In this document: positions 1-64,000 of the stretch, in pieces
How the letters are laid out: the number at the start of each line of letters is the position of its first letter
Position numbering within the stretch: the stretch's first letter is position 1
Source of the DNA: Candidatus Zhuqueibacterota bacterium
GTDB lineage: Bacteria; Zhuqueibacterota; Zhuqueibacteria; Oceanimicrobiales; Oceanimicrobiaceae
DNA: 64,000 nt
Assembly: GCA_029262055.1 (NCBI GenBank)
Contig: JAJDAD010000090.1
Span: 1 to 64,000, forward strand
Reading direction: 5' to 3'
Program-made: the position numbers and the translations under genes
The notes under the pieces: model-generated
The model's database searches: none
What the model was told of the DNA's origin: nothing
The model's input: only the letters and a program-made list of their open reading frames with translations

Positions 1-375
1 ACCTTGATGGCACATGGTAGCACAGGCTGCGCCATCGGCGCCATTCAAGCCCATATCCCAAATAATGCCCACGCGGTCCTCATCACCCGATGAACTCCAG
101 TTCGCGCCGTCAAAACTCCACTGATTCTTGTCCACATTCTGTGTCGAAGTCGGGTCAGCCCAAGTTGCCAATACGTAGAAATAGTCGTTATCCATCATCG
201 CTTTAATGGTCAATCCCTTTTGCGTCGTGATGGAATCTGAGGTCCACTCACCTTGCGCTGCAACACCATCCAAAGTCGGGGTACCTTCCGTTGCTGTTGT
301 GGATGTTTGTCCCAATAGATTAGATGCTATGCCGAGAAACGCAAAGTGTACTAGCAAAACCTTCAAGTTCTTCAT
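1..375 (-). CDS. Ethylbenzene-dehydrogenase-type haem-binding protein, 5' part only
   Basis: This is the first 125 codons of a minus-strand gene that runs off the left edge. The ATG at 375 is preceded by GGAG. Residues 1-23 form a signal peptide (MKNLKVLLVHFAFLG...LGQ), so the protein is exported. The mature part starts with a domain of the pattern 'TLDGVAAQGEW...D.YFYVLATWAD', which I recognise as the EB_dh / cytochrome c-552-like haem-binding fold, and residues 118-123 are CATMCH, a CxxxCH haem c motif. The family usually carries electrons outside the inner membrane. A sigma-54-type promoter lies about 150 bp upstream, shared in sequence with the multihaem cytochrome gene at 1587, so the two are probably induced together. 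The C-terminal architecture cannot be seen. Confidence 0.8.
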   Translation of the reverse strand, partial: MKNLKVLLVHFAFLGIASNLLGQTSTTATEGTPTLDGVAAQGEWTSDSITTQKGLTIKAMMDNDYFYVLATWADPTSTQNVDKNQWSFDGANWSSSGDEDRVGIIWDMGLNGADGAACATMCHQG

Positions 376-524
376 AAACCATCTCCATATGATTGTCTTT
401 AGACCGATATAAATACGTCGCACGCAAGAAATGAACGCTGCTGCGACTTTCCGTTGCATTTGTTCCGCGGTGAGTAACTTTAAGAATATTCTTACGATGT
501 TAGGCTGATTGTTACTGAGAAACA

Positions 525-540
525 GACAAAGCTCATGCCA
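525..540 (-). promoter_or_regulatory. Sigma-54 promoter of the EB_dh-type gene
   Basis: On the minus strand the sequence reads TGGCATG-AGCT-TTGTC, which fits the -24/-12 pattern (GG, ten bases, then GT in place of GC). The same 16 bases occur unchanged at 4506-4521, and in near-identical form at 6094-6109. The leader to the ATG at 375 is about 140 bases. Confidence 0.75.
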
Positions 541-637
541 CAACAACTTAAGGTTCTTTAAGGACTATTAACTATTGATCTTATGTTGGTTATAGCAGTA
601 GAGAGGAAAACTAACTTGGGGGAATCACAACCATATC

Positions 638-672
638 GTCGACATTTCACCGAGAAACGACGAAAATTCGAC
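638..672 (-). promoter_or_regulatory. Activator binding sites (UAS) for the sigma-54 promoter at 525
   Basis: Two related 14-bp sites lie here: 638-651 (GTCGACATTTCACC) and 659-672 (GACGAAAATTCGAC, the reverse complement of the same pattern). The second starts 119 bp upstream of the -24 element, the usual distance for an NtrC-type enhancer. The same pair with the same spacing is found at 4618-4652. Confidence 0.65.
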
Positions 673-683
673 GTTTCGCCAGA

Positions 684-1396
684 TCACGTAATGTCATATC
701 TCCTCATTTTGTCTTTCAACGTGGATAGCGGCAGTTTTGACAAACTCGCAGTTTTAGCTCTATTGCCACCGGCCTTACGAAGCGCCTCCCGTATCAGACC
801 CATTTCAAGGAATGCCATTTCTTGCGCAAGAGACTCGGTTCCGGTACGTCGCTCGCACAGTTTACTCTTTTTGTTCTTGTCGCATGGATTTCAAACGGAA
901 GGCAATCGGATACAATGGGGTCGCAATCGCAAGCAAGGTTAAGGCGCTCGACGACATTCTTCAGTTCGCGTACATTGCCGGGCCAGGGATAGTCAATTAG
1001 CTGGGCCAAAGCATGCCTGTTGATTTCAGGTAACCTGTTCTTCCGTAAGCCACATAGGAAAAGTTCGGCGAGACTTTTAGTATCTGCCTCACGTTCCCGG
1101 AGGGGAGGCAATTTTATGGCATAGTCCATGAGTTGGCGGTATAGGTCTGCGCGATATTTCCCCAGAGCCACGAACTTGTGTAAGTCGGTTCTGGGCGCCG
1201 CGATGATACGGGTGCCCGGCATTACTGTTTGCTCCCCTTTGTTTCCGTTACAACTCTTCTTTTCGACACGCGCCTTAGTTGTAACTTCAAAGAAGGAGGA
1301 AGTAACAAGCCCAGTCGTTGTCTTATTCTGGATAGCCAAACGGTGAGGCACCATGTTGGTGAAGAGGGAGGTCGAAAAAGTGTTGACCTCCCTCAA
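684..1396 (-). pseudogene. Broken NtrC-type activator (third paralogue)
   Basis: The reading frame from 1396 holds only the C-terminal half of a sigma-54 activator. It begins near the 'RIIAA' strand of the AAA+ domain and continues through LPPLRER and YPWPGNVRELKNVVERLNL. The receiver, Walker A, GAFTGA and Walker B parts are absent. Near position 826 the frame shifts; the other frame then encodes 'ESLAQEMAFLEMGLIREAL' and a Fis-type helix-turn-helix ending 'KMRRYDIT', stopping at 684. It is clearly homologous to the gene at 4664-6010, and the DNA beyond its stop is also similar, so a block of activator 3' end, UAS and promoter was duplicated. N-terminal deletion and a frameshift make it non-functional as an activator. 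Confidence 0.85.
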
Positions 1397-1439
1397 CTAT
1401 TTCTTGCTTTATTCAGATTGAGCGAACGTGTTAGTGGTC

Positions 1440-1506
1440 AGTCTGTTTGGTCTCAATATGTTCGATGCTATGCTGAGAAACACAAGTGTACTGGCAAGAT
1501 CCTCAT
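1440..1506 (-). pseudogene. Remnant of an EB_dh-type signal peptide
   Basis: The DNA matches the start of the gene at 1-375: 'gatgctatgctgagaaac' here against 'gatgctatgccgagaaac' there, continuing to a start-like ATG at 1506 (MRIL...). A one-base difference and stops break the frame after a few residues. It lies directly upstream of the broken activator at 684-1396, so a deletion seems to have joined the head of one gene to the tail of another. Confidence 0.6.
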
Positions 1507-1530
1507 AAAGCTTCCCTTCTTTATGGTGCC

Positions 1531-1558
1531 GGGAGGCCGATGATCCAGCCGGCCTCCC
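1531..1558 (-). terminator. Hairpin after the multihaem cytochrome gene
   Basis: A perfect 9-bp stem (GGGAGGCCG / CGGCCTCCC) with a 10-base loop sits 29 bp beyond the stop of the gene at 1587. No strong U-run follows, so it may be a terminator or an RNA-stabilising hairpin. Confidence 0.5.
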
Positions 1559-1586
1559 GTAGCAACTCTCACTTAACTAAGGACGC

Positions 1587-4364
1587 CTACTTCATCAAGA
1601 TCATCTTCTTCACTGACATGAAATCATTAACACGAATTCGATAGAAGTAGACTCCTGAAGCTAGGTCTTCTCCGCCGACCGTAACACCGTGATTCCCGGC
1701 TTCCATCTGGTCATCAACCACGCGCATCACCTCTGCTCCAAGCGCATTGTAGACCGCTATGGTTACATGGCCTGATTCCTTCAAGTCAAATTTGATGGTC
1801 GTCGAAGGATTGAACGGATTCGGATAATTCTGACCAAGAGCGTACTCTTCCGGTATCACAGCACTCGAAGAACCTTCCACTGATGTAACCAGGAGAGAAA
1901 ACTCGCTCGAAAAACCGCTTTCATTCCCGGAAAAATCGAATGCAGACAGACGATAGTAGAAAGTCGTTCCCACGTCGACGTTTACGTCAACATACTCGGC
2001 TGAGGTAACCTCTGCAATAGGATCTGCAGCGCTTGGGTCAAATCCCTGGGTGGTGCTACGGTAGACGGCAAAGTAGTTGAAATCGTCGTCAACTGCGTCA
2101 ACCCATGACAGTGCTACGCCTGCGTCCGTTTCCAGCCCAGCAAGGCCAGCGGGGGTCGCAGGTACCAAATTATCAATCGAATAACCACTGTCAGGAGCAG
2201 AGGCCACGAAGATAGCAGGATTAGCTGTGTGGCCGACTACCTTAAACACTGACCAGTGGATGCCGTCCGTCGTTGTCGAATCAAACAAGGTGGGCGCGAT
2301 GCCGCTGTACTGCTCCAGACTTGCTGCGGGCACTGAGCCGGCGAAATCCCATAGCTGATCATCCGTTTCCAGTCGAACGTCCTCACCGAGTGCAGTGGCA
2401 TCGGCCGGTATTGCCGCGATAGATGGATAAACGGTTGTAACCGTTTGTCCGTTGCTTCCGGCTGTGCTATCCACACGCCGCCACATGCTGTAGAATTTCA
2501 GTGGATTGTCACCAATACCATCTCCGCCAAACTTGTTCCACACTAGCCGAACCTGCTTACCCTGGTCATTGGGAACGTCAGCGATTGAGGCGATCGTGTT
2601 AGCTCCCAAATCACCGGTAGTCAATGCTCGCCGGGCGGTCTCAAGCAGGTTGACGGCATATTGGAAATTGTGGATGCCGTCACTTTGATCCTCCAGCACA
2701 AACATATAATTATACGCGGCCAGCAACTGGACGGGCGTGTAGCCAGGATCCTCTCTAGCTGTGCCGGCTGAAACTGCTGGATCGCCCAATGGCGGAAGCA
2801 ATTTGCCAAGCTCATCCAGCAAACCACGCACTTCATCCTGGACGGCTTCAGCGACGCCATCGCCATCGTAATCTTTCTTCGCCTTGATGTCAGCAAAGGA
2901 GTTGATGGGACCGTGGCATTCCCGGCAAGCAGAAACATTGTAAACGTCATCGCCGGGATCCTCAGGCGTGCCGCCGTCCCAGTGCATATTCCAGGTATGC
3001 TCGCCTACCCAATGTTGGCCAGGTTCGCCAGCGGCAGGGGTTTCAGACATGTGGCAAGTGACACAGGTATTGGGAACGTAAAGACTATGGTTTGAACTTG
3101 GGATATCCTGACCAAAATGAATGGCATTGGTGCCGGCCAGCATATCGGCTTGTGGATTGTGGTGCGGACCAAAACGTCTAAACCAGTTCTGCGCCACCTC
3201 GGGACCATCTTCGCGTGCATGATGACACTGCATGCAGAGCTTACCAAGACCGCCAAATGAGACAACCTCGCCATTCAGCAGAGTCACATCATCAACCTTG
3301 CGTAGTTGGTGTTCGTTAGCTTTGCTGTGGGGGTCGTGGCAAACAGCACAACTGATTTGTTGAAACCCGGTTCGCCATTCGGCCTCGGGTTTGCCGTCCA
3401 TTTTGTCGATGAAGCCGTAACCCGAGTGGCACTGGTTACAGAAGCCGCGACCCGCGGCAAAGGAAACGCCTTGCGCGTGTGCTGATCTTCTCCACTGAGT
3501 GCCCTTGGGGTGGAATGTCAAGTCATCGTGGCATTGCCCGCAGACGCCGTCGCTGATCGAAAGATCGATCTTATTGGTGTCTCCTGCATGTTCGCTTCCG
3601 GGTCCATGACAACTCTCGCATTGGATGTTCGCTTTGGCAGCAACGTCCGGAAAATTGGCCACCATGTCATCCCAGTTCCCGGCTTGCAGTGGGCTCGGTA
3701 TGGTCCAGCCTTGCGCCGTCGCAATATCGTCGAAACCGTCGTTCACGGCAGTCGTGTCATAGCCGACAGTATGGCACGGCAGGCAGCGATCGGCGTAAAA
3801 ACTAACGCCACCATCAATATCCCGGGCGAACTTCGATGCATGCTTTGTTCCCTGCCAGCCACTGTAGTTCTCCTGGTGGCATCCTATCCCGCACTGTGGA
3901 AATGCAAGCGGTAGCCCGCTAAATCCACCCGCACCAACATACTTCGCGCTGTTGATAGTGACGGTCGTATCAGCCGTCCCTGATGCAGTCGTTATGGACA
4001 AACTAATCGTATATTGACCTGTGGAATCACTCCGAAACGTGGTCATCCCTTTGTCGGTGCTGTCAAGCGTAGCGACGGAACCAGTGGGCTGGGTAGTCAG
4101 AGCCCAAACATGAGTAGTGATGTCGCCTCCTGAGGCATCCTGACCCACCAGATAAACCAATTCTCCATTCCCAACATTCTTGAGACCAGATGAACGGTAG
4201 TATGGCGGGGTCGTTTGACCGTTGTTGGTAATATCCTGGAGACTTATCGCTGCGACAGTGATAACAGCTTGAGGGGGTGCCGGGCCGGTTATTGCAAACA
4301 TTGCAAAAAGAAGCAGTAGTACCAAGACCATCCCCGAAACAACTAGTAGCTTATAGTCCTTCAT
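1587..4364 (-). CDS. Secreted nine-haem cytochrome c with FnIII and C-terminal sorting domain
   Basis: 925 residues from the ATG at 4364, chosen because GGAGGAC precedes it at the right distance; an upstream in-frame start has no such site. One membrane or signal segment (about 8-27) leads to an Ig/PKD-like domain (about 40-140). Nine haem motifs follow: CGIGCH (158, CxxxCH) and eight CxxCH between about 194 and 484 (CLPCH, CESCH, CGQCH, CNQCH, CAVCH, CMQCH, CVTCH, CRECH), with further His residues as possible axial ligands. A fibronectin type III domain (about 755-845) and a C-terminal 'YPNPFNPSTTIKFDL...GVYFYRI' sorting domain of T9SS type complete it. This implies export through the outer membrane and a surface role in electron transfer. 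A sigma-54 promoter lies about 140 bp upstream. Substrate unknown. Confidence 0.9.
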   Translation of the reverse strand: MKDYKLLVVSGMVLVLLLLFAMFAITGPAPPQAVITVAAISLQDITNNGQTTPPYYRSSGLKNVGNGELVYLVGQDASGGDITTHVWALTTQPTGSVATLDSTDKGMTTFRSDSTGQYTISLSITTASGTADTTVTINSAKYVGAGGFSGLPLAFPQCGIGCHQENYSGWQGTKHASKFARDIDGGVSFYADRCLPCHTVGYDTTAVNDGFDDIATAQGWTIPSPLQAGNWDDMVANFPDVAAKANIQCESCHGPGSEHAGDTNKIDLSISDGVCGQCHDDLTFHPKGTQWRRSAHAQGVSFAAGRGFCNQCHSGYGFIDKMDGKPEAEWRTGFQQISCAVCHDPHSKANEHQLRKVDDVTLLNGEVVSFGGLGKLCMQCHHAREDGPEVAQNWFRRFGPHHNPQADMLAGTNAIHFGQDIPSSNHSLYVPNTCVTCHMSETPAAGEPGQHWVGEHTWNMHWDGGTPEDPGDDVYNVSACRECHGPINSFADIKAKKDYDGDGVAEAVQDEVRGLLDELGKLLPPLGDPAVSAGTAREDPGYTPVQLLAAYNYMFVLEDQSDGIHNFQYAVNLLETARRALTTGDLGANTIASIADVPNDQGKQVRLVWNKFGGDGIGDNPLKFYSMWRRVDSTAGSNGQTVTTVYPSIAAIPADATALGEDVRLETDDQLWDFAGSVPAASLEQYSGIAPTLFDSTTTDGIHWSVFKVVGHTANPAIFVASAPDSGYSIDNLVPATPAGLAGLETDAGVALSWVDAVDDDFNYFAVYRSTTQGFDPSAADPIAEVTSAEYVDVNVDVGTTFYYRLSAFDFSGNESGFSSEFSLLVTSVEGSSSAVIPEEYALGQNYPNPFNPSTTIKFDLKESGHVTIAVYNALGAEVMRVVDDQMEAGNHGVTVGGEDLASGVYFYRIRVNDFMSVKKMILMK

Positions 4365-4505
4365 AAAGTCCTCCATAGGTTGGGATTTGGAACATCTTAA
4401 ACACATTGCTGGAAACGATCAGCGGAGTGAGATTTCCATTGATTCCGTAAAGGCTTCTTTGATGCTGATTCTTTGGCCTTAGGATTGAGCGTTGCCTAAA
4501 GAGCA

Positions 4506-4521
4506 GACAAAGCTCATGCCA
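4506..4521 (-). promoter_or_regulatory. Sigma-54 promoter of the multihaem cytochrome gene
   Basis: TGGCATG-AGCT-TTGTC on the minus strand, identical over 16 bases to the element at 525-540. The leader to the ATG at 4364 is about 130 bases. Confidence 0.75.
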
Positions 4522-4617
4522 CAAAACTTAAATTTCTTTAAGGATTCTTGGCCGTTGATATTATTTTGGTTATAACAGTTGAGGGAGAGACTGACTTGGG
4601 AGATTCACAACCATATC

Positions 4618-4652
4618 GTCGACATTTCACCGGGAGTCGACGAAATTTCGAC
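4618..4652 (-). promoter_or_regulatory. Activator binding sites (UAS) for the promoter at 4506
   Basis: 4618-4631 is GTCGACATTTCACC and 4639-4652 is GACGAAATTTCGAC with a perfect CGAAATTTCG core palindrome. The latter starts 118 bp upstream of the -24 element. The sites sit just past the 3' end of the degenerate activator gene (stop at 4664). Confidence 0.7.
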
Positions 4653-4663
4653 TATTCGTCACA

Positions 4664-6010
4664 TCACGCAATTCCATATCTTCTCATTTTGCCGTTCAAG
4701 GTGGATATCGGTAGCCTTAATAAGGCCGCAGTTTTCGTCTTATTGCCACCTGATTTTCTGAGGGCCTCCCGGATCAGCCCAATTTCGAAGAAAGCCACCT
4801 CCTGAGCAAGAGATTTCGCGCCCGGACATCGCCAAAAGTCCGAATCCCGACTTCTGGTCTGAAGGTTAATTTCCAACGGCAGACATGCAGGTAAGATAGG
4901 ATCACACTGGCAGGAAAGGTTCAGGCGCTCGATGACATTCTTCAATTCGCGCACATTGCCTGGCCAGGGGTAATCAATCAGGGAAGCCAAAGCCTGCCCG
5001 TCGATGGCAGGTAACTTCTTTTTGTGAAAATCACTGAGGAAGAATTCGACAAGAGTCTCAATATCCTCTTTGCGTTGCTGCAAGGGAGGCAGTTTAATGG
5101 TACGGTCCATCAGTTTGTTACCTAAATCTGCGCGGAATTTTCCAGCGGCCACAGATTTGCGTAAATCTGCCCTGGTCGCTGCGATGATGCGCATGTTAAA
5201 CCTCGGTCCTGGCTTTCTGCTGACGCCGTTAAGGCAGCGCATCTCGAGCAGCCCCAGCAGTTTTACTTGTGCCTGTGAAGGGAGGGAATCCACTTCTGCA
5301 AGAAAAATGCTGCCGGTCTCAAAATCGCTCCTCACCCAACCACTCATCCTGCCTCTGCGGGCATGATATTCGGGGCGCAAAAACTCGCCCTGCAGTGCCT
5401 GTATTGGCAGTCTCGTGCAGTCGAACTTGATGAATGGATCATTTCTGTGTCGGGAGTTATAATGAATGGTCTTGGCCACTCGTTCCTTGCCCGTATCATG
5501 GTCGCCGACAAGCAGGACAACTGCATCGTTACGGGCCACGACCTGCAATCGGCGCACTACATTTTGCATGGCCGGGCTCTTACTGACAATTTTCTGCACC
5601 ACATAGCGGCTTTGCAGCGATTCTCTAAGCTGCGAGTTTTCCGCCAGAGCAAATCGATAGCTCTCCACCCGCTGTAATAGAAACAGCAGTTCATCCAATC
5701 TAAACGGCTCGATGAGATAGTCGTAGACACCATGCTTGGTAGCTTCAACTGCAGCCGTAATCGTTTCCTGGGTAGCCATCAACATGACGGTGGCTTCCGG
5801 CTGGAACCTCCTAATGGATTTAAACAAACCGATCCCATCCATGCCGGGGTCTCGCAGGCCCGACAGGCAAACATCGAAGCGCCTGCTTGTGAGCCACTTG
5901 GATGCTGCTTGCAGTGATTCAGCCGCAAATACCTCGTGGCCGGCACTTCCAAGGTTATTCAGCAGAAAATCTCGGTGAACCTTGATGCTGTCAATAATTA
6001 TGATTTTCAT
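4664..6010 (-). CDS. Degenerate NtrC-type response regulator lacking phosphorylation and sigma-54 contact residues
   Basis: 448 residues with the receiver (1-120), AAA+ (about 140-370) and Fis-type HTH (about 405-448) layout of NtrC. Compared position by position with the intact neighbour at 6256, the receiver has Gly51 in place of the phospho-accepting Asp and Glu101 in place of the conserved Lys. Walker A reads GDHDTGKE, the GAFTGA loop is replaced (about 210-224, 'EYHARRGRMSGW'), and Walker B has Ala238 for Asp although Glu239 is kept. The frame is full length and the HTH is intact, so DNA binding is likely while ATP-driven sigma-54 opening is not. It has its own sigma-54 promoter at 6094. 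Possible roles are antagonist, co-regulator or sigma-70 regulator; a decaying duplicate is the alternative. Confidence 0.85.
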   Translation of the reverse strand: MKIIIIDSIKVHRDFLLNNLGSAGHEVFAAESLQAASKWLTSRRFDVCLSGLRDPGMDGIGLFKSIRRFQPEATVMLMATQETITAAVEATKHGVYDYLIEPFRLDELLFLLQRVESYRFALAENSQLRESLQSRYVVQKIVSKSPAMQNVVRRLQVVARNDAVVLLVGDHDTGKERVAKTIHYNSRHRNDPFIKFDCTRLPIQALQGEFLRPEYHARRGRMSGWVRSDFETGSIFLAEVDSLPSQAQVKLLGLLEMRCLNGVSRKPGPRFNMRIIAATRADLRKSVAAGKFRADLGNKLMDRTIKLPPLQQRKEDIETLVEFFLSDFHKKKLPAIDGQALASLIDYPWPGNVRELKNVIERLNLSCQCDPILPACLPLEINLQTRSRDSDFWRCPGAKSLAQEVAFFEIGLIREALRKSGGNKTKTAALLRLPISTLNGKMRRYGIA

Positions 6011-6093
6011 CGTCCATGCGCCAGGATGAAGTTTACAACGCGGCCACTCGTGTCCGCCAGGTTCTGCTTATTGACACAAGTGCTTTGTGCTTA

Positions 6094-6109
6094 AACAAAG
6101 CTCATGCCA
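6094..6109 (-). promoter_or_regulatory. Sigma-54 promoter of the degenerate activator gene
   Basis: TGGCATG-AGCT-TTGTT on the minus strand, differing in one base from the elements at 525 and 4506. It lies 84 bp before the ATG at 6010. Confidence 0.7.
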
Positions 6110-6228
6110 GGCCAGCAAAAACACCTCGTGAAATCTCAACTAGCTGTTTCTTTGGAAGATCAGAGCAGATAAGAGTAGGGAGGGGCTGGAGAATCTGCTT
6201 ACGTGAGAGGCGAAAATAAGCGTGTGAC

Positions 6229-6242
6229 GACGAAATTTCGAC
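6229..6242 (-). promoter_or_regulatory. Activator binding site (UAS) for the promoter at 6094
   Basis: GACGAAATTTCGAC, identical to 4639-4652, starts 120 bp upstream of the -24 element, between the promoter and the stop of the intact activator gene. No second site like 4618-4631 is seen here. Confidence 0.65.
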
Positions 6243-6255
6243 GAATCCTATCGCA

Positions 6256-7608
6256 CTACTCAACCAGGTATTTCTTGATCTTGCTCTTTAACGTCGAGGC
6301 AGGTATTCTCAGCAACTCAGATGCTCTTGCCTTGTTGCCACCAACCTTTGCCAGCGTCTGTCGAATAAGGTCCCACTCAAACTGCGCGACCAGCTCACCC
6401 AGAGTGTTTTTTCCATCCAGTCGCCTCGCAGAGCACCCGCCGTCAACTGCTTGCTCCTGAATCGTACTCGGGAGGCACTCGCGCGTGATCGGCCTGCCCT
6501 GGCAAATCAAAGTGAGCCGCTCGGCCAGGTTTCTAAGCTCCCGTACATTGCCCGGCCACGAATAGGCTGCCAACACAGGGTACACATCGGGCTCAATGAT
6601 CTGCTGGTTTCCTGAATTGAACACATGTAGAAAATGCTCGAGCAAGTCCTGAGCATCACCTTCCCGCTCTCTCAAGGCCGGTAGCCTAATCGGATAAATA
6701 CTCAAGCGATAGAACAGATCCTGTCTGAAAACATCCCTGGCGACGAGCTTGTTCAGGTCTACTTTGGTCGCGGCAATAACCCGAACGTCAACCTTGAGTG
6801 TCTTTGTACCACCCACGCGTTCAAAAGTCTGTTCCTCCAGTACCCGCAGCAGCTTAACCTGCAGCTCAACAGAGATATCATCCACTTCGTCAAGAAGAAT
6901 TGAACCCCCGTTCGCAAGTTCAAAGCGACCCTTCTTTTGCGAATATGCTCCCGTAAAGGCCCCCTTTTCATGCCCGAAAAGTTCGCTTTCCAGAATCTCC
7001 TTGGACAGCATGGCGCAACTGACCTTGATGAACGGATGCCTCTTGCGTGGTGAGTTGTAGTGAATCGCATTGGCGGCCAATTCTTTGCCGGTTCCGGTTT
7101 CCCCCTCCAGGAGGACTGTGGTGTCCGACGGAGCCGCAATCTCTAACTGTCGAAACACGTCCTGCATGGATTGGCTTTTCCCGATAATATTGTCGAAAGA
7201 ATAACGGGTTTCGATCTGGCTCTTGAGTCGCCTGTTCTCGCGGGTCACCGAACGATAATTCTGGACTCGATTGAGAACAAGCAGAAGCTCATCGACGCTA
7301 AATGGTTTCGTAAGGTAATCGTAGGCGCCCAACTTCATCGCATGAACCGCCGTTTCCACATTGCCGTACGCGGTCATCATTATCACAGTGGTACTTGGTT
7401 GCAGGGCCTTCACATGTTGCAACAGTTCCATCCCGTCGATGCCCGGCATTTTCAGATCGGCAAGAATGACATCGAACGTCGCCTCAGCCAGAAGTTCGAC
7501 TGCGGCATCACCGGATGCGACCGCTGTGGTATCATGACCAACCTCAAGGAGATCATCCAGTAGGGCAACGCGCTGGATTTCCTCATCTTCGACTATCAGT
7601 ATCTTCAT
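6256..7608 (-). CDS. NtrC-family sigma-54-dependent response regulator, intact
   Basis: 450 residues. Receiver domain 1-120 has acidic residues at 7-8, phospho-acceptor Asp51 (ADLKMPG) and Lys101 (TKPF). The AAA+ domain carries Walker A GETGTGKE (169-176), GAFTGA (216-221), Walker B GSILLDEV (235-242) and the FYRL...PLRER region. A Fis-type HTH (about 405-450) follows. It should activate sigma-54 RNA polymerase after phosphorylation. Its ATG overlaps the stop of the kinase gene (ATGA), so the kinase is very probably its partner. The palindromes at 6229, 4639 and 659, each about 119 bp before a sigma-54 promoter, are its likely targets. Confidence 0.93.
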   Translation of the reverse strand: MKILIVEDEEIQRVALLDDLLEVGHDTTAVASGDAAVELLAEATFDVILADLKMPGIDGMELLQHVKALQPSTTVIMMTAYGNVETAVHAMKLGAYDYLTKPFSVDELLLVLNRVQNYRSVTRENRRLKSQIETRYSFDNIIGKSQSMQDVFRQLEIAAPSDTTVLLEGETGTGKELAANAIHYNSPRKRHPFIKVSCAMLSKEILESELFGHEKGAFTGAYSQKKGRFELANGGSILLDEVDDISVELQVKLLRVLEEQTFERVGGTKTLKVDVRVIAATKVDLNKLVARDVFRQDLFYRLSIYPIRLPALREREGDAQDLLEHFLHVFNSGNQQIIEPDVYPVLAAYSWPGNVRELRNLAERLTLICQGRPITRECLPSTIQEQAVDGGCSARRLDGKNTLGELVAQFEWDLIRQTLAKVGGNKARASELLRIPASTLKSKIKKYLVE

Positions 7609-9077
7609 GCTGGGGCACCTTCATATTCAACCAAATGACTCGACTTTGGGAAATAGAGACGAAAGGTCGTCCCGGTGTCGCCACTCAGGACTTCAATTCT
7701 GCCACAGTGTTCATCAACAATGGTATTCGTTACCGACAGTCCTAAACCGGTACCCCGGCCGACGGGTTTTGTGGTGAAGAACGGATCGAATATTTTGTCC
7801 TGGATGTCCGATGGAATGCCTTGGCCGCTGTCCGACACCTCTGCCACGACATTGTCCTCGTTTTGTCTTGTCCTTATCCTGATCCAGCCGTCCGCAAACG
7901 TTGCATCGATCGCATTTAACAACAGGTTGACAAACACCTGTTCCAACTGGTGAGGGTCTCCCGCGATGACCGGGGGCACCGTCGCCAAATCTTGCTGCAA
8001 TTCTACCTTCTGACTCCTGCGGCGGTAGTCTACTAAACTACATGCCGCCATCACGATCTGATTCAAGTCGGCTGGTTGAAAAACCAATTCCTTATTTCTG
8101 GAAAAATTCAATAAACCCTTCACAACTTGTTCGATACGCAGCCAGGCATCATCCATCAACTTAGCATACTTTGTTGTCTGCTCGCCATCGCCGGGGCGTG
8201 CTATTATGCGTCGCAGACACGCCCGAATCCCTGACAGCGGATTGTTTATTTCATGAGCCAGGCCCGACACAAAGGTACCGACAGAAGCCAGTTTTTCCGT
8301 CTGCATCAAGGCTTTTTGCTGGCGTTCTCTCTCGTCGGCTGCTGACTTGAGACGATTGAGCATTTCCACAAAACCCCGCTCAAGTTCACCGATTTCATCT
8401 GCCCGCTTCGAATCCAGATATGTAACGTAATGTGGCCCTTTGACTTTGTGCATTTCGACCACCAACCTCTTGATAGGGCTGGCTAAAGTACGCGCTACCA
8501 GGAATGCAATGAGAATGCCGATAGCGGTAATTCCAGTAGTGATAAAGAACATAAGATTTCTGAAGGCCTTCAACTGCGCAAATTCGTCAGCAAGTGTAAA
8601 GGTCATATTCAGAGTGCCAAAACGTTTTCCAGCAATGGCCAACGGAGCAAGAACTTCGAAGTAGTCCCCGTTGGAGTGACGAGTGAAGCGTATTTCAGAA
8701 AGCGTCCTCCAAAGTCCTAAGTCCTGGTGGGGCGGCGACTCGAAGTAATAGGTATAGTCGCTGGTGGAAATGACCTCGCCGCTGTCACCGTAGGCAGTGA
8801 TCCCGATGACAGATGTGGATGAATCGGAGATCAAGACTTGAATGTAGTTATCCAGAAGCCCTCCTTCGCGAACGAGATCGAGCTGCTCGTACAACAGTGT
8901 GTTCGTGAATGAAATGGCTGTTGATTTGGCCAGGAGCGATGCTTGTTTTTCAGCATCGGAAATGAGTCGGTCGCGGTAAGTATTGATTATCCAGCTATTT
9001 GCGATAATACTGCTAAGCAGTATTAAAACTGAAGCCAGAGCAACGAACTTCGTTTCTAAAGTGTAGAGGAGGCGCAT
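7605..9077 (-). CDS. Membrane sensor histidine kinase
   Basis: 490 residues. TM1 (about 11-31), a periplasmic sensor region of about 140 residues, TM2 (about 174-196), HAMP (about 197-245), a dimerisation domain with the phospho-accepting His275 in GLAHEINNP, and an ATPase domain with N box, 'DSGQGIP' and 'GRGTGLGL' glycine boxes. It is NtrB-like in its catalytic part and overlaps the regulator gene by four bases. The gene for a PhnD-like periplasmic binding protein ends 18 bp upstream, so the binding protein may present the signal to the periplasmic domain. The ligand is unknown. Confidence 0.93.
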   Translation of the reverse strand: MRLLYTLETKFVALASVLILLSSIIANSWIINTYRDRLISDAEKQASLLAKSTAISFTNTLLYEQLDLVREGGLLDNYIQVLISDSSTSVIGITAYGDSGEVISTSDYTYYFESPPHQDLGLWRTLSEIRFTRHSNGDYFEVLAPLAIAGKRFGTLNMTFTLADEFAQLKAFRNLMFFITTGITAIGILIAFLVARTLASPIKRLVVEMHKVKGPHYVTYLDSKRADEIGELERGFVEMLNRLKSAADERERQQKALMQTEKLASVGTFVSGLAHEINNPLSGIRACLRRIIARPGDGEQTTKYAKLMDDAWLRIEQVVKGLLNFSRNKELVFQPADLNQIVMAACSLVDYRRRSQKVELQQDLATVPPVIAGDPHQLEQVFVNLLLNAIDATFADGWIRIRTRQNEDNVVAEVSDSGQGIPSDIQDKIFDPFFTTKPVGRGTGLGLSVTNTIVDEHCGRIEVLSGDTGTTFRLYFPKSSHLVEYEGAPA

Positions 9078-9095
9078 TGGTTGCCCTTAAGCATT

Positions 9096-10085
9096 TCATC
9101 TCAGGTGACAGGATACACTACAACGCTCGGGGATAAGCTTCATTGTTTCGCGCAAACCTTCATAATCCGCATGCGTGGCCTCAGAGAAACCATATCGAAA
9201 TTCATCATGCCACTTAGACAACGGTCCCGTCTGGTCCGGATCCCTCGGGTTTATCTTAACCAGAGCTGCTTTCAGTGAGTTGACAAATTCAATATCGCAG
9301 TCCTGGCGCACGACGATTGGCTCGCTTGGAATCGGATCTGAAACATACAAGACCCGCAGACCTTTGTCCAGGTACGCATGAGCGACGACATCCTTAACCG
9401 TCCCGGCATCAAAGCGACCGGATAGCACGGCCTTGGCAACCGACTCGTCATGATGCAGATTATCAAAGTGATCTAAGTCCCGAACCCGGACACCTGCGCT
9501 CGCCAGGTAGGCACGTGGGACCAGGTTTCCTGAGGTCGAATGTATTGCAGCAAAGGCAATGCTTTTTCCATGAAGCTCATGCAACTCCTGCAGAGGGCTG
9601 TCATTTCTAACTACCGTGACACTGTGGTGAAAAGGTAAGTTGCTCTTATTTAAAGGTTTCAAAACGGCCACGGCGTCACATAGCTTTTGCGCCTGCAGGT
9701 AGGTAACTCCACCCAACCATGCCGCGTGTACGACCCCCTCACAAAGATCCTGTACCGCACTATCAAAACTCTTGCCTAACTTAAGTTCAAACCTATAAGG
9801 CGTATTCTCGGTAAGATAATCCATGAGAGGCTGGTACTGCTCTAACATCAAGCGAGGATTATATTTGGAAATAATGCCGAAATATTTGACTTTGCGCGCT
9901 ACCTGCGGGATTTCCTGGATTGTAATGCGCTGTTCTCCTTGCGGCACCTCATTGGTCTTCTCGCTGCAAGATAACAAGAAAAACGCAAGAGTTAGTATCA
10001 GGCAAAACAGGATTCGGGTACTCTTCCTATGCCCATGATATTGAGAAGACCCAGCAGTTACTGCACATAGCTTGAGGTCACACAT
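9096..10085 (-). CDS. PhnD-like periplasmic solute-binding lipoprotein
   Basis: 329 residues. A hydrophobic segment (about 24-38) ends in the lipobox-like LLSC, so the mature protein is probably a lipoprotein. The rest matches the phosphate/phosphonate-binding (PhnD, PF12974) fold: 'YFGIISKYNPRLMLEQYQPLMDYL', 'AAWLGGVTYLQAQ', and 'FDAGTVKDVVAHAYLDKG'. No ABC permease or ATPase lies nearby; instead a histidine kinase and regulator follow, so a sensing role is more likely than transport. The ATG used has only a weak ribosome site (GGGGATG further upstream); a non-ATG start closer to the lipid signal is possible. A sigma-54-type promoter is at 10154. Confidence 0.85.
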   Translation of the reverse strand: MCDLKLCAVTAGSSQYHGHRKSTRILFCLILTLAFFLLSCSEKTNEVPQGEQRITIQEIPQVARKVKYFGIISKYNPRLMLEQYQPLMDYLTENTPYRFELKLGKSFDSAVQDLCEGVVHAAWLGGVTYLQAQKLCDAVAVLKPLNKSNLPFHHSVTVVRNDSPLQELHELHGKSIAFAAIHSTSGNLVPRAYLASAGVRVRDLDHFDNLHHDESVAKAVLSGRFDAGTVKDVVAHAYLDKGLRVLYVSDPIPSEPIVVRQDCDIEFVNSLKAALVKINPRDPDQTGPLSKWHDEFRYGFSEATHADYEGLRETMKLIPERCSVSCHLR

Positions 10086-10153
10086 GGCAGCATCCCCGGC
10101 AATTGATATTCAGACGAAATTAATCTTGAGTGGGTTGAGGCACGGGAACTTTT

Positions 10154-10169
10154 TGCCAAAACTGTGCCA
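10154..10169 (-). promoter_or_regulatory. Probable sigma-54 promoter of the PhnD-kinase-regulator operon
   Basis: The minus strand reads TGGCACAGTTTTGGCA, with GG and GC exactly ten bases apart and an ideal TGGCAC. It lies 69 bp before the ATG at 10085. No clear copy of the GACGAAATTTCGAC palindrome was found about 119 bp upstream, so the activator here is uncertain; autoregulation is possible. Confidence 0.6.
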
Positions 10170-10512
10170 CGCAATTCGAGGCTGGATCCAGGCCCATCCA
10201 CCCATTTTTTCCCGTTGGCGGGGAACAAGGCCAGATAAATTCGCAGGAATGAGAAAATAACAGCAACGGGTATCGGTTGAGATTTTGCGCGCTTTCACAC
10301 ATGCTAGCGCAAGATTCAGCTTCGTGACGACATGCTCCAATCGATACCACTACACACCACTTTTGTCGGCCTTGCCTGAGAGAAAGACGAGCGCGTCTAC
10401 GGTCGCATGCGGCTTGGTTGGTCCGAGGTCAGCAAGCAGGTTTGGCAATCATGTCCCGGATGCTCGCCTCTTACGAAATCACTAGCAGGATTCAGGTTAG
10501 ACTATAGCTTCC
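10170..10512. other. Intergenic region without a recognisable gene
   Basis: About 340 bp between the promoter of the binding-protein operon and the 3' end of the barrel gene at 10513. Short open frames exist on both strands, but none has a ribosome site or recognisable protein content. Confidence 0.5.
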
Positions 10513-11595
10513 TCAAAAGAAAGCATGGAACTGCACGATTAGTTGGTCCTGATTCTTGGGTATGTTCAGTGGAACAAATCGATTGAATCGATAGAATATC
10601 CCTAGTTGCATGAATTGAGTGATAAAAGGCTCGATGCCCAGAGTTATGCGTTCCTGTGCATCCCGATCATTGGAGATGTCCCGGTTCCGGTCGAAGAGCT
10701 CGTAAACCGCTTTTAGATTAAATCCCCGGCTGGCCAGATAGTTTACTTCAGCCAGTCCTGCGAATTGGTCGACACCTATTTTGCTGATGAAATCCACTTC
10801 TCCTAGAAGAGTAAACCGCCCAAAATTGAATCCTCCAAAAGTACCAAAGACATAATCGTTACGTTTCCTCATGTTTTGGCCGAAAGAACCGCCTAGGCGA
10901 AATCTTCTAAAAGTCACGGAGCCGACCGCAGAAAGTTGGTTTTCAGTCAGGTTAGTGATGAGTGAATAACGACCTGGCTCAAAGCCTACTTCTAAGCCGG
11001 TGTCGTGTTTGTTGTAGGTATAGCCGGTTTCATTGCGTATGAAAGCTTCATCATCCCGCAGGCGCAGGCCGTAGGGAAGTAGCATGCGGCCAACTTTCAT
11101 ATACGAATTCAGAGGGAGGTTCTGAAGTAACCCGAAGAACTCTCTGTTGCCGGCACCAGGAGCTAAAGTCTGGTCGGCGTAAATGCTGAACGCATCCGGA
11201 ATAACGTCGAATAAAAAATAGACATTTGCTTCAGGTATTCTGGAACTGTTACTGAAATCGCCTTTGTCGCCTTCAGAGTTTTGATATCCAAAAACAGAAA
11301 TGGCGTCTGCCCGCAAATTCGCGCCAATCGAGATGGACTGACCCAATTTGCCATCAAAATAAACCGGCTTGCCGGTGGAACGGAGGAGTCTCATATTTAG
11401 GTTCGTTTGGGAGTAGATCACGCCGAAGTCAGTACGTTTGCCGCCACCGCTCTGGTTCACGTGACACTGCGAGCACTTGAATCCCGAGCGCATGGCCAGG
11501 TAGGGTTCGGCGTGGACCGGCAAGGTTTCAATGAATAGAATCACACATATGAAAAATGCCGGAATCACGCGCATTGCAGGTGTTTTGTTTGGCAT
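10513..11595 (-). CDS. Outer-membrane barrel protein with one haem c motif
   Basis: 360 residues. AGGAGGG precedes the ATG at 11595. A signal peptide (about 1-29, ending VHAEP) is followed at once by 'FKCSQCHVNQSGGG', a single CxxCH haem site near residue 41. The remaining 300 residues alternate polar and hydrophobic with many 'FGGFNFGRFTLLGEVDF' type strands and end in Phe (FHAFF), as expected for an outer-membrane barrel. A haem next to a barrel suggests electron passage across the outer membrane, as in porin-cytochrome systems, but I do not recognise it as MtrB. It is the last gene of an operon with two cytochrome genes (15-bp gap). Confidence 0.8.
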   Translation of the reverse strand: MPNKTPAMRVIPAFFICVILFIETLPVHAEPYLAMRSGFKCSQCHVNQSGGGKRTDFGVIYSQTNLNMRLLRSTGKPVYFDGKLGQSISIGANLRADAISVFGYQNSEGDKGDFSNSSRIPEANVYFLFDVIPDAFSIYADQTLAPGAGNREFFGLLQNLPLNSYMKVGRMLLPYGLRLRDDEAFIRNETGYTYNKHDTGLEVGFEPGRYSLITNLTENQLSAVGSVTFRRFRLGGSFGQNMRKRNDYVFGTFGGFNFGRFTLLGEVDFISKIGVDQFAGLAEVNYLASRGFNLKAVYELFDRNRDISNDRDAQERITLGIEPFITQFMQLGIFYRFNRFVPLNIPKNQDQLIVQFHAFF

Positions 11596-11610
11596 TTGAA
11601 TCCCTCCTAA

Positions 11611-12096
11611 TCAATCGTTAGGGGCTCCTTGTTCAATCCAGTTTCTTATCAACTGAATCTCCGCTTGTGAAAGGTACGGCGGGCCATCAAACGGCATGCG
11701 TTTGCCAAACTTGGGAGCACCCGAAACAATCTTTTGCACCACATAGCTGGCATCAGCATCCCCGGGAAGAACTCGCCATTGTGGTGCGGTCTCGGGGAGC
11801 TGATGGGTTAGTTGTCGCACAAGGCTGTCGTACGAATCCCCGCGGCTCAAGTCAAGACCGTCGTTTTGAGTGCCTCCAGTTTGAATGTAACCCAGGCCTC
11901 CGGGAGCATGGCAGCGGACGCAATTGGAGTTGAAAATCGGTTGAATTTGAGCAGAAAAACCGGAAGCCCCCTGGGGATCACCAACGGCCGTCAATCCCAC
12001 GCCATCCCCGTGACAAGAAAGCCACGATGTTACGGCGATAAGACCGATTGCAGCAAGAGCAGAGACAGCTTCACTCCTAAGCCTTCGATTCATCAT
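11611..12096 (-). CDS. Mono-haem cytochrome c-like lipoprotein
   Basis: 161 residues. N-terminal hydrophobic stretch with 'TSWLSCHGD' that could be a lipobox; the Cys-His-Gly there is not a CxxCH. The true haem motif is CVRCHAPGG (about residue 59), after 'FSAQIQPIFNSNCVRC', the standard opening of planctomycete-type cytochrome c domains. 'GKRMPFDGPPYLSQAEIQLIRNWIEQGAPND' supplies the Met ligand region and the usual C-terminal helix. 12 bp separate it from the di-haem gene upstream and 15 bp from the barrel gene downstream, so all three should be co-transcribed. Confidence 0.85.
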   Translation of the reverse strand: MMNRRLRSEAVSALAAIGLIAVTSWLSCHGDGVGLTAVGDPQGASGFSAQIQPIFNSNCVRCHAPGGLGYIQTGGTQNDGLDLSRGDSYDSLVRQLTHQLPETAPQWRVLPGDADASYVVQKIVSGAPKFGKRMPFDGPPYLSQAEIQLIRNWIEQGAPND

Positions 12097-12108
12097 CTTG
12101 GCGCGCTC

Positions 12109-13113
12109 CTATTGAGTAACTTCGTAATCGTGCACGAATAGCCGATAAAACAGTCCGGGTTTTCTTGAAAGGGACTTTACAAAGTGGACCAATGCCCATC
12201 TTCGACGATTAGCCAATGTTCCTAATTCCGTCTCTGACATCTTGCTTAACTCTTCTTCTCCTGGTTGTGCATCCAGGTACGCTCGCAGGGCCTGAATTTC
12301 AGAATCGGAATAAGAAGCTTTGTAGCTTGACAGGTCATCGATGCTGTCACCACCGAATAGAAAAGCATCAGCATAAGACGGCATCGGTGTTCCGTTCAGG
12401 CCAGTGATGAAGGTTTTATAAATGCTGCGATTATCGCTTCCGCCTTTGTAATTCCCAATGGTGAAATCAAACGCTTTGATCTTCTCTCCCCATTCATCCT
12501 TCAGGGTGCTGGCAGATTGCCCATCTCCTTTTCCTCGAACGCCATGACACGCCCAACACTCCATTATCAAATAGAGATACTTCCCTTCGACAGTGCTTTC
12601 CGGGGTCATCTCAAATTCGTTGGTAATGTCGACCGAAACCCCGGGCTTGTATTTTTCAAACTTAGCTGAGAATGATTTGATGTAAGCCACAACATCGCGC
12701 CGCTCTTGTTCGGTTAGCAAGTACCTCCAGCCCGGCATACTGGTTCGTGGAATACCGTCGGTAATCGTGCGGTACAGATCCTCGTCAGTTGGTAGCTGTC
12801 CACTCGGGGTCGATCGAAACTTGTAGACACCTGAGGTAAAATCTCGGGGCGCTGGATCAAGAGCATCGGACACGGGCGCCACGGCGTCACCGGCAACGCC
12901 ATGGCAAGCAGCACAGGCGCTGTCATAAACACGGCGTCCACGAAATGCAGCAAGCACGTCGTCATTTGTCAAAGGCGCCTCGGTCCTGCTGCTTATGGCT
13001 GCAGGCATCGCGTTCTGTCCATTCGCCGGAAGTGGGAGCACTGTTGCAGCGCTTACGCTGATGAAAGTTAGGAAACGCAGTCCGGCTGATTGGACCAATC
13101 TTTTCAATTCCAT
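12109..13113 (-). CDS. Secreted di-haem cytochrome c
   Basis: 334 residues from the ATG at 13113, chosen because AAGGAG lies 6 bases before it; the longer frame has no such site. A signal peptide (about 1-32) precedes two cytochrome c domains with haem motifs CAACHG and CWACHG, each with a later Met (TSMPGW and TPMPSY) as likely sixth ligand. The C-terminal 60 residues ('LANRRRWALVHFVKSLSRKPG') form a helical tail. It resembles di-haem electron carriers of the cbb3 or alternative complex type, but no oxidase gene is in view. It begins the three-gene operon ending at 10513. Confidence 0.87.
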   Translation of the reverse strand: MELKRLVQSAGLRFLTFISVSAATVLPLPANGQNAMPAAISSRTEAPLTNDDVLAAFRGRRVYDSACAACHGVAGDAVAPVSDALDPAPRDFTSGVYKFRSTPSGQLPTDEDLYRTITDGIPRTSMPGWRYLLTEQERRDVVAYIKSFSAKFEKYKPGVSVDITNEFEMTPESTVEGKYLYLIMECWACHGVRGKGDGQSASTLKDEWGEKIKAFDFTIGNYKGGSDNRSIYKTFITGLNGTPMPSYADAFLFGGDSIDDLSSYKASYSDSEIQALRAYLDAQPGEEELSKMSETELGTLANRRRWALVHFVKSLSRKPGLFYRLFVHDYEVTQ

Positions 13114-13186
13114 ACTTTTCTCCTTCATTCCAAACTGCTGCATATGGCTTGTCAACCTCACCAGAAAAGCATTGTGGCGTTTTCCA

Positions 13187-13223
13187 ATAGCGGGCGAGAA
13201 CCTCTGTCTTCCTCGCCCGCTAT
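13187..13223 (-). terminator. Strong hairpin between cupredoxin and cytochrome genes
   Basis: A perfect 12-bp stem (ATAGCGGGCGAG / CTCGCCCGCTAT) with a 13-base loop lies 31 bp beyond the cupredoxin stop. No long U-run follows on the minus strand, so partial read-through into the cytochrome operon is likely. Confidence 0.6.
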
Positions 13224-13253
13224 CCGGATCGTGCAGGCCAGCGCCAGACCAGG

Positions 13254-14222
13254 TCACTGGACTGTGATGTGACCATGCATTCCCGCATCCTGGTGGCCGT
13301 CAATCGTACAAATGACTTCGAATGACCCGGCCGAAGTCGGCACTATGAAAAGCTCGGTACTGCCGCCGATCAGCAATTCGACCGCATTGAGGTAGGGTGC
13401 TTTGATTTCCGCGTTAGAGTCCTCAGCTTTTCTGGTGACGACTGTCTTGTAGAATGACGGTGCAGTGTAGTAGTGTTTGCTTTCGTTGGTCGCGGCGTTG
13501 ATGAGCTTCACCTTGTAACCTGCGTCCTTGGTCAACACCAACTCCTCCGGATCGTACGCAAGCGAACCGTCGGCATTTTCGACCATCTGGCAGGGTACTT
13601 CCTGGGCATCCGTCCAAACCGCGTGCGACCCGGATGTTCTTGAATCTGAGGAAAGGGAGCTGTTCCAATCGGAAGCCACCTCCAGATCCAACTCATAGCC
13701 CTCACCTCCGGTTACCGTGATTTTTCCAACCATGCCCTTATCAGCATGACCGGTGATGGTGCACAAGAAGTCGTAGGTACCACTCAATACCGGAATGAAG
13801 TAGATTTCCAGCTCACCGCCCTTGAGGAGTTCAACGGCCTTGAAATAGGGGGCCTTGTATTCTGCGTCCGGGGTCTGAACCTTGCGGGTGGCTATGGCTT
13901 TGAAGAAATCAGCTACACCGTCGGGCGTTGCAAAATAGTGCTTTTCGCCGTTGCTTGCCGAATTTTCGAACTTCAACACATACGGTTTTCCGGCCTCAAG
14001 CGTTATTTCGTCCGGGTTAAAATGAAAATGATCTGCGGACTCTTCAACCATGCTTACGGTGATAGTCGTTCTGGTGTCCCAGTTCGCGTTTGCCACCCAA
14101 TCAGATGCTTTCACGAATGGAGATGGCTCAGGGCCGGTTGGAGACTTGTCGTCGCCGCAAGCAACTACCCACAGAATGACAAACAAGACCAAAACCATGC
14201 ATTGAATAAGATGCCTTTTCAT
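13254..14222 (-). CDS. Lipoprotein with two cupredoxin domains
   Basis: 322 residues from the ATG at 14222, which has AAGGAGGA seven bases upstream; a TTG two codons earlier is less likely. The N-terminus ends in 'VVACGDD', a lipobox. Two plastocyanin-like domains follow (about 35-175 and 180-322). Each shows the type 1 copper set: His in KHYF or KHYY, Cys and His in 'LCTITGH' or 'ICTIDGH', and Met in 'ADKGM' or 'QDAGM'. It should shuttle electrons in the periplasm or on the membrane. It precedes the cytochrome operon and so probably feeds or receives electrons from it. Confidence 0.9.
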   Translation of the reverse strand: MKRHLIQCMVLVLFVILWVVACGDDKSPTGPEPSPFVKASDWVANANWDTRTTITVSMVEESADHFHFNPDEITLEAGKPYVLKFENSASNGEKHYFATPDGVADFFKAIATRKVQTPDAEYKAPYFKAVELLKGGELEIYFIPVLSGTYDFLCTITGHADKGMVGKITVTGGEGYELDLEVASDWNSSLSSDSRTSGSHAVWTDAQEVPCQMVENADGSLAYDPEELVLTKDAGYKVKLINAATNESKHYYTAPSFYKTVVTRKAEDSNAEIKAPYLNAVELLIGGSTELFIVPTSAGSFEVICTIDGHQDAGMHGHITVQ

Positions 14223-14322
14223 TTCCAATCCTCCTTCTTTTTTGGGATCGAGGGTTTTCGGTACTTAAATTGGTGTACCTTGTTTTTGGAAATTCTTGCC
14301 TCATTAATCTGGAAAAACCCTG

Positions 14323-14385
14323 TCAGTGATGCACAATACTATGTCTCACTATGCCTGCATCATGGTGGCCGTAGCAGCGCGGAAT
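14323..14385 (-). pseudogene. Remnant of a cupredoxin C-terminus
   Basis: The minus strand encodes 'CYGHHDAGIV...' then a stop at 14323. It aligns with 'CTIDGHQDAGMHG' at the end of the cupredoxin gene at 13254, with matching DNA ('gcatcatggtggccgt' against 'gcatcctggtggccgt'). Two residues are missing and the copper-binding Met is Ile. A decayed duplicate seems likely. Confidence 0.5.
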
Positions 14386-14994
14386 ACTTGGCACGTCCCG
14401 GTGACCGTGCGAGCCCCATACTCCATGTCAAATGCTTCATTTTAGAACCATTTCCATGCCTTCGCGGGCTGGCAGAAGTGGTTCTCCACAGGTGGACCAT
14501 CCAATGCTCAGGATGATGGTCCCCCAAATAGCGAGAGTCCCACCACTATTTTTGAAATGAAACACTCCGTTCTACAATTACCTTAAGCCCCCCGGTAATC
14601 GCGTTAGACCCATGTTTCGCAATTTCTTTACGAACCGGGTGGGGTGTCATGACGATATCCTGACATCCCTCATTACAGTTTTCTTGGAGCGTGAATTAGG
14701 TCGGTTTGGTAGTCGATGTCGAAGGCAAAAAGAATGCCATCCAATACTTCAAACACATCATCTCTCTTGATATCAATCTGTTAGATCACGTATCTGTTGA
14801 CAAGGATGAGGTTGTGGCGGTTTGCCCGCTTGTCGTGAATCGTGACAGTATGTAGTGTTTCACTACGATTGACAGCGGATGGTATAAGCGTTTTTGTAGC
14901 AAAGAAGGCCATTACGGCCAATCATGGTGGTGGAACTGTGTTTTGTTGATGCAATTGAGGTAAACTGAGGTTCTGCAGAGGGTCAAAAAAGGTC
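14386..14994. other. Intergenic region upstream of the cupredoxin gene
   Basis: About 600 bp with many stops in all frames. It holds an inverted repeat at about 14493-14521 (GGACCATCC ... GGATGATGGTCC). No recognisable gene. It separates the electron-transfer block from the secreted-protein block. Confidence 0.5.
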
Positions 14995-17157
14995 TCAGCG
15001 CAGCAATAGCATTTTCCTGCTTTGCGTCAAATCGCCGATGGTCATGCGATAGAAGTAGACACCGCTCGCGGCCTGTTGTCCATTTGCATTGCGACCGTTC
15101 CACGTGAGACTGTGTAAACCTTGCGCAAGCGGTTGGTTGACCAAAGAGCGGATTCTGCGACCCAGGACATTGTGGATGGTAATCTCTACATTTGCGGGAG
15201 TTGCGAGTTCAAATCGAATACGTGTTTCCGGGTTGAAAGGGTTTGGGTAATTCTGTAAGAGTTGGAATGTAGCGGGTTGGGACCCATCAACCTGACCAAC
15301 GGACGTCACGCTCTCAGCAGTCCGATAGATCCCGCTGTCCTCCGTGCCTGCATAGAGTACGCCATTTGAATCAAATGCCAGCGCCAGCACCTTGTTGCTG
15401 GTTAGACCGCTCTGGAAAAAGGACCAGGTTTGGCCACTGTTCTCAGACACAAAAACGGTCTTCTCGTAGGATGCCGCGTATAGCGTACCAAAGCCATCAA
15501 AAACCAAACTTCTAATGTCGTCAACTCGGGCATTGTCACCGGCAGCCATCCACGTCTCACCATTGTCGTTGGATCGATAAACACCACCATGTTGGGCGAT
15601 AAAGATATCTCCGTCTTCATCAAAGGCAATGTCATAAATGCTGCTATGCTCGATGCCGCTGTTACGTCCGACCCACAAGTCGCCATTGTTGTCAGAGCGA
15701 AAAATACCGCCGTTCGTACCCAGCCAGAGTGCATTGTCGGGGGCGGAGACAATCGTCAGGACCCGCCCACAAGCCAGGACCAGGTCAATTCCTTCGGAAA
15801 CCAAAGTCCAGCCGGAGCCGTCATCCATCGACCGGTAGACCAGCGCCGCGCACGAGCCGGAGCCCGCGAAAATAGCTCCGTCGCTGCTGGCATGGACAGC
15901 GTTGTAATCGCCATCCAGTAGTTGTGTCCAGGTGCCTGAGCTCAAATCAAGTCGAGCGATTCCCCGGCTACTCGCTGCCAACAGTCGGTTTTGAGTATCC
16001 AGCTCGACATCTTTGGCAAAGGAATCCCTGAGTGTGTCTGTTGTGGCCTGCCAGGTCTCACCAAGATCGTTGGAAAACGACACGCCGCGGTGCGTGGCCG
16101 CAAATACCGTACGATCATCCGCGACCACGACATCACTCACGTGACTGTTGCTCAGACCAGCGTCGCCAGGGCCCCAGGATACCCCGCTATCGTCAGATCT
16201 GAACAGGCCATATCGATCACTGCCGGCAAAAACGCTACCACTGTCGGTGACCAGCAAGGAGAATATTGCCACCAGATGGCCATCCGGCAGAACCAAACCA
16301 TCGTTCATCGGCGTCCAGGTAACGCCATCGTCAGTGGAGCGAAAAACGCCGTTAAAGGTGCCGACAAAAATGTCTTTCTGTTGGTTAAGGGCGATTGCCA
16401 TGACCGAGTTCGAACCGACGGCGATGGCAAAATCTGAACCCAGCTCAGTCCAGGTCACACCGTTGTCCACAGAACGGAACAAGCCATTTTCAGTTCCCGC
16501 ATAGATCTCTTCTCGGGCATTAATAGCGAGCGAGTGAACGATGTTGCCGATGGCACCATTTGACGTCAGACCGGTCACAGCAGTCCAGCTCTCTCCATTG
16601 TTGTCGGAGCGGAAAACTCCCTGGCCCCAAGTGCCCGCAAAAACTTGATTCTGGTTGTTGCTCAGCAGGGAAATCACCCGGTTGCTGGTGATACCCGTAT
16701 TGGCGGGCTGCCAAAGCTGACCATCATTATCGGAGCGCAACACACCGCCACCTTGTGTGCCGGCGAAAATGTACCCGCTTGAAGTTGCAGCCATGGCAAC
16801 AACATCGTCACTGGTCAACCCGTCGATTCGAACCAACCAGGTTTGGCCGTTGTCCGGGCTTTGGTAGACGCCGCTCAGCGAACCCGCGAAAACATCTCCT
16901 TGCGGCCGGACGGCAAAAGCCTGCACGGCGTCCCGCAAGAAATTGTCACTCAGGGCCGCCCAGGAGTTGCCACCGTCCTGAGAACGGAAGAAACCCACGG
17001 ACGTACCGCTATAAAGGTCACCGGAAGGCACTTCAATGAGAGCAAAAACAGTGCCGCCGCCTGGACCATTCGTACGCAGCCATGTTTCTTGGGCCTGAAG
17101 ATTTTGAGTTGTGAGCAACAGAAAGGCGGAGAGGAAAACAAGAACGGGAATACGCAT
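14995..17157 (-). CDS. Secreted BNR-repeat beta-propeller with C-terminal sorting domain
   Basis: 720 residues from the ATG at 17157; a TTG five codons upstream is the alternative. A signal peptide (about 1-22, ending LQAQ) is followed by twelve Asp-box repeats of the form SxDxGxxW (for example SDNNGESWTAV, STDDGVTWTPM, SNDNGETWMAA), which build one or two sialidase/sortilin-like propellers. The last 85 residues ('YPNPFNPETRIRFEL...GVYFYRMTIGD') are a T9SS-type sorting domain. No catalytic sialidase residues were recognised, so a binding or scaffold role is likelier than an enzyme. Transcribed alone, 350 bp from the next gene. Confidence 0.87.
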   Translation of the reverse strand: MRIPVLVFLSAFLLLTTQNLQAQETWLRTNGPGGGTVFALIEVPSGDLYSGTSVGFFRSQDGGNSWAALSDNFLRDAVQAFAVRPQGDVFAGSLSGVYQSPDNGQTWLVRIDGLTSDDVVAMAATSSGYIFAGTQGGGVLRSDNDGQLWQPANTGITSNRVISLLSNNQNQVFAGTWGQGVFRSDNNGESWTAVTGLTSNGAIGNIVHSLAINAREEIYAGTENGLFRSVDNGVTWTELGSDFAIAVGSNSVMAIALNQQKDIFVGTFNGVFRSTDDGVTWTPMNDGLVLPDGHLVAIFSLLVTDSGSVFAGSDRYGLFRSDDSGVSWGPGDAGLSNSHVSDVVVADDRTVFAATHRGVSFSNDLGETWQATTDTLRDSFAKDVELDTQNRLLAASSRGIARLDLSSGTWTQLLDGDYNAVHASSDGAIFAGSGSCAALVYRSMDDGSGWTLVSEGIDLVLACGRVLTIVSAPDNALWLGTNGGIFRSDNNGDLWVGRNSGIEHSSIYDIAFDEDGDIFIAQHGGVYRSNDNGETWMAAGDNARVDDIRSLVFDGFGTLYAASYEKTVFVSENSGQTWSFFQSGLTSNKVLALAFDSNGVLYAGTEDSGIYRTAESVTSVGQVDGSQPATFQLLQNYPNPFNPETRIRFELATPANVEITIHNVLGRRIRSLVNQPLAQGLHSLTWNGRNANGQQAASGVYFYRMTIGDLTQSRKMLLLR

Positions 17158-17404
17158 CGAATTATCGCTCAAAGTTGGGTTCGTTCCCTGGTGTATTCCT
17201 TATATTACAAGTAGATACGTTAAATTATTCCCTTGTGGGTTCTCCTAGGCCGTGAATCGCCTGGAAAGGCGACCAGACGGATTACTGTCCGGAATTGTCA
17301 TGCGATATTCCGAAACAGGTCGACATCGGCGAGACAAGCTGCAAACGGAGGAATTCCGGAGATCAAATCATTCCGGCAACAGCGGGGAGCACAAAAATGA
17401 ACCG

Positions 17405-17438
17405 TGCGGTTTCACAGCACCTGATCGCTACAACCGCA
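17405..17438 (-). terminator. Hairpin downstream of the PorV-OmpA gene
   Basis: A 7-bp stem (TGCGGTT / AACCGCA) is followed on the minus strand by GGTTCATTTTTG. It lies in the 350-bp gap 17158-17508, which otherwise shows no gene. The loop is long (20 bases), so this is only a possible terminator. Confidence 0.4.
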
Positions 17439-17508
17439 CTTGAGGGCGTCATAAGCGCCTTCGAAACCTATAGGACTTTTTGATCAGATACCCGGCAAGT
17501 GATTCGGG

Positions 17509-19605
17509 CTACCTCTTCCTCGTGATCATCCCGGCGGACTCAAACCCGACCACAACTTTGTTATCCACGACCTGAGCCGCATACTCGACATCTTCGTCGC
17601 CGATGACGTCGAACACAACCCGGGTAAGTGGTTTCTCCGGGTGAAAACCGATGCGGGCGCGCCAAACCGAACCGCCGACAAACTCGAACGTTTCCGACGG
17701 GCTGAGGCTAAATACACCTGGAAAATCGTACACGATACGCTTGGGATTCTCGAGTTCATACTTGCGAAAAGTAACGCGGCCATTAGCCACGATGGTAATC
17801 GACGTGTCGCCGACAGCCTCCACACCGACAATCGCCGAGCCGTCCGGCATATCGGGCTGAGCATCGCGCGTGAAGATTGTAAAATCGACACGACGATTGC
17901 GCGCTCTTCCATTCGAAGAACCATTGTCCGCAATCGGCCTGGTCTCGCCGTACGGGACCGGCATAAAAAATCGGTCGCCGGTGTTGCCGTCGGAAATCAG
18001 GTGGCGCCTGACACTCTCCATGCGGCGCTCCGAAAGAAAGAAATTATAGACCTGGGTGCCGATGCTGTCCGTGTGTCCGGCAATCAGGAGCTTCGACTCC
18101 GGGAAGGTATTCAAAACCTCGGCGATCTGCCCCATGGTGGCAAATTCAGAGGGACGGATAACCGCTTTGTCAAAATCAAAATTGATGCGTAAAGAAACGT
18201 TGATGCGCGAGGTATCAGGCACGTGCGTGACTTCGATCTTTCCTCCGGAAGCAGCGGCGATACTGTCGATTCTCGCCAGCCGGCGTCCCAGTTCCTCGGC
18301 GCGCATTTCCGCAAGCAGAGTCGCTTCCTCAGCGCGGCGGCGGGCGTCCTCAGCCTGTCGGCGCGCCTCTTGCGCCAGACGCTGCGCCTCTTCAGTGTCC
18401 TTCAGCCTGTCTTCCATTTGACGCTGGATTTCGCTCAGCCTTTGTACGGCAAGCGGGTCCATTTGTGGCGGCGGCTCCAGCACACCGAAAGTAAACGTAA
18501 AGGAGAAGCGATGGATGGAGGTATCAAAATCATCCAAAGGGGAGTAGGCATAGTCAACATTGGTCTTTGAATTGGCGAACCACTGCGTCGGCACAGTAAG
18601 GCCCAGGCCCAAAGCCCAGCGCGAGGCTTCCCGGTCGTGCAACTTGTAGCCGGTGCGGATGGCAAACATGTCTGAGACTTGCAGTTCCGTTCCGGTGTAA
18701 ACCCGCACCGTGCCGTCATCGCGCATTTTGGCTACATCAGTGGCCAGGTTCAGCTTCATGTCCGGCCCAAGCTGAAATCGACCGGCCGCTCCGGCCCGAA
18801 GGGTCTGCGGCAATACGTCGGAGCGATTGTCGAACTTCGCCTTTTTCAGGGTCAGGTTCTGCAGGGTCAAGCCAAACGACAGGTATTGCGTGATGTAGGT
18901 CGCGCCAATGTCAATTCCTAAGGCGGAGCTCGAAAAGCCGGCCAGATCCTGCCGGATGAATTTTCCGCCGCCGCCGAACGCAATCATGTTGTTCTCACTG
19001 CCCACCGATGTACTGTAGGCGCCGGTCAGAATGACGTCATTGCTGCCGCCCTCATTTAAAGTCGGCTGGAAATTCTCGTCCAGGGCGTTGATCTCCCCCT
19101 GGTCAAAGAAAGTCAGGCCAAAGCCGACCACACCCCTGCTCATCGGCAGCGAGACCTCGATATTTCCCTGGTTGGTGTCGTCGATCCAATTGTGATAATT
19201 CAACGAAAAGGCCATGTGCTCCAGCAAGGCAAGGCCGGCGACATTGTAGCGCAACGCGTTGTGCTCGTTGGCCATGGCTGTAAAAGCCTCTCCCATGCCG
19301 ACCTGACGGGCATTGGGACTGATGCGCAAAAAAGGCGCCGCGAGATTCCCAAAACTCTGACCACAAACATCTTGCGCCAGCAGAATCAACACCAGAGCCG
19401 CAGCTCGCATGGAGCCGGTGATGGTGGTTTGAAAACGGCTGCAGCTAGATCTTCCGGACACGGACGGCCGGGACGGTGAACCTGCACCCGTACGGCCGCA
19501 GGTAAGGCCGACTCCCTTTCCGTCATTCGGAAGCATGCCTTCCGGCAAAGACAGTGGTACCGCTTTGCCCGGGGTTGGCGTTACATTCAATGAGATAGAA
19601 TTCAT
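17509..19605 (-). CDS. PorV-like barrel fused to coiled coil, OmpA domain and AMIN-like domain
   Basis: 698 residues from the ATG at 19605. A second in-frame ATG at 19410 directly begins a good signal peptide (MRAAALVLILLAQDVCGQ), so the first 65 residues may not be translated. The order is: a PorV/PorQ-type outer-membrane barrel ('LRISPNARQVGMGEAFTA...NPAG'-like start, here NVAG) of about 300 residues; an alanine/arginine-rich coiled coil ('RRQAEDARRRAEEA'); an OmpA peptidoglycan-binding domain with 'INFDFDKAVIRP', 'IAGHTDSIG' and 'NRRVDFTI'; and a C-terminal AMIN-like domain ('KRIVYDFPGVFSL'). It would tie the barrel to the cell wall. The NHL gene lies upstream with a 41-bp gap, probably in the same operon. 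Confidence 0.85.
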   Translation of the reverse strand: MNSISLNVTPTPGKAVPLSLPEGMLPNDGKGVGLTCGRTGAGSPSRPSVSGRSSCSRFQTTITGSMRAAALVLILLAQDVCGQSFGNLAAPFLRISPNARQVGMGEAFTAMANEHNALRYNVAGLALLEHMAFSLNYHNWIDDTNQGNIEVSLPMSRGVVGFGLTFFDQGEINALDENFQPTLNEGGSNDVILTGAYSTSVGSENNMIAFGGGGKFIRQDLAGFSSSALGIDIGATYITQYLSFGLTLQNLTLKKAKFDNRSDVLPQTLRAGAAGRFQLGPDMKLNLATDVAKMRDDGTVRVYTGTELQVSDMFAIRTGYKLHDREASRWALGLGLTVPTQWFANSKTNVDYAYSPLDDFDTSIHRFSFTFTFGVLEPPPQMDPLAVQRLSEIQRQMEDRLKDTEEAQRLAQEARRQAEDARRRAEEATLLAEMRAEELGRRLARIDSIAAASGGKIEVTHVPDTSRINVSLRINFDFDKAVIRPSEFATMGQIAEVLNTFPESKLLIAGHTDSIGTQVYNFFLSERRMESVRRHLISDGNTGDRFFMPVPYGETRPIADNGSSNGRARNRRVDFTIFTRDAQPDMPDGSAIVGVEAVGDTSITIVANGRVTFRKYELENPKRIVYDFPGVFSLSPSETFEFVGGSVWRARIGFHPEKPLTRVVFDVIGDEDVEYAAQVVDNKVVVGFESAGMITRKR

Positions 19606-19646
19606 GACTTTTTTTCCGATTCGCACAAACGTTAAAATCAGGAAAG

Positions 19647-22574
19647 TTACTGAATCACAATAAATTTTCGTAAGGAGGTGACATCTTCAGGGGTGCCGGA
19701 CTCGCCGGTAAACACAGCCGAGAACCTGGCCCAGTAGGTGCCACTGCTGACTAGCGGTCCGGAGGAGCTGCCGGAGCGTAAGTCCCACCACTGCGTGCGG
19801 CTGGTGGAACGGTTCTGGCGTGGAATATCGATGCCACGATCCATCAGCAACGTGGCCCCGTCCAGGGTACGAACGCGTTCACCGCCGACATTATAAATCT
19901 CTACCTTTATCAGCCGCAGGCTGCCGGAATTGGCCTCCATGCGCATGCGCAACATGGCAGAACTGCCACTGCGATAAGGATTAGGTGCAATCTGGAAATT
20001 AAATGCCCCGGGACCTGACACGCCATCCCCGTCCGTCGTATCCGGCTCGACTTGCAATGGCACTTCCAGAGTCACGTTGTCGACGTACCGGGCTATGATC
20101 TCGTTGTTCGGTAAGGTTTGCAGGCGTCCGTCGTTGCGAATGCCGTTTTGCGCAGAGAATAGTGGAATCCCTCTGACGCTGAAGAAATTACCGGTAGTGA
20201 ATCGTCCACCGGCATCAGGCACTTCAACCAGCATGACCTGGTCGGAGTCGTTCGTATCGCGGTCGAGCAGGCTGGCAAAAATCGTATCTTGCGCGGACGA
20301 AAAATCCCGGTCAGTCTCATCCGATATGCGCAGATAAAGAGAGTCCGAAAAAGTGACCTCTTCATTGCCGGTAAACACGAACCCGGTATGATTTTCGACC
20401 TGTAGCCTGCCTGATGTGAATTCGAGTACAAGCGCACGATCGGTGGCAGTATCCTCAGGCGAGAACGGATCGACGTACCGCACGATCAGTGTGTCCCGGT
20501 CAAAAACTTCCAGCCGGTTGTTGGCAGCGGTCGCAGTGTTTGTAATTACAGCAGGGATACCTACCGGAAAACTGTAAATGCCGGTGCCCTGGCGTTCTAA
20601 CGTCACCATTTGTATGTCGCCGCTCAAAGCTGCGCTTACCGTAACCGTGACGGTGTCTCTGACCGCGAGGATATTTTGGTCGATGAGCGCGATAAAAACA
20701 TTGCGCGGTGGATTCTCTCCCAGCGTGGCGAGTGAGTCGGTGCGCACCACCTCGGTCGGCAAGCCCAGATTGTCTGTGAAACTTATGCTGGCATTTTCGG
20801 GCACGGTGCGGCGCCAGGAAATGCTCCAATCGTCCAACACCGGGGAGACCGAAGAATTATTGGTTTGCAGCACAGCTTGCAGCCGCAGAGCCTGCTCGTT
20901 GCGCAGGACGTCGAACTGCGCCAGGTTGATGTTGTTTTCAGACGTATTCTGATTCGCAGTCAGGGTCACGAGCCGGCGGTCGGTGCCTGCCTCCAAAATA
21001 TTGATGACCAAAGGAACGTCGTCGCGCACGGTCGGGTCGCCCGGAATCACGGTGTTGAATGTAAGCACCTCCCAGCGTGAGATGATTACATCCGAACTAT
21101 CCTGAATCAGCGATGAGGTTATCACGCCGGTGCTATCGGAACGAAAGAACCGGTAATCGAGGCTCACCTGGTCGAGAACCGGCGTCTCGAGAAAACTGTT
21201 GGTGGAAAGCTCGACGCGGAAGTCATAAAAGCGGCTGCCGTTGTGAACCGGGTTGATGGCCGCTGGAGAAGTCGTGTAGTAAGATCCGGGTCCAGTCGGT
21301 CCCACAAATTCCGCAATCGCAAGGTCGGCAAAGTCCACGGCGGAGCGGAGCTGGAAACGCACACCTGTGCCGGCCGGCTGCTCCAGCAATTGCCAGCGTA
21401 ACGTTTCAAAACTGGCCTGGCGCCGCAGGTCGTGCACAAGGTTCAATTTGCCGGTTCCGATTCCCGATTCAACAATCTGTGTTGAAAAGCCCAGGCGAAT
21501 CAGTTCGTTGTCCGAAATGACCAGTGTGCGGCCATCGTCCAACCGGAAGGCGGACCTCAAATCGGGTAGAGTCTGCAAGAATGGACGGACAATCCGGCCC
21601 TCCTGATCGACCTCGATCAAACGCTCGTTGCCCGCGTCGGCGATCAGGACGTTGCCGTTCGCAAGCAACTGCGCGTCCGTCGGCCGGTTCAGGGTGGAGT
21701 CGGTCAGGGCGGCGATGCCGGTTTTTCCGAACTGCCAAACCACCGCGCCATTGGTTTGATTAAAACGCAGCACCCGATGATTGCCGCGGTCGGTGATCAG
21801 GATTTCGTCTTCGCTGACGCCGGTCCATTCGACGTCGACCGGGTCATTGAGGGTCACGTCGCCCGGGATGGCAGGCCCCACGGTCCAGACGGTCGCACTC
21901 GTGGCCGTATCGATAAGGAGAATTCGGTTATTTCTGGTATCGCAAATAACGATTTCAGGCCGGCCGGGGACGGGCACCGCGGCTGCCGGCTCGTTAAGCT
22001 GCTCAAATCCCTGCTCCGAGGGTGGATAAACATATTCGAGTGACTTTGTGGTTAAATCAAAACGCAGGACGCGATTGCTGCCGCGGTCGGTGACAAGAAT
22101 CTTGATGTCGATAGGGTCGCGAAACGCACGGGCGGCAGACGGACCGAGCAACTCCTCGGGAGTTCCGGGATCTCCCCGGATTTCCGTGACCTCGACGCCG
22201 TCCGATCGAATGGTGAAAACCCTGCCGTCGGAGGCATCGGTTACCAGGTACAACCCCAACCCTTCGACGCCGCTGACGTCGACGACCACAGCCTTGTTCA
22301 CCTGGTCAAAAACTGCATCGATCCCGGACAATTGCAACAGGAACGAATCCACCTCGCTGGAAGTGGCCAATGTCGATGTAAGCCTCACCATACTGTCGAC
22401 TTCAACCCTTCTGGTTTTTGCGGCATCGACGAAGGCGAAGGTGGAGTCGCCGTCCGTCCATGTGTTAAACACCGGCTGCTGGCCCATTACCGCGCCACAG
22501 GTGAGAATTTCAATGATAACAATGCAGGCGAACCAAACAGCTCGGGAGCATGTAGCATTTAAAAAAGAAGCCAT
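19647..22574 (-). CDS. Large secreted NHL-propeller protein with C-terminal sorting-like domain
   Basis: 975 residues from the ATG at 22574; a longer frame upstream lacks coding character. The N-terminal hydrophobic segment (about 10-28, ending VMGQQ) is a signal peptide. From about 100 to 370 there are NHL-type blades ('ILVTDRGSNRVLRFD', 'IVICDTRNNRILLID', 'ILITDRGNHRVLRFN', 'VLIADAGNERLIEVD'). Long beta-rich regions with Ig-like spacing follow, and the last 100 residues ('APNPYRSGSSAMLRM...SSGTYWARF') resemble a sorting domain with FlgD-like fold. Function unknown; likely surface or outer-membrane associated, and probably co-transcribed with the PorV-OmpA gene. Confidence 0.83.
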   Translation of the reverse strand: MASFLNATCSRAVWFACIVIIEILTCGAVMGQQPVFNTWTDGDSTFAFVDAAKTRRVEVDSMVRLTSTLATSSEVDSFLLQLSGIDAVFDQVNKAVVVDVSGVEGLGLYLVTDASDGRVFTIRSDGVEVTEIRGDPGTPEELLGPSAARAFRDPIDIKILVTDRGSNRVLRFDLTTKSLEYVYPPSEQGFEQLNEPAAAVPVPGRPEIVICDTRNNRILLIDTATSATVWTVGPAIPGDVTLNDPVDVEWTGVSEDEILITDRGNHRVLRFNQTNGAVVWQFGKTGIAALTDSTLNRPTDAQLLANGNVLIADAGNERLIEVDQEGRIVRPFLQTLPDLRSAFRLDDGRTLVISDNELIRLGFSTQIVESGIGTGKLNLVHDLRRQASFETLRWQLLEQPAGTGVRFQLRSAVDFADLAIAEFVGPTGPGSYYTTSPAAINPVHNGSRFYDFRVELSTNSFLETPVLDQVSLDYRFFRSDSTGVITSSLIQDSSDVIISRWEVLTFNTVIPGDPTVRDDVPLVINILEAGTDRRLVTLTANQNTSENNINLAQFDVLRNEQALRLQAVLQTNNSSVSPVLDDWSISWRRTVPENASISFTDNLGLPTEVVRTDSLATLGENPPRNVFIALIDQNILAVRDTVTVTVSAALSGDIQMVTLERQGTGIYSFPVGIPAVITNTATAANNRLEVFDRDTLIVRYVDPFSPEDTATDRALVLEFTSGRLQVENHTGFVFTGNEEVTFSDSLYLRISDETDRDFSSAQDTIFASLLDRDTNDSDQVMLVEVPDAGGRFTTGNFFSVRGIPLFSAQNGIRNDGRLQTLPNNEIIARYVDNVTLEVPLQVEPDTTDGDGVSGPGAFNFQIAPNPYRSGSSAMLRMRMEANSGSLRLIKVEIYNVGGERVRTLDGATLLMDRGIDIPRQNRSTSRTQWWDLRSGSSSGPLVSSGTYWARFSAVFTGESGTPEDVTSLRKFIVIQ

Positions 22575-23001
22575 GAGCTTGTTCTCTGTTTTAGACTTTC
22601 CCAAAGGGACAGGTTCTCGGCAAAATATCAACTCTCTCAAACAAAAGCTACAAAAACAGTGGCAAGAAAGAAACAAGTGTTTCGAACAATTCACATATCG
22701 TCAGGGCAGAATGCAGATCTGGGGTCTCGCACAGTATGGACGAGTGCCGGCCAGCAACAAACCTTGGCTCGCGCCAGAATGCTGACGATGGTGACCGGAT
22801 AAGTCACAGCTCAAAATAGTGTTATCCGGTTCGCTGTGCAAGTGAAAATTGCTGCCGCTGCAACATCGACAAAACCTTGCAAAAAAGGAGATTGATCTCT
22901 ATCTTCTGCAGTTTCTTGTTATTTCAGGAGTGCCGGCAGCGTGCACTGAATGCGCCTTCTTCCGTGCGCTTATCTACTCGATTAATAGCTTTGGATCAGT
23001 C
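22575..23001. other. Divergent intergenic region
   Basis: About 430 bp between the divergent NHL-protein and DUF971 genes. It must hold both promoters, but no clear -35/-10, sigma-54 or repeat element could be singled out. An in-frame extension of the DUF971 gene into this region has no family similarity. Confidence 0.4.
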
Positions 23002-23349
23002 ATGGACCCAAGAATCTTTGCCAGCGAAATTTCCGTGGATCATCAGGAACAAACTCTGACCATTAAGTGGGGCGATGGTCATGCGTCGGTTTATGGCCTG
23101 GATGGCATACGCCGGGCCTGCCCCTGTGTAGAATGCGCCGGCGGCCACGACCAGATGGGGCAGGAAGCCGATCCGGCGATATTCAAACAACCACCGGCCC
23201 AGACGAGACAAATCACCAGCATGCAGGAAATGGGGAATTACGCCATGCAGATCTTCTGGGGTGATGGCCATGATAGCGGCATTTACAGGTGGGAATATTT
23301 ACGGGATCTGTGTCCCATTGAAAACGGGATTACGGATTCCGGCTCGTGA
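23002..23349 (+). CDS. DUF971 domain protein
   Basis: 115 residues from the ATG at 23002, where family similarity begins. It shows the DUF971 (PF06155) hallmarks: 'LTIKWGDGHASVYGLDGIRRACPCVEC' in the first half and 'MQIFWGDGHDSGIYRWEYLRDLCP' in the second. The CPCxxC cysteines could bind metal. The domain is found alone or fused to Mrp/ApbC-type Fe-S carriers and gamma-butyrobetaine hydroxylases, so a link to Fe-S chemistry is possible but unproven. It stands alone and faces the efflux operon. Confidence 0.85.
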   Translation: MDPRIFASEISVDHQEQTLTIKWGDGHASVYGLDGIRRACPCVECAGGHDQMGQEADPAIFKQPPAQTRQITSMQEMGNYAMQIFWGDGHDSGIYRWEYLRDLCPIENGITDSGS

Positions 23350-23382
23350 GGTAGCCCTCGAAAAACCGTATTAGAGAAACAA

Positions 23383-23400
23383 GGCGGACGGGCATCCGCC
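23383..23400. terminator. Terminator between convergent genes
   Basis: Stem GGCGGA / TCCGCC with loop CGGGCA, followed on the plus strand by CCCATTCCTTCTTTTTC. It probably ends the DUF971 transcript and may serve the facing efflux gene as well. Confidence 0.55.
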
Positions 23401-23425
23401 CCATTCCTTCTTTTTCAGATATCCT

Positions 23426-26400
23426 CTAGCCTTCGGCGCGTACAACATCCCCCGTACCGGACCGACGCCTACTCATATACAGTACGGTAAGCTTGCGGAA
23501 GTACTCTCGCATGTCGTCAAAAAGCGTGTAGGCCCAAGGCACGGCAATCAGCGACAAAACAGTTGACGAAAGCAACCCGCCGATTATGGTTCTACCCATG
23601 GGCGCATACGGGATGCCGATCATGGACGTATTTCCGATGGCCATGGGGATCAATCCGCCAATCGTGGTAAAGGCGGTCATGAGGATAGGCCGGAAGCGTT
23701 GCTTGCCCGCCTCCACAATCGCATCATGGCGTGACCAACCTTCGTTTCGCAGCCGGTTGATCAAGTCGATAAGGACGATCGCATTGTTGACCACGACGCC
23801 GACAAGAATAACAAAACCGATCTGGCTCATCAAGTCAATCGGGGTGCCGGTTAAGTACAATATCCAGAATGCGCCGAAGAATGAAAACGGTATCGCGAGA
23901 ATGACCGAAAGCGGCAGTACAAAAGACTCAAACAAGAATCCCATGAGCAGAAACACAAATGAAATTGATAAGACGATGGCAAAAAATACGTTTTCGTTGC
24001 CCTCCTGCAAGCGTGAAAAATGCTGGCCTTTGGTCCAGGTGTAGCCATAGGGCATCGCAAATCCAGCCATCGCCACATCCACTTTCTTGTACAGGCCCGC
24101 GATGTCGTCGTCAGTCGTATTGGCCTTGACCTCCAGATACGTCTTGCCGTTTTCGCGCTGAATCTCACCAACGCCGCGCTTGACCGTAAACGTAGCCACA
24201 GCATCCAACGGCACCTCGGTCCCGGAACTCGTGAAGAAGGTAAGGTTCTTCAATTGCGAAAAATTGCGTCGGTCTTCCTCCCGCAACTGCAGGTGCACAT
24301 CGATTTCTTTCGCTTCAGTCTGGTACTTGGGCAGCGGCAAGCCGCGCAGGGCATATTGCACCGTGCCGGAAATTATGTTTGGCGAGATCCCGTATTTCTT
24401 TGCCTGCTCCCGTTTGATGACCAGGTGAATCTCGTCCGCACCTTTTTCCCGGTCCGTTTCCAAACTGATAATCTCAGGTATTGAGCGTAACCGCCGTTCA
24501 ACTTCCTTGGCAAGCCCTGCCAGCCTATTGGTATCGTCTCCGTAGAGCGTCAGGGAAATGGAGGAATCATCCCCATCGCCACGGCTGTGCCAACTTGTTC
24601 TGACTTCAACACCGGGAAAATCGGGCATGCGCTCTTTAATGTCCTCGATCACGGCTTCTCGACTCATGATCGCATCCTCGCGCAGTCCCAGTTTCTGTGT
24701 AATGTTGGCATAGGCAACTTCATACCAATCGTCTTCTTTGGGTGGATGCAAGAACACACGTAACATACCCCAGTTGTTGCTATGACGCGTCATAATGGTA
24801 CGCACGCCGTAGATTTCATTCTTGGCCTGAATCGTGTCGGCCACCTGCCCCAGCAGGCCCTCGGCGCTTTCCATGCTGAAATTATCGGGCATCTCAAAAA
24901 TGAAGCGGAAGTCGTTAATGTTGCCTTCGGTGTCATCGGTCTGCTTTACGTTGGAAGCCGCAAACTGCATAGACACCATGGCAATCACGATAATGACAAA
25001 CATTTCAACCCGGTGGGTTATAGCCCAGGCCACGCTTTTCCGATAAACCCTGTTGGTGGCGACGATGGCTTTTGGTTCTTTGACCTTCCTTTTGCTGACA
25101 ATGCGAGTGGCCGCAAGCGGGATAAACACCATGGCAACTACCAGAGACGCGACCAGAGCAACCATGACCGGCAAGCCGATGCGCAGCATATAGAACTGGA
25201 AACCGCCGTCGTCATTCATCAGGATGAGCGGCAGGAACACAACGACTGTGGTCAGCGTGGCCAGTGTCACAGCCAGACCAACTTCACTCGCGCCTTGCAG
25301 GGACGCCTTGCGATCCGAGACTCCCTCGGCGCGCTTGCGATAGATATTCTCTAAGACAACGATGGAATTATCGACGACCATACCGATGGAAATCATCAGA
25401 CCCATCATGGTAATCAGGTTGAGGGTCCAGCCCACAAAATAGAGTACAGTGAGTGTAATCAATAGTGACAGAGGGATCGCAAGGTTGACGATCATGGTCA
25501 TACGCAGCCTGCGCAGAAAAAAGTAGAGTATGCAGAAAGCAAACAGTCCGCCCCAAAGCCCGGTCCGTTTGAGATTGCTAATCGACTCCTCAATATACTG
25601 GCCCTGGTTAAAGAGTGTATCCATGCGTAAGCCGCTGAGCGCCGGATCCTTGGAGAATTCCTCTTCGAAATGTTGCGTGACTTCAGCACAAAGAGCGGCG
25701 CTGTTGGCCGAGGACTCCTTATAAATTCCCAGGGTAATTGCTTTCTTGTCATCAATTCGCAATCGCCACTTGCGCTCGATGACATCGTACTTCACTTCTG
25801 CAACGTCCCGCAGCTTCAGGTTGGTTCCGCGAATGGGCAGATTGCGCAGTTCTTCCAGAGCCTGAAATTTTCCAAATGAACGAACATAGATTTTCCGTTC
25901 ACCCTCGGTGACGTGGCCACTGGAAATCGAGAAATTATCCTTGCGCAATTGCTGAATGACTTCGTAAAGGTTGACCTTGTAGGCTTTGACCAAATCCTGG
26001 TTGACATGAATCAGGATCGACTTCTCGTCAGCGCCCCAAATCTCTACTTTCGCGACGCCGTCGATTCGCTCCAACGGTTTTTGCAGGTGTTGTTCTACCA
26101 ACAGATAGGGGTCATCAATGGGTTCGTCCTGAACCAGTGCGATCCACATAATCGGATCGTCGTCGCTACTCCATTTGCGCAGATAGAGCCGTTCGATGTC
26201 GTCAGGTAATTCAGCCTTGACCCGGTCCATGCGGTCGCGAAGTTGAGCATAGGCAAGGTCCATGTCAGAGCCTTGCGCAAATTGAATGAAGGTCCAGCAG
26301 CCATTCCCACTGCTTTTGGTGGACACTCGTCGCACCCCGCTGATGGTGCGCACCTGCTCCTCGACCGGCTTGGCGATCTGCTCTTCAACCTCCTGCGGAT

Positions 26401-26584
26401 TTGAATTTGGGTAAGGCACCCACACACCCAAAAATGGCGGCGTGAATCCGGCCGGCATCAGGTCCACCGGGATCTGGTTGAATGCAATGAAGCCAATCAC
26501 CAGTGTCGCGATCAAAGTCATGATCACGGTCACGGGCCGGTTAACGGAAAGCTTGGGAAGCAAACTCTCTTTGGAACGAATCAT
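23426..26584 (-). CDS. RND-family efflux permease (first of two)
   Basis: 1052 residues, normal length for an AcrB-type inner-membrane pump. TM1 near 20-40 ('VTVIMTLIATLVIGFIAF'), porter domains with 'YPNSNPQEVEEQIAKPVEEQV', the first TM bundle with 'GMVVDNSIVVLENIYR' in TM4, the second porter domain, and the second bundle with 'GVVVNNAIVLIDLINRLR'. The TM4 pair is Asp-Asn rather than Asp-Asp and the AcrB Lys940 position is Asn, as in SwrC-like relatives rather than AcrB. It is the last gene of an operon with the adaptor at 31325 and the permease at 27210. Substrate unknown; the two permeases may form a mixed trimer, as MdtB and MdtC do. Confidence 0.92.
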   Translation of the reverse strand: MIRSKESLLPKLSVNRPVTVIMTLIATLVIGFIAFNQIPVDLMPAGFTPPFLGVWVPYPNSNPQEVEEQIAKPVEEQVRTISGVRRVSTKSSGNGCWTFIQFAQGSDMDLAYAQLRDRMDRVKAELPDDIERLYLRKWSSDDDPIMWIALVQDEPIDDPYLLVEQHLQKPLERIDGVAKVEIWGADEKSILIHVNQDLVKAYKVNLYEVIQQLRKDNFSISSGHVTEGERKIYVRSFGKFQALEELRNLPIRGTNLKLRDVAEVKYDVIERKWRLRIDDKKAITLGIYKESSANSAALCAEVTQHFEEEFSKDPALSGLRMDTLFNQGQYIEESISNLKRTGLWGGLFAFCILYFFLRRLRMTMIVNLAIPLSLLITLTVLYFVGWTLNLITMMGLMISIGMVVDNSIVVLENIYRKRAEGVSDRKASLQGASEVGLAVTLATLTTVVVFLPLILMNDDGGFQFYMLRIGLPVMVALVASLVVAMVFIPLAATRIVSKRKVKEPKAIVATNRVYRKSVAWAITHRVEMFVIIVIAMVSMQFAASNVKQTDDTEGNINDFRFIFEMPDNFSMESAEGLLGQVADTIQAKNEIYGVRTIMTRHSNNWGMLRVFLHPPKEDDWYEVAYANITQKLGLREDAIMSREAVIEDIKERMPDFPGVEVRTSWHSRGDGDDSSISLTLYGDDTNRLAGLAKEVERRLRSIPEIISLETDREKGADEIHLVIKREQAKKYGISPNIISGTVQYALRGLPLPKYQTEAKEIDVHLQLREEDRRNFSQLKNLTFFTSSGTEVPLDAVATFTVKRGVGEIQRENGKTYLEVKANTTDDDIAGLYKKVDVAMAGFAMPYGYTWTKGQHFSRLQEGNENVFFAIVLSISFVFLLMGFLFESFVLPLSVILAIPFSFFGAFWILYLTGTPIDLMSQIGFVILVGVVVNNAIVLIDLINRLRNEGWSRHDAIVEAGKQRFRPILMTAFTTIGGLIPMAIGNTSMIGIPYAPMGRTIIGGLLSSTVLSLIAVPWAYTLFDDMREYFRKLTVLYMSRRRSGTGDVVRAEG

Positions 26585-26603
26585 GGGTTACCTCGTTTCT
26601 TTG

Positions 26604-26772
26604 AACGGCAAAAGGTAAACGGCAAAAGGCAGATGTGAGACGGCAGACGTGAGAGACGGCGGCAAAAGGAAAATGTGAATGGATAGACGTGTGCATATTG
26701 CGATTCATTATCTCAGCCACACGTTCTCTTTCACGTTCCATGTCTGCCTTCTGCCGTTTGCCGCCTCCCTCT
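26604..26772. repeat. Low-complexity repeat tract 3' of the four-helix-bundle gene
   Basis: 26604-26682 is built from units like GGCAAAAGG and GACGGCAGACGTGAGA; 26722-26772 carries the complementary pattern (CACGTTC, TGTCTGCC, TTCTGCCG, TTTGCCG). The two parts could pair with each other. A similar tract lies on the other side of the gene at 27149. Confidence 0.65.
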
Positions 26773-27135
26773 TCAGGCCTTTGCGGTGGCTTGGATCAAT
26801 TTTGATAGAACTGCGAATAAGTGATTCATTTTCTCGTCTAATTCGCTCAGGTTATTGTCATTAGAGAACCCCAACCTCAAAGTGATCTCAATCTGGGTAT
26901 CGATCTCGACCAGCGATGAACGGGCTATCTGATAGAACCTCCTCCTGTCCGGCGGTGAAGATCGCGCAGCGCCCTCCGCAATATTTGACGGGACAGAAAC
27001 TGCAGCTCGCCTTAGTTGGTTAGTGATTCCATAAGTTTCAGATTTCGGAAAGTGCTCGGTAATCTCATAAATTATAGTTACCAGTTCAATTCCCAACTTC
27101 CAGGCATCAAGCTTCTTGTGATTCAGGCTTAGCAC
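26773..27135 (-). CDS. Four-helix-bundle protein, S23 / 23S rRNA intervening-sequence type
   Basis: 120 residues starting with GTG at 27135, preceded by GAGGAGGTG. The sequence 'KLDAWKLGIELVTIIYEITEHFPKSETYGITNQLRRAAVSVPSNIAEGAAR' is the hallmark of the TIGR02436/PF05635 family. Members occur inside 23S rRNA insertions, beside diversity-generating retroelements (Avd) and, as here, as lone genes between repeats. Their function as stand-alone genes is not established. It sits between the two RND permease genes and is flanked on both sides by short-repeat tracts, which suggests it was inserted into the efflux operon as a unit. Confidence 0.9.
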   Translation of the reverse strand: MLSLNHKKLDAWKLGIELVTIIYEITEHFPKSETYGITNQLRRAAVSVPSNIAEGAARSSPPDRRRFYQIARSSLVEIDTQIEITLRLGFSNDNNLSELDEKMNHLFAVLSKLIQATAKA

Positions 27136-27148
27136 ATTCGCACCTCCT

Positions 27149-27209
27149 CTTCACCCGTTTTACGTCTTTACGTTTCACATTTGCCGTTTCCCCTTTCACG
27201 TCTACCGTC
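27149..27209. repeat. Low-complexity repeat tract 5' of the four-helix-bundle gene
   Basis: Units such as TTTACGTC, TTTCACATTTGCCG, TTTCACGTCTACCGTCTCACG follow one another. They are related to the complement of 26604-26682 and so form a loose inverted pair around the gene. Confidence 0.6.
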
Positions 27210-30200
27210 TCACGCCTGTCGCTGCTTCACATCTACCAGACTATAAACCGTGGGAATGATAACCAGGGTCAGAATGGTCGAGCTAATCAGACCGATGATC
27301 ACGGTTATGGCCATGGGCGTTCTTATTTCAGCGCCGTCGCCGAGCCCCAAAGCCATGGGCAATAGCCCCAGCACTGTGGTGGCGGTGGTCATGACGATAG
27401 GCCTGAGCCGCGCCTTTCCGGCTTGCAGGATAGCCTGCGTCTTCTCAATCCCTCTTTCCTGCAACTTGTTGATGTAGTCGACCAGAACGATGGCATTATT
27501 AACTACAATGCCGGCCAGCATAATCATCCCCAGAAAGACCACGATACTAAGCGGAATGGAAAACGCGTACAAGTACAAAATGACACCGATAAGCGCCAGC
27601 GGGATCGTAAAAATAATGATCAGTGGGTGGATGGTGGATTCAAACTGCGAAGCCATGACGATGTAAACCAGAAAGATCGCCAGGGCTAATGCCAGCTTCA
27701 GGCTGTTTAAAGATGTCTCCATTTCCTTGTTCTGGCCGGCCAGGGAAAAGGTGAAGTCTTCCGGCAGATTCATGTCCTGCAACTGATCGAAAATGTCTGA
27801 ACTCGCCTGGCTTAGCGAGCGTCCGCTCAGGTTGGCGGTCACCACTGCTGTTCTCTGCTGGTCGACGCGCCTGATCTCGGACGGGCCTTCCCGCACATTG
27901 ATTTCCGCGATTGCTTCCAGAGGAATCGCTTTGCCGATTCCCGGATTAACGATAATGCGACGCAGATCGTCGATGCTTTCCCGGTCTGTTTCGCGCAAAC
28001 GTACCAGAACGTCGATCTTGCGATCTTGCTCTTTAAACTCCGTGGCAACGTCGCCGCGAACTTTGTTGCGCACGATGGCGGCCACGTCCCGGATGTTTAA
28101 ACCATACTGTGCCAGCAGCGGCCGGTTGTAGACAATTTGTACCTCGGGATTACCGCGCTGAATGTTGGACTTGATATCGATGATTCCCGGAATGGACTCC
28201 AATCGCTCCTCAAGCTCTGTGGAATATTGCTGCAGCTTCGGCAGGCTGTAGCCATGAATTTCAACTTCGATGGGCGTTTTAAAGCTAAACAGAACCGGCC
28301 GCGAGATTTTCCAGCGGACGCCGGAATAGCCCCGCAGCTCATCTCTGATCTGAGCGACAAGCTCCTCTTCTTCCACCACCTCGGCGTCGCGATATTCCGG
28401 CTGAGCATTTTCCGGCTTCTCTTCCGGGCCGTCTGCAGGTAAGGAGGCGGCATTGAGATCGGCCGCCACTGCTGCAAACTTCGTCTCCTCCGATTGTTGC
28501 TGAGGCTTGGGCTCGGCTGCAACCAGCTCCCTGTCTCCCGGACGACTCAGAGTTACCGTAATCTTCGAGGTATGTTCTCCCTCTTCGCTTTCCGTGCTGG
28601 CGGTTTTGTCCGTGCCGGACACTGAGGCGACTTTCTTTACGCCCGGCAGGTCCATAAGGTAGCCCTGGATCCGGGCAATTCTAGCGTCAGTCTGCTCGAC
28701 CGGCGTCCCCACGGGAAATGTCAGTTCAACGTTGAACTCACCCTGGTGCACTTCCGGAATAAGCTCGCTGCCCAGACGCGGACCGATCACGAAAAGAGTC
28801 AACAGGAAAAGCACGGAAACCGTACCCAAAACCGGACCCCGGCTCTCCAAGGCACGCGTGAGGATCTTGGGATAAGCGGTGTCGAGTCGGCTGTAACCGA
28901 AGTTAAAACCGGACACGATCAGCCTTGACGGCACAGTCAGGGCTAACTTCAACATCAGAAACAGTCCTTTGAGGATGACCGCAATTGCAATGACCAGGAA
29001 ATGCACCACGCGGAAAACGAGTTCCAGGAGAAAGTGGAAGAAAAACCGCGCCAGGACAAAAGGCAGTTTGAGCAATGTTAGCGGGCCCGGTACCCTGAGC
29101 GGGCCTATTTGCTTAAAGCTTGCATGCATAGTCCGCATGTCCTGCACGAGCGGACTAACGGACCGTACGACCATAAAATCCGGCCAAACGGTTTCCGGAA
29201 ACGTGATGAAAAACAGGTTTTTCTGCGCCGCCACCGCAGTCAACCAATCACTGATGCGGAAGTCAAAAACACGTACCAGTCGCATCAGGCCAAACAAGGG
29301 CGAAACAATGACGGCCGCGAAAAGCACTATGCGTTTGGCGAACGACAAAAGCACCGCCATATGCGCCTGCAGTATTTTGAACAAAATCAGCCCCAGCGTA
29401 AGCAGAAAACAGAGAGCGCCCGAGCCCAGCTTGGTCAGCCAACCCTGGCTGTTTCTTACCAGCAGCTTGTCGATCTTCCCTTCGGTCGAGAATCTGAAAA
29501 TGTGGTATTGAATAATTTGTTCGACCTGCACGCCCCTGGTAAAAGTCGAACTCTGGCGCGACGACAACATCGGGATCAGAAACAACGCTACACCCAGAGA
29601 AGCAAATAGTGAAAAAACCACTGTCAGCGCCATGTTGCCAAAAATCTGGCCCGCCACGCCTTCGACAAAAACGATCGGGAAGAAAACCGCGATGGTCGTC
29701 AGAGTCGACGCAAAGACGGCCCCACCTACTTCCTCCACGCCGCGAATCGTGGCTTGTATGAGATTGTCGCCCTCGTCGCGGCAGCGCGCGATACTCTCCA
29801 GCACCACGATAGAGTTGTCAACCAGCATTCCGATACCCAGTGCCAGACCTCCCAGTGACATGATATTCAGAGAGACGTCAAATATCTTCATCGGGGCAAA
29901 TGTCGCTACGATCGACACCGGGATGGACAACCCCACGATCAAAGTGGCGGATAGTTTGCGCAGAAAAACAAACAAAACCAGAACAGCTAAGAGGCCGCCG
30001 ATCATCGCGGTGTTTTTTACTTCGTCCACCGAATTCTTGATGAAGACCGACTGGTCGGAAAGCAAATCAATCTTGACGTCGCCAGGCAGGCTGTAGTTGA
30101 TGAAATTGGTCATCTGTTTGGCCACCATGGCCTCACGGTTCCTATCGCCATTTCCATGGCCTTTGCCCTTTTTGCCCTTGCCCTTCTTGGCTTTTGCAGC

Positions 30201-31220
30201 ATCTGCTTTTTTCTCTTCTGCTTCCTTCTTGGGCTTGGGCGGCTTCTTGAATTTGTCCTCCTTCATTTTCTTGACAAATTCCTGCTGCTCGGGAGACCCA
30301 AAGATCTTGTTGCGGACCCGCTCGGCCACGCTCACGATATTGGCGTCCGCTTCCTTGAAAATCTCGATCTCGACGCTTTCGGTGTTGCTGATGCGGGTGA
30401 TGATCTCTCTGTCCTTGAACGTGCGGCTGACATGCGCAATATCCCGCACCTTGATCTCGGTGCCGTTCCAGTTGCCGACCACCACCTCTCCGACCTCGTC
30501 TACGGTCTGGAACTCATTTAGAGTGCGGACCAGGTACTCGGTTTGCCCCTCCTTCAGGTTGCCGCCGGCGAGGTTTACATTCTCCTGCCGCAGACGTTCG
30601 CGCACCTGCTGGATGTCGATCCCGATCAGTGTAAGCTGCTGCTCGTTCAACTCGACGCGAATCTCCTCTTCGAGACCGCCTTTAACTTTTACCGCAGCCA
30701 CGCCTTCCACTGTTTCCAGGGCGCGCTTGATCTCCTCGTCAGCCAGATAGCGCAAATAAATCAGTGACGCGTTCCCGGAGACACCGATTCGAATGATCGG
30801 GTCAAGCGAAGGGTCGAAACGCAGAATCAGCGGCCGGTTTATTTCATCAGGCAGAAACACCTGGTCCAGCTTCTCGCGCACATCGGCCGTGGCCTCGTTC
30901 ATGTTCGAGTCCCAGGTGAATTCAAGCTTGACGTCCGACTGGCCCGCTTTTGAAATGGAGCTAATACTGACCAGGCCGTTTACGACGCCCAAAGCTTGCT
31001 CCACCGGTCGTGAGATGGTGGTCTCAACCTCCTCGGGCGCGGTGCCGGCATACTCGGTCCTGACAGTCAGTGATGGGTAGGAAATGTCCGGCATGAGATT
31101 GACCGGCAACTGGTTGTAGGAAATAAAACCAAAAACACAGAAACCCAGCACGACCATGAGGATTGCGACCGGGCGGGAAGTGGTAAATTCAAAAAAACGT
31201 TTCGTTTCTGAATTGGACAT
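27210..31220 (-). CDS. RND-family efflux permease with two unusual insertions (second of two)
   Basis: 1336 residues, about 300 more than an ordinary RND pump. The core is standard: 'NLMPDISYPSLTVRTEYAGTAPEEVETTISRP', 'GIGMLVDNSIVVLESIAR' in TM4 and 'GIVVNNAIVLVDYINKLQ' in the second bundle. One insertion (about 315-365) is lysine-rich ('KKADAAKAKKGKGKKGKG') and falls in the first porter region. The second (about 560-790) lies after TM6 and holds several extra hydrophobic segments ('GSGALCFLLTLGLILFKIL', 'LVIAIAVILKGLFLMLKLAL'). A shorter Glu-rich stretch occurs near 935-985. It follows the adaptor gene and precedes the other permease. Substrate unknown. Confidence 0.9.
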   Translation of the reverse strand: MSNSETKRFFEFTTSRPVAILMVVLGFCVFGFISYNQLPVNLMPDISYPSLTVRTEYAGTAPEEVETTISRPVEQALGVVNGLVSISSISKAGQSDVKLEFTWDSNMNEATADVREKLDQVFLPDEINRPLILRFDPSLDPIIRIGVSGNASLIYLRYLADEEIKRALETVEGVAAVKVKGGLEEEIRVELNEQQLTLIGIDIQQVRERLRQENVNLAGGNLKEGQTEYLVRTLNEFQTVDEVGEVVVGNWNGTEIKVRDIAHVSRTFKDREIITRISNTESVEIEIFKEADANIVSVAERVRNKIFGSPEQQEFVKKMKEDKFKKPPKPKKEAEEKKADAAKAKKGKGKKGKGHGNGDRNREAMVAKQMTNFINYSLPGDVKIDLLSDQSVFIKNSVDEVKNTAMIGGLLAVLVLFVFLRKLSATLIVGLSIPVSIVATFAPMKIFDVSLNIMSLGGLALGIGMLVDNSIVVLESIARCRDEGDNLIQATIRGVEEVGGAVFASTLTTIAVFFPIVFVEGVAGQIFGNMALTVVFSLFASLGVALFLIPMLSSRQSSTFTRGVQVEQIIQYHIFRFSTEGKIDKLLVRNSQGWLTKLGSGALCFLLTLGLILFKILQAHMAVLLSFAKRIVLFAAVIVSPLFGLMRLVRVFDFRISDWLTAVAAQKNLFFITFPETVWPDFMVVRSVSPLVQDMRTMHASFKQIGPLRVPGPLTLLKLPFVLARFFFHFLLELVFRVVHFLVIAIAVILKGLFLMLKLALTVPSRLIVSGFNFGYSRLDTAYPKILTRALESRGPVLGTVSVLFLLTLFVIGPRLGSELIPEVHQGEFNVELTFPVGTPVEQTDARIARIQGYLMDLPGVKKVASVSGTDKTASTESEEGEHTSKITVTLSRPGDRELVAAEPKPQQQSEETKFAAVAADLNAASLPADGPEEKPENAQPEYRDAEVVEEEELVAQIRDELRGYSGVRWKISRPVLFSFKTPIEVEIHGYSLPKLQQYSTELEERLESIPGIIDIKSNIQRGNPEVQIVYNRPLLAQYGLNIRDVAAIVRNKVRGDVATEFKEQDRKIDVLVRLRETDRESIDDLRRIIVNPGIGKAIPLEAIAEINVREGPSEIRRVDQQRTAVVTANLSGRSLSQASSDIFDQLQDMNLPEDFTFSLAGQNKEMETSLNSLKLALALAIFLVYIVMASQFESTIHPLIIIFTIPLALIGVILYLYAFSIPLSIVVFLGMIMLAGIVVNNAIVLVDYINKLQERGIEKTQAILQAGKARLRPIVMTTATTVLGLLPMALGLGDGAEIRTPMAITVIIGLISSTILTLVIIPTVYSLVDVKQRQA

Positions 31221-31324
31221 GAGAGACTCTTAGGTTAGCAAGGTGAAACGGCCTGCACGGCAATGGGCAACCATGAAACGGCAGACCATTGGTCTGCTAT
31301 TCTGCAATTGACAAATCATTCAGG

Positions 31325-32458
31325 CTAATTCGAAAGCTGGGCCGTCGCCGCCGGGTTTTCACGCTCCGCAACAATATTGACACCGGCCTGGTCTTTCAAA
31401 CCGGCCTGACCGACCACAATGATTTTCTCGCCGGCTGCGATCCCGTCCAGGGACTCGATCTTCTCATAGTCCTGGTATCCGGGTTGCAGGATCACTTTGG
31501 CAGCCTTGCCATCGCGCACCACGAAAACGTGAATGTTCTCATTTTCATAAATCACCGCGGTCTTCGGGATCAGCACGGTGTTCTGATGCACGTCGGTGAT
31601 GATGTGCGCATTGACAAACATGCCGGGACGCAAACGGTTCTCCTGATTGCGGATGCCGATGGTTACTTTGAACGTGCCGCTCTGCGGGTCGACCACGGGG
31701 CTGACCCGCTTGATCCACCCGGGAAACTCGGAACCGGACAAATGTTGTGAGGTCACGAAGGCCTTTTGCCCTTTCCTGACGACTCCGACCTCCTTTTCCG
31801 GCACGTGCACGACCGCGATCATCTCCTGATTGTTGACGATAGTAAACAGCTTGTCGCTGGGCTGGATGCGATCACCCGGCCGCCGCAGGCGTTCGCCGAT
31901 GTAGCCGGAGATCGGCGCCGTGATCTGCGTGTGTTCGAGGTTCAACCTGGCTTCCTGCCAGAGAATATTTTTGGCCTCGACGCCAAACCCCGCTGTCTCA
32001 AACTCCTCTTTGCTCAACAGTTGTTTGTCAAACATTGCCTGCTTGCGCTCATAAAGGTTCTTTTCCTGCTCGTAGTCTACGCGCGCCCGGGCCTCCCGCA
32101 ACGCCAGCTCGTCCGGCTCCAGCCTGATGAGCAATTGCCCCTTCTTGACGTAGTCACCCTCTTCGACGGAGATTTTCTCAATCAAACCCTGGACACGGGA
32201 AAAGACATCGGTCATCTCTTCGGTCTCAAGATTGGAGCTCAAAAGGATGTAGGACGAGATGTCTCCGGTGGCCGCGACCGTGGTTTCTACCGGAGTGAGT
32301 TCTTCCTGTTCCTGGTCCTCTTCTTCCGCGGCACTGGTCGAATCGCTGGCCGCGCTGTCATTGTCATTCTTGCTGGGCGCATCATCACCGGCGCAGTTGA
32401 AGCTGAATGTGACAGCAAGGCAGAAAATGATGCACAAGCCCATCAGCTTTTTCGTCAT
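31325..32458 (-). CDS. RND periplasmic adaptor (membrane fusion) lipoprotein
   Basis: 377 residues. The N-terminus ends in 'FSFNCAGDD', a lipobox-like site, followed by an acidic Asp/Glu/Ser linker (about 25-55). The lipoyl-like half motifs ('VQGLIEKISVEEGDYVKKGQLLIRLEPDEL' and 'ITAPISGYIGERLRRPGDRI') flank a helical hairpin; beta-barrel ('FPGWIKRVSPVVDPQSGTFKV') and membrane-proximal domains follow. This is the HlyD/AcrA architecture. It begins the operon adaptor-permease-(S23 gene)-permease. No outer-membrane TolC-type gene is in view, so the channel must be encoded elsewhere. Confidence 0.92.
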   Translation of the reverse strand: MTKKLMGLCIIFCLAVTFSFNCAGDDAPSKNDNDSAASDSTSAAEEEDQEQEELTPVETTVAATGDISSYILLSSNLETEEMTDVFSRVQGLIEKISVEEGDYVKKGQLLIRLEPDELALREARARVDYEQEKNLYERKQAMFDKQLLSKEEFETAGFGVEAKNILWQEARLNLEHTQITAPISGYIGERLRRPGDRIQPSDKLFTIVNNQEMIAVVHVPEKEVGVVRKGQKAFVTSQHLSGSEFPGWIKRVSPVVDPQSGTFKVTIGIRNQENRLRPGMFVNAHIITDVHQNTVLIPKTAVIYENENIHVFVVRDGKAAKVILQPGYQDYEKIESLDGIAAGEKIIVVGQAGLKDQAGVNIVAERENPAATAQLSN

Positions 32459-32976
32459 TGTAGACTCCTGATTACAAAAAGATTATAGCGAGAATCAATA
32501 TTGGTGTGTAGCCACTTAAGAAACTTACGGCACAGTCAATTAAGATGTTTCCCACAAAAAGGATGCAGTGCAGCATTTTTCTCTTCCGTGCTCGTCAAAT
32601 GGTTTCTGATAATAAGCAGACAAGTAAATGGTCTGGATTGTTGCGGGAAACGGGTCGAAGACCTGGTTCTTAATGAAAACGGCGCACCATTTTGACTCCT
32701 TTGCCCTAAGCAACTGCGCCTTCATCAAGAATTTTGCTATTGGTTGTTAGGGATGTTCAATCTAAGATTGTGCAATTTTTGTGGACTTTATCGAAAAGGG
32801 TTAATAGTTTCGGGTATGACAATGTTTGACGGTCTACATACTCGTAAGAGTAATTGGGATGAATGACACACGGGAATGAAGCCGGGTTTCTGTGGGGTTC
32901 GTGTAGTATCTTATCGCGATGTCAAGCTTCTCTTACTCTACCGAGTATTTCTTTAGCCATCTCAATAAGATGTGAA
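32459..32976. other. Divergent intergenic region
   Basis: About 520 bp between the efflux operon and the four-TM protein. AT-rich near 32740-32870. Promoters for both directions must lie here but cannot be picked with confidence. No operator palindrome or regulator gene was seen. Confidence 0.4.
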
Positions 32977-33633
32977 ATGATGAAAGAACAAGCCTCTTCG
33001 ATAGCTGACGATGACAAAGAGTTTGTTTTTGATTTGATTCTAAAGGCGTATGAGCATCACAAGATACATGCGCGTTTCCAAGAGACACAACGATCATGGA
33101 TGGTTACAGCGTATCTCACTTTGACGGGATTCCTTTTTGCGGGCATGTTTTCTGGATATTTCAAAGAATCACGATATGAAATAAATAATTTTGAATTTGT
33201 GATACTGCCCCTACATTTTTTTATAGGTTTGTTTTTTCTTGTTGCTGTCGCTAAGCTATCTGGAGAATTCAGACGACACTTCTATAAGGCTGAAGGAATC
33301 ATTCTGCACATATTAAGCCATTATGAAAAGCAATCTGGGGCTGAACTAGATACCATTGGACTGCTGGACAAATGTCCCTTATCGACAGCCGAACATCAAA
33401 AAACAGACTCAAGGGATAAACCTACCGGCACGCAGTCAACATGGATAGCCATCTTCTCGAATGCCGCTATTCACGGGTACATGTTTTCGATGATACTGGC
33501 CTTGGACACCTATATGATTCTTTCTCTGAGCTCGAAGGCCCCCCTATTGGCCCGCTCAGTAGGGCTGGGTGTTTTTTTCTTCTTTGGAATACTTCAGTAC
33601 CTATACATACATAGAATTGCTAACAAAATATAG
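32977..33633 (+). CDS. Membrane protein of unknown function
   Basis: 218 residues from the first of two adjacent ATGs at 32977; the longer frame upstream reads as non-coding. Four hydrophobic segments are visible in pairs: 'WMVTAYLTLTGFLFAGMFSG', 'FEFVILPLHFFIGLFFLVAVA', 'WIAIFSNAAIHGYMFSMILAL' and 'SVGLGVFFFFGILQYLYI'. The start and the segment between TM2 and TM3 are charged and probably cytoplasmic. I recognise no family. Its codon use is more AT-rich than the surrounding genes, as is the next gene, so both may be acquired. The HAD gene follows after 7 bp. Confidence 0.7.
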   Translation: MMKEQASSIADDDKEFVFDLILKAYEHHKIHARFQETQRSWMVTAYLTLTGFLFAGMFSGYFKESRYEINNFEFVILPLHFFIGLFFLVAVAKLSGEFRRHFYKAEGIILHILSHYEKQSGAELDTIGLLDKCPLSTAEHQKTDSRDKPTGTQSTWIAIFSNAAIHGYMFSMILALDTYMILSLSSKAPLLARSVGLGVFFFFGILQYLYIHRIANKI

Positions 33634-33640
33634 CTTACCC

Positions 33641-34306
33641 ATGGTTACGAAAATGAACAGTCCAATTAGGGCAATTGTCTTTGACTTTGGTAGGGTATTG
33701 GCCGACTTTGACCACATGAAGTCGTGTCGAGCACTTGCAGCACATAGTGAATATTCACAGAATCAAATCTACGACTTTGTTTTTCAAAGCGGGCTTGAGA
33801 AAGCATATGATGAAGGGAAAACTACATCGCACGAGTTCTACGATTCGATCATAACCATTACCAAAGCGAATGGAATAAGTTTCGATGATTTTTCACGGAT
33901 ATGGGGCGACATATTTTCTGCGAACAGAGAGATGGAATGTTTAATTGAAAAAATTGGTGATGACGTTGACCTTTTCCTTCTCTCTAATACCAACCGACTC
34001 CATTGGCAGTACATTAAGCAACTCCCGATTATAAAAAACCATTTTTGTGGTTCAGAGCAACTGACTCTTTCATTTGAGGTGGGGGTGCGGAAACCAAACA
34101 AAAAGATCTTTAACCTCTGCATAAAGAACACTGGATTTTCTCCCCGGGAGATTCTCTACATCGATGACATATCACAATTCGTCCAAGAATTCGTATCTTT
34201 GGGCGTTCGCGGAATAAATTATGACCTCCGGAAACACTCAATAAGGTCATTGGAAAAAGAGCTGTGGCAACTTGGAATTCTGCCTAATAAGCTTGCAGAA
34301 GCATAA
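33641..34306 (+). CDS. HAD-superfamily hydrolase, YihX-like
   Basis: 221 residues from the ATG at 33641. Motif I 'IVFDFGRVLADFD' has the nucleophile Asp followed by Phe-Gly, the variant seen in YihX and epoxide-hydrolase N-terminal relatives. Motif II is 'LLSNTN', motif III Lys lies in 'VRKPNKKIF', and motif IV is 'YIDDI'. The helical cap sits between motifs I and II. A phosphatase acting on small phosphorylated compounds is the likely role; the substrate cannot be told. It lies 7 bp after the four-TM gene and is probably co-transcribed. AT-rich relative to the window. Confidence 0.85.
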   Translation: MVTKMNSPIRAIVFDFGRVLADFDHMKSCRALAAHSEYSQNQIYDFVFQSGLEKAYDEGKTTSHEFYDSIITITKANGISFDDFSRIWGDIFSANREMECLIEKIGDDVDLFLLSNTNRLHWQYIKQLPIIKNHFCGSEQLTLSFEVGVRKPNKKIFNLCIKNTGFSPREILYIDDISQFVQEFVSLGVRGINYDLRKHSIRSLEKELWQLGILPNKLAEA

Positions 34307-34446
34307 TGCTCCCCCACTCTCCGATGTTTCAAGCGCCAGCAAGGCTGGGATTTCAAAAAGTCCTTTCCCAACCATTCGAGTCACGGTAGATTGGATTCAT
34401 CTTCTTGAATGCAACATTCACTCCCCTAGCTTTGTGACACCCGAAT

Positions 34447-35712
34447 TTACTTTCTTCCGATCGCAACCAAATACTCATCCGTCCGAAAATACCACTTGCC
34501 ATCCACCAGGGCCGGAGACGCCAGCGTGCGCTCATTCAGGTCGTTGACATGCAGCAATTTAAACTCCGGTCCGGCAGCGAGAGCGAATGTCTGCCCGTTG
34601 TCATTCGTGAAGAACACTTTGTCATTCACCACAACCGGGGAGCCGGAAAAGCCTTCGCGCTGCGCCCGGCCCAGTCTCCCCTGCCACATGACGTCCCCGG
34701 TTTTCGCGTTGTAGCAGGTGGCGATTGCGGACATATCGTTGACCATGTACAGGTAGTCCCCGTGCAAAACCGGCGCCGGCACAAACGGCGAGCCCTTTGA
34801 CGCCCGCCAGGCAATGTGTGTGCGCGTGACATCGCCGGAGCCGCCGGGCCGGATGGCGAGAGTGGGACCTGCCCGCCCGGAGGAGCAGAAAATCAAACCA
34901 TGCCCAACCACGGGCGTCGGAATCGCCTCAAACGTGTTGCCGCGCGCATACCAGAGTTCAGCCCCCGTCGCCGGATTGTAAGCCGTCACCTGCTGTTGGC
35001 CGCTGACGATGAGTTCATCGTGGCCGGCCACGTGCACAACCACCGGCGTGGTCCAACCTACACGGGCATTGCGATCTCTGCGCCAGACGGTCTTTCCCGT
35101 ACCTTTGTCCAGCGCCATGATGAATGAGCCGTTTTGGCTGTCCTGCAGGATGATGAGCAGGTTGTCGTAGAGCAACGGTGACGAGGCGGTGCCATGATAC
35201 GCATCGAAACTGCCGAGAGCACGACTCCACAGAACCTTGCCCTGAAAGTCAACTGCCACAACGCCATGGTTGCCCAAATAGGCATAAACAGCCTTGCCGT
35301 CCGTGGTCGGAGTTGCAGAGGCGTGGCCGTTTTTGCGGTGGCTCGACTCTGGGTCTTTGTCCGGCACAAATGTCTCCCAGAGCTTATTGCCGTTGCTGCG
35401 GTCGAAGCCAAGAACGGAGCGCCGTTTACCGCCGGCGTAAGACGTGGTCAGGAAAATCCGGTCGCCCCAGATGATCGGCGATGAGTTGCCGCTGCCGGGT
35501 ACTTCCGACTTCCAAAGGATGTTTTCGGTGGCGGACCATTTATCCGGATAGCCTGTTCCCTCAACCCAGCCCTGACCGGAAGGCCCCCGCCAGCGCGGCC
35601 ATGCAGCGACGTCACCGGCTCCCTGCGTAACGATGTGAACCTGATCTGTTTCAGCGTATAGAAAAAGCCCGGTGGCGGCGAGCAAGGCAAGGCCGGCAAA
35701 GACTGAAGACAT
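34447..35712 (-). CDS. Secreted PQQ-like beta-propeller protein
   Basis: 421 residues with a signal peptide (about 1-20). The body is a chain of PQQ-enzyme-like blades: 'WPRWRGPSGQGW', 'ILWKSEVPGSGNSSPIIWGDRIFL', 'NGNKLWETF', 'GKVLWSRALG', 'TGKTVWRRD' and 'TGDVMWQGRLG'. This outer membrane/planctomycete-type group has no known cofactor or catalytic set; it resembles BamB-like scaffolds and was not matched to a quinoprotein dehydrogenase. It faces the HAD gene and has no operon partner. Confidence 0.85.
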   Translation of the reverse strand: MSSVFAGLALLAATGLFLYAETDQVHIVTQGAGDVAAWPRWRGPSGQGWVEGTGYPDKWSATENILWKSEVPGSGNSSPIIWGDRIFLTTSYAGGKRRSVLGFDRSNGNKLWETFVPDKDPESSHRKNGHASATPTTDGKAVYAYLGNHGVVAVDFQGKVLWSRALGSFDAYHGTASSPLLYDNLLIILQDSQNGSFIMALDKGTGKTVWRRDRNARVGWTTPVVVHVAGHDELIVSGQQQVTAYNPATGAELWYARGNTFEAIPTPVVGHGLIFCSSGRAGPTLAIRPGGSGDVTRTHIAWRASKGSPFVPAPVLHGDYLYMVNDMSAIATCYNAKTGDVMWQGRLGRAQREGFSGSPVVVNDKVFFTNDNGQTFALAAGPEFKLLHVNDLNERTLASPALVDGKWYFRTDEYLVAIGRK

Positions 35713-36077
35713 TCTCTTGTCGATAGCGATCCCTCCACGTTGGAATTATTCGGATATGTCCTAACAAACACTGCTTGCGCAGATTTTGTTTCATGGCTGG
35801 TTTCAGTTTGTGGTGTGCAAACATCAATGCACTTTCCCACGGCGCAAAACGGCACCAGCAAATAAATGAGCTGTAGAGTACATCCATGTCACGTTTTTCT
35901 TGTTTCTCCTCCCCGGAATGATTTTAATACTTCATGCGCCGGCCGCTTTCATTTTACGCTTCCTGTCCGACTATGAAGATATCTTTAAAAGGCGCTTCCG
36001 TAACTCATCAATTGAAGCTTCGGTGCACCGAAACCAGGCACAACCGCCAAAACGTTTCAAACACAATGAGGTAGAGC
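35713..36077. other. Intergenic region with a degenerate repeat
   Basis: 365 bp between divergent genes. The right part holds the repeat at 35993-36057. Open frames here have no ribosome site or family similarity. Confidence 0.4.
35993..36057 (+). repeat. Dispersed direct repeat, copy 1
   Basis: Related to 39546-39606 and 40183-40241. The shared core is 'GAAGCTTCGGTGCACCGA...CCGC(C/T)(A/G)AAAACG'. All copies point the same way and each lies in a gap beside a small plus-strand gene. This copy is the most diverged. Confidence 0.4.
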
Positions 36078-36590
36078 ATGGCAGACATAATTGACATCGC
36101 TTCGAAAGGTATCGCATTTGTAGCGTTGGTTATCGGCGCATGGTGGGGTGTGGTCAAATTCTTGAGAAGAGACGAGCATTTCCCGAGAGTTGTGTTTGAA
36201 GTGTCTGCCAACTTTGTCGGCATTCAAAACAACCAGGTCCTATTTGAAGTATTAGCCCAAATTGAAAACAAGGGTGTCGTGCCATTGAAAATCAAAGATT
36301 TGGGTTTCAAAATCAGGGCCTTGAACAGCGACGACGTAATCGAGGCCGGAGACGAATCAATTCGAGGTCAAGTAAGAATTCCCCACCTGCTAAGAGAAGG
36401 AAGCTGGGTTCCGGAACATTGGAATTACACCTTCATATATCCTGGAGTCAAAACTGAATATAACTACATTGCCGCAGTGCCGGTCAATGTGTCATTTATT
36501 CGTGTGGAGGGCTCTTTCTCTTATCAGAGATTGGGGAGTACACATCATGCAGCCAAATTGGTGAAAGTACCTGACGGCAAATCCACTTAG
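36078..36590 (+). CDS. Small membrane-anchored protein of unknown function
   Basis: 170 residues; GAGGTAGAGC precedes the ATG. One N-terminal membrane segment (about 9-27, 'GIAFVALVIGAWWGVVKFL') leads to a soluble beta-rich domain with 'VLFEVLAQIENKGVVPLKIKDLGFKI', reminiscent of small immunoglobulin-like domains on single-TM proteins. No catalytic motif is seen. Neighbours give no clue to its role. Confidence 0.7.
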   Translation: MADIIDIASKGIAFVALVIGAWWGVVKFLRRDEHFPRVVFEVSANFVGIQNNQVLFEVLAQIENKGVVPLKIKDLGFKIRALNSDDVIEAGDESIRGQVRIPHLLREGSWVPEHWNYTFIYPGVKTEYNYIAAVPVNVSFIRVEGSFSYQRLGSTHHAAKLVKVPDGKST

Positions 36591-36690
36591 CGTCCTTCGG
36601 CAGGGCGATTTTGATCCTTGCAATGACCCACGTCAACAGACTCAGGCAACGCGATGAGCGTCCGCCACGATATGGTATTTTCAGATTTTT

Positions 36691-36717
36691 CCTTCGTGCT
36701 CTTCGTGAACTTCGTGG
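36691..36717 (+). repeat. CCTTCGTG-type repeat arm
   Basis: CCTTCGTGCTCTTCGTGAAC followed by TTCGTGG matches the right arm of the element at 61875-62026. Only one arm is clear here; a weak CCACGA at 36664 may be the rest. It lies in the 274-bp gap before the VOC gene. Confidence 0.55.
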
Positions 36718-36864
36718 TTTGCAAATTGTTCAGGCCGGGCTCCCTCCTGCATCTTTTTCTTGCCTATTACCCAGATAATGATTTCCGTAACACATGTGCC
36801 GCAATAGCCAACCGGCTGCAGCGTGATGCGAGGACAGAATCTTGAGTAGCGGAGAAAAGATAGA

Positions 36865-37287
36865 GTGAGGCAATCGATTGTACACATAGCCTTAATCGTT
36901 CGAGACTACGATGAGGCAATAGAGTTTTACACCAGAAAGCTTCATTTTGCCTTGATCGAAGACACCTATCAACCGGAGCAGGATAAACGCTGGGTGGTAA
37001 TCTCTCCCTCTGGATCAAGCGGGACAACTCTATTGCTAGCCAGGGCCGCGAAGCCCGAACAGGAAGCCTTCATCGGCAATCAGTCCGGAGGGCGGGTATT
37101 CCTGTTTCTCAACACGGATGACTTTGGGAGGGATTACAATGATATGCTTTCCGAGGGGATAAGATTCGTGCGTGAGCCCAAAAAGGAAACATACGGCATG
37201 GTCGCTGTCTTTGAGGACTTGTACGGAAATCAGTGGGACCTGCTCGAGCTGAACCATGAGCATCCCAGTGCCAAACGAGCTGTGTGA
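36865..37287 (+). CDS. VOC / glyoxalase-family protein
   Basis: 140 residues starting with GTG, preceded by GGAGAAAAGATAGA. It fits the vicinal-oxygen-chelate fold with 'VHIALIVRDYDEAIEFYTRKLHF' as the first beta-alpha-beta unit and 'FEDLYGNQWDLLEL' near the end. His7 and the Glu residues in the second motif are the expected metal ligands. Many relatives are annotated only as VOC family; candidate substrates include glutathione or thiol adducts and aromatic diols. The following SpoIIE-type gene may be co-transcribed. Confidence 0.9.
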   Translation: MRQSIVHIALIVRDYDEAIEFYTRKLHFALIEDTYQPEQDKRWVVISPSGSSGTTLLLARAAKPEQEAFIGNQSGGRVFLFLNTDDFGRDYNDMLSEGIRFVREPKKETYGMVAVFEDLYGNQWDLLELNHEHPSAKRAV

Positions 37288-37312
37288 GCAGTATGCACTA
37301 CGATTTTCGAAA

Positions 37313-38611
37313 ATGAAAGAATCCATCTTGAAAAAGGCGGTTCGGATTGCAACAGAGGAGTATGAGGTCTTTTCTCATCTTTCTTTGGGACTGAGAATTG
37401 GCGCGGTCCTGGCACTAACACTGCTGTACTTCGCTTTAGTCATTCTTACCCACCTGACAATATATCCTTACCTTATTGCCGGTCCAAAATCATCTACGGT
37501 CTTATCAATTATTTATTCCTTTGTTTTGACCCTGGCAACCCTAACGATATTGCCCATTCTCTTTCCAAGATTGAGAGAGAAATCATCGTTGGCCATGTTT
37601 GTGGTCTGTGCTCTTAATTTTTTCCCTTTTGTGATTCTTGCCTTTCTGATTCCACGCTTGAGAAAATACAAAACCGCGATCATGAGCATTACTGTATTTT
37701 TGAGTATCGGTGTGGCAGGACTGGTCGTCATGTTGGAGGGAACAAGTGAGGGCGTTCTTTCCGAACAACCTGGTCCAGCTACAATAGGCCTATGGCTCAT
37801 TGGTTTGATTTCCATTTTCGCGGGCATTTTTATATATGGCTATGTGACGGAAAAGACTTCGGTGGAAAAAACACGAATAGAAACGGAGGTGAAGATTGCT
37901 CAGGACATTCAATCTCAGCTTGTACCCACAGTAGATTTATGTGGGGAAGGCTACGAACTGTTCGGCAAGACGAAGTCAGCCTATCAAATAGGCGGAGATT
38001 TTTTTGAGGTCACCAGACTTTCAGCGCAAAAATTTGTGGTGGCTATTGGTGATGTCTCGGGACATAATATCGCGGCTGGACTTCTAATGGCAATCACCAA
38101 AGGTGCATTTAGAACCGCACTGCAACATACATCGTCACTTGAAGAATTAGTCAAATCGATGAACCGCACAATTCTGGAAAATTCTGACAAAAAGATGTTT
38201 GTCAGCTTCAAGTGTTGCGAGTTTGACTTGACGACAAATTCTGTTACAACCGTTAATGCCGGGCATTTGCCAATGTTCCAGTACAAGAATAGAGCTGGAA
38301 CGGTTGTGGAGCGAAATCACCCTGGATTGGCCCTTGGTTTGGCAAAGGAAGCAAACTACGAGTCCCAACAGATATTTTTCGACAAAGGGGATCTCTTCAT
38401 ACTTTTGACCGATGGCATTGTTGAAGCAGCCAATGTTTCTGCCGAACAGTTCGGCTTTAACAGATTTAAGCATGCAATTGAACGCCTGGCCGCTGAGCCT
38501 GGGCCGAAACACATATATGAGGAATTGATGTCGGAGTTGAACGACTTCACAAGTTCGCGATCATTGAGCGACGATGTGACCTTTGTTGCCATAAAAATTG
38601 CACAGCAATAG
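37313..38611 (+). CDS. Membrane PP2C-type (SpoIIE/RsbU) phosphatase
   Basis: 432 residues from the ATG at 37313; an ATG at 37256 that overlaps the VOC gene is the alternative, and neither has a clear ribosome site. The first 190 residues hold about five TM segments. A short helical linker ('KTSVEKTRIETEVKIAQDIQSQLVP') leads to the PP2C domain with 'YQIGGDFFEV', 'AIGDVSGHN', 'LTDGIVEAAN' and 'RSLSDDVTFVAIK', which contain the metal-binding Asp residues. It should dephosphorylate a phospho-Ser/Thr partner such as an anti-sigma antagonist, but no such partner gene is adjacent. Confidence 0.9.
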   Translation: MKESILKKAVRIATEEYEVFSHLSLGLRIGAVLALTLLYFALVILTHLTIYPYLIAGPKSSTVLSIIYSFVLTLATLTILPILFPRLREKSSLAMFVVCALNFFPFVILAFLIPRLRKYKTAIMSITVFLSIGVAGLVVMLEGTSEGVLSEQPGPATIGLWLIGLISIFAGIFIYGYVTEKTSVEKTRIETEVKIAQDIQSQLVPTVDLCGEGYELFGKTKSAYQIGGDFFEVTRLSAQKFVVAIGDVSGHNIAAGLLMAITKGAFRTALQHTSSLEELVKSMNRTILENSDKKMFVSFKCCEFDLTTNSVTTVNAGHLPMFQYKNRAGTVVERNHPGLALGLAKEANYESQQIFFDKGDLFILLTDGIVEAANVSAEQFGFNRFKHAIERLAAEPGPKHIYEELMSELNDFTSSRSLSDDVTFVAIKIAQQ

Positions 38612-38695
38612 CTCACGGCTTCCTAAGCCACAGCCCAAAACGCAAGAAGTACTTTTAGGCGGCCTGCCGCTGCTAACCCACTGAACGGAGTACGA

Positions 38696-39472
38696 ATGAG
38701 TGAAGACATACTTGTAGGACATGACCTGGAGATCTCGAGCCTCCCTCGGCAGACCTGGGAAAAGGAGCTGGCAGAGGCGCCGGCACGAATCCGCGAGACG
38801 CTGGATTTCATGTCCAACGATCACCATCTTGTGCGCAATCATGTCGTCCGCGAACTCCCTCGGTTGGGTCGGCCAATGCGGTCGCTCGAGATATCACAGG
38901 CGCTGGGATTGTCCTTGCCGCGCACCGAGCAGATCCTCACAGATCTCGAGAAACAACTTTTCTTTTTTGTCCGCAATCACAATGGTAACGTCTCGTGGGC
39001 CTTTCCGGTTACGGTCGACCGCACTGCGCATCACCTGGTCTTCAGTACAGGCGAGAGGCTGGACGCTGCCTGAGCGGAGGACGCGATGGCGACCCCCTTC
39101 GTGCAAGGGCAATTACGGGGCATCGAACTCTCCGTAGAAATTGAAACCGAATGCGCACACTGCCAAAAGCGCATGCGCTTTGCTGTCGACCACGAGCTGA
39201 ACCACAGCGTGTTGGAAGGAGGGCCCGAACCCCTGCTCTTTGAGCCGGACGTCGATTGGGATTCCTTCAGCGACCCGAATATCATTGACGGTTACTGAAA
39301 CAAGAGCCTCTTCTTCTGGTCAGAAGAACACGCCCGCGAGTATCGAGCCAGGTCCGGACAGGTGGATGGCACGTACCTCACACTCAGCCAAAGCGCCTAC
39401 TCCACCAAAATCGCTCAGGGTGCGCTGTTTGGCTTTGGAGCAGCCTCTAATGAGAACGAGACTGTCGAATAA
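38696..39472 (+). CDS. merB-like: MerB-like organomercurial lyase with two in-frame UGA (probable selenocysteine) codons
   Basis: 258 codons if UGA codons 126 (39071-39073) and 201 (39296-39298) are read through; the frame stays the same across both and ends at TAA 39470. GGAGTACGA precedes the ATG. An N-terminal winged-helix part ('LGRPMRSLEISQALGLSLPRTEQIL') matches that of MerB. Around UGA 1 the sequence is RLDAA-U-AED-AM...PFVQG against RLYAW-C96-ALD-TL...ALIG of plasmid R831b MerB, so UGA falls on Cys96 and Asp129 on catalytic Asp99. Around UGA 2, GY-U-NKSLFF aligns with SF-C159-CHVHFF, so UGA falls on Cys159. MerB uses these three residues to break C-Hg bonds. A SECIS-like hairpin follows each UGA. 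Read conventionally it would be three short fragments, each cut exactly at a catalytic Cys, which is implausible by chance. Confidence 0.8.
39095..39109 (+). promoter_or_regulatory. SECIS-like hairpin for the first UGA
   Basis: CCCTT - CGTGC - AAGGG, 5-bp stem. The apical loop has G as its second base, and the loop G lies about 27 bases after the UGA at 39071, inside the 16-37 base range usual for bacterial SECIS. The stem is short, so alone it is weak evidence. Confidence 0.5.
39311..39328 (+). promoter_or_regulatory. SECIS-like hairpin for the second UGA
   Basis: TTCTTCT - GGTC - AGAAGAA, a perfect 7-bp stem with loop GGUC, the same bases as the SelB-contacting loop of E. coli fdhF. The loop starts 20 bases after the UGA at 39296. 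Confidence 0.7.
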
Positions 39473-39545
39473 GTGATTAATCAGCTAAAGGGCGGATGCT
39501 CAACCCATCACATACATTAGTGACCCGAGGACATCTTCAGAAAGC

Positions 39546-39606
39546 CATTCGGCGTCTTCGCAATAGAAGCTTCAGTCCACCCAAAACCCCGTGACCGCTG
39601 AAAAGT
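39546..39606 (+). repeat. Dispersed direct repeat, copy 2
   Basis: 'TCTTCGCAATAGAAGCTTCAG...CCGTGACCGCTGAAAAG' matches 40183-40241 at most positions. Together they bracket the SnoaL-like gene. Confidence 0.55.
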
Positions 39607-39634
39607 AATCTAACTTGAACAGAAAGAATGAGCG

Positions 39635-39970
39635 ATGAACTCAACCGAATTGGCACTAAAATATATGGCAGCGTTCTATGGTGACTCGCCGCTGGAGTCG
39701 ATGAAACCCCTTTTGGCAAGTGACTTGGTTTTTGAAGGCCCGTTTCATACATCTAAAACCGGAGACGCCTACTTTGAATCTTTAGCAAAAAATCCACCCA
39801 AAGACGTCAAATATCAAATCCTGGAAGTATACGAAAAAGAAACCTCGGCATGTCTTATTTATCAATTCTCAAAACCAGGCGTCGAAACCACAATGGTCCA
39901 GACCTTTGAAATAAACGACGGCAAAATCACGAAGATTAAGCTCATTTTTGACACAAGAGCATTCACGTAA
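39635..39970 (+). CDS. NTF2/SnoaL-like small protein
   Basis: 111 residues. 'LALKYMAAFYGDSPLESMKPLLASDLVFEGPF' and 'VETTMVQTFEINDGKITKIKLIFD' give the curved sheet and helix pattern of the NTF2-like fold, which forms a small hydrophobic pocket. Relatives include polyketide cyclases and isomerases but most are uncharacterised. It lies between two copies of a direct repeat and has no operon partner. Confidence 0.8.
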   Translation: MNSTELALKYMAAFYGDSPLESMKPLLASDLVFEGPFHTSKTGDAYFESLAKNPPKDVKYQILEVYEKETSACLIYQFSKPGVETTMVQTFEINDGKITKIKLIFDTRAFT

Positions 39971-40346
39971 AAATGCGGTCACCCTGCAGTCGCAAGCGTC
40001 TATTGTCAATTGTCGTTTGGTGGCAATCCATCAGTCCGCGCTGGCTACCGACCACGCCCGACGCTCGGATACGATAACATTCTTCCTCATGCAGTATCTT
40101 GGCGAGAGAAGTTTCAGCACACAGAAATGCCACCGCCAAATGGTGATCCCACATACCGGACTACGAGGCAGCTTCAAGACACTCTTTCGCACGTTCGCAA
40201 TGGAAGCATCAGTGTACCGAGATCCCACGACCGCTGAAACGTGATTCAGATAGCAGGGCAGTTGGCTCGAATCGAGGGGATAGTGTAAGCCGTAGACATT
40301 CTTGGCTCTGAGAGGATCGCACGCGCCTGCAAAAGAGCAAACGTAA
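39971..40346. other. Intergenic region with repeat copy 3
   Basis: 375 bp between the SnoaL-like gene and a terminator. It holds the repeat at 40183 and otherwise only short frames without ribosome sites. Confidence 0.45.
40183..40241 (+). repeat. Dispersed direct repeat, copy 3
   Basis: 'TTCGCAATGGAAGCATCAGTG...CCACGACCGCTGAAACG'. Same orientation as 39546-39606. Confidence 0.55.
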
Positions 40347-40378
40347 AAAGCCCCTCAGCGGCGAACCTGAGGGGCTTT
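40347..40378 (-). terminator. Rho-independent terminator of the lipoprotein gene
   Basis: Perfect 12-bp stem AAAGCCCCTCAG / CTGAGGGGCTTT with an 8-base loop, running into TTTTT on the minus strand. It lies 22 bp after the stop at 40401. Confidence 0.88.
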
Positions 40379-40400
40379 ATGCAAGGAGAATTTCTAAGGA

Positions 40401-40994
40401 CTAATGGCTCCAGGCGACGGCGTAGCGCGAGAAGTGATGCACATAGAGAATGAAACTCTTTCCCTTTTTGTCAATGTCACTCGTTTGCTGCTCAATGTAG
40501 CTGCCATCTTCAGAAATGTAATATAGGTTGGGCTCACGGTTGCTTACTTCTCCCCACTTCAACCGAATCTCTGCCGGTGGATCGAAGTGTGAACCGGAAG
40601 GGCCAAATGTGTAGATGAGTTCGCCCTGGTCATTCTTTTCGACTAACATGGTCAACGTAACTGGCTTTCTCTTGCCTGTGCCGCGCGGCGGTGTAAAAGA
40701 TCCGTCGTTGACATGGAACTTGGAGCCGTTCTCCAGGTGCATATTGCCACCCTGATAACCACCAAGATCCTTGTCCCAGATCATGTCGTAAGACGCTGAC
40801 TGCGGATACGTGGTTGCGGTGTCTCCACGCTTGCCTTTGCCACTCTTTTTGCCAAGAGTCGTGCCGTCTACGTCTGTCTGGCTGACAGCGGGACTGAGGG
40901 GAGACTGGTCCGTACATGCACTGAAATTCACAATCAGGGAGGTCACTAAAACACCGGATGCTGCCAGTTTGACAAACCTTTCAATTGCTTTCAT
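40401..40994 (-). CDS. Secreted lipoprotein of unknown function
   Basis: 197 residues. The signal sequence ends in 'NFSACTDQ', a lipobox-like Cys near residue 27. A low-complexity linker ('GKKSGKGKRGD') leads to a beta-rich domain with 'PPAEIRLKWGEV' and 'LYYISEDGSYIEQ', a pattern I have seen in small envelope lipoproteins of FCB bacteria without assigned role. It has its own strong terminator, so it is probably a single-gene unit. Confidence 0.8.
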   Translation of the reverse strand: MKAIERFVKLAASGVLVTSLIVNFSACTDQSPLSPAVSQTDVDGTTLGKKSGKGKRGDTATTYPQSASYDMIWDKDLGGYQGGNMHLENGSKFHVNDGSFTPPRGTGKRKPVTLTMLVEKNDQGELIYTFGPSGSHFDPPAEIRLKWGEVSNREPNLYYISEDGSYIEQQTSDIDKKGKSFILYVHHFSRYAVAWSH

Positions 40995-41437
40995 CTCGCC
41001 ATCTCCTGTTATCTATCATTTAACTTTAGTGGATTGCCTTCTCATTACACCCCGCATCTATGCAAAGCCGGTGCCAAACCCTATAGCACTACATAAACAC
41101 AATAATAACATAAGCATATAACGAATATCCAGGAGTGGTTGCTGTCGACGTCATTGATGATTTCAGCAATCAATTTGCTCATCTCAACCAATTGGTTGCA
41201 CAGGGCAATTGGGAGTCCATTCTTAGGAATCCTGATGATGAAGGGGGCACCTCGAACAACAAATAAGCAACCGAGGACAAAGCTCGCCGTAAAACACACA
41301 GCAGGCCAGCCTGGTCACACCCACGATTGAAACTGGTTTGCATTTCTTCTTCTTTGTTCAAGAGAAAAGCTTAAAAAGAAATATGTTGGGAGGCAACACC
41401 CTCAAAACGCGGAAGAATCAAAGGGAGGATTTCTAAT
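40995..41437. other. Divergent intergenic region
   Basis: About 440 bp. Frames on both strands around 41140-41330 have no ribosome site or recognisable content. Promoters for the lipoprotein and for the small membrane protein must lie here. Confidence 0.4.
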
Positions 41438-41665
41438 ATGCTCTCTGAAATTATTTCACCTATTTTCAGTTTCATTGTCGCGTTTGTCTTTGATGTTGTC
41501 TGCCATTACCTGGGGACAAGGTTCCTGCGAATCATCACGTTTGGCAAATATCCCCCAGGGCTGAACCGCAAAGAGCACAAATCTGGTATTTCATGGGTCG
41601 GATTCGCAGTTTTGATTGGACTTTTGGTTGCTTTCTCCAATCTTCTTTCGTTGATTTTAGATTGA
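41438..41665 (+). CDS. Small two-TM membrane protein
   Basis: 75 residues preceded by AGGGAGGATTTCTAAT. Two hydrophobic segments ('ISPIFSFIVAFVFDVVCHYLG' and 'WVGFAVLIGLLVAFSNLLSLIL') flank a basic loop with 'LRIITFGKYPPG'. Similar short proteins occur in proteobacteria without known function. The good ribosome site and domain pattern make it a real gene. Confidence 0.7.
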   Translation: MLSEIISPIFSFIVAFVFDVVCHYLGTRFLRIITFGKYPPGLNRKEHKSGISWVGFAVLIGLLVAFSNLLSLILD

Positions 41666-41724
41666 GTTCGAGAGCAAAGTTTGCTTGCAGAACTTTCACG
41701 GCGGATTAGCTCAACTATGGACAA

Positions 41725-42534
41725 ATGGGACAAGCTGAAATGATAACCGTGCTAGGGTTGCCATTCGACCGCAATTCATCGTACCGCCGAGGGCCGGCGG
41801 CAGCGCCAGTGCATATCCGGCAAGCTTTCCATAGCGACTCATCGAACAGGTGGACTGAGAATGGCATTGCCCTGGGTTCACTGCCCCAATGGCAAATCCT
41901 GGACGAGTTGCAGTCGCTCGATCGGGAGAGGGCATTTGAGCAAATAGAAAGCGCGGTCAGCGAGACGCTGGGCGCGAAAGCCCGACTGATTTCGCTCGGT
42001 GGCGACCACTCGGTAACGTATCCTATCCTGCGGGCGTATGGCAAACAGTACCCTGACTTGAGCATGCTGCAATTGGATGCCCACCCCGATCTCTATGATG
42101 AATTTGACGGCAATCGCTATTCCCATGCCTGTCCCTTCGCCCGCATCATGGAGGAAAATCTGGCAAAGAGGTTGGTGCAAGTCGGAATCAGAACGCTGAC
42201 TGGCCACCAGCGGGAGCAAGCGCAACGCTTCGGTGTGGAAGTAATCGAGATGAGAGGAATAAGCCGGGCAGATCAAATTGTATTTAATGGGCCGGTATAC
42301 CTATCGCTGGATATGGATTGTCTCGATCCGGCCTTTGCTCCCGGAGTCTCGCATCATGAACCAGGTGGGATGAGTACTCGCGACGTCCTGAATATTATTC
42401 AGAACTTGCGCGGAAAGTTGGTAGGAGCCGATATTGTAGAATTCAACCCGGAGCGGGATCTGCACGGCATGACCGCAATGGTTGCGGGCAAGCTGCTGAA
42501 GGAAATAATGGGTAAGATGATGGAGGAATCATGA
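41725..42534 (+). CDS. Ureohydrolase (arginase/agmatinase/formimidoylglutamase family)
   Basis: 269 residues; ATG at 41740 is an alternative start. The Mn-binding motifs are complete: 'SLGGDHSVTYP', 'LDAHPDLYDEFDGNRYSHA' and 'LSLDMDCLDPAFAPG', plus 'EFNPERD' towards the end. The family cleaves guanidino or formimino groups from arginine, agmatine or formimidoylglutamate. A formimidoylglutamate deiminase lies 1 kb away on the other strand, so histidine degradation is a possible context, but agmatinase is equally consistent with the motifs. The next gene overlaps by four bases. Confidence 0.9.
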   Translation: MGQAEMITVLGLPFDRNSSYRRGPAAAPVHIRQAFHSDSSNRWTENGIALGSLPQWQILDELQSLDRERAFEQIESAVSETLGAKARLISLGGDHSVTYPILRAYGKQYPDLSMLQLDAHPDLYDEFDGNRYSHACPFARIMEENLAKRLVQVGIRTLTGHQREQAQRFGVEVIEMRGISRADQIVFNGPVYLSLDMDCLDPAFAPGVSHHEPGGMSTRDVLNIIQNLRGKLVGADIVEFNPERDLHGMTAMVAGKLLKEIMGKMMEES

Positions 42535-43220
42535 AAAAATCAACCCGGTGTTACTTCAATTTCTTCGGAACGCGTGCGTCAAGCAGACCAGCCGCATCTC
42601 AAGCAAGGGCAGAGAAAACCCCATGCTACTTCGACAAGGCAATTCTTCTATTTTTCTTACTCTCCTGCCAGATATTAAGCGCGGGACAGGATGATCAAAC
42701 CAAGGTAAGGCGTCTATGGGGTAATTTCGGTGCCGGAATACTGGAACCACTCGAAGAGCCGGCGGGCCCGGGATTTTTCGTGGAAACCGAGCCGGCAATT
42801 CTCTTGAGTATGAGCTATCAACGGGACCTGCACGTGTTCACGTTGAGGTACATGGTCACGACCCTTCTCGGCGTGGGACTGGCATGCGAAGGGTTGGGGG
42901 ACTGCACAAAGTACAAAGACTTCAGCTTGCTTTACGGTCTCGCGACCCGCTGGCGCAAAGCACATGCATCGATTTCAGTTGGACCCGGGTTGACGTCACT
43001 GCAAGATGGTCTCGATCTGGACGAGAATGGCAATTTTATTTCGGACGAACACGGCAACCCCGCTAACCGAACAGTTAAGAGGTTGGGACTGGCCCTCGGG
43101 ACACAACTTTTTTGGCGACCAATTGAATCGGTAGGGTTTGGCATTTACGGTTTTGGCAACATCAATTCTGAAAGACATTTGTTCGGGGCTATGGTCAGTT
43201 TTCAGTTCTTGTTTTTTTGA
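42531..43220 (+). CDS. Probable outer-membrane barrel protein of unknown function
   Basis: 229 residues, ATG overlapping the stop of the ureohydrolase gene (ATGA). A hydrophobic segment at about 37-51 ('AILLFFLLSCQILSAGQ') looks like a signal peptide, so the true start may lie further in. The rest alternates as short strands ('LSMSYQRDLHVFTLRYM', 'LGLALGTQLFWRP') and ends in Phe-Leu-Phe-Phe, as small barrel proteins do. Its coupling to a ureohydrolase is unexplained. Confidence 0.65.
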   Translation: MKKSTRCYFNFFGTRASSRPAASQARAEKTPCYFDKAILLFFLLSCQILSAGQDDQTKVRRLWGNFGAGILEPLEEPAGPGFFVETEPAILLSMSYQRDLHVFTLRYMVTTLLGVGLACEGLGDCTKYKDFSLLYGLATRWRKAHASISVGPGLTSLQDGLDLDENGNFISDEHGNPANRTVKRLGLALGTQLFWRPIESVGFGIYGFGNINSERHLFGAMVSFQFLFF

Positions 43221-43371
43221 GCACCCCTCTTCCCCAAAAAACAGAAAGGAAATGCGACTACAATTAGTCCTGATGGTCGGATGTTGCCTGTTGCCTGTCA
43301 GTCCGACGCTGCTGCAAATTTGCAAAAACCGGCACCTGAATTTCTCCCCCGGCACGCTGAGACGCAGCACC

Positions 43372-44619
43372 TTAGGCCAACTGCAACTTCTTCAAAGTTC
43401 CTATAAAGTCCGCGGCGGCCTTTTCATACAGAGGATGCCGACCCTCTTCCACTACAGACTTCCCGGCAACCAAGACCTTCCGCACGGCCCTGGGTGAGGC
43501 AGCAAAGACAACCGCATCAATGGCTGAGTCTTCAGTTGCGTCCAGCAGAGCCGGGTCGCTGCCGTCCAGGTAAACGCTATCGCCGGAGGAACCGGCCATG
43601 CCAATGGCGGTCAGCCCATGTTCGCCCCCCACACTCAGTAAGTCAGGCGCCTCGTCGACCAGCACACGTCCCTCCGTGCGGGACCGTTCGTCCAGCTCAA
43701 TCGCGCGCAATTCCTCGAAGGCGTCGCTGCTGGCGTGGCTGTCGACCCCGACGCACAGCTTTGCCCCCGCCTGTCGGAGAGCGGAAGTTGGCGGCAAACC
43801 ATCTCCTAAATCGCGTTCCGTAGTGCGGCAAAGGCAAACGGTGGCTTTAGCCCGGCCCATTTCCAGAATTTCCGTTTCATCTAAATGGGTCGCGTGAATG
43901 CCGACAAAACTCTCCTGCAGAATACCGCGATCGGCAAGTAAGGCTACGGGCGGCTTACCGTACTCGGCCAGACATTCAGCCAGCTCTTGCCGTTGCTCGG
44001 CCACATGCATGTGAAATGGCAAGTCGTGTGCGCTCGCGTAGTCCGCCAGCTCTTTTACTTTTTCCACGGGCACTGCCCGGATGCTATGTGCGGCCACTCC
44101 AACCCGGACGGTCGGTTCCTGCTGATAGGTTTGCCGCAGCTTTTCCACATCTGCCAAGACCAGGTCGACGGACTCATCGCAAAACCTGTGCTGCGCCTGC
44201 TCCAATTCTTTTCGGTGTCCGCCGCGAAAGTAAGCGGTACGAATCAAGGTAATGCGAATGCCGGCTTCCTGCGCTGCAGCAATGACTGCATCCGCCAGCA
44301 GAGTTCTGTCGTCGTACGGCGAGCCATTAAGGTCGTGGTGCAGGTAATGAAACTCGCCGACAGCGCTGACCCCCGACAAAAGCAGTTCGATGAACGCAAA
44401 ACGTGAAATATTAAACACGTCCGCAGGCGAGAGTTTGCCCACAAGCTCGTACATCAGACCGCGCCAGGACCAGAAGCTACCCGGTTGGCTCTGTCTGCGC
44501 TGGGTCCGTCCGCGCAGGGCGCGCTGGAATGCGTGCGAATGTGCGCTCGCAAACGCCGGCATGATCAAAGAATCACCCGCACGAGTCACAGTTGTTAGCG
44601 GCTTGGCTGGCGTGCTCAC
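43372..44619 (-). CDS. hutF: Formimidoylglutamate deiminase-like amidohydrolase
   Basis: 415 residues starting with GTG at 44619. Amidohydrolase metal ligands are visible: 'ASAHSHAFQRALRGRTQ' (HxH and the HutF signature), 'HMHVAEQ', 'IHATHLD' and 'GVDSHAS'. The match to HutF, which converts N-formimidoyl-glutamate to N-formyl-glutamate in histidine breakdown, is good. The N-terminal beta-sandwich strands usual in the family (about 35-40 residues) are missing, and no better start is seen upstream because the transporter gene ends 18 bp away. It is probably co-transcribed with that transporter. Confidence 0.85.
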   Translation of the reverse strand: MSTPAKPLTTVTRAGDSLIMPAFASAHSHAFQRALRGRTQRRQSQPGSFWSWRGLMYELVGKLSPADVFNISRFAFIELLLSGVSAVGEFHYLHHDLNGSPYDDRTLLADAVIAAAQEAGIRITLIRTAYFRGGHRKELEQAQHRFCDESVDLVLADVEKLRQTYQQEPTVRVGVAAHSIRAVPVEKVKELADYASAHDLPFHMHVAEQRQELAECLAEYGKPPVALLADRGILQESFVGIHATHLDETEILEMGRAKATVCLCRTTERDLGDGLPPTSALRQAGAKLCVGVDSHASSDAFEELRAIELDERSRTEGRVLVDEAPDLLSVGGEHGLTAIGMAGSSGDSVYLDGSDPALLDATEDSAIDAVVFAASPRAVRKVLVAGKSVVEEGRHPLYEKAAADFIGTLKKLQLA

Positions 44620-44637
44620 CTTCGTTTCACCCCTGTT

Positions 44638-46098
44638 TTATTTGTAACCTATCATTACTGCTGCAAACAAAAAGACCGCAGCCAGTAGTGACAACTGGAT
44701 GAAAAGAGGAAACATAAAGCGCAACCACTTGTCGTATGGAATCTTGGCAAGACCCAACATTGCCATCAAAATGCCGGACGTGGGTATGATCGTATTTGAA
44801 AAACCGTCGCCACAGGTAAAGGCCAGTACCGCAGTCTGGCGGGTGATACCGAGCACATCGGCCAGGGGCGCCATCAGCGGCATAGTGACGGCAGCCTGGC
44901 CGGAGCCAGATGGAATAAAGAAGTTCAGGCAACTCTGGAAGACAAACATGCCCTCGGCAGCAACAGCTTTGGGGAAACTTTCAAGTATGGTGGCTGCTGA
45001 AAAAATCAGAGTATCCAGAATTTCGCCGTCCATCATCACAACCTGAATGCCTTTCGCAAAACCAACAACCAGAGCGGCCACGACCATGTCTTCCATACCT
45101 TTGACAAACGCTTTGGTCGCCTCGGAGACCGGCAGCCTCGCCAGGAATGCCGCCACGAAACCAATGAGCAGGAACCCACCCGCCATCTCAGCCAGCCACC
45201 AGCCCATCTCCTGCACGGCGTACAGGATAAAAGCAAAAATGATCGCTCCGACCGCCACGGTCCAAAGATGGAACGGCTTCAAGCTGTGATCTTCTAAATC
45301 GTGTTCTTCAAGAGAAAAGTCGTCACCGTCCATATAAGAGCTGGAAGGGTCCTTCAGAATTCGCCGGCCGTAGCGCAGCACGTAGTTCAGAGTCACTCCC
45401 ATACAACAAGCGAAAAAAACCAGGCGCAGCGGTATGCCACTACCCAGCGGAACTTCTGCAATTCCCTGGGCGATTTGTACGGTAAAAGGGTTGGTGGTGG
45501 CTGCCGCAAAACCCATCGAAGCCGCCAGAAAAACCAGCGCGAGGCCGTAGATACGGTCATAGCCGAGATTCTTCGAAACGATCAAAAAGACCGGGACCAG
45601 GGGAATGAATTCCTCACCCATGCCGAGAGTCGAACCTCCGATCGCAATGACGGTCATCAAGATAACGGTGAGCAGCGGCCCGGATTTGGAAAAACGATTG
45701 AGTAAGGCCTGAATAACAGCGGTAATCGTTCCCGTGCGCTGCAGGATTCCGAAAACGCCGCCAATGACAAAGATAAAGAAAATGATGTCCGCGGCGCCCT
45801 CCATGCCGCGCGGGATGGCGCTGAGGAAACCGACCACGCTCACCGGAGAAGCCTTGCCCTCGACCTGTTCGCCCAAAACAGCACTTTTGAGTGAAATGTG
45901 TTTCGACATTTTCTCGTATGTACCGGAAAGAACTACTGTGCGGGTCAACGATCCATAAGTCCGGCTCTCCCGCTGGTATTCTCCGGAAGGCAGAACGTAG
46001 GTCAGCAAGCTACAAAAAAGAATCACACCAGTGAGCAGTGTGAACACGTGCGGCATCTCAATTCGCTGCAGAAACGAAGTCTTCCTGTTATCTGACAT
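44638..46098 (-). CDS. YfcC-family membrane transporter
   Basis: 486 residues with about 12 hydrophobic segments. 'MPHVFTLLTGVILFCSLLTYVLPSGEYQRE' at the start, 'GSTLGMGEEFIPLVPVF' in the middle and 'IPSGSGQAAVTMPLMAPLADVLGITRQTAVLAF' towards the end are hallmarks of the YfcC/DcuC (ion transporter superfamily) group. Members carry dicarboxylates, amino acids or arginine-ornithine type substrates. The deiminase gene begins 18 bp downstream, so uptake of an amino acid linked to histidine degradation is a reasonable guess. Confidence 0.9.
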   Translation of the reverse strand: MSDNRKTSFLQRIEMPHVFTLLTGVILFCSLLTYVLPSGEYQRESRTYGSLTRTVVLSGTYEKMSKHISLKSAVLGEQVEGKASPVSVVGFLSAIPRGMEGAADIIFFIFVIGGVFGILQRTGTITAVIQALLNRFSKSGPLLTVILMTVIAIGGSTLGMGEEFIPLVPVFLIVSKNLGYDRIYGLALVFLAASMGFAAATTNPFTVQIAQGIAEVPLGSGIPLRLVFFACCMGVTLNYVLRYGRRILKDPSSSYMDGDDFSLEEHDLEDHSLKPFHLWTVAVGAIIFAFILYAVQEMGWWLAEMAGGFLLIGFVAAFLARLPVSEATKAFVKGMEDMVVAALVVGFAKGIQVVMMDGEILDTLIFSAATILESFPKAVAAEGMFVFQSCLNFFIPSGSGQAAVTMPLMAPLADVLGITRQTAVLAFTCGDGFSNTIIPTSGILMAMLGLAKIPYDKWLRFMFPLFIQLSLLAAVFLFAAVMIGYK

Positions 46099-46220
46099 CA
46101 GGCCTCGCAGGTTGGTATGTTTATTACGGGATGATTACAATTATACCAAGTTTGGCTATCCTTTTCAAAGGAATTCGTACGTTCTGTCTAAGGGCAAGTG
46201 CCTTTGCTCCCGGGTCTCCC

Positions 46221-46580
46221 AAAAGCAAAGCGGCGCGCAAAGACGCAGAGACGTAAAGAAGAACTAAAACGAAACCAAAGATTCAGGCGATCTATTTTCG
46301 AATGTTGTGTGAGATACTCCTGGTATTGGGGCTTTCCTTTGCGGTACTTGGCGTCTTAGCGCCTTAGCGTGATGTTTTTGCCTTGACTCCCGTCCGTTGG
46401 ACCTCAAAAAAGCAAAGCAGGTGCAATGATGCAAAGAATCCGCAAGAAGAAAAGCATAAGCCAGGCACCCAGGGCGACATAGTCTTGAATGTTGGATGTG
46501 ATACTCTTGTTGTTTGTTTGTGCTTTCCTTCTGCGGTACTCTGCGCCTTTGCGCCGCCTTAGCGTGATGCTTTTGCCCTT
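46221..46580 (-). repeat. Left arm of a long inverted repeat (two tandem units)
   Basis: Two related units of about 160-175 bp (46221-46380 and 46404-46580). Each runs from 'AAGCAAAGC...GCAAAGA(C)GCAGAG' to 'TTTGCGGTACTCTGCG...CCTTAGCGTGATG', so the unit ends are themselves imperfect inverted repeats. The same two-unit block, including the spacer with 'ACTCC(G/C)GTCCGT', recurs in the opposite orientation at 50811-51153. It fills most of the 46099-46656 gap. Confidence 0.8.
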
Positions 46581-46656
46581 TACGTGGTGATTTTCACATT
46601 GCATCGTAATCATTTTTCTCTAAATTGGTTACCTGCACAACGGAGCAGCAGAAGGT

Positions 46657-47517
46657 TTGCAAAAACTGCATTTAGACCCACATAAGCATACAGACGGTGT
46701 TCAAGAGTTTCTACGCTTCTTCAGGCTTACCCCCGGACAAACCGGAGCGCAGCTCCTGCATGAAGTTCTGATTTATTTTGCACGCCTGCCTTACGAGAAC
46801 ATCAGCAAGATCATTAAGGTCACCGAAAGCCAGGATGGGCAGAAGCCAGACATCCGCCTGCCGGAAGAAGTCATCGCGGACCACATCGAGCACAGTCTCG
46901 GCGGTACCTGTTTTTCCCTGACCTTCTATTTGCAGACGATCCTGACGCATCTCGGCTTTCCGTGTTATCCGGTTATGGCTGACATGCGTGTGGGGAGAAA
47001 CGTGCACTGCTGCCTGCTTGTCCGGATGGGTGATGCGAAATACCTGGTGGACCCCGGCTACCTTCTGGCGCAGCCGATGGAGCTGGACCCCGGGAAGCCG
47101 CGACTCTACAAAAACGAATTCACCGGCGTGGAGCTCAGGTTTGATTCCGGAATTTACGACTTGTTTACGTTTGACCGGCAGCAAACAAAGTGGCGCTACC
47201 GCTTCCGGGATCAGAAAGTCGAAGCCGGGGAGTTCTTGCAGCACTGGTTCGCGTCCTTTGGGCGAAATTCCATGCACGGCATTTGTCTGAGCAAAGTCCT
47301 CAAAAACGGCCTCCTTTACATAAACCGCGGTTTCATGCGTGAGACCACTTTTGACGGCAAGAAGAATTTCAATATTAAGAAGAACTTTCACTCAGTTATT
47401 CATGAAAATTTTGGGATTGAGGAGCAGTTAGTTGAACAGGCGATGGTGGCATTGCAGAATCGGTCTTCGCAACGTTTGGTGCAGGCAGAGCGTGGAGTGC
47501 AGCCGGGTACGGATTAG
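46657..47517 (+). CDS. Arylamine N-acetyltransferase-like protein
   Basis: 286 residues starting with TTG at 46657 (GAAGG just upstream). NAT-fold motifs are visible: 'LPYENISKII', the nucleophile region 'LGGTCFSLTFYLQTILTHLGF' (RGGxC in classic NATs, here LGGTC), 'RNVHCCLLV' with the catalytic His and 'KYLVDPGYLLAQP' with the Asp. The second half diverges from classic NATs. The substrate is unknown. It begins a plus-strand cluster enclosed by the long inverted repeat. Confidence 0.8.
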   Translation: MQKLHLDPHKHTDGVQEFLRFFRLTPGQTGAQLLHEVLIYFARLPYENISKIIKVTESQDGQKPDIRLPEEVIADHIEHSLGGTCFSLTFYLQTILTHLGFPCYPVMADMRVGRNVHCCLLVRMGDAKYLVDPGYLLAQPMELDPGKPRLYKNEFTGVELRFDSGIYDLFTFDRQQTKWRYRFRDQKVEAGEFLQHWFASFGRNSMHGICLSKVLKNGLLYINRGFMRETTFDGKKNFNIKKNFHSVIHENFGIEEQLVEQAMVALQNRSSQRLVQAERGVQPGTD

Positions 47518-47528
47518 GATGGAACAGC

Positions 47529-48059
47529 ATGCAGCCCAATGACCCCGAACCAGTCAAGCTCCTGTGCGGCGTCCTTTACAGCCGGAAAGCGGCGCTGCCC
47601 GACACAATCACCGCGCTCGAAGAATCCTTTAGGGAAATCGATTACACCAGCGCAGAATTCGATTTTGCTGCTTCTGAATACTACAAACAAGAGCTGGGTT
47701 GGCCGATTTTTCGCAAGTTCTTTTCCTTTAAGGAGTTAATCAACCCCGGCACACTTGCCGATGTCAAAATCAAAACAAATGGAATCGAACAAACGTCTTC
47801 GATAGATGGCAAGCGCAGAGTCAATCTCGATCCCGGCTACATGGATTTCAACAAAGTGGTTCTGGCTTCCGCAAAGTTCAACTGGCAAAAGATCTATTTG
47901 GACAAAGGCATCTACGCAGACCCGACGCTCAGATATGAAAAAGGGGAATTCATTCCGTTTGAATCAGCTTTCCCGGATTTCAAGTCAAGCGCTTACGGCT
48001 CTGTTTTCCTGAGAATCAGAGAGGTTTTCAAAAACCAGGTGAAACCATCGCGTGACTGA
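47529..48059 (+). CDS. DUF4416 family protein
   Basis: 176 residues. 'VKLLCGVLYS', 'YYKQELGWPIFRKFFSF', 'KRRVNLDPGYMD', 'VVLASAKFNWQKIYLDKGIYADPTLRY' and 'FPDFKS..YGSVF' are the conserved blocks of DUF4416 (PF14385). The family is common in anaerobes and has no known function. It starts 11 bp after the NAT-like gene and overlaps glycerate kinase by eight bases, so it belongs to that operon. Confidence 0.9.
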   Translation: MQPNDPEPVKLLCGVLYSRKAALPDTITALEESFREIDYTSAEFDFAASEYYKQELGWPIFRKFFSFKELINPGTLADVKIKTNGIEQTSSIDGKRRVNLDPGYMDFNKVVLASAKFNWQKIYLDKGIYADPTLRYEKGEFIPFESAFPDFKSSAYGSVFLRIREVFKNQVKPSRD

Positions 48060-49389
48060 GTTGGAAAAATTGCGGCGAGACGCGCGGGACATTTTTTCCG
48101 CGGCCCTGCTGGCGGTCGACCCGGCAACAGCCGTGCACAGATTTGTTCAGCGCCACGGCGAGACGCTGGTCGTCGCGGACAGAGAATACGCGCTGCCGGC
48201 ATTCGAGAACATCTATGTTGTCGGCGCAGGCAAAGCAAGTGCGGCCATGGCGTTTGCCCTCGAAGAAATCCTCGCAGAGAAACTCACTGCCGGGCTCATC
48301 AACGTAAAGTACGGTCATGTTGAGCCGCTCAAGACCATTGAACTGATCGAGGCGGGGCACCCCGTGCCGGACGAAGCCGGTCTGCGGGGCGCGCAGAAAA
48401 TCATTCGAATGGTGGAGCAGGCGACCGCCCGTGACCTGGTCCTCTGCCTGATTTCAGGTGGTGGTTCGGCCCTGCTGCCTTTGCCCGCGAACGGAATCTC
48501 GCTGGCTGAGAAACAGGAAACCACCAAACAGCTCCTAGCCTGCGGTGCCGCAATCGACGAAATAAATGCAGTGCGCAAACACATTTCAGCAGTCAAAGGT
48601 GGGCAGCTGGCCCGGCTGGTGGCACCGGCGAAACTGGTCACGCTTATCCTGTCTGATGTGGTGGGCGACCCACTGGATGCCATCGCATCCGGACCGACGG
48701 TGCCGGATAGTTCGACCTTCGCGGATGTGCACCGTATTCTGGCGGAATATTCTATCGGGCAGACCGTGCCGGATTCGATACGCGAGCACGTACGCTCAGG
48801 CTGGGCCGGTGAAAAACCGGAGACGCCAAAACCCGGTGACACAATTTTTGAATCAACCCGGAACCTGATCGTGGCAAACAATTCGCAGGCGGTTGTGGCA
48901 GCCCGGGATAAAGCAAGATCGCTGGGGTACAACGCGCTCATCCTTTCGTCTACGATGGAGGGCGAAACGCGAGACGTCGCCGGCATTCACGCTGCGCTGG
49001 CACAAGAGGTCCGCGGCTCCGGCAACCCGGTCCCTGCACCGGCGTGCCTGATTTCAGGTGGCGAAACGACCGTGACGCTACGCGGTACGGGCAAAGGCGG
49101 ACGCAATCAGGAGTTTGTGCTGGCGGCGGCAGCCGGCATAGCAGGCCTGGACTCGGCAGTCATCTTCAGCGCCGGCACCGATGGCACCGACGGGCCGACA
49201 GACGCTGCGGGTGCGGTCTGCGACGGCGACACCATCAAACGGGCACAAGCAACCGGTATGCAGGCCCGGGAATACTTGCACGCGAACAACGCTTATCCTT
49301 TTTTCGAAAAACTTAACGACCTGGTTCTGACCGGGCCAACCAACACAAATGTTATGGACCTGAGACTGGTCCTTTTAGGAGAGGTTTAG
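48052..49389 (+). CDS. Glycerate 2-kinase (GckA/TtuD, DUF4147 family)
   Basis: 445 residues starting with GTG. 'GAGKASAAMA', 'ISGGGSALLPLPANGISLAEKQ', 'INAVRKHISAVKGG', 'ILSDVVGDPLDAIASGPT' and 'FSAGTDGTDGPTDAAGAV' are the family motifs; normal length. It phosphorylates D-glycerate to 2-phosphoglycerate, two steps above pyruvate via enolase. Pyruvate kinase follows directly without a gap, so the pair forms the end of a glycerate-to-pyruvate route. Confidence 0.93.
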   Translation: MTELEKLRRDARDIFSAALLAVDPATAVHRFVQRHGETLVVADREYALPAFENIYVVGAGKASAAMAFALEEILAEKLTAGLINVKYGHVEPLKTIELIEAGHPVPDEAGLRGAQKIIRMVEQATARDLVLCLISGGGSALLPLPANGISLAEKQETTKQLLACGAAIDEINAVRKHISAVKGGQLARLVAPAKLVTLILSDVVGDPLDAIASGPTVPDSSTFADVHRILAEYSIGQTVPDSIREHVRSGWAGEKPETPKPGDTIFESTRNLIVANNSQAVVAARDKARSLGYNALILSSTMEGETRDVAGIHAALAQEVRGSGNPVPAPACLISGGETTVTLRGTGKGGRNQEFVLAAAAGIAGLDSAVIFSAGTDGTDGPTDAAGAVCDGDTIKRAQATGMQAREYLHANNAYPFFEKLNDLVLTGPTNTNVMDLRLVLLGEV

Positions 49390-50805
49390 ATGAGAAACAC
49401 CAAAATCGTCTGTACGATTGGACCAGCCACGGATTCCCCGAAAACACTGCGGGAGTTGATGACAGCGGGCATGAATGTGGCCCGCCTGAATTTCTCGCAC
49501 GGTACGCATGAGTCGCACGGACAAACTGTCCAACGAGTAAGGGCGGCGGCTGGAGACGAGAACAAACCCATCGCAATTCTGCAGGATCTGGCCGGCCCGA
49601 AGATTCGGACCGGCACAATCTCGAACGGCCCAATCCGGCTGGAAGAGGGTAGCCTGTTCACTTTGACTGCCGAGCCCGATATCGACGAGGCCGGGCGCGT
49701 TTCGATGAATTACCCGCGCCTGCCGCAGGAAGTTCAAAAAGACGCCCTCATTCTGCTCGCGGACGGCAGTATCGAGCTCAGGGTAGCGGAGATCAAAAAT
49801 CAGGACATCATCTGTGAAGTTATCGTGGCCGGGGAGCTGTCTTCGCACAAGGGCATCAACTTGCCGGGATGCTCGCTCTCTATCGAAGCTCTGACCGAAA
49901 AAGACAAACGCGACCTGGTCTTCGGGTTGCGCCAGGGGGTCGATTATGTCGCGATGTCATTTGTGCGGCGCAAGGAAGACATTTTGCAGATCAAGGACAT
50001 CATGCAATCGGAAGGCAAGCATGTTCCCATAATTGCTAAAATAGAGAAACACGAGGCGCTCGAAAACATCGATGAAATCATCGATATCGTCGACGGCGTT
50101 ATGGTTGCCCGCGGCGACCTCGCCGTTGAGACTGCTCTCGAAGCAGTACCGCTGGTGCAAAAGACCATCATCAAAAAATGCAACGCAGCAGCGAAGCCGG
50201 TCATCACAGCCACGCAAATGCTGAAATCCATGGTGGATAATCCACGGCCGACGCGGGCGGAGGCCAACGACGTCGCCAATGCAGTGCTCGACAGCACGGA
50301 CGCGGTCATGCTTTCGGAAGAGACCACAATCGGCCAATACCCGGTAGAAGCAGTCGAGACCATGGCAAGAATCATCAATGTAACGGAGGACAGTGATGTA
50401 GCAAAATCGCATTCCGACCATATCGAGAGTGCCGTGTCTATTTCCATCGGGCATGCGGTCAGTCACGCTGCTTACCAGATGGCCAAGGACCTGAACGCGG
50501 CAGCCATTTTGACGCCGACGCAATCAGGCATTACACCCGGCCTGGTCAGCTCTTACCGGCCGGAACATCCCATCATCGCACTCTGCCCGGTGGAAGCAGT
50601 GGCCAGGCGCCTGAATCTGGTTTGGGGGATTTATCCCATTCACTCCTCCGGATACCTGACCTCAGAGGAGATGCTCGAACACGCGAAAGATCTCGCCTTG
50701 CAAAGCGGGCTGGTCAAGTTTGGTGAGATAGTGGTGATTACCGCCGGTGTGCCGATTGGGGTTGCCGGAACTACAAATCTGATCAAGGCGGAGGTCTTGG
50801 AGTAA
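49390..50805 (+). CDS. pyk: Pyruvate kinase
   Basis: 471 residues; the ATG follows the stop of glycerate kinase immediately. It has 'RNTKIVCTIGPAT', 'NVARLNFSHG', 'ILQDLAGPKIRTG', 'IIAKIEKHEALENIDEIID', 'GVMVARGDLAVE' (usually GDLGVE), 'TATQMLKSM' and 'RPTRAEANDVANAVLDSTDAVMLSEETTIGQYP'. These cover the barrel and the phosphoryl-transfer Lys. The C-terminal domain is present. It makes pyruvate and ATP from phosphoenolpyruvate. Confidence 0.96.
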   Translation: MRNTKIVCTIGPATDSPKTLRELMTAGMNVARLNFSHGTHESHGQTVQRVRAAAGDENKPIAILQDLAGPKIRTGTISNGPIRLEEGSLFTLTAEPDIDEAGRVSMNYPRLPQEVQKDALILLADGSIELRVAEIKNQDIICEVIVAGELSSHKGINLPGCSLSIEALTEKDKRDLVFGLRQGVDYVAMSFVRRKEDILQIKDIMQSEGKHVPIIAKIEKHEALENIDEIIDIVDGVMVARGDLAVETALEAVPLVQKTIIKKCNAAAKPVITATQMLKSMVDNPRPTRAEANDVANAVLDSTDAVMLSEETTIGQYPVEAVETMARIINVTEDSDVAKSHSDHIESAVSISIGHAVSHAAYQMAKDLNAAAILTPTQSGITPGLVSSYRPEHPIIALCPVEAVARRLNLVWGIYPIHSSGYLTSEEMLEHAKDLALQSGLVKFGEIVVITAGVPIGVAGTTNLIKAEVLE

Positions 50806-50810
50806 GAGGT

Positions 50811-51153
50811 GAAAGACACTCACGCGAAGGCGCTAAGACGCAGAGTACCGCAAAGGAAAACCAAACAACAAGAGTATCTCCCGCGACATCCAAAACAAAC
50901 CTACCCCGTCAGGCTGTTTGGCTTTCGCCTTTGTTCTTCTTTGCGTCTCTGCGGCTTTGCGCGCTGCTTTGTTCTTGGGGATTTGACGGACCGGAGTAAA
51001 GGCAAAAATACTCACGCTAAGCCGCTAAGTACCGCAAAGGAAAACCAAACCACAAGAGTATCTCCCGCAACATTCAAAACAAACCTATCCCGCCTGGCTG
51101 TTTGGCTTTCGCTTCATGTTCTCCTTTGCGTCTCTGCGCGCTGCTTTGTGTTT
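50811..51153 (+). repeat. Right arm of the long inverted repeat (two tandem units)
   Basis: Units at about 50811-50985 and 51001-51153 share 'CTAAG...GTACCGCAAAGGAAAACC', 'CAAGAGTATCTCCCGC' and 'TTTGCGTCTCTGCG...GCGCGCTGCTTTGT'. Reverse complement of 46221-46580. It starts six bases after the pyruvate kinase stop and ends six bases before the next gene. Confidence 0.8.
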
Positions 51154-51158
51154 AGAAT

Positions 51159-51980
51159 CTAAACCAACCCGGCGTGCGGCGACAGAAATGCCACGACCGT
51201 AGTAACGATGAGCGCCACCCAAATCGCAACATACATCGGCACAAAGTATTTCCTCTTTTCCAGCATCTCGGGAAAGTTGATCGGCATGCCCGCGAATTTG
51301 CCCCGTGGTTTGCTCGGGAAGAAGAAAGTCTTGTAGGTTTCAATCGTGGCGATGGTGAAGCCAAGCGCTCCGAAGGCGACGAACACATAGCTGGTGGTGA
51401 AGCTGGCCAGAATAAAGGCGTACGACAGCGCCATCACTGGGCTGCGAAAGAACTTCAACGTCTCGAAGCCTTCTTTGGGCGCATCTTTCCACGCACCGCC
51501 AAAGGCCGATATCCAGCCACCGATGCTGCCGACGGTCAAGACAACCACCCAGCCGGAGGGATGAAACCCGCTTTTCTGCAATGAATAAATGGCGTAGACC
51601 GCCAGGATTTCCCCGGCCAGATAGGCGGCTCCGGCGGAAAGCCGTGCGGCCCGGCTTTTGACCACTTTGCCACCGATACTGAATTGCATCGGGATAAAGT
51701 ATTTGGATTGATCCTGCTCCCTCAAAAAAGTCTTCCAGTACTCGACCAATGCGCGCTCCAGAACGTACGTGACGGCGAACAAGACCACCATGTTGGGCGC
51801 TTGGGTGACGTCAAGTTCAGCCACATACACGATGCCGAACGCGCCCAGGACCGCGATGATAGTGCTGCGAAAATATTTTGGCCAGGTAAACCCTTCGTGT
51901 GGCGCGTCCTTGTACATGCCCCAGGTAGAGGTGTGCAGTCCGGCGCAAAGCCCGATAATCAGCGTGATGAACATTTCCAT
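51159..51980 (-). CDS. Membrane protein with internal duplication, function unknown
   Basis: 273 residues with about eight hydrophobic segments. The two halves repeat the same motif: 'WGMYKDAPHEGFTWPKYFRS' and 'GGAWKDAPKEGFETLKFFRS', each followed by 'A...Y.F..A' helices and a 'E(Y/T)(W/Y)KTF' segment. This suggests gene duplication and fusion within the membrane. Its gene and the two oxidoreductase genes upstream run in the same direction with gaps of about 30-40 bp, so co-transcription is likely. Confidence 0.75.
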   Translation of the reverse strand: MEMFITLIIGLCAGLHTSTWGMYKDAPHEGFTWPKYFRSTIIAVLGAFGIVYVAELDVTQAPNMVVLFAVTYVLERALVEYWKTFLREQDQSKYFIPMQFSIGGKVVKSRAARLSAGAAYLAGEILAVYAIYSLQKSGFHPSGWVVVLTVGSIGGWISAFGGAWKDAPKEGFETLKFFRSPVMALSYAFILASFTTSYVFVAFGALGFTIATIETYKTFFFPSKPRGKFAGMPINFPEMLEKRKYFVPMYVAIWVALIVTTVVAFLSPHAGLV

Positions 51981-52010
51981 AGAAGTTTAGCTCCCTCGAT
52001 TTTATTTTGG

Positions 52011-52979
52011 TCAGACAGACTTCATAGACTTGTAAATCTCTTCAATGGTTAACAGGTCCTGCTTGGCCAGTCCGAAGTTAAACTCCGGCGGCCTCTCTGC
52101 TTGCAGGGCAGTGATAAAATCCGTGAACATGCCGCGGTAACCGGCAATGTCTTTCAGACCCGGGAAAATGATCTGCTTGCGCTTGCCGCGCACAATCATG
52201 AAGATGCCGTTTGATTCAAACGTGATGCTGCCGGCGCGGCCATAGATTTTTGAAATGCGCAGGCCTTTAAATAGCGACGGCGTCTCCCAGGAGTAGTACA
52301 AGGTGCCCACGGCGCCTTCCTCGTATTCGAGATTGGCCAGCACACTCTTCTCCATTCCCTCTTTTTTCCCAGGCCTGAGACCGCGCGCGGATTTCAGTTT
52401 GAGGCCGAGGTTTGCGACAAAATTTATCCAATGAATGCCGCCCTCGAACAGGGCGCCACCGCCGGACAGTGCTTCATCGCCGCGCCAATCGCTTATTTTC
52501 TGTTCCTTGAGCGCGTTGATATGGACAAACAAAACCTCACCGATGACGCCGGATTGCAGCAGATTCCGCAACTTGAGCAGAACAGGTTTATAAAAATAAT
52601 TCTCCGCGATCAATACCTGTTTGCCGGCTTTGCTCGCAGCAGACTGAACCGTATCAAAATCCCCGGAAGTAAAAAACGGCGGCTTTTCAACGACTACGTG
52701 TTTTCCGGTTGCCAGCGCAGCGAGCGTTAACTCCAGGTGCTGCGCCGGTGGTGTTGCCACCAATGCTACATCGATCTGATCGGAGCTCAGGGCGTCTTCG
52801 TAGGAGCCAAATGCACCTTGCCCGGAAAATTTCTCGCACGTTTCTTCAGCTTTCTTCTTGTCCCGGCTGGCGTAAAAGCGGCCAACTTGCAGAGGCAGGT
52901 TCTTCAGAGTCTTGCTGTGCAGGCTGGTCGCGAAGCCGCAGCCGAGAAATGCCAGATTGGTTGTTTTTGCTTGCGTCAC
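52011..52979 (-). CDS. Gfo/Idh/MocA-family oxidoreductase
   Basis: 322 residues. The N-terminal NAD(P)-binding fold shows 'LAFLGCGFATSLHSKTL' and 'VALVATPPAQHLELTLAALATGKHVVVEKPP' with the signature EKP. The C-terminal domain has 'GGALFEGGIHWINFV', whose His-Trp region fits the catalytic site. It should oxidise or reduce a sugar or polyol. It lies between a GMC oxidoreductase and a membrane protein gene in the same direction, suggesting one pathway. Confidence 0.9.
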   Translation of the reverse strand: MTQAKTTNLAFLGCGFATSLHSKTLKNLPLQVGRFYASRDKKKAEETCEKFSGQGAFGSYEDALSSDQIDVALVATPPAQHLELTLAALATGKHVVVEKPPFFTSGDFDTVQSAASKAGKQVLIAENYFYKPVLLKLRNLLQSGVIGEVLFVHINALKEQKISDWRGDEALSGGGALFEGGIHWINFVANLGLKLKSARGLRPGKKEGMEKSVLANLEYEEGAVGTLYYSWETPSLFKGLRISKIYGRAGSITFESNGIFMIVRGKRKQIIFPGLKDIAGYRGMFTDFITALQAERPPEFNFGLAKQDLLTIEEIYKSMKSV

Positions 52980-53018
52980 GGTTCGTTTGATTCAGAGTGA
53001 GTTTTAGTATCTCGTTAA

Positions 53019-54617
53019 TTAGACAAAGCCGTTTTGCACAAGGTGTTCGCCAACCCGCAGCGCGTTGGCTGAGATGGTCAAGCTTGGATTCAACCCGCCC
53101 GAGGTAGGCATGAAGCTGCCGTCCACCACGAAAAGATTCTGCAGGCCGCGGAACTGGCAATATTCATCCAGGGCTGACGTGTTGGCGTCACGGCCCATGC
53201 GCACGGTACCAACCGCGTGCGAAAAAGTCTTGATTTTGTGCACATAAGAAAGCAGGGCGCCCGCCTGTTTCAGAATCATCTTGGCCTTGCTCAGGAGCGC
53301 CGCCCGTGCGGCATAATCGCGCTCAGTGTAACGGTGCGTCACCTGTAGTTGCGGCAGGCCCAATTTGTCGACCTGTGAGAAATTGGCCGCAACCCGATTG
53401 TCGTAGCGCGGTTGATCTTCAGCCATAACCAGGAGGCCGGTGAGATGCGGTACGGCTTTGCCGATGAGTTTATTGACCGGCCACGGCACCTGACTTTCGA
53501 CCAGCGCAACCGGCGGCGTTTGCAACTGCTGCATGCTGCCCAGCTTGCCCGCCGGGTTGCTGATGCTGTCGTGCCCAAAGTAGAAATCGTGAATGCCAAG
53601 CTGTTTGTGAAATTCCCGCTTCGGATCCGGCTCTTTTCTGAAAACGCCAAACGCAATGGCGTTGCAATGCCGGGTCAGGTATCTCCCGACCGTCTGGCCA
53701 CCAGGATTGAATTCCTGCAATCCGCTGGCCAGCAGCAAATGCGGCGAGGCCAGCGACCCGGCGGACAGAATCACTGTTTTGGCGGTGAATTTAACCTGGG
53801 CATTCTTGTGCTTGTCAAAGCAGACGACCTCATTGACCCGATTGCCACCATTTACCACCAGTCGGGTGGCAATCGTTTCGGGCCTTACTTGCAGCCCCAG
53901 TTCGATCAGATCGGGCAGAACGCGCGTGGCCAAATCGTTCTTCGCCTGGATGGCACAAGCAAAAGTATCGCAGGTCGGACAAGCCTGGCACGCCGACCGG
54001 CCATTGGCGCTATCAAAATTAATTGCCAGCGGCATGCGGAAAGGTTTGAGTCCCAGGCCACGCGCCGCGGTTTGAATCATCGCAGAGGTGCAGGATAGTT
54101 TCCCCAAAGCGTGTGGGTAAGGGCTTGAGCGACCGGGTTCAGTAGGATCTTCCGTGCCGTCGCCGGCGATCCCGAGAATGCGCTCGGCACTGTCGTAGTA
54201 TGGATTAAGGTCTTTGTATTTGAATGGCCACTCGGCACCGGAGTCCTGGGTGATTTCGGGCGTGGGTTCGAAATCGGCTTCACGAAAGCGCATGGAAACA
54301 GTCCCGTAGAAGACCGAAGGTCCGCCCACGCAGGTGTAGGCCCCCATGACCGGACTGTTGCCACCCTCCAAAACCTGGTATGGAATCTCTTTGGAATAAT
54401 GCGGGGTCAGATCGATAGAGCCCAATGGTCCCCAATTGTGTTCACCCCGCTCAACCCACTGTCCCCGTTCCAGCATTAGAACACGCTTGCCGGCATTGAC
54501 CAGGGTGTGTGCAGTCATCGAACCGCCAAAGCCGCTGCCAATGATGATTGCATCGAAGTCTGTCGTTGCTATTTTTGCGATCCTCAAACTGGGGAAATGA
54601 CAAATAAAACGCCTCAC
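53019..54617 (-). CDS. GMC-family flavin oxidoreductase
   Basis: 532 residues from a GTG at 54617; a TTG about 10 codons in is an alternative because the FAD fold begins near residue 20 ('FDAIIIGSGFGGSMTA'). 'VGGPSVFYGTVSMRF', 'SACQACPTCDTFAC' (a Cys cluster), 'ILSAGSLASPHLLLASG' and the C-terminal 'SHAVGTVRMG' and 'VVDGSFMPTSGGLNPSLTISANALR' are GMC and cholesterol-oxidase-like motifs with the catalytic His. It oxidises an alcohol, possibly a sterol-like or sugar substrate. Confidence 0.9.
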   Translation of the reverse strand: MRRFICHFPSLRIAKIATTDFDAIIIGSGFGGSMTAHTLVNAGKRVLMLERGQWVERGEHNWGPLGSIDLTPHYSKEIPYQVLEGGNSPVMGAYTCVGGPSVFYGTVSMRFREADFEPTPEITQDSGAEWPFKYKDLNPYYDSAERILGIAGDGTEDPTEPGRSSPYPHALGKLSCTSAMIQTAARGLGLKPFRMPLAINFDSANGRSACQACPTCDTFACAIQAKNDLATRVLPDLIELGLQVRPETIATRLVVNGGNRVNEVVCFDKHKNAQVKFTAKTVILSAGSLASPHLLLASGLQEFNPGGQTVGRYLTRHCNAIAFGVFRKEPDPKREFHKQLGIHDFYFGHDSISNPAGKLGSMQQLQTPPVALVESQVPWPVNKLIGKAVPHLTGLLVMAEDQPRYDNRVAANFSQVDKLGLPQLQVTHRYTERDYAARAALLSKAKMILKQAGALLSYVHKIKTFSHAVGTVRMGRDANTSALDEYCQFRGLQNLFVVDGSFMPTSGGLNPSLTISANALRVGEHLVQNGFV

Positions 54618-54738
54618 ACGAGAAGGTGCAGGCGTTTGAATTTTACTTCAAAATCTGTTACAATCGGGAAACAACCTACGGGATTTTAGCCTAAAAAGCA
54701 AGTCCAAATCAAAGGCAGGCGTCAAGCGCAGAACGGGT

Positions 54739-55368
54739 TCACAGGCTTAAGCAATACTGCGAGCGCCCACCGTTTTGCACGGGCGCAAATCCCATTTTCC
54801 GGAGATAGGCTTCGTGTTTCGGTGTGCCCGAATCGCTCAATATTCGCCGGATGCCATCCTTGCGAAAAACCTCCCGCTGCTGCTTGAAAACGAATCTTCC
54901 AATCTTGAGATCGCGGTAGCCCGGAATCACAAAATCGAGTTTCACCAGCAAAGTGTCCGCACCTTGCTTGTGCGTAATGAAAACGCCGGCCGGGACAAGG
55001 TTGCGGAGCACAAATAGTACCCGCTGCGACTCGGAGCCTTCGAAGGCAAACTGCGGTAAGAATTTATGAATTTCCTCTTCATAGAATCCCAGGAAATACG
55101 CTAAATACTTTGAGTTCTGCCTTACTTCAAGGATTTCGCAGAAATGCTTTTGCGAGAGCATTTCGTGCAGGTAGTACACGTCGATACCTACGATCAGAAC
55201 ATTCAGAAACAGCACCGGGTAGGCCTCGATCAGGAGTCCGTAACAGGCCATTGTGCCCGCACCGATCAGGTTCAATACGCGCAGTTTAAGTAAAGACCGC
55301 ATGGTCAACGACAGCACGACCAAACCGGAAGCAAAGTAGCCAAATGCCTCATAGGAGAAAAAACTCAT
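54739..55368 (-). CDS. YgjV-like membrane protein with GNAT-like C-terminal domain
   Basis: 209 residues. The first 85 hold three hydrophobic segments ('YFASGLVVLSLTM', 'LNLIGAGTMACYGLLI', 'PVLFLNVLIVGIDVYYL') like the YgjV family. The rest ('LLVKLDFVIPGYRDLKIGRFVF', 'GTPKHEAYLRKMGFAP') looks like a small acetyltransferase-like domain. Such fusions occur in Bacteroidota and relatives; function unknown. The UPF0489 gene lies 22 bp upstream in the same operon. Confidence 0.8.
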   Translation of the reverse strand: MSFFSYEAFGYFASGLVVLSLTMRSLLKLRVLNLIGAGTMACYGLLIEAYPVLFLNVLIVGIDVYYLHEMLSQKHFCEILEVRQNSKYLAYFLGFYEEEIHKFLPQFAFEGSESQRVLFVLRNLVPAGVFITHKQGADTLLVKLDFVIPGYRDLKIGRFVFKQQREVFRKDGIRRILSDSGTPKHEAYLRKMGFAPVQNGGRSQYCLSL

Positions 55369-55390
55369 CCAGACCTCTTTTGGTTAATCA

Positions 55391-56140
55391 TCAGCAGCCG
55401 GCCGATTTGTCCTGCCAGGGCAGCAGCAGTTCCTTCACGATCCCAACTGCGCGGCTTTGGTCAATAAAGAATGGACTGGTTGCGATCGTAATGAATTTAG
55501 CACGGCCGATCATTTCTTGAATCCTTGACACTTTCAGAGCCTCATCGATGTAGGCCATCTCCGGGGCAAAGATATCCACGTCGATATCCAGAACAAATTC
55601 CCCTGTAATTCTCTCCGCAAAGGCAATGCTGCTGTCGATGAGTTGGACTTGTTCAAACAATTGCAGGCCCAGGGCCGGTTGAATAAAATTCCCAACATTG
55701 AGTGATTTGTTCGTGTAATCAAAAACGCGCCGCAGATTACATTTTCTCAGCCAAACGGGATCGGGCGCAAGCTCAGGCTGCCGCATATCCGAATGCTGGT
55801 CGACATGAAGCAGCGTGCCCCCTGCGCGCAAACGCCCTCCGAATAGACCAGCCATCCAGAAGCAGAAAGCGTGATTGTGGTTGTCAAAAATAAAAATGTC
55901 CTTGCCTGCGCAGTTGAAATAGATAAATGACCTTAATCCTGGCCGGTTCACCTCGCGTCCCTCATCGACCTCGCTGAAGGCGATCTCGTCACCCACCTTC
56001 AGATCCTGCACAGTTCCGTTAACCAGGGGCGCTACGTAAATTTTCCGGTTGTGCCTCCCGGCAAACGAAAAAGCGTTGTTGCCAACCGCCCGGGTCAGCC
56101 AATAACCATTATATAGTTCCGACAACAACTGATAGTCCAA
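55391..56140 (-). CDS. UPF0489 family protein
   Basis: 249 residues. 'IFIFDNHNHAFCFWMAGL', 'TLLHVDQHSDM' and 'FVLDIDVDIFAPEM' are the conserved blocks of UPF0489 (PF12640), related to the arginase fold; the His/Asp residues in them could bind metals. It has no established role. It is followed by the YgjV-like gene and lies divergent to the aldehyde dehydrogenase gene. Confidence 0.87.
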   Translation of the reverse strand: MDYQLLSELYNGYWLTRAVGNNAFSFAGRHNRKIYVAPLVNGTVQDLKVGDEIAFSEVDEGREVNRPGLRSFIYFNCAGKDIFIFDNHNHAFCFWMAGLFGGRLRAGGTLLHVDQHSDMRQPELAPDPVWLRKCNLRRVFDYTNKSLNVGNFIQPALGLQLFEQVQLIDSSIAFAERITGEFVLDIDVDIFAPEMAYIDEALKVSRIQEMIGRAKFITIATSPFFIDQSRAVGIVKELLLPWQDKSAGC

Positions 56141-56315
56141 TGCTATGCCGCCATTTCAACTAGAAGGGAATGATTGCGGCAATTTCCGATTAGTTTAAAT
56201 GATTTGCAAGTGTTTCGAAAATCTTTGCTTTCCGGACGGTTTTTCAATATCCTAAAACTCACCTCTGGTTCAACCTGAAAAGGGAAAACAAAGCTCGGCA
56301 AAAGGAGGAAAAATC

Positions 56316-57680
56316 ATGATGGACGTCATCAACCCCGCAACGGGCGACAAAGTCCGGACCTACGACGAAATGTCGCCCGGTGAAACTGCGGACGCCATCA
56401 GCGCAGCGGACGCAGCGTACCTGCAATGGCGCAACACAACGTTTGCAGAACGTGCCGCTCTGCTAAGAAAGAGCGCTGAGTTGTTGCGCGAACGGAGCCA
56501 GGAATACGCTGAATTGATGGCAATAGAAATGGGCAAACTCATCCCCGACGGACGCGCTGAAATTGAAAAATGCGCCTGGGTTTGCGACTACTATGCTGAA
56601 AACGGAGGAAAAATCCTCAGCGACGAAGCGATTGCCACCGATGCGACCCGAAGCTATGTCAGCTTTCAACCTATCGGAGTTGTGCTTGCGGTTATGCCGT
56701 GGAACTTCCCTTTCTGGCAGGTATTTCGCTTTGCCGCACCGGCGCTGATGGCCGGGAACGCCGGTGTTCTCAAGCATGCCTCCAATGTCCCGGGTTGTGC
56801 TTTGGCCATCGAGGAGGTATTCCGCGACGCCGGGCTGCCGCAGGATATTTTTCGCACTCTGCTGATCGGAAGCTCTCAAGTAGACGCCGTTATCGAAAAC
56901 CCTCTGGTCAAGGCTGTGACCTTGACCGGCAGCACACCGGCGGGCAAGGCAGTGGCAAGCCACGCCGGCAAGATGCTCAAGAAAACCGTGCTGGAACTTG
57001 GAGGCAGTGACCCTTATGTCATCCTCGAAGATGCCGACCTGCAGGCAGCGGTTTCAGCCTGCGTTACCAGCCGGCTCATCAACGCCGGACAAAGCTGCGT
57101 GGCCGCCAAGCGTTTCATTGTGGTCGACTCGCTGAAGGAGCGCTTCGAGGAATTGTTCGTCGCGCAGATGGCGTCCCACAAAATGGGCGATCCCTTCGAC
57201 GATGATACAACTGTCGGGCCGCAAGCCCGTCATGATTTGCGCGACGAACTGCATGAGCAGGTCCGGCGTTCCATTTCTGCCGGCGCAAAGTGCCTGCTGG
57301 GCGGCGAGGTCCCTGACGGACCCGGAGCTTTTTATCCGCCCACCGTCCTGACCGATGTCACGCAGGGCATGGCTGCTTACGACGAAGAACTGTTTGGTCC
57401 CGTGGCCGCCATAATCCCGGTAGAGGGCGAAGCGGAAGCAGTACATGCCGCGAACGATACGATTTTCGGCCTGGGCGCGGCTGTCTTCACCGGCGATGTC
57501 GCAAAAGGCGAACGCATCGCTGCAAATAAGCTGCAGGCAGGCTGTTGCTTCGTCAATTCATTTGTCAAATCGGATCCGCGCCTGCCGTTCGGCGGCATTA
57601 AAGAGAGCGGCTACGGGCGTGAGCTGGCGCACTACGGTATCAAGGAATTCGTCAATATAAAGACGGTCTATGTGCAGTAG
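56316..57680 (+). CDS. Aldehyde dehydrogenase, succinate-semialdehyde type
   Basis: 454 residues; AAAGGAGGAAAAATC precedes two adjacent ATGs. 'VMPWNFPFWQVFRFAAPALMAGN', 'TLTGSTPAGKAVA', 'ELGGSDPYVILEDAD' with the general-base Glu, and 'NAGQSCVAAKRFIV' with the nucleophile Cys show a complete NAD(P)-dependent aldehyde dehydrogenase. Length and 'FVNSFVKSDPRLPFGGIKESGYGREL' fit the short succinate-semialdehyde dehydrogenase (GabD/YneI) group. It is followed by a hairpin. Confidence 0.92.
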   Translation: MMDVINPATGDKVRTYDEMSPGETADAISAADAAYLQWRNTTFAERAALLRKSAELLRERSQEYAELMAIEMGKLIPDGRAEIEKCAWVCDYYAENGGKILSDEAIATDATRSYVSFQPIGVVLAVMPWNFPFWQVFRFAAPALMAGNAGVLKHASNVPGCALAIEEVFRDAGLPQDIFRTLLIGSSQVDAVIENPLVKAVTLTGSTPAGKAVASHAGKMLKKTVLELGGSDPYVILEDADLQAAVSACVTSRLINAGQSCVAAKRFIVVDSLKERFEELFVAQMASHKMGDPFDDDTTVGPQARHDLRDELHEQVRRSISAGAKCLLGGEVPDGPGAFYPPTVLTDVTQGMAAYDEELFGPVAAIIPVEGEAEAVHAANDTIFGLGAAVFTGDVAKGERIAANKLQAGCCFVNSFVKSDPRLPFGGIKESGYGRELAHYGIKEFVNIKTVYVQ

Positions 57681-57682
57681 CT

Positions 57683-57701
57683 CAGCGGCCACACGCCGCT
57701 G
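57683..57701 (+). terminator. Hairpin after the aldehyde dehydrogenase gene
   Basis: Stem CAGCGGC / GCCGCTG with loop CACAC, three bases after the stop. No U-run follows. Confidence 0.45.
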
Positions 57702-57852
57702 CAGGTGGGCCTTCAAAGGCTTCAACATTCACGATGAGTGTACTCTTGTTTTCGCTTGCATTTTCACCTCTTTTGTCATTATTATGATTAATTGACCCGG
57801 TGGGCGACTGCTGGTTGCAGAATGATTCGAAGAATAAACGGAGACAGAGTTG

Positions 57853-58068
57853 ATGGACATTTCCATTGAATATTGTGTCATGTGAAACTACTTCCCCAAA
57901 GCCTCCAGTTTGAAGGCTGACTTAGAAGCAAAGTATGCCGGTGCCATAGTAACGCTGAGCGAAGGTAAGGGTGGCGTATTCGAGGTTATAAAAGACGGCG
58001 CCTTGATTTTCTCAAAAAAAGAACTCGGTCGTTTCCCGGAGCATGAAGAAATCTTTGCGAAGCTGTAA
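57853..58068 (+). CDS. SelW-like (Rdx family) selenoprotein with in-frame UGA
   Basis: 71 codons if the UGA at 57883-57885 is read as selenocysteine. The sequence is 'MDISIEYCVMU' followed by 'NYFPKASSLKADLEAKY', then 'VTLSEGKGGVFEVIKDGALIFSKKELGRFPEH'. This is the Rdx/SelT-SelW-SelH domain (PF10262) with the CxxU redox pair at residues 8 and 11; relatives have CxxC or CxxU. The frame after the UGA is open to TAA at 58066. A SECIS-like hairpin follows. It is a thioredoxin-like redox protein. The FAD/radical SAM/methyltransferase operon starts 187 bp downstream. Confidence 0.85.
57900..57918 (+). promoter_or_regulatory. SECIS-like hairpin of the SelW-like gene
   Basis: Stem AGCCT / AGGCT, a C-A mismatch, a closing C-G pair and loop AGTTT with G as second base. 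The loop G is about 22 bases after the UGA. Confidence 0.6.
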
Positions 58069-58254
58069 GCAGTCAAAGCACGACGTTGACCATGCATTCT
58101 CGTTAAGTCCATATAGAATAGAATCACCCCGCTTGCGCGACTAGCGCGAATTTTAACCAAAAAAATCAGAGCTTTGGAATAAAGCAAATAATAGCGACGT
58201 TTGGTATATGCATACTCCTGCACATTCACAAATAGGGGTACCAGGGACTCAGAA

Positions 58255-59514
58255 ATGAAGAACAAGAAAATCGCGATTATTGGCGCCGGACCTATCGGCC
58301 TGGAGACAGCGCTGTACGGGCTGCAGCTTGGCTATGATGTAACCGTCTTTGAAAAAGGAAGGGTCGGCGAAAATATTCGCAAATGGGGGCACGTTACCCT
58401 TTTTTCTCCCTGGGAAATGAATCATTCGATCCTCGGTCCGCGCTTGTTAAAAACGAACTCTACCTGGCAGGAGCCGGCAGCGCAGGCGTTGTTGACCGGC
58501 CGGGAGTTTGTTGCGAGCTATTTGGAGCCCTTGGCCGACCTGCAGTGTTTATCCGGAAAGATACATACACAAACTGAAGTCGTTCACATCGCCAGAGGCG
58601 GCCTGCTCAAAGGTGAGCACATTGGTAGTCAGGAGCGCGGCGACCATTTGTTCCGAATTCTAACCCGGACCACGGATGGCGCGGAGACTTACCATTCCGC
58701 CGACATTGTCATAGATACGTCGGGGGTGTACGGCACGCCCAATTGGCTTGGAACAGGTGGCATTCCCGCGCTGGGAGAGACGCAATCGCAGGCTTTTATC
58801 GATTACCACCTGCCGGATCTTTACGGAAAGGATCGAGAACGATTCGCCGGAAAAAAGACCCTGCTGGTTGGGGCGGGATACTCGGCCGCCACCGCAGTTT
58901 GTGATTTTGAGAATTTGATTCGGGAAGAGCCGGAGACCAGTTTGCTTTGGATCGTCAAGTCGTCCGGCAAACAGCCGGTACCGCCGATTGCAGACGATCC
59001 CCTGGCCGGCCGGAGTTCTCTGACCAGGCAGGCCAACCAAATTGCCGCTGCAAATAATGACCGTATCCGCTTTCTCAGCAGCACGACCGTAGACAGTATT
59101 TACTATCGCCACGCGGACAATTCGTTCGAAGTCGGTTTGCGGCAAGGCGATAAAGTGGAGATGCAAACCTTTGACCGCGTGATCGCCACCGTCGGTTTTG
59201 GGCCGGACAATTCATTGTACCGCGAGCTGCAGGTGCACGAATGCTACGCTTCTCGCGGACCGATGAAGCTGGCGGCCACGCTTTTGGGGGCATCGACCAC
59301 AGACTGCATGACCCAGGAAAGCGCCGGCGCCGACTCACTGAAAAACCCGGAGCCGGATTTTTACATCCTTGGCAATAAAAGTTACGGACGTAACCCAACC
59401 TTCTTGTTGCGCATTGGATTGCAGCAAATAGTGGAGGTCTTTGCACTAATCACGGGGGACTCTATTGTTGATCTGAATAGCCGGCTTGTCCAGCAGGCGG
59501 AGCAGCAGGTATGA
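58255..59514 (+). CDS. FAD/NAD(P)-binding oxidoreductase
   Basis: 419 residues from the ATG at 58255. An N-terminal Rossmann fold ('KKIAIIGAGPIGLETALYGLQLGYDVTVFEKG') and a second nucleotide-binding motif ('KKTLLVGAGYSAATAVCDFENL') resemble flavin-containing monooxygenases and thioredoxin-reductase relatives; 'VIDTSGVYGTPNWLG' fits the monooxygenase group. The product is unknown. Its stop overlaps the radical SAM gene by four bases, and an ArsM-like gene follows, so the three form one operon that probably builds or modifies a small molecule. Confidence 0.88.
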   Translation: MKNKKIAIIGAGPIGLETALYGLQLGYDVTVFEKGRVGENIRKWGHVTLFSPWEMNHSILGPRLLKTNSTWQEPAAQALLTGREFVASYLEPLADLQCLSGKIHTQTEVVHIARGGLLKGEHIGSQERGDHLFRILTRTTDGAETYHSADIVIDTSGVYGTPNWLGTGGIPALGETQSQAFIDYHLPDLYGKDRERFAGKKTLLVGAGYSAATAVCDFENLIREEPETSLLWIVKSSGKQPVPPIADDPLAGRSSLTRQANQIAAANNDRIRFLSSTTVDSIYYRHADNSFEVGLRQGDKVEMQTFDRVIATVGFGPDNSLYRELQVHECYASRGPMKLAATLLGASTTDCMTQESAGADSLKNPEPDFYILGNKSYGRNPTFLLRIGLQQIVEVFALITGDSIVDLNSRLVQQAEQQV

Positions 59515-60479
59515 ACGTCATGCAAACAAGAACAGCCAAAAGAGAAGGGGATTCTGTCAAACTGACTGAGGCCGTCGACTCCGCTCCGGAGCAGACCCGG
59601 AACAACGGACCGGAACCGCCCTCCGCGCCACTGCACAGCCTGGACACCCTCTGGTTCCAGGTTGGCGGCACCATCTGCAACCTTTGGTGCAGCCACTGCT
59701 TCATAAGCTGCAGCCCCAAAAACCACTCCTTCGGATTCATGGCGCGGGAATCAGTTGCGGGCTACCTGCAAGAATCGCGGGAGCTAGGCGTCATGGAATA
59801 CTACTTTACCGGCGGTGAGCCCTTCATGAATCGTGACCTGCCGGATATTCTGGCGGACACTCTGGCCCTCGGTCCTGCGACTGTCCTCACCAACGGCATT
59901 CTCATAAATGAACGGGTCGCGCGGCGTCTTAGGAAAATCAGCGACGAATCCATCTACTCACTTGAGTTTCGTGTCAGCATCGACGGTGTCACTCCGGCTG
60001 AGAATGACAAAATTCGCGGCAAGGGCAGTTTTGACAAGGCCCTGCAGGGCGTGAAAAACCTGGTTGACGCCGGCTTTTTGCCGATCATCACCATCGCCCA
60101 GACCTGGGAGGAGTGTCAGGGCGATCGCATATTCCAGGGGTTTACGGAGCTTATGCGCAGCATCGGCTATACCAGGCCACGCATAAAAGTCATCCCGCCC
60201 CTGAGGATAGGGCGTGAGAAAGTCCGGGCGCGCGGCTACGACCGGGACGAAACCGTCACCAGCGAAATGATGGCGGATTACAATGACCGTCTATTACAAT
60301 GTACGAGCAGTAGGACGGCCACCGATAAGGGAGTCTATGTTTGCCCGATTTTGATCGACTATCCTGATGCGCTGCTCTCGGACCGTCTGTCCGACTCGAC
60401 CGTGCCTTACCCGCTGCGGCACCAGGCATGCTACACTTGTTATATTTCCGGCGCCATTTGCCATAATTTTTCCGGTTAA
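59511..60479 (+). CDS. Radical SAM protein
   Basis: 322 residues. After a 45-residue leader, 'GGTICNLWCSHCFISCSP' gives the CxxxCxxC cluster that binds the 4Fe-4S for SAM cleavage. 'YYFTGGEPFMNRDLPDIL' is the GGE motif. A further cysteine group near the C-terminus ('HQACYTCYISGAICHNF') may hold an auxiliary cluster, as in SPASM-like proteins. The substrate is unknown. Its neighbours, an FAD enzyme and an arsenite-methyltransferase-like protein, suggest a small-molecule pathway such as an organoarsenical, but no known pathway matches the set. Confidence 0.88.
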   Translation: MNVMQTRTAKREGDSVKLTEAVDSAPEQTRNNGPEPPSAPLHSLDTLWFQVGGTICNLWCSHCFISCSPKNHSFGFMARESVAGYLQESRELGVMEYYFTGGEPFMNRDLPDILADTLALGPATVLTNGILINERVARRLRKISDESIYSLEFRVSIDGVTPAENDKIRGKGSFDKALQGVKNLVDAGFLPIITIAQTWEECQGDRIFQGFTELMRSIGYTRPRIKVIPPLRIGREKVRARGYDRDETVTSEMMADYNDRLLQCTSSRTATDKGVYVCPILIDYPDALLSDRLSDSTVPYPLRHQACYTCYISGAICHNFSG

Positions 60480-60503
60480 ACAATCTCAAAAGAGGGAATC
60501 TCA

Positions 60504-61703
60504 ATGGAAGTAGCAGTAACCACAAACGGAGTCAAAACAGAGAATTCGCAAACTAAGATCAACATAGACAAGGCTGTTCGCGAAAGATATGCCAATGGCG
60601 CACAGGAGCAGGAGGCGGCCCTCTGTTGCCCTATCGACTATGACCTGAAGTACCTGGAGGTTATCCCACAGGAAATCATCGATCGTGACTATGGTTGCGG
60701 CGATCCCTCGCGCTACGTGCAGGAAGGAGACACGGTACTGGATCTCGGCAGTGGCACCGGAAAAATCTGCTACATCATCTCGCAGATGGTTGGCGCGAAA
60801 GGCAAGGTCATCGGGGTGGATGTCAATTCCCAGATGCTGGCCTTGGCGCGCGGCTATCAGCAGGAGATTGCGGACCGGATTGGCTATGACAACGTCGAGT
60901 TCCGCCGGGGTAAAATCCAGGACCTGCGTCTCGATCTGGATTGGGCCGACACGTTTCTGAAAGACAACCCCATCACCACTGCCGGTGACCTGCTGCGACT
61001 GGAAGAGGCCATGACAGAGCAAAAGGATAAGAATCCGCTGATCCCGAACGAATCGGTCAGCCTTGTGGTGTCCAATTGCGTTCTCAACCTGGTCAGTGAC
61101 GAACATAAGAAGGATCTCTTTGCTGAGATACACCGTGTTCTGAAAAACGGTAGCCGCGTCGCGATTTCGGATATCGTTTCCGATGAGGATGTGCCGGAGC
61201 ATCTTAAGAACAACCAGGACCTCTGGAGTGGCTGCATTTCCGGAGCGCTGCGCGAAGACGATTTTCTGCAACAGTTCGCGGACATGGGCTTTTATGGTAT
61301 CGAAATTGTGAAACGCGATGATGTACCGTGGCAAACAGTCGAGGGCATCGAGTTTCGTTCCATCACCATTACGGCTTACAAAGGTAAAGAGGGGCCGTGT
61401 CTGGAACGCAACCAGGCGGTAATTTATCGCGGTCCGTGGAAGGCGGTCCTTGACGATGACGGACATACGCTGTACCGTGGCGAACGCATGGCCGTGTGCG
61501 ACAAGACTTTCAACATTTACCAGAAAGCGCCTTATGCGGACGACATCATCGCCATTGCACCGCGGGAAGAAATCCCACTGACGGAGGCAGCCCGGTTTGA
61601 CTGCACAAAGAACGCCCGACGCAACCCGCGTGAGACCAAAGGTTTGGAGTACGATAAAACCGAGCTGAGCGACGGTCCCGCATGCGGACCTGATTGCTGC
61701 TAA
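60504..61703 (+). CDS. ArsM-like SAM methyltransferase with long C-terminal extension
   Basis: 399 residues; AGAGGGAATCTCA precedes the ATG. The SAM site is 'TVLDLGSGTGKICYIIS'. The three cysteines that bind As(III) in ArsM appear conserved: 'DYGCGDPS', 'VVSNCVLNLV' and 'WSGCISGALREDDFL'. A C-terminal domain of about 110 residues not found in simple ArsM follows ('ITAYKGKEGPCLERNQAVIYRG' and on) and ends in a Cys-rich tail, CGPDCC. Arsenic methylation or use of an arsenic intermediate is likely from the cysteines; the exact product cannot be told. Third gene of the operon. Confidence 0.85.
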   Translation: MEVAVTTNGVKTENSQTKINIDKAVRERYANGAQEQEAALCCPIDYDLKYLEVIPQEIIDRDYGCGDPSRYVQEGDTVLDLGSGTGKICYIISQMVGAKGKVIGVDVNSQMLALARGYQQEIADRIGYDNVEFRRGKIQDLRLDLDWADTFLKDNPITTAGDLLRLEEAMTEQKDKNPLIPNESVSLVVSNCVLNLVSDEHKKDLFAEIHRVLKNGSRVAISDIVSDEDVPEHLKNNQDLWSGCISGALREDDFLQQFADMGFYGIEIVKRDDVPWQTVEGIEFRSITITAYKGKEGPCLERNQAVIYRGPWKAVLDDDGHTLYRGERMAVCDKTFNIYQKAPYADDIIAIAPREEIPLTEAARFDCTKNARRNPRETKGLEYDKTELSDGPACGPDCC

Positions 61704-61788
61704 CCTGCGTCATGCTCTGTTCCGTATGACGATGGTTGTTTGATTTGTGCTCAATGCCCAGATTTATGCACGGTTCAAGTAACCTGAA

Positions 61789-62075
61789 CAATTCATGAAC
61801 TTGCAGAGAATCAAGATTAACCTCTTTAAAAGCAATAACATGAAAAAGCATGCAATTCGGAACTTAGTCCTTAACCACGAAGCACGCGAAGTTCACGAAG
61901 GAAGAAAAAGAATTTTGAAATCTCGTGCATCATGCCACTGTAATCTTCTTGGGTCTAAGTACTTGCAGGATGACCAATTCTCGGGGAATACAGGTTTTTT
62001 CTTCGTGCCCTTCGTGAACTTCGTGGTGAATAATTCATGAACTTGCGGGAAACTGGGGTTAATCTCGCTAAGACG
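61789..62075. repeat. CCACGAAG-type repeat element with flanking direct repeats
   Basis: 61875-61901 (CCACGAAGCACGCGAAGTTC...) and 62001-62026 (CTTCGTGCCCTTCGTGAACT...) are imperfect inverted repeats bounding a 152-bp element. Outside them 'AATTCATGAACTTGC' occurs at about 61789 and again at 62033, each followed by about 20 related bases. It fills most of the 61704-62195 gap; no other gene is seen there. A related single arm lies at 36691. Confidence 0.7.
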
Positions 62076-62195
62076 ATAAGGTCAGTAACGTTCGATAAGC
62101 ACGGACTTAGTCGGAGAAGATCCTTCCAGGATGATCGTTTAGGTGATTTATGAATTATGCAGGCTAAAAACGATGCGCTAAAGCCATGATCTAAG

Positions 62196-62990
62196 ATGCA
62201 AAAAATCACCGATGAAAAGATAGCCGTCTTCGGCGGCGTCTACAACAACTACCTGGCGCTGGCAGCGCTTGTGGCCGATACCAAACGCAGAGGCATCACC
62301 AAACTCTACTGTCTTGGCGACCTGGGCGCTTTTGGCCCGACTCCGGATAAAGTGTATCCGTTGCTGCGCGAAAACCAGATCCAGGTGGTGCAAGGCAATT
62401 ACGATAACTCTATCGGCAATGGCTTGAACGACTGTCAGTGCGGCTACACCGATCCGCGCGACAATCATTTCGCGCAAATCAGCTACGACTACACGTTCGC
62501 CAACACCAGCGATGAGTTCAAAGCCTGGCAAAGAGGATTGCCGAAAGAAATCCGGCTGCAGTTTGGCGGCAAGCGCGTCCTTTTGTGCCACGGCTCACCG
62601 CGGCAGACCAATGAGTTTTTGTGGGAGTCGACAACCTCGAACCACTTCCTGGAAAAACAGCTCTCCGATTTTGACGCCGATGTTGTTCTCGCTACGCACA
62701 CGGGCCTGCACTGGCAACGCGAACTGACAGGCGACAGACTTTTTGCAAATGTCGGTGTCATCGGCCGTCCCGAAAACGATGGCACAACCAATGTTTGGTA
62801 TGCTGTTCTCTCGGCGCATGATGGCGTCGACCTCGAATTTGTGCCCCTCGACTATGACTACCAGCGTCTCGCCAGGGAAATGGAAGACGAGGGGCTACCA
62901 TCGGAATTTGCGCAGACCGCCAGAACCGGCTGGTGGACGACATGCCTGGAGATTCTCCCCGTGAAAGAAAGGCTACGCGGCACTTTTTGA
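62196..62990 (+). CDS. Metallophosphoesterase-family protein lacking the first metal motif
   Basis: 264 residues. 'LYCLGDLGAFGP', 'VQGNYDNSIG' and 'RVLLCHGSPR' match motifs two to four of YfcE-like phosphoesterases, and 'ATHTGLHW' replaces GHTH. The first motif, normally SDIHGN with Asp and His ligands, reads GGVYNN here, so two metal ligands are missing. A 'DCQCGYTDPRDNHFAQISYDY' insert follows the Asn-Tyr-Asp motif. I think it belongs to a divergent subfamily rather than being a random mutant, since the rest is well preserved. It lies 490 bp after the ArsM-like gene and may serve that pathway. Confidence 0.8.
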   Translation: MQKITDEKIAVFGGVYNNYLALAALVADTKRRGITKLYCLGDLGAFGPTPDKVYPLLRENQIQVVQGNYDNSIGNGLNDCQCGYTDPRDNHFAQISYDYTFANTSDEFKAWQRGLPKEIRLQFGGKRVLLCHGSPRQTNEFLWESTTSNHFLEKQLSDFDADVVLATHTGLHWQRELTGDRLFANVGVIGRPENDGTTNVWYAVLSAHDGVDLEFVPLDYDYQRLAREMEDEGLPSEFAQTARTGWWTTCLEILPVKERLRGTF

Positions 62991-63386
62991 ACCAGTGCAG
63001 GCGTGGCAGGCCTCGCCTTAAGTCCCCGCGCTATGAAGCCGGATTCTCGCAAACGCTCCCGTCAAGGTAATCCTCCCCCGGCAGTTTCCTTTATCTTTTT
63101 GCAGCTACCTTGAATTTTGAGGTTGCTTTGCCGCCCTGCTTTCATGATATTGTACGTCCGGGTTGCCGATGCCGATATAGTAGGTAAACCCGGCACACAT
63201 TTGTCCGGGAAGCACAGGTCAACGGCTAATTGCCGATAATTAAGAGAAGATTCTGAGTAACCTTTGTCGGTATCAGTCAAACTTCACATTAGGGTGTACA
63301 ACCGCAAAAGAAGAGAAAGCGCCATGAGTTACCGGGCGTTAACCTCGCGCATTATAATAGCAATTTGCAGGAAGAAAGGACACTGA
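62991..63386. other. Intergenic region without a recognisable gene
   Basis: About 395 bp. Stops are frequent in all frames. The promoter of the glutamate dehydrogenase gene probably lies near 63280-63360 but cannot be defined. Confidence 0.4.
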
Positions 63387-64000
63387 ATGGCCACACAGTC
63401 AGGGAAGAACACACCCGCAAAACCCAGCGACCGAGCACACCGGAACTTCCAAAAAAAATACGCCTTCTTTATTCCGGAGTCACATAAGGCCTTTCTTGCA
63501 GGGCAGGACCTTGAACGGTTTCTGCAGGCGCGCTATCAATTTTACAAACAGCGTGACAAAGACGTTCAGATAAGCGCCTACAACCCGGACACGTCATTTC
63601 CGTGGCTGGATGCGTCATCGGTTCTCGAGATTCTGATGCCGGACTCCCCCTTCATCGTCGACACCATTATTGACTATTGCAACGCCAACAATTATCGTGT
63701 CCAACTCGTCATTCACCCGATTTTCCAGGCCGAACGCAGCGAAGACGGGCGTTTGCAAAAACTGGATTTCGCCAACGGCCACCGGAGCTCCGAGTCGTAC
63801 GTCTACCTTGAGATCGAGCGCTTAAACCAGGCAGAATTGCTACGCCTGGCCAGACAGTTGGAGTCCAACCTGAAAGAACTGCGCCAGGTTGTCACTGACT
63901 ACCAGAAGATGATTCCGCAGTTGGATCAACTCGACATGCCCGCTCCTGACCTGGCTGAAGAATATGACTGGCTCAAGGAAAACTTCGTCCTGCTCGGACT
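63387..64000 (+). CDS. Large NAD-glutamate dehydrogenase, N-terminal part only
   Basis: The ATG at 63387 has AGGAAGAAAGGA upstream. The first 204 residues are visible and the gene runs off the right edge. 'LERFLQARYQFYKQRD', 'VLEILMPDSPFIVDTIIDYCNANNYRVQLVIHPIF' and 'SESYVYLEIERL' match the N-terminal ACT-like region of the 180-kDa type NAD-dependent glutamate dehydrogenases (PF05088). The full enzyme oxidises glutamate to 2-oxoglutarate and ammonia. The catalytic domain lies outside the window. Confidence 0.8.
   Translation, partial: MATQSGKNTPAKPSDRAHRNFQKKYAFFIPESHKAFLAGQDLERFLQARYQFYKQRDKDVQISAYNPDTSFPWLDASSVLEILMPDSPFIVDTIIDYCNANNYRVQLVIHPIFQAERSEDGRLQKLDFANGHRSSESYVYLEIERLNQAELLRLARQLESNLKELRQVVTDYQKMIPQLDQLDMPAPDLAEEYDWLKENFVLLG

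Follow-up and report, generated by a model that had tools for sequence, protein, structure and literature searches.

A MerB-family protein with predicted selenocysteine at both catalytic metal-ligand positions, a probable organometal lyase

The MerB-like organometallic lyase SaoL (NCBIfam NF040728) takes its name from the selenocysteine-assisted organometallic operon (Sao). It is catalogued with one selenocysteine (Sec), placed in a CU motif, and is the one MerB-like selenoprotein, with its single Sec, in the selenoprotein reviews of 2022 and 2026. In MerB itself, Cys96, Asp99, and Cys159 are described as essential, and Cys117 completes the canonical signature (PMC8261052); the steps by which MerB releases mercury have also been treated (PMC4525700). 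MerB occurs without MerA in slightly more than half of the genomes that carry merB, an arrangement left unexplained, and surveys of merB have screened annotated proteins for both Cys96 and Cys159 (PMC8261052). Here we describe a gene in a 64-kb window (the whole 64,000-nucleotide stretch of DNA analyzed) from a Candidatus Zhuqueibacterota bacterium. Its product is best explained, and with good probability, as a MerB-family selenoprotein that carries Sec at both catalytic metal-ligand positions and acts as an organometal lyase.

The coding sequence lies on the forward strand at positions 38696 to 39472 and specifies 258 residues followed by TAA; a Shine-Dalgarno-like GGAG (38687 to 38690) stands 5 bases 5' of its ATG. 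As the first-pass annotation had reported, the frame is interrupted only by in-frame TGA, at codons 126 (39071 to 39073) and 201 (39296 to 39298). By itself such a frame is weak evidence, because frames broken by TGA alone often arise by chance; the window holds 68 of at least 250 codons. The same count lends some footing to a reading in which the UGAs are real stops, whether in a pseudogene, through assembly error, or as the end of a 125-residue product, or are translated as Cys or Trp under an altered code. Support for the full-length coding sequence comes from Pfam, from a frame conserved in 81 sequences, and from AlphaFold2 and Foldseek.

The read-through protein matched the Pfam MerB family in its broad sense (PF03243) at an E value of 1.4e-10, scoring 41.7 bits for the whole protein against a cut-off of 27; the match covers residues 110 to 232, a range that includes both UGAs, and 60 of 60 family members matched this model at 0.001 or better. 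Its AlphaFold2 model (pLDDT 94.4, pTM 0.90) had significant Foldseek matches in the PDB to MerB and MerB2 only (E value, 2.6e-11; TM score to the target, at most 0.83). A phmmer search of the PDB with the single window sequence found no MerB match, but a profile of 60 members did, reaching MerB2 (5c17) at 8.9e-8 and R831b MerB (1s6l) at 1.3e-4. All three approaches bore out the MerB-like identity first proposed from the sequence. Alignment of the profile to R831b MerB, with the numbering verified, placed U126 at C96, D129 at D99, C153 at C117, and U201 at C159, the same result as had been reached by eye for the two UGAs and the aspartate. Asp129 (39080 to 39082), the equivalent of catalytic Asp99, is invariant in all 81 family sequences, and within Cys153-x-x-Cys156 (39152 to 39163) the first cysteine, equivalent to MerB Cys117, is present in 80 of 81 and the second in 76 of 81.

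The window protein thus has the fold, the Asp99 and Cys117 equivalents, and the ligand positions of R831b MerB (3F0O, 1S6L) and MerB2 (5C17). It differs from them in having Sec for both ligand cysteines, where the canonical definition requires Cys at 96 and 159 (PMC8261052), in its identity of only ∼16%, and in its 40 to 50 extra N-terminal residues; genes of the window type, moreover, show no linkage to MerA or to a mer operon. SaoL is likewise a MerB-related selenoprotein and gave the best NCBIfam match by E value (2.8e-8), yet the window protein scored 33.9 bits against the SaoL cut-off of 140. Whereas SaoL is catalogued with a single Sec in a CU motif, the window protein has two, 75 codons apart, neither of them preceded by Cys. 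The NCBIfam MerB model was also matched below its cut-off, and no model of the June 2026 release reached its own cut-off for this protein. As judged from its sequence, it belongs to the MerB family; its two Sec set it apart from canonical MerB, and its score and motif distinguish it from SaoL.

To our knowledge, very few catalytic metal sites have Sec at both ligands, and we found no account of such a site in an organomercurial lyase. The 2026 selenoproteome review lists no double-Sec MerB, and full-text searches for MerB together with selenocysteine or selenoprotein returned no other description, Haft and Gwadz 2023 and Haft and Tolstoy 2025 being covered through the table in that review. The first-pass annotation knew of no described MerB with two Sec, which agrees with these searches, with the qualification that a single-Sec relative, SaoL, was already known.

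Homologues were sought in several collections. Among 99 related genomes we found one full-length homologue (L024), from another class of the same phylum, with 50% identity to the window protein and UGA at the same two codons. Single-sequence scans of genome contigs and of viral contigs and a tblastn search of plasmids returned no relatives, nor did a scan of viral contigs with a two-row alignment. The same two-row alignment scanned against GTDB genome contigs returned 100 relatives, of which 80 were retained (L027 to L106); after omission of the duplicate L041, which lies on the same contig as L024, the family comprised 81 distinct sequences including that of the window. Their hosts include Acidobacteriota, Chloroflexota, deltaproteobacterial lineages, Myxococcota, Nitrospirota, Rokuibacteriota, Abyssobacteria, and Binatia, among others. 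Because the GTDB scan relied on peptide patterns, it was repeated on 388 genomes with a profile free of codon patterns. Full-length members were found in 5 of the 388, all five with two UGAs; one of these genomes (G373) is closed and consists of a single contig. The search also gave two divergent Cys-only relatives.

Across the 81 sequences, codon 201 was UGA in every case and codon 126 in 78, the remaining three (L034, L092, and L094) having Cys; no residue other than these occurred at either site, and the two UGAs were 75 codons apart in nearly all members. Identity to the window protein climbs past each UGA, from 45% to 49% to 57%, so that the sequence is kept beyond both codons at the protein level as well as, as described below, at the RNA level. 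The same pair of UGAs in ∼80 independent genomes, closed ones among them, excludes assembly error and argues against a pseudogene. Reassignment of UGA is opposed by its use as a normal stop in 13 of 33 long open reading frames in the window and as the true stop at the end of 39 of 82 family genes.

The first-pass annotation had also seen a hairpin 3' of each UGA, and both recur at a fixed distance from their own UGA. SECIS 1, with core CCCUU-CGUGC-AAGGG (39095 to 39109; with its flanking pair, (G)CCCUU-CGUGC-AAGGG(C)), has a CGUGC loop, and SECIS 2, UUCUUCU-GGUC-AGAAGAA (39311 to 39328), has a GGUC loop; each lies on the forward strand. Single-sequence folding energies of the hairpins were no better than those of shuffles, so the case for them is one of conservation and covariation. 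When 240 codon columns were ranked by synonymous freezing, the top 11 (codons 133 to 138 and 206, 207, and 209 to 211) all fell inside the two hairpins, and freezing was higher in the stretches after the UGAs than in the rest of the gene (Mann-Whitney P = 1.3e-5). In stem 1, 511 of 546 cells are paired, a level equaled by none of 1,000 shuffles, and in four sequences a C-G pair has become U-A by changes on both sides. The hairpin is lost, with two broken pairs each, in two of the three members with Cys at site 126 (L034 and L092) and intact in the third (L094).

For stem 2 the window's subfamily alone is too conserved to display covariation, which emerges when two further MerB-type subfamilies (described below) are added. 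Over the three subfamilies, 694 of its 700 cells are paired, no shuffle being as good, and the GGUC loop is present in 100 of 100 members. The pair that closes the loop is U-A in subfamily 1, and all 19 sequences of subfamilies 2 and 3 have C-G there; this change turns Trp into Arg while the loop is kept, which indicates that it is the RNA that is conserved. With the shared UGAs, the conservation past them, the frozen and covarying SECIS elements, and UGA stops elsewhere, we rejected a pseudogene, an assembly error, and a reassigned UGA, and we consider real stops or a changed code extremely improbable.

The genome of the window encodes the machinery that such decoding would require: selA, selB, a tRNA-Sec with a UCA anticodon (selC), and selD were all found, as the first-pass annotation had suggested checking. 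The selD gene is itself a selenoprotein gene, with an in-frame UGA in the active-site motif HTVACAGU, and it adjoins selB on contig C3 of this genome (G000; L018, L002). Of 49 other host genomes, 43 had a selB match above the cut-off; set against the 21.5% of bacteria reported to use Sec (PMC5029168), this gives P = 7e-23 on the assumption that the genomes are independent, which is not fully so. No selB match was found in six draft host genomes (those of L035, L036, L053, L055, L066, and L076). Sec is, on this comparative evidence, almost certainly inserted at both UGA126 and UGA201, selenium incorporation itself being predicted; SelB and tRNA-Sec would decode each UGA with the aid of the SECIS hairpin that follows it.

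Pfam MerB scans of the host genomes revealed two further subfamilies of MerB selenoproteins. Subfamily 2 (L113 to L118, L120, L153, and L159; motif QUGFESLAV ... YAUSTMNLFRSEEH), a distant relative of the window's subfamily, shares with it Sec at both sites, but Asp99 is replaced by Glu, and its SECIS 1, with a GGUC loop, differs from that of subfamily 1. Subfamily 3 (L108, L110 to L112, L147, L150 to L152, L157, and L162) shares Sec at the Cys159 site but has Cys at the Cys96 site; a gene of this kind is present in three genomes (G001, G003, and G007) of the family to which the window's genome belongs. In both subfamilies the UGA at the Cys159 site is followed, at the same distance as in the window gene, by a homologous GGUC-loop SECIS. 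No NCBIfam model reached its own cut-off for the tested members of either one. Several genomes (G099, G119, G125, and G144) have two or three MerB-type selenoprotein genes each, often from different subfamilies. In the 388-genome sample, Pfam MerB gave 21 matches, of which 10 had no in-frame UGA, 6 had one, and 5 had two.

The subfamilies form separate, well-supported clades, and the tree leaves their relation to canonical MerB unsettled. Every complete member examined in the three has Sec at the Cys159 site, while the Cys96 site holds Sec or Cys, a pattern which suggests that Sec arose earlier or matters more at the Cys159 site; an incomplete fragment resembling subfamily 3 (L163) has Cys there. 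The window gene clusters with genes of Acidobacteriota and Chloroflexota and not with that of its phylum-mate, which suggests horizontal transfer.

The surroundings of the gene do not resemble a mer operon. Its neighbors encode a SpoIIE-type phosphatase, a glyoxalase-like protein, and a SnoaL-like protein, all unrelated to mer, and a search for conserved operon partners across the family loci found none. MerA above its family cut-off was absent from the window's genome (G000) and from 49 of 51 genomes, being present in 2 of the 51; matches below the cut-off, most likely related flavoprotein disulfide reductases, were not counted. With MerA in just two genomes, the gene does not belong to a standard mer system. 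At ten loci, nine deltaproteobacterial and one from Nitrospirae, a regulator lies directly upstream, of MerR type at six (L062, L074, L087, L089, L096, and L100), where it is without the mercury-sensing cysteine set, and of MarR type at four (L053, L067, L098, and L106).

These features bear on the substrate. A double selenoprotein of MerB fold might act on something other than organomercury, either another organometal or organometalloid or a methylated metabolite, along the lines suggested for the Sao genes. The near absence of MerA, the want of adjoining mer genes, the weak match of all members to the SaoL model, and the six MerR-type regulators without mercury-binding cysteines are consistent with such a substrate. 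The complete MerB triad with its invariant Asp129 argues the other way, and a missing MerA loses force where slightly over half of merB genomes are in the same position (PMC8261052). We regard a non-mercury substrate as a real but rather unlikely alternative. The intact Sec/Asp/Sec site makes organometal protonolysis the best-supported reading, and by analogy with MerB we favor lyase activity of this type, with reasonable rather than high confidence; methylmercury as the main substrate is plausible, at somewhat less than even chances. Of the original proposal that selenolates replace both thiols of an organomercurial lyase, the two Sec positions are upheld, and the organomercury substrate and the activity itself stay inferences, MerA being missing from this genome and from nearly all other host genomes.

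If the enzyme works as MerB does, its pair of selenolates would coordinate the metal of an organometal cation and loosen its carbon-metal bond, Asp129 would then give a proton to the carbon, releasing an alkane (methane in the case of methylmercury), and the metal would end up held between the two selenolates. Bonds between mercury and selenium are very strong. Two selenolates would hold the product still more tightly, so that turnover would be slow unless some other acceptor exists; release of the metal should be harder, and this counts against a lyase. The strength of these bonds, together with the paired selenolates and the lack of a MerA to take the metal, would equally fit a protein that binds or sequesters mercury or another soft metal permanently and without turnover. 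Asp129, however, would be needed for protonolysis only and yet is invariant in 81 of 81 sequences, and its counterpart in subfamily 2 is Glu, likewise an acid. Such a metal trap therefore seems improbable to us, and we retain organometal protonolysis as the preferred reading.

Screening of annotated proteins for Cys96 and Cys159 would miss genes of the window type or cut them at codon 125, and since 11 of the 21 Pfam MerB matches in the 388 genomes contain one or two in-frame UGAs, the missed part may equal the known part. Tentatively, these genes may represent widespread, uncatalogued, MerA-independent lyases of organometals, probably methylmercury, with a bis-selenolate metal site. Three MerB-type subfamilies have Sec at the Cys159 position, and two have it at the Cys96 position; if the reading holds, selenium-based demethylation would be widespread among uncultured bacteria in sediments, peat, and groundwater, yet invisible to present annotation, which breaks its genes into short fragments, and to merB surveys that require cysteines. 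This would bear on which organisms degrade environmental methylmercury and on how MerB works without MerA, and it points to an undescribed, selenium-based handling of toxic organometals.
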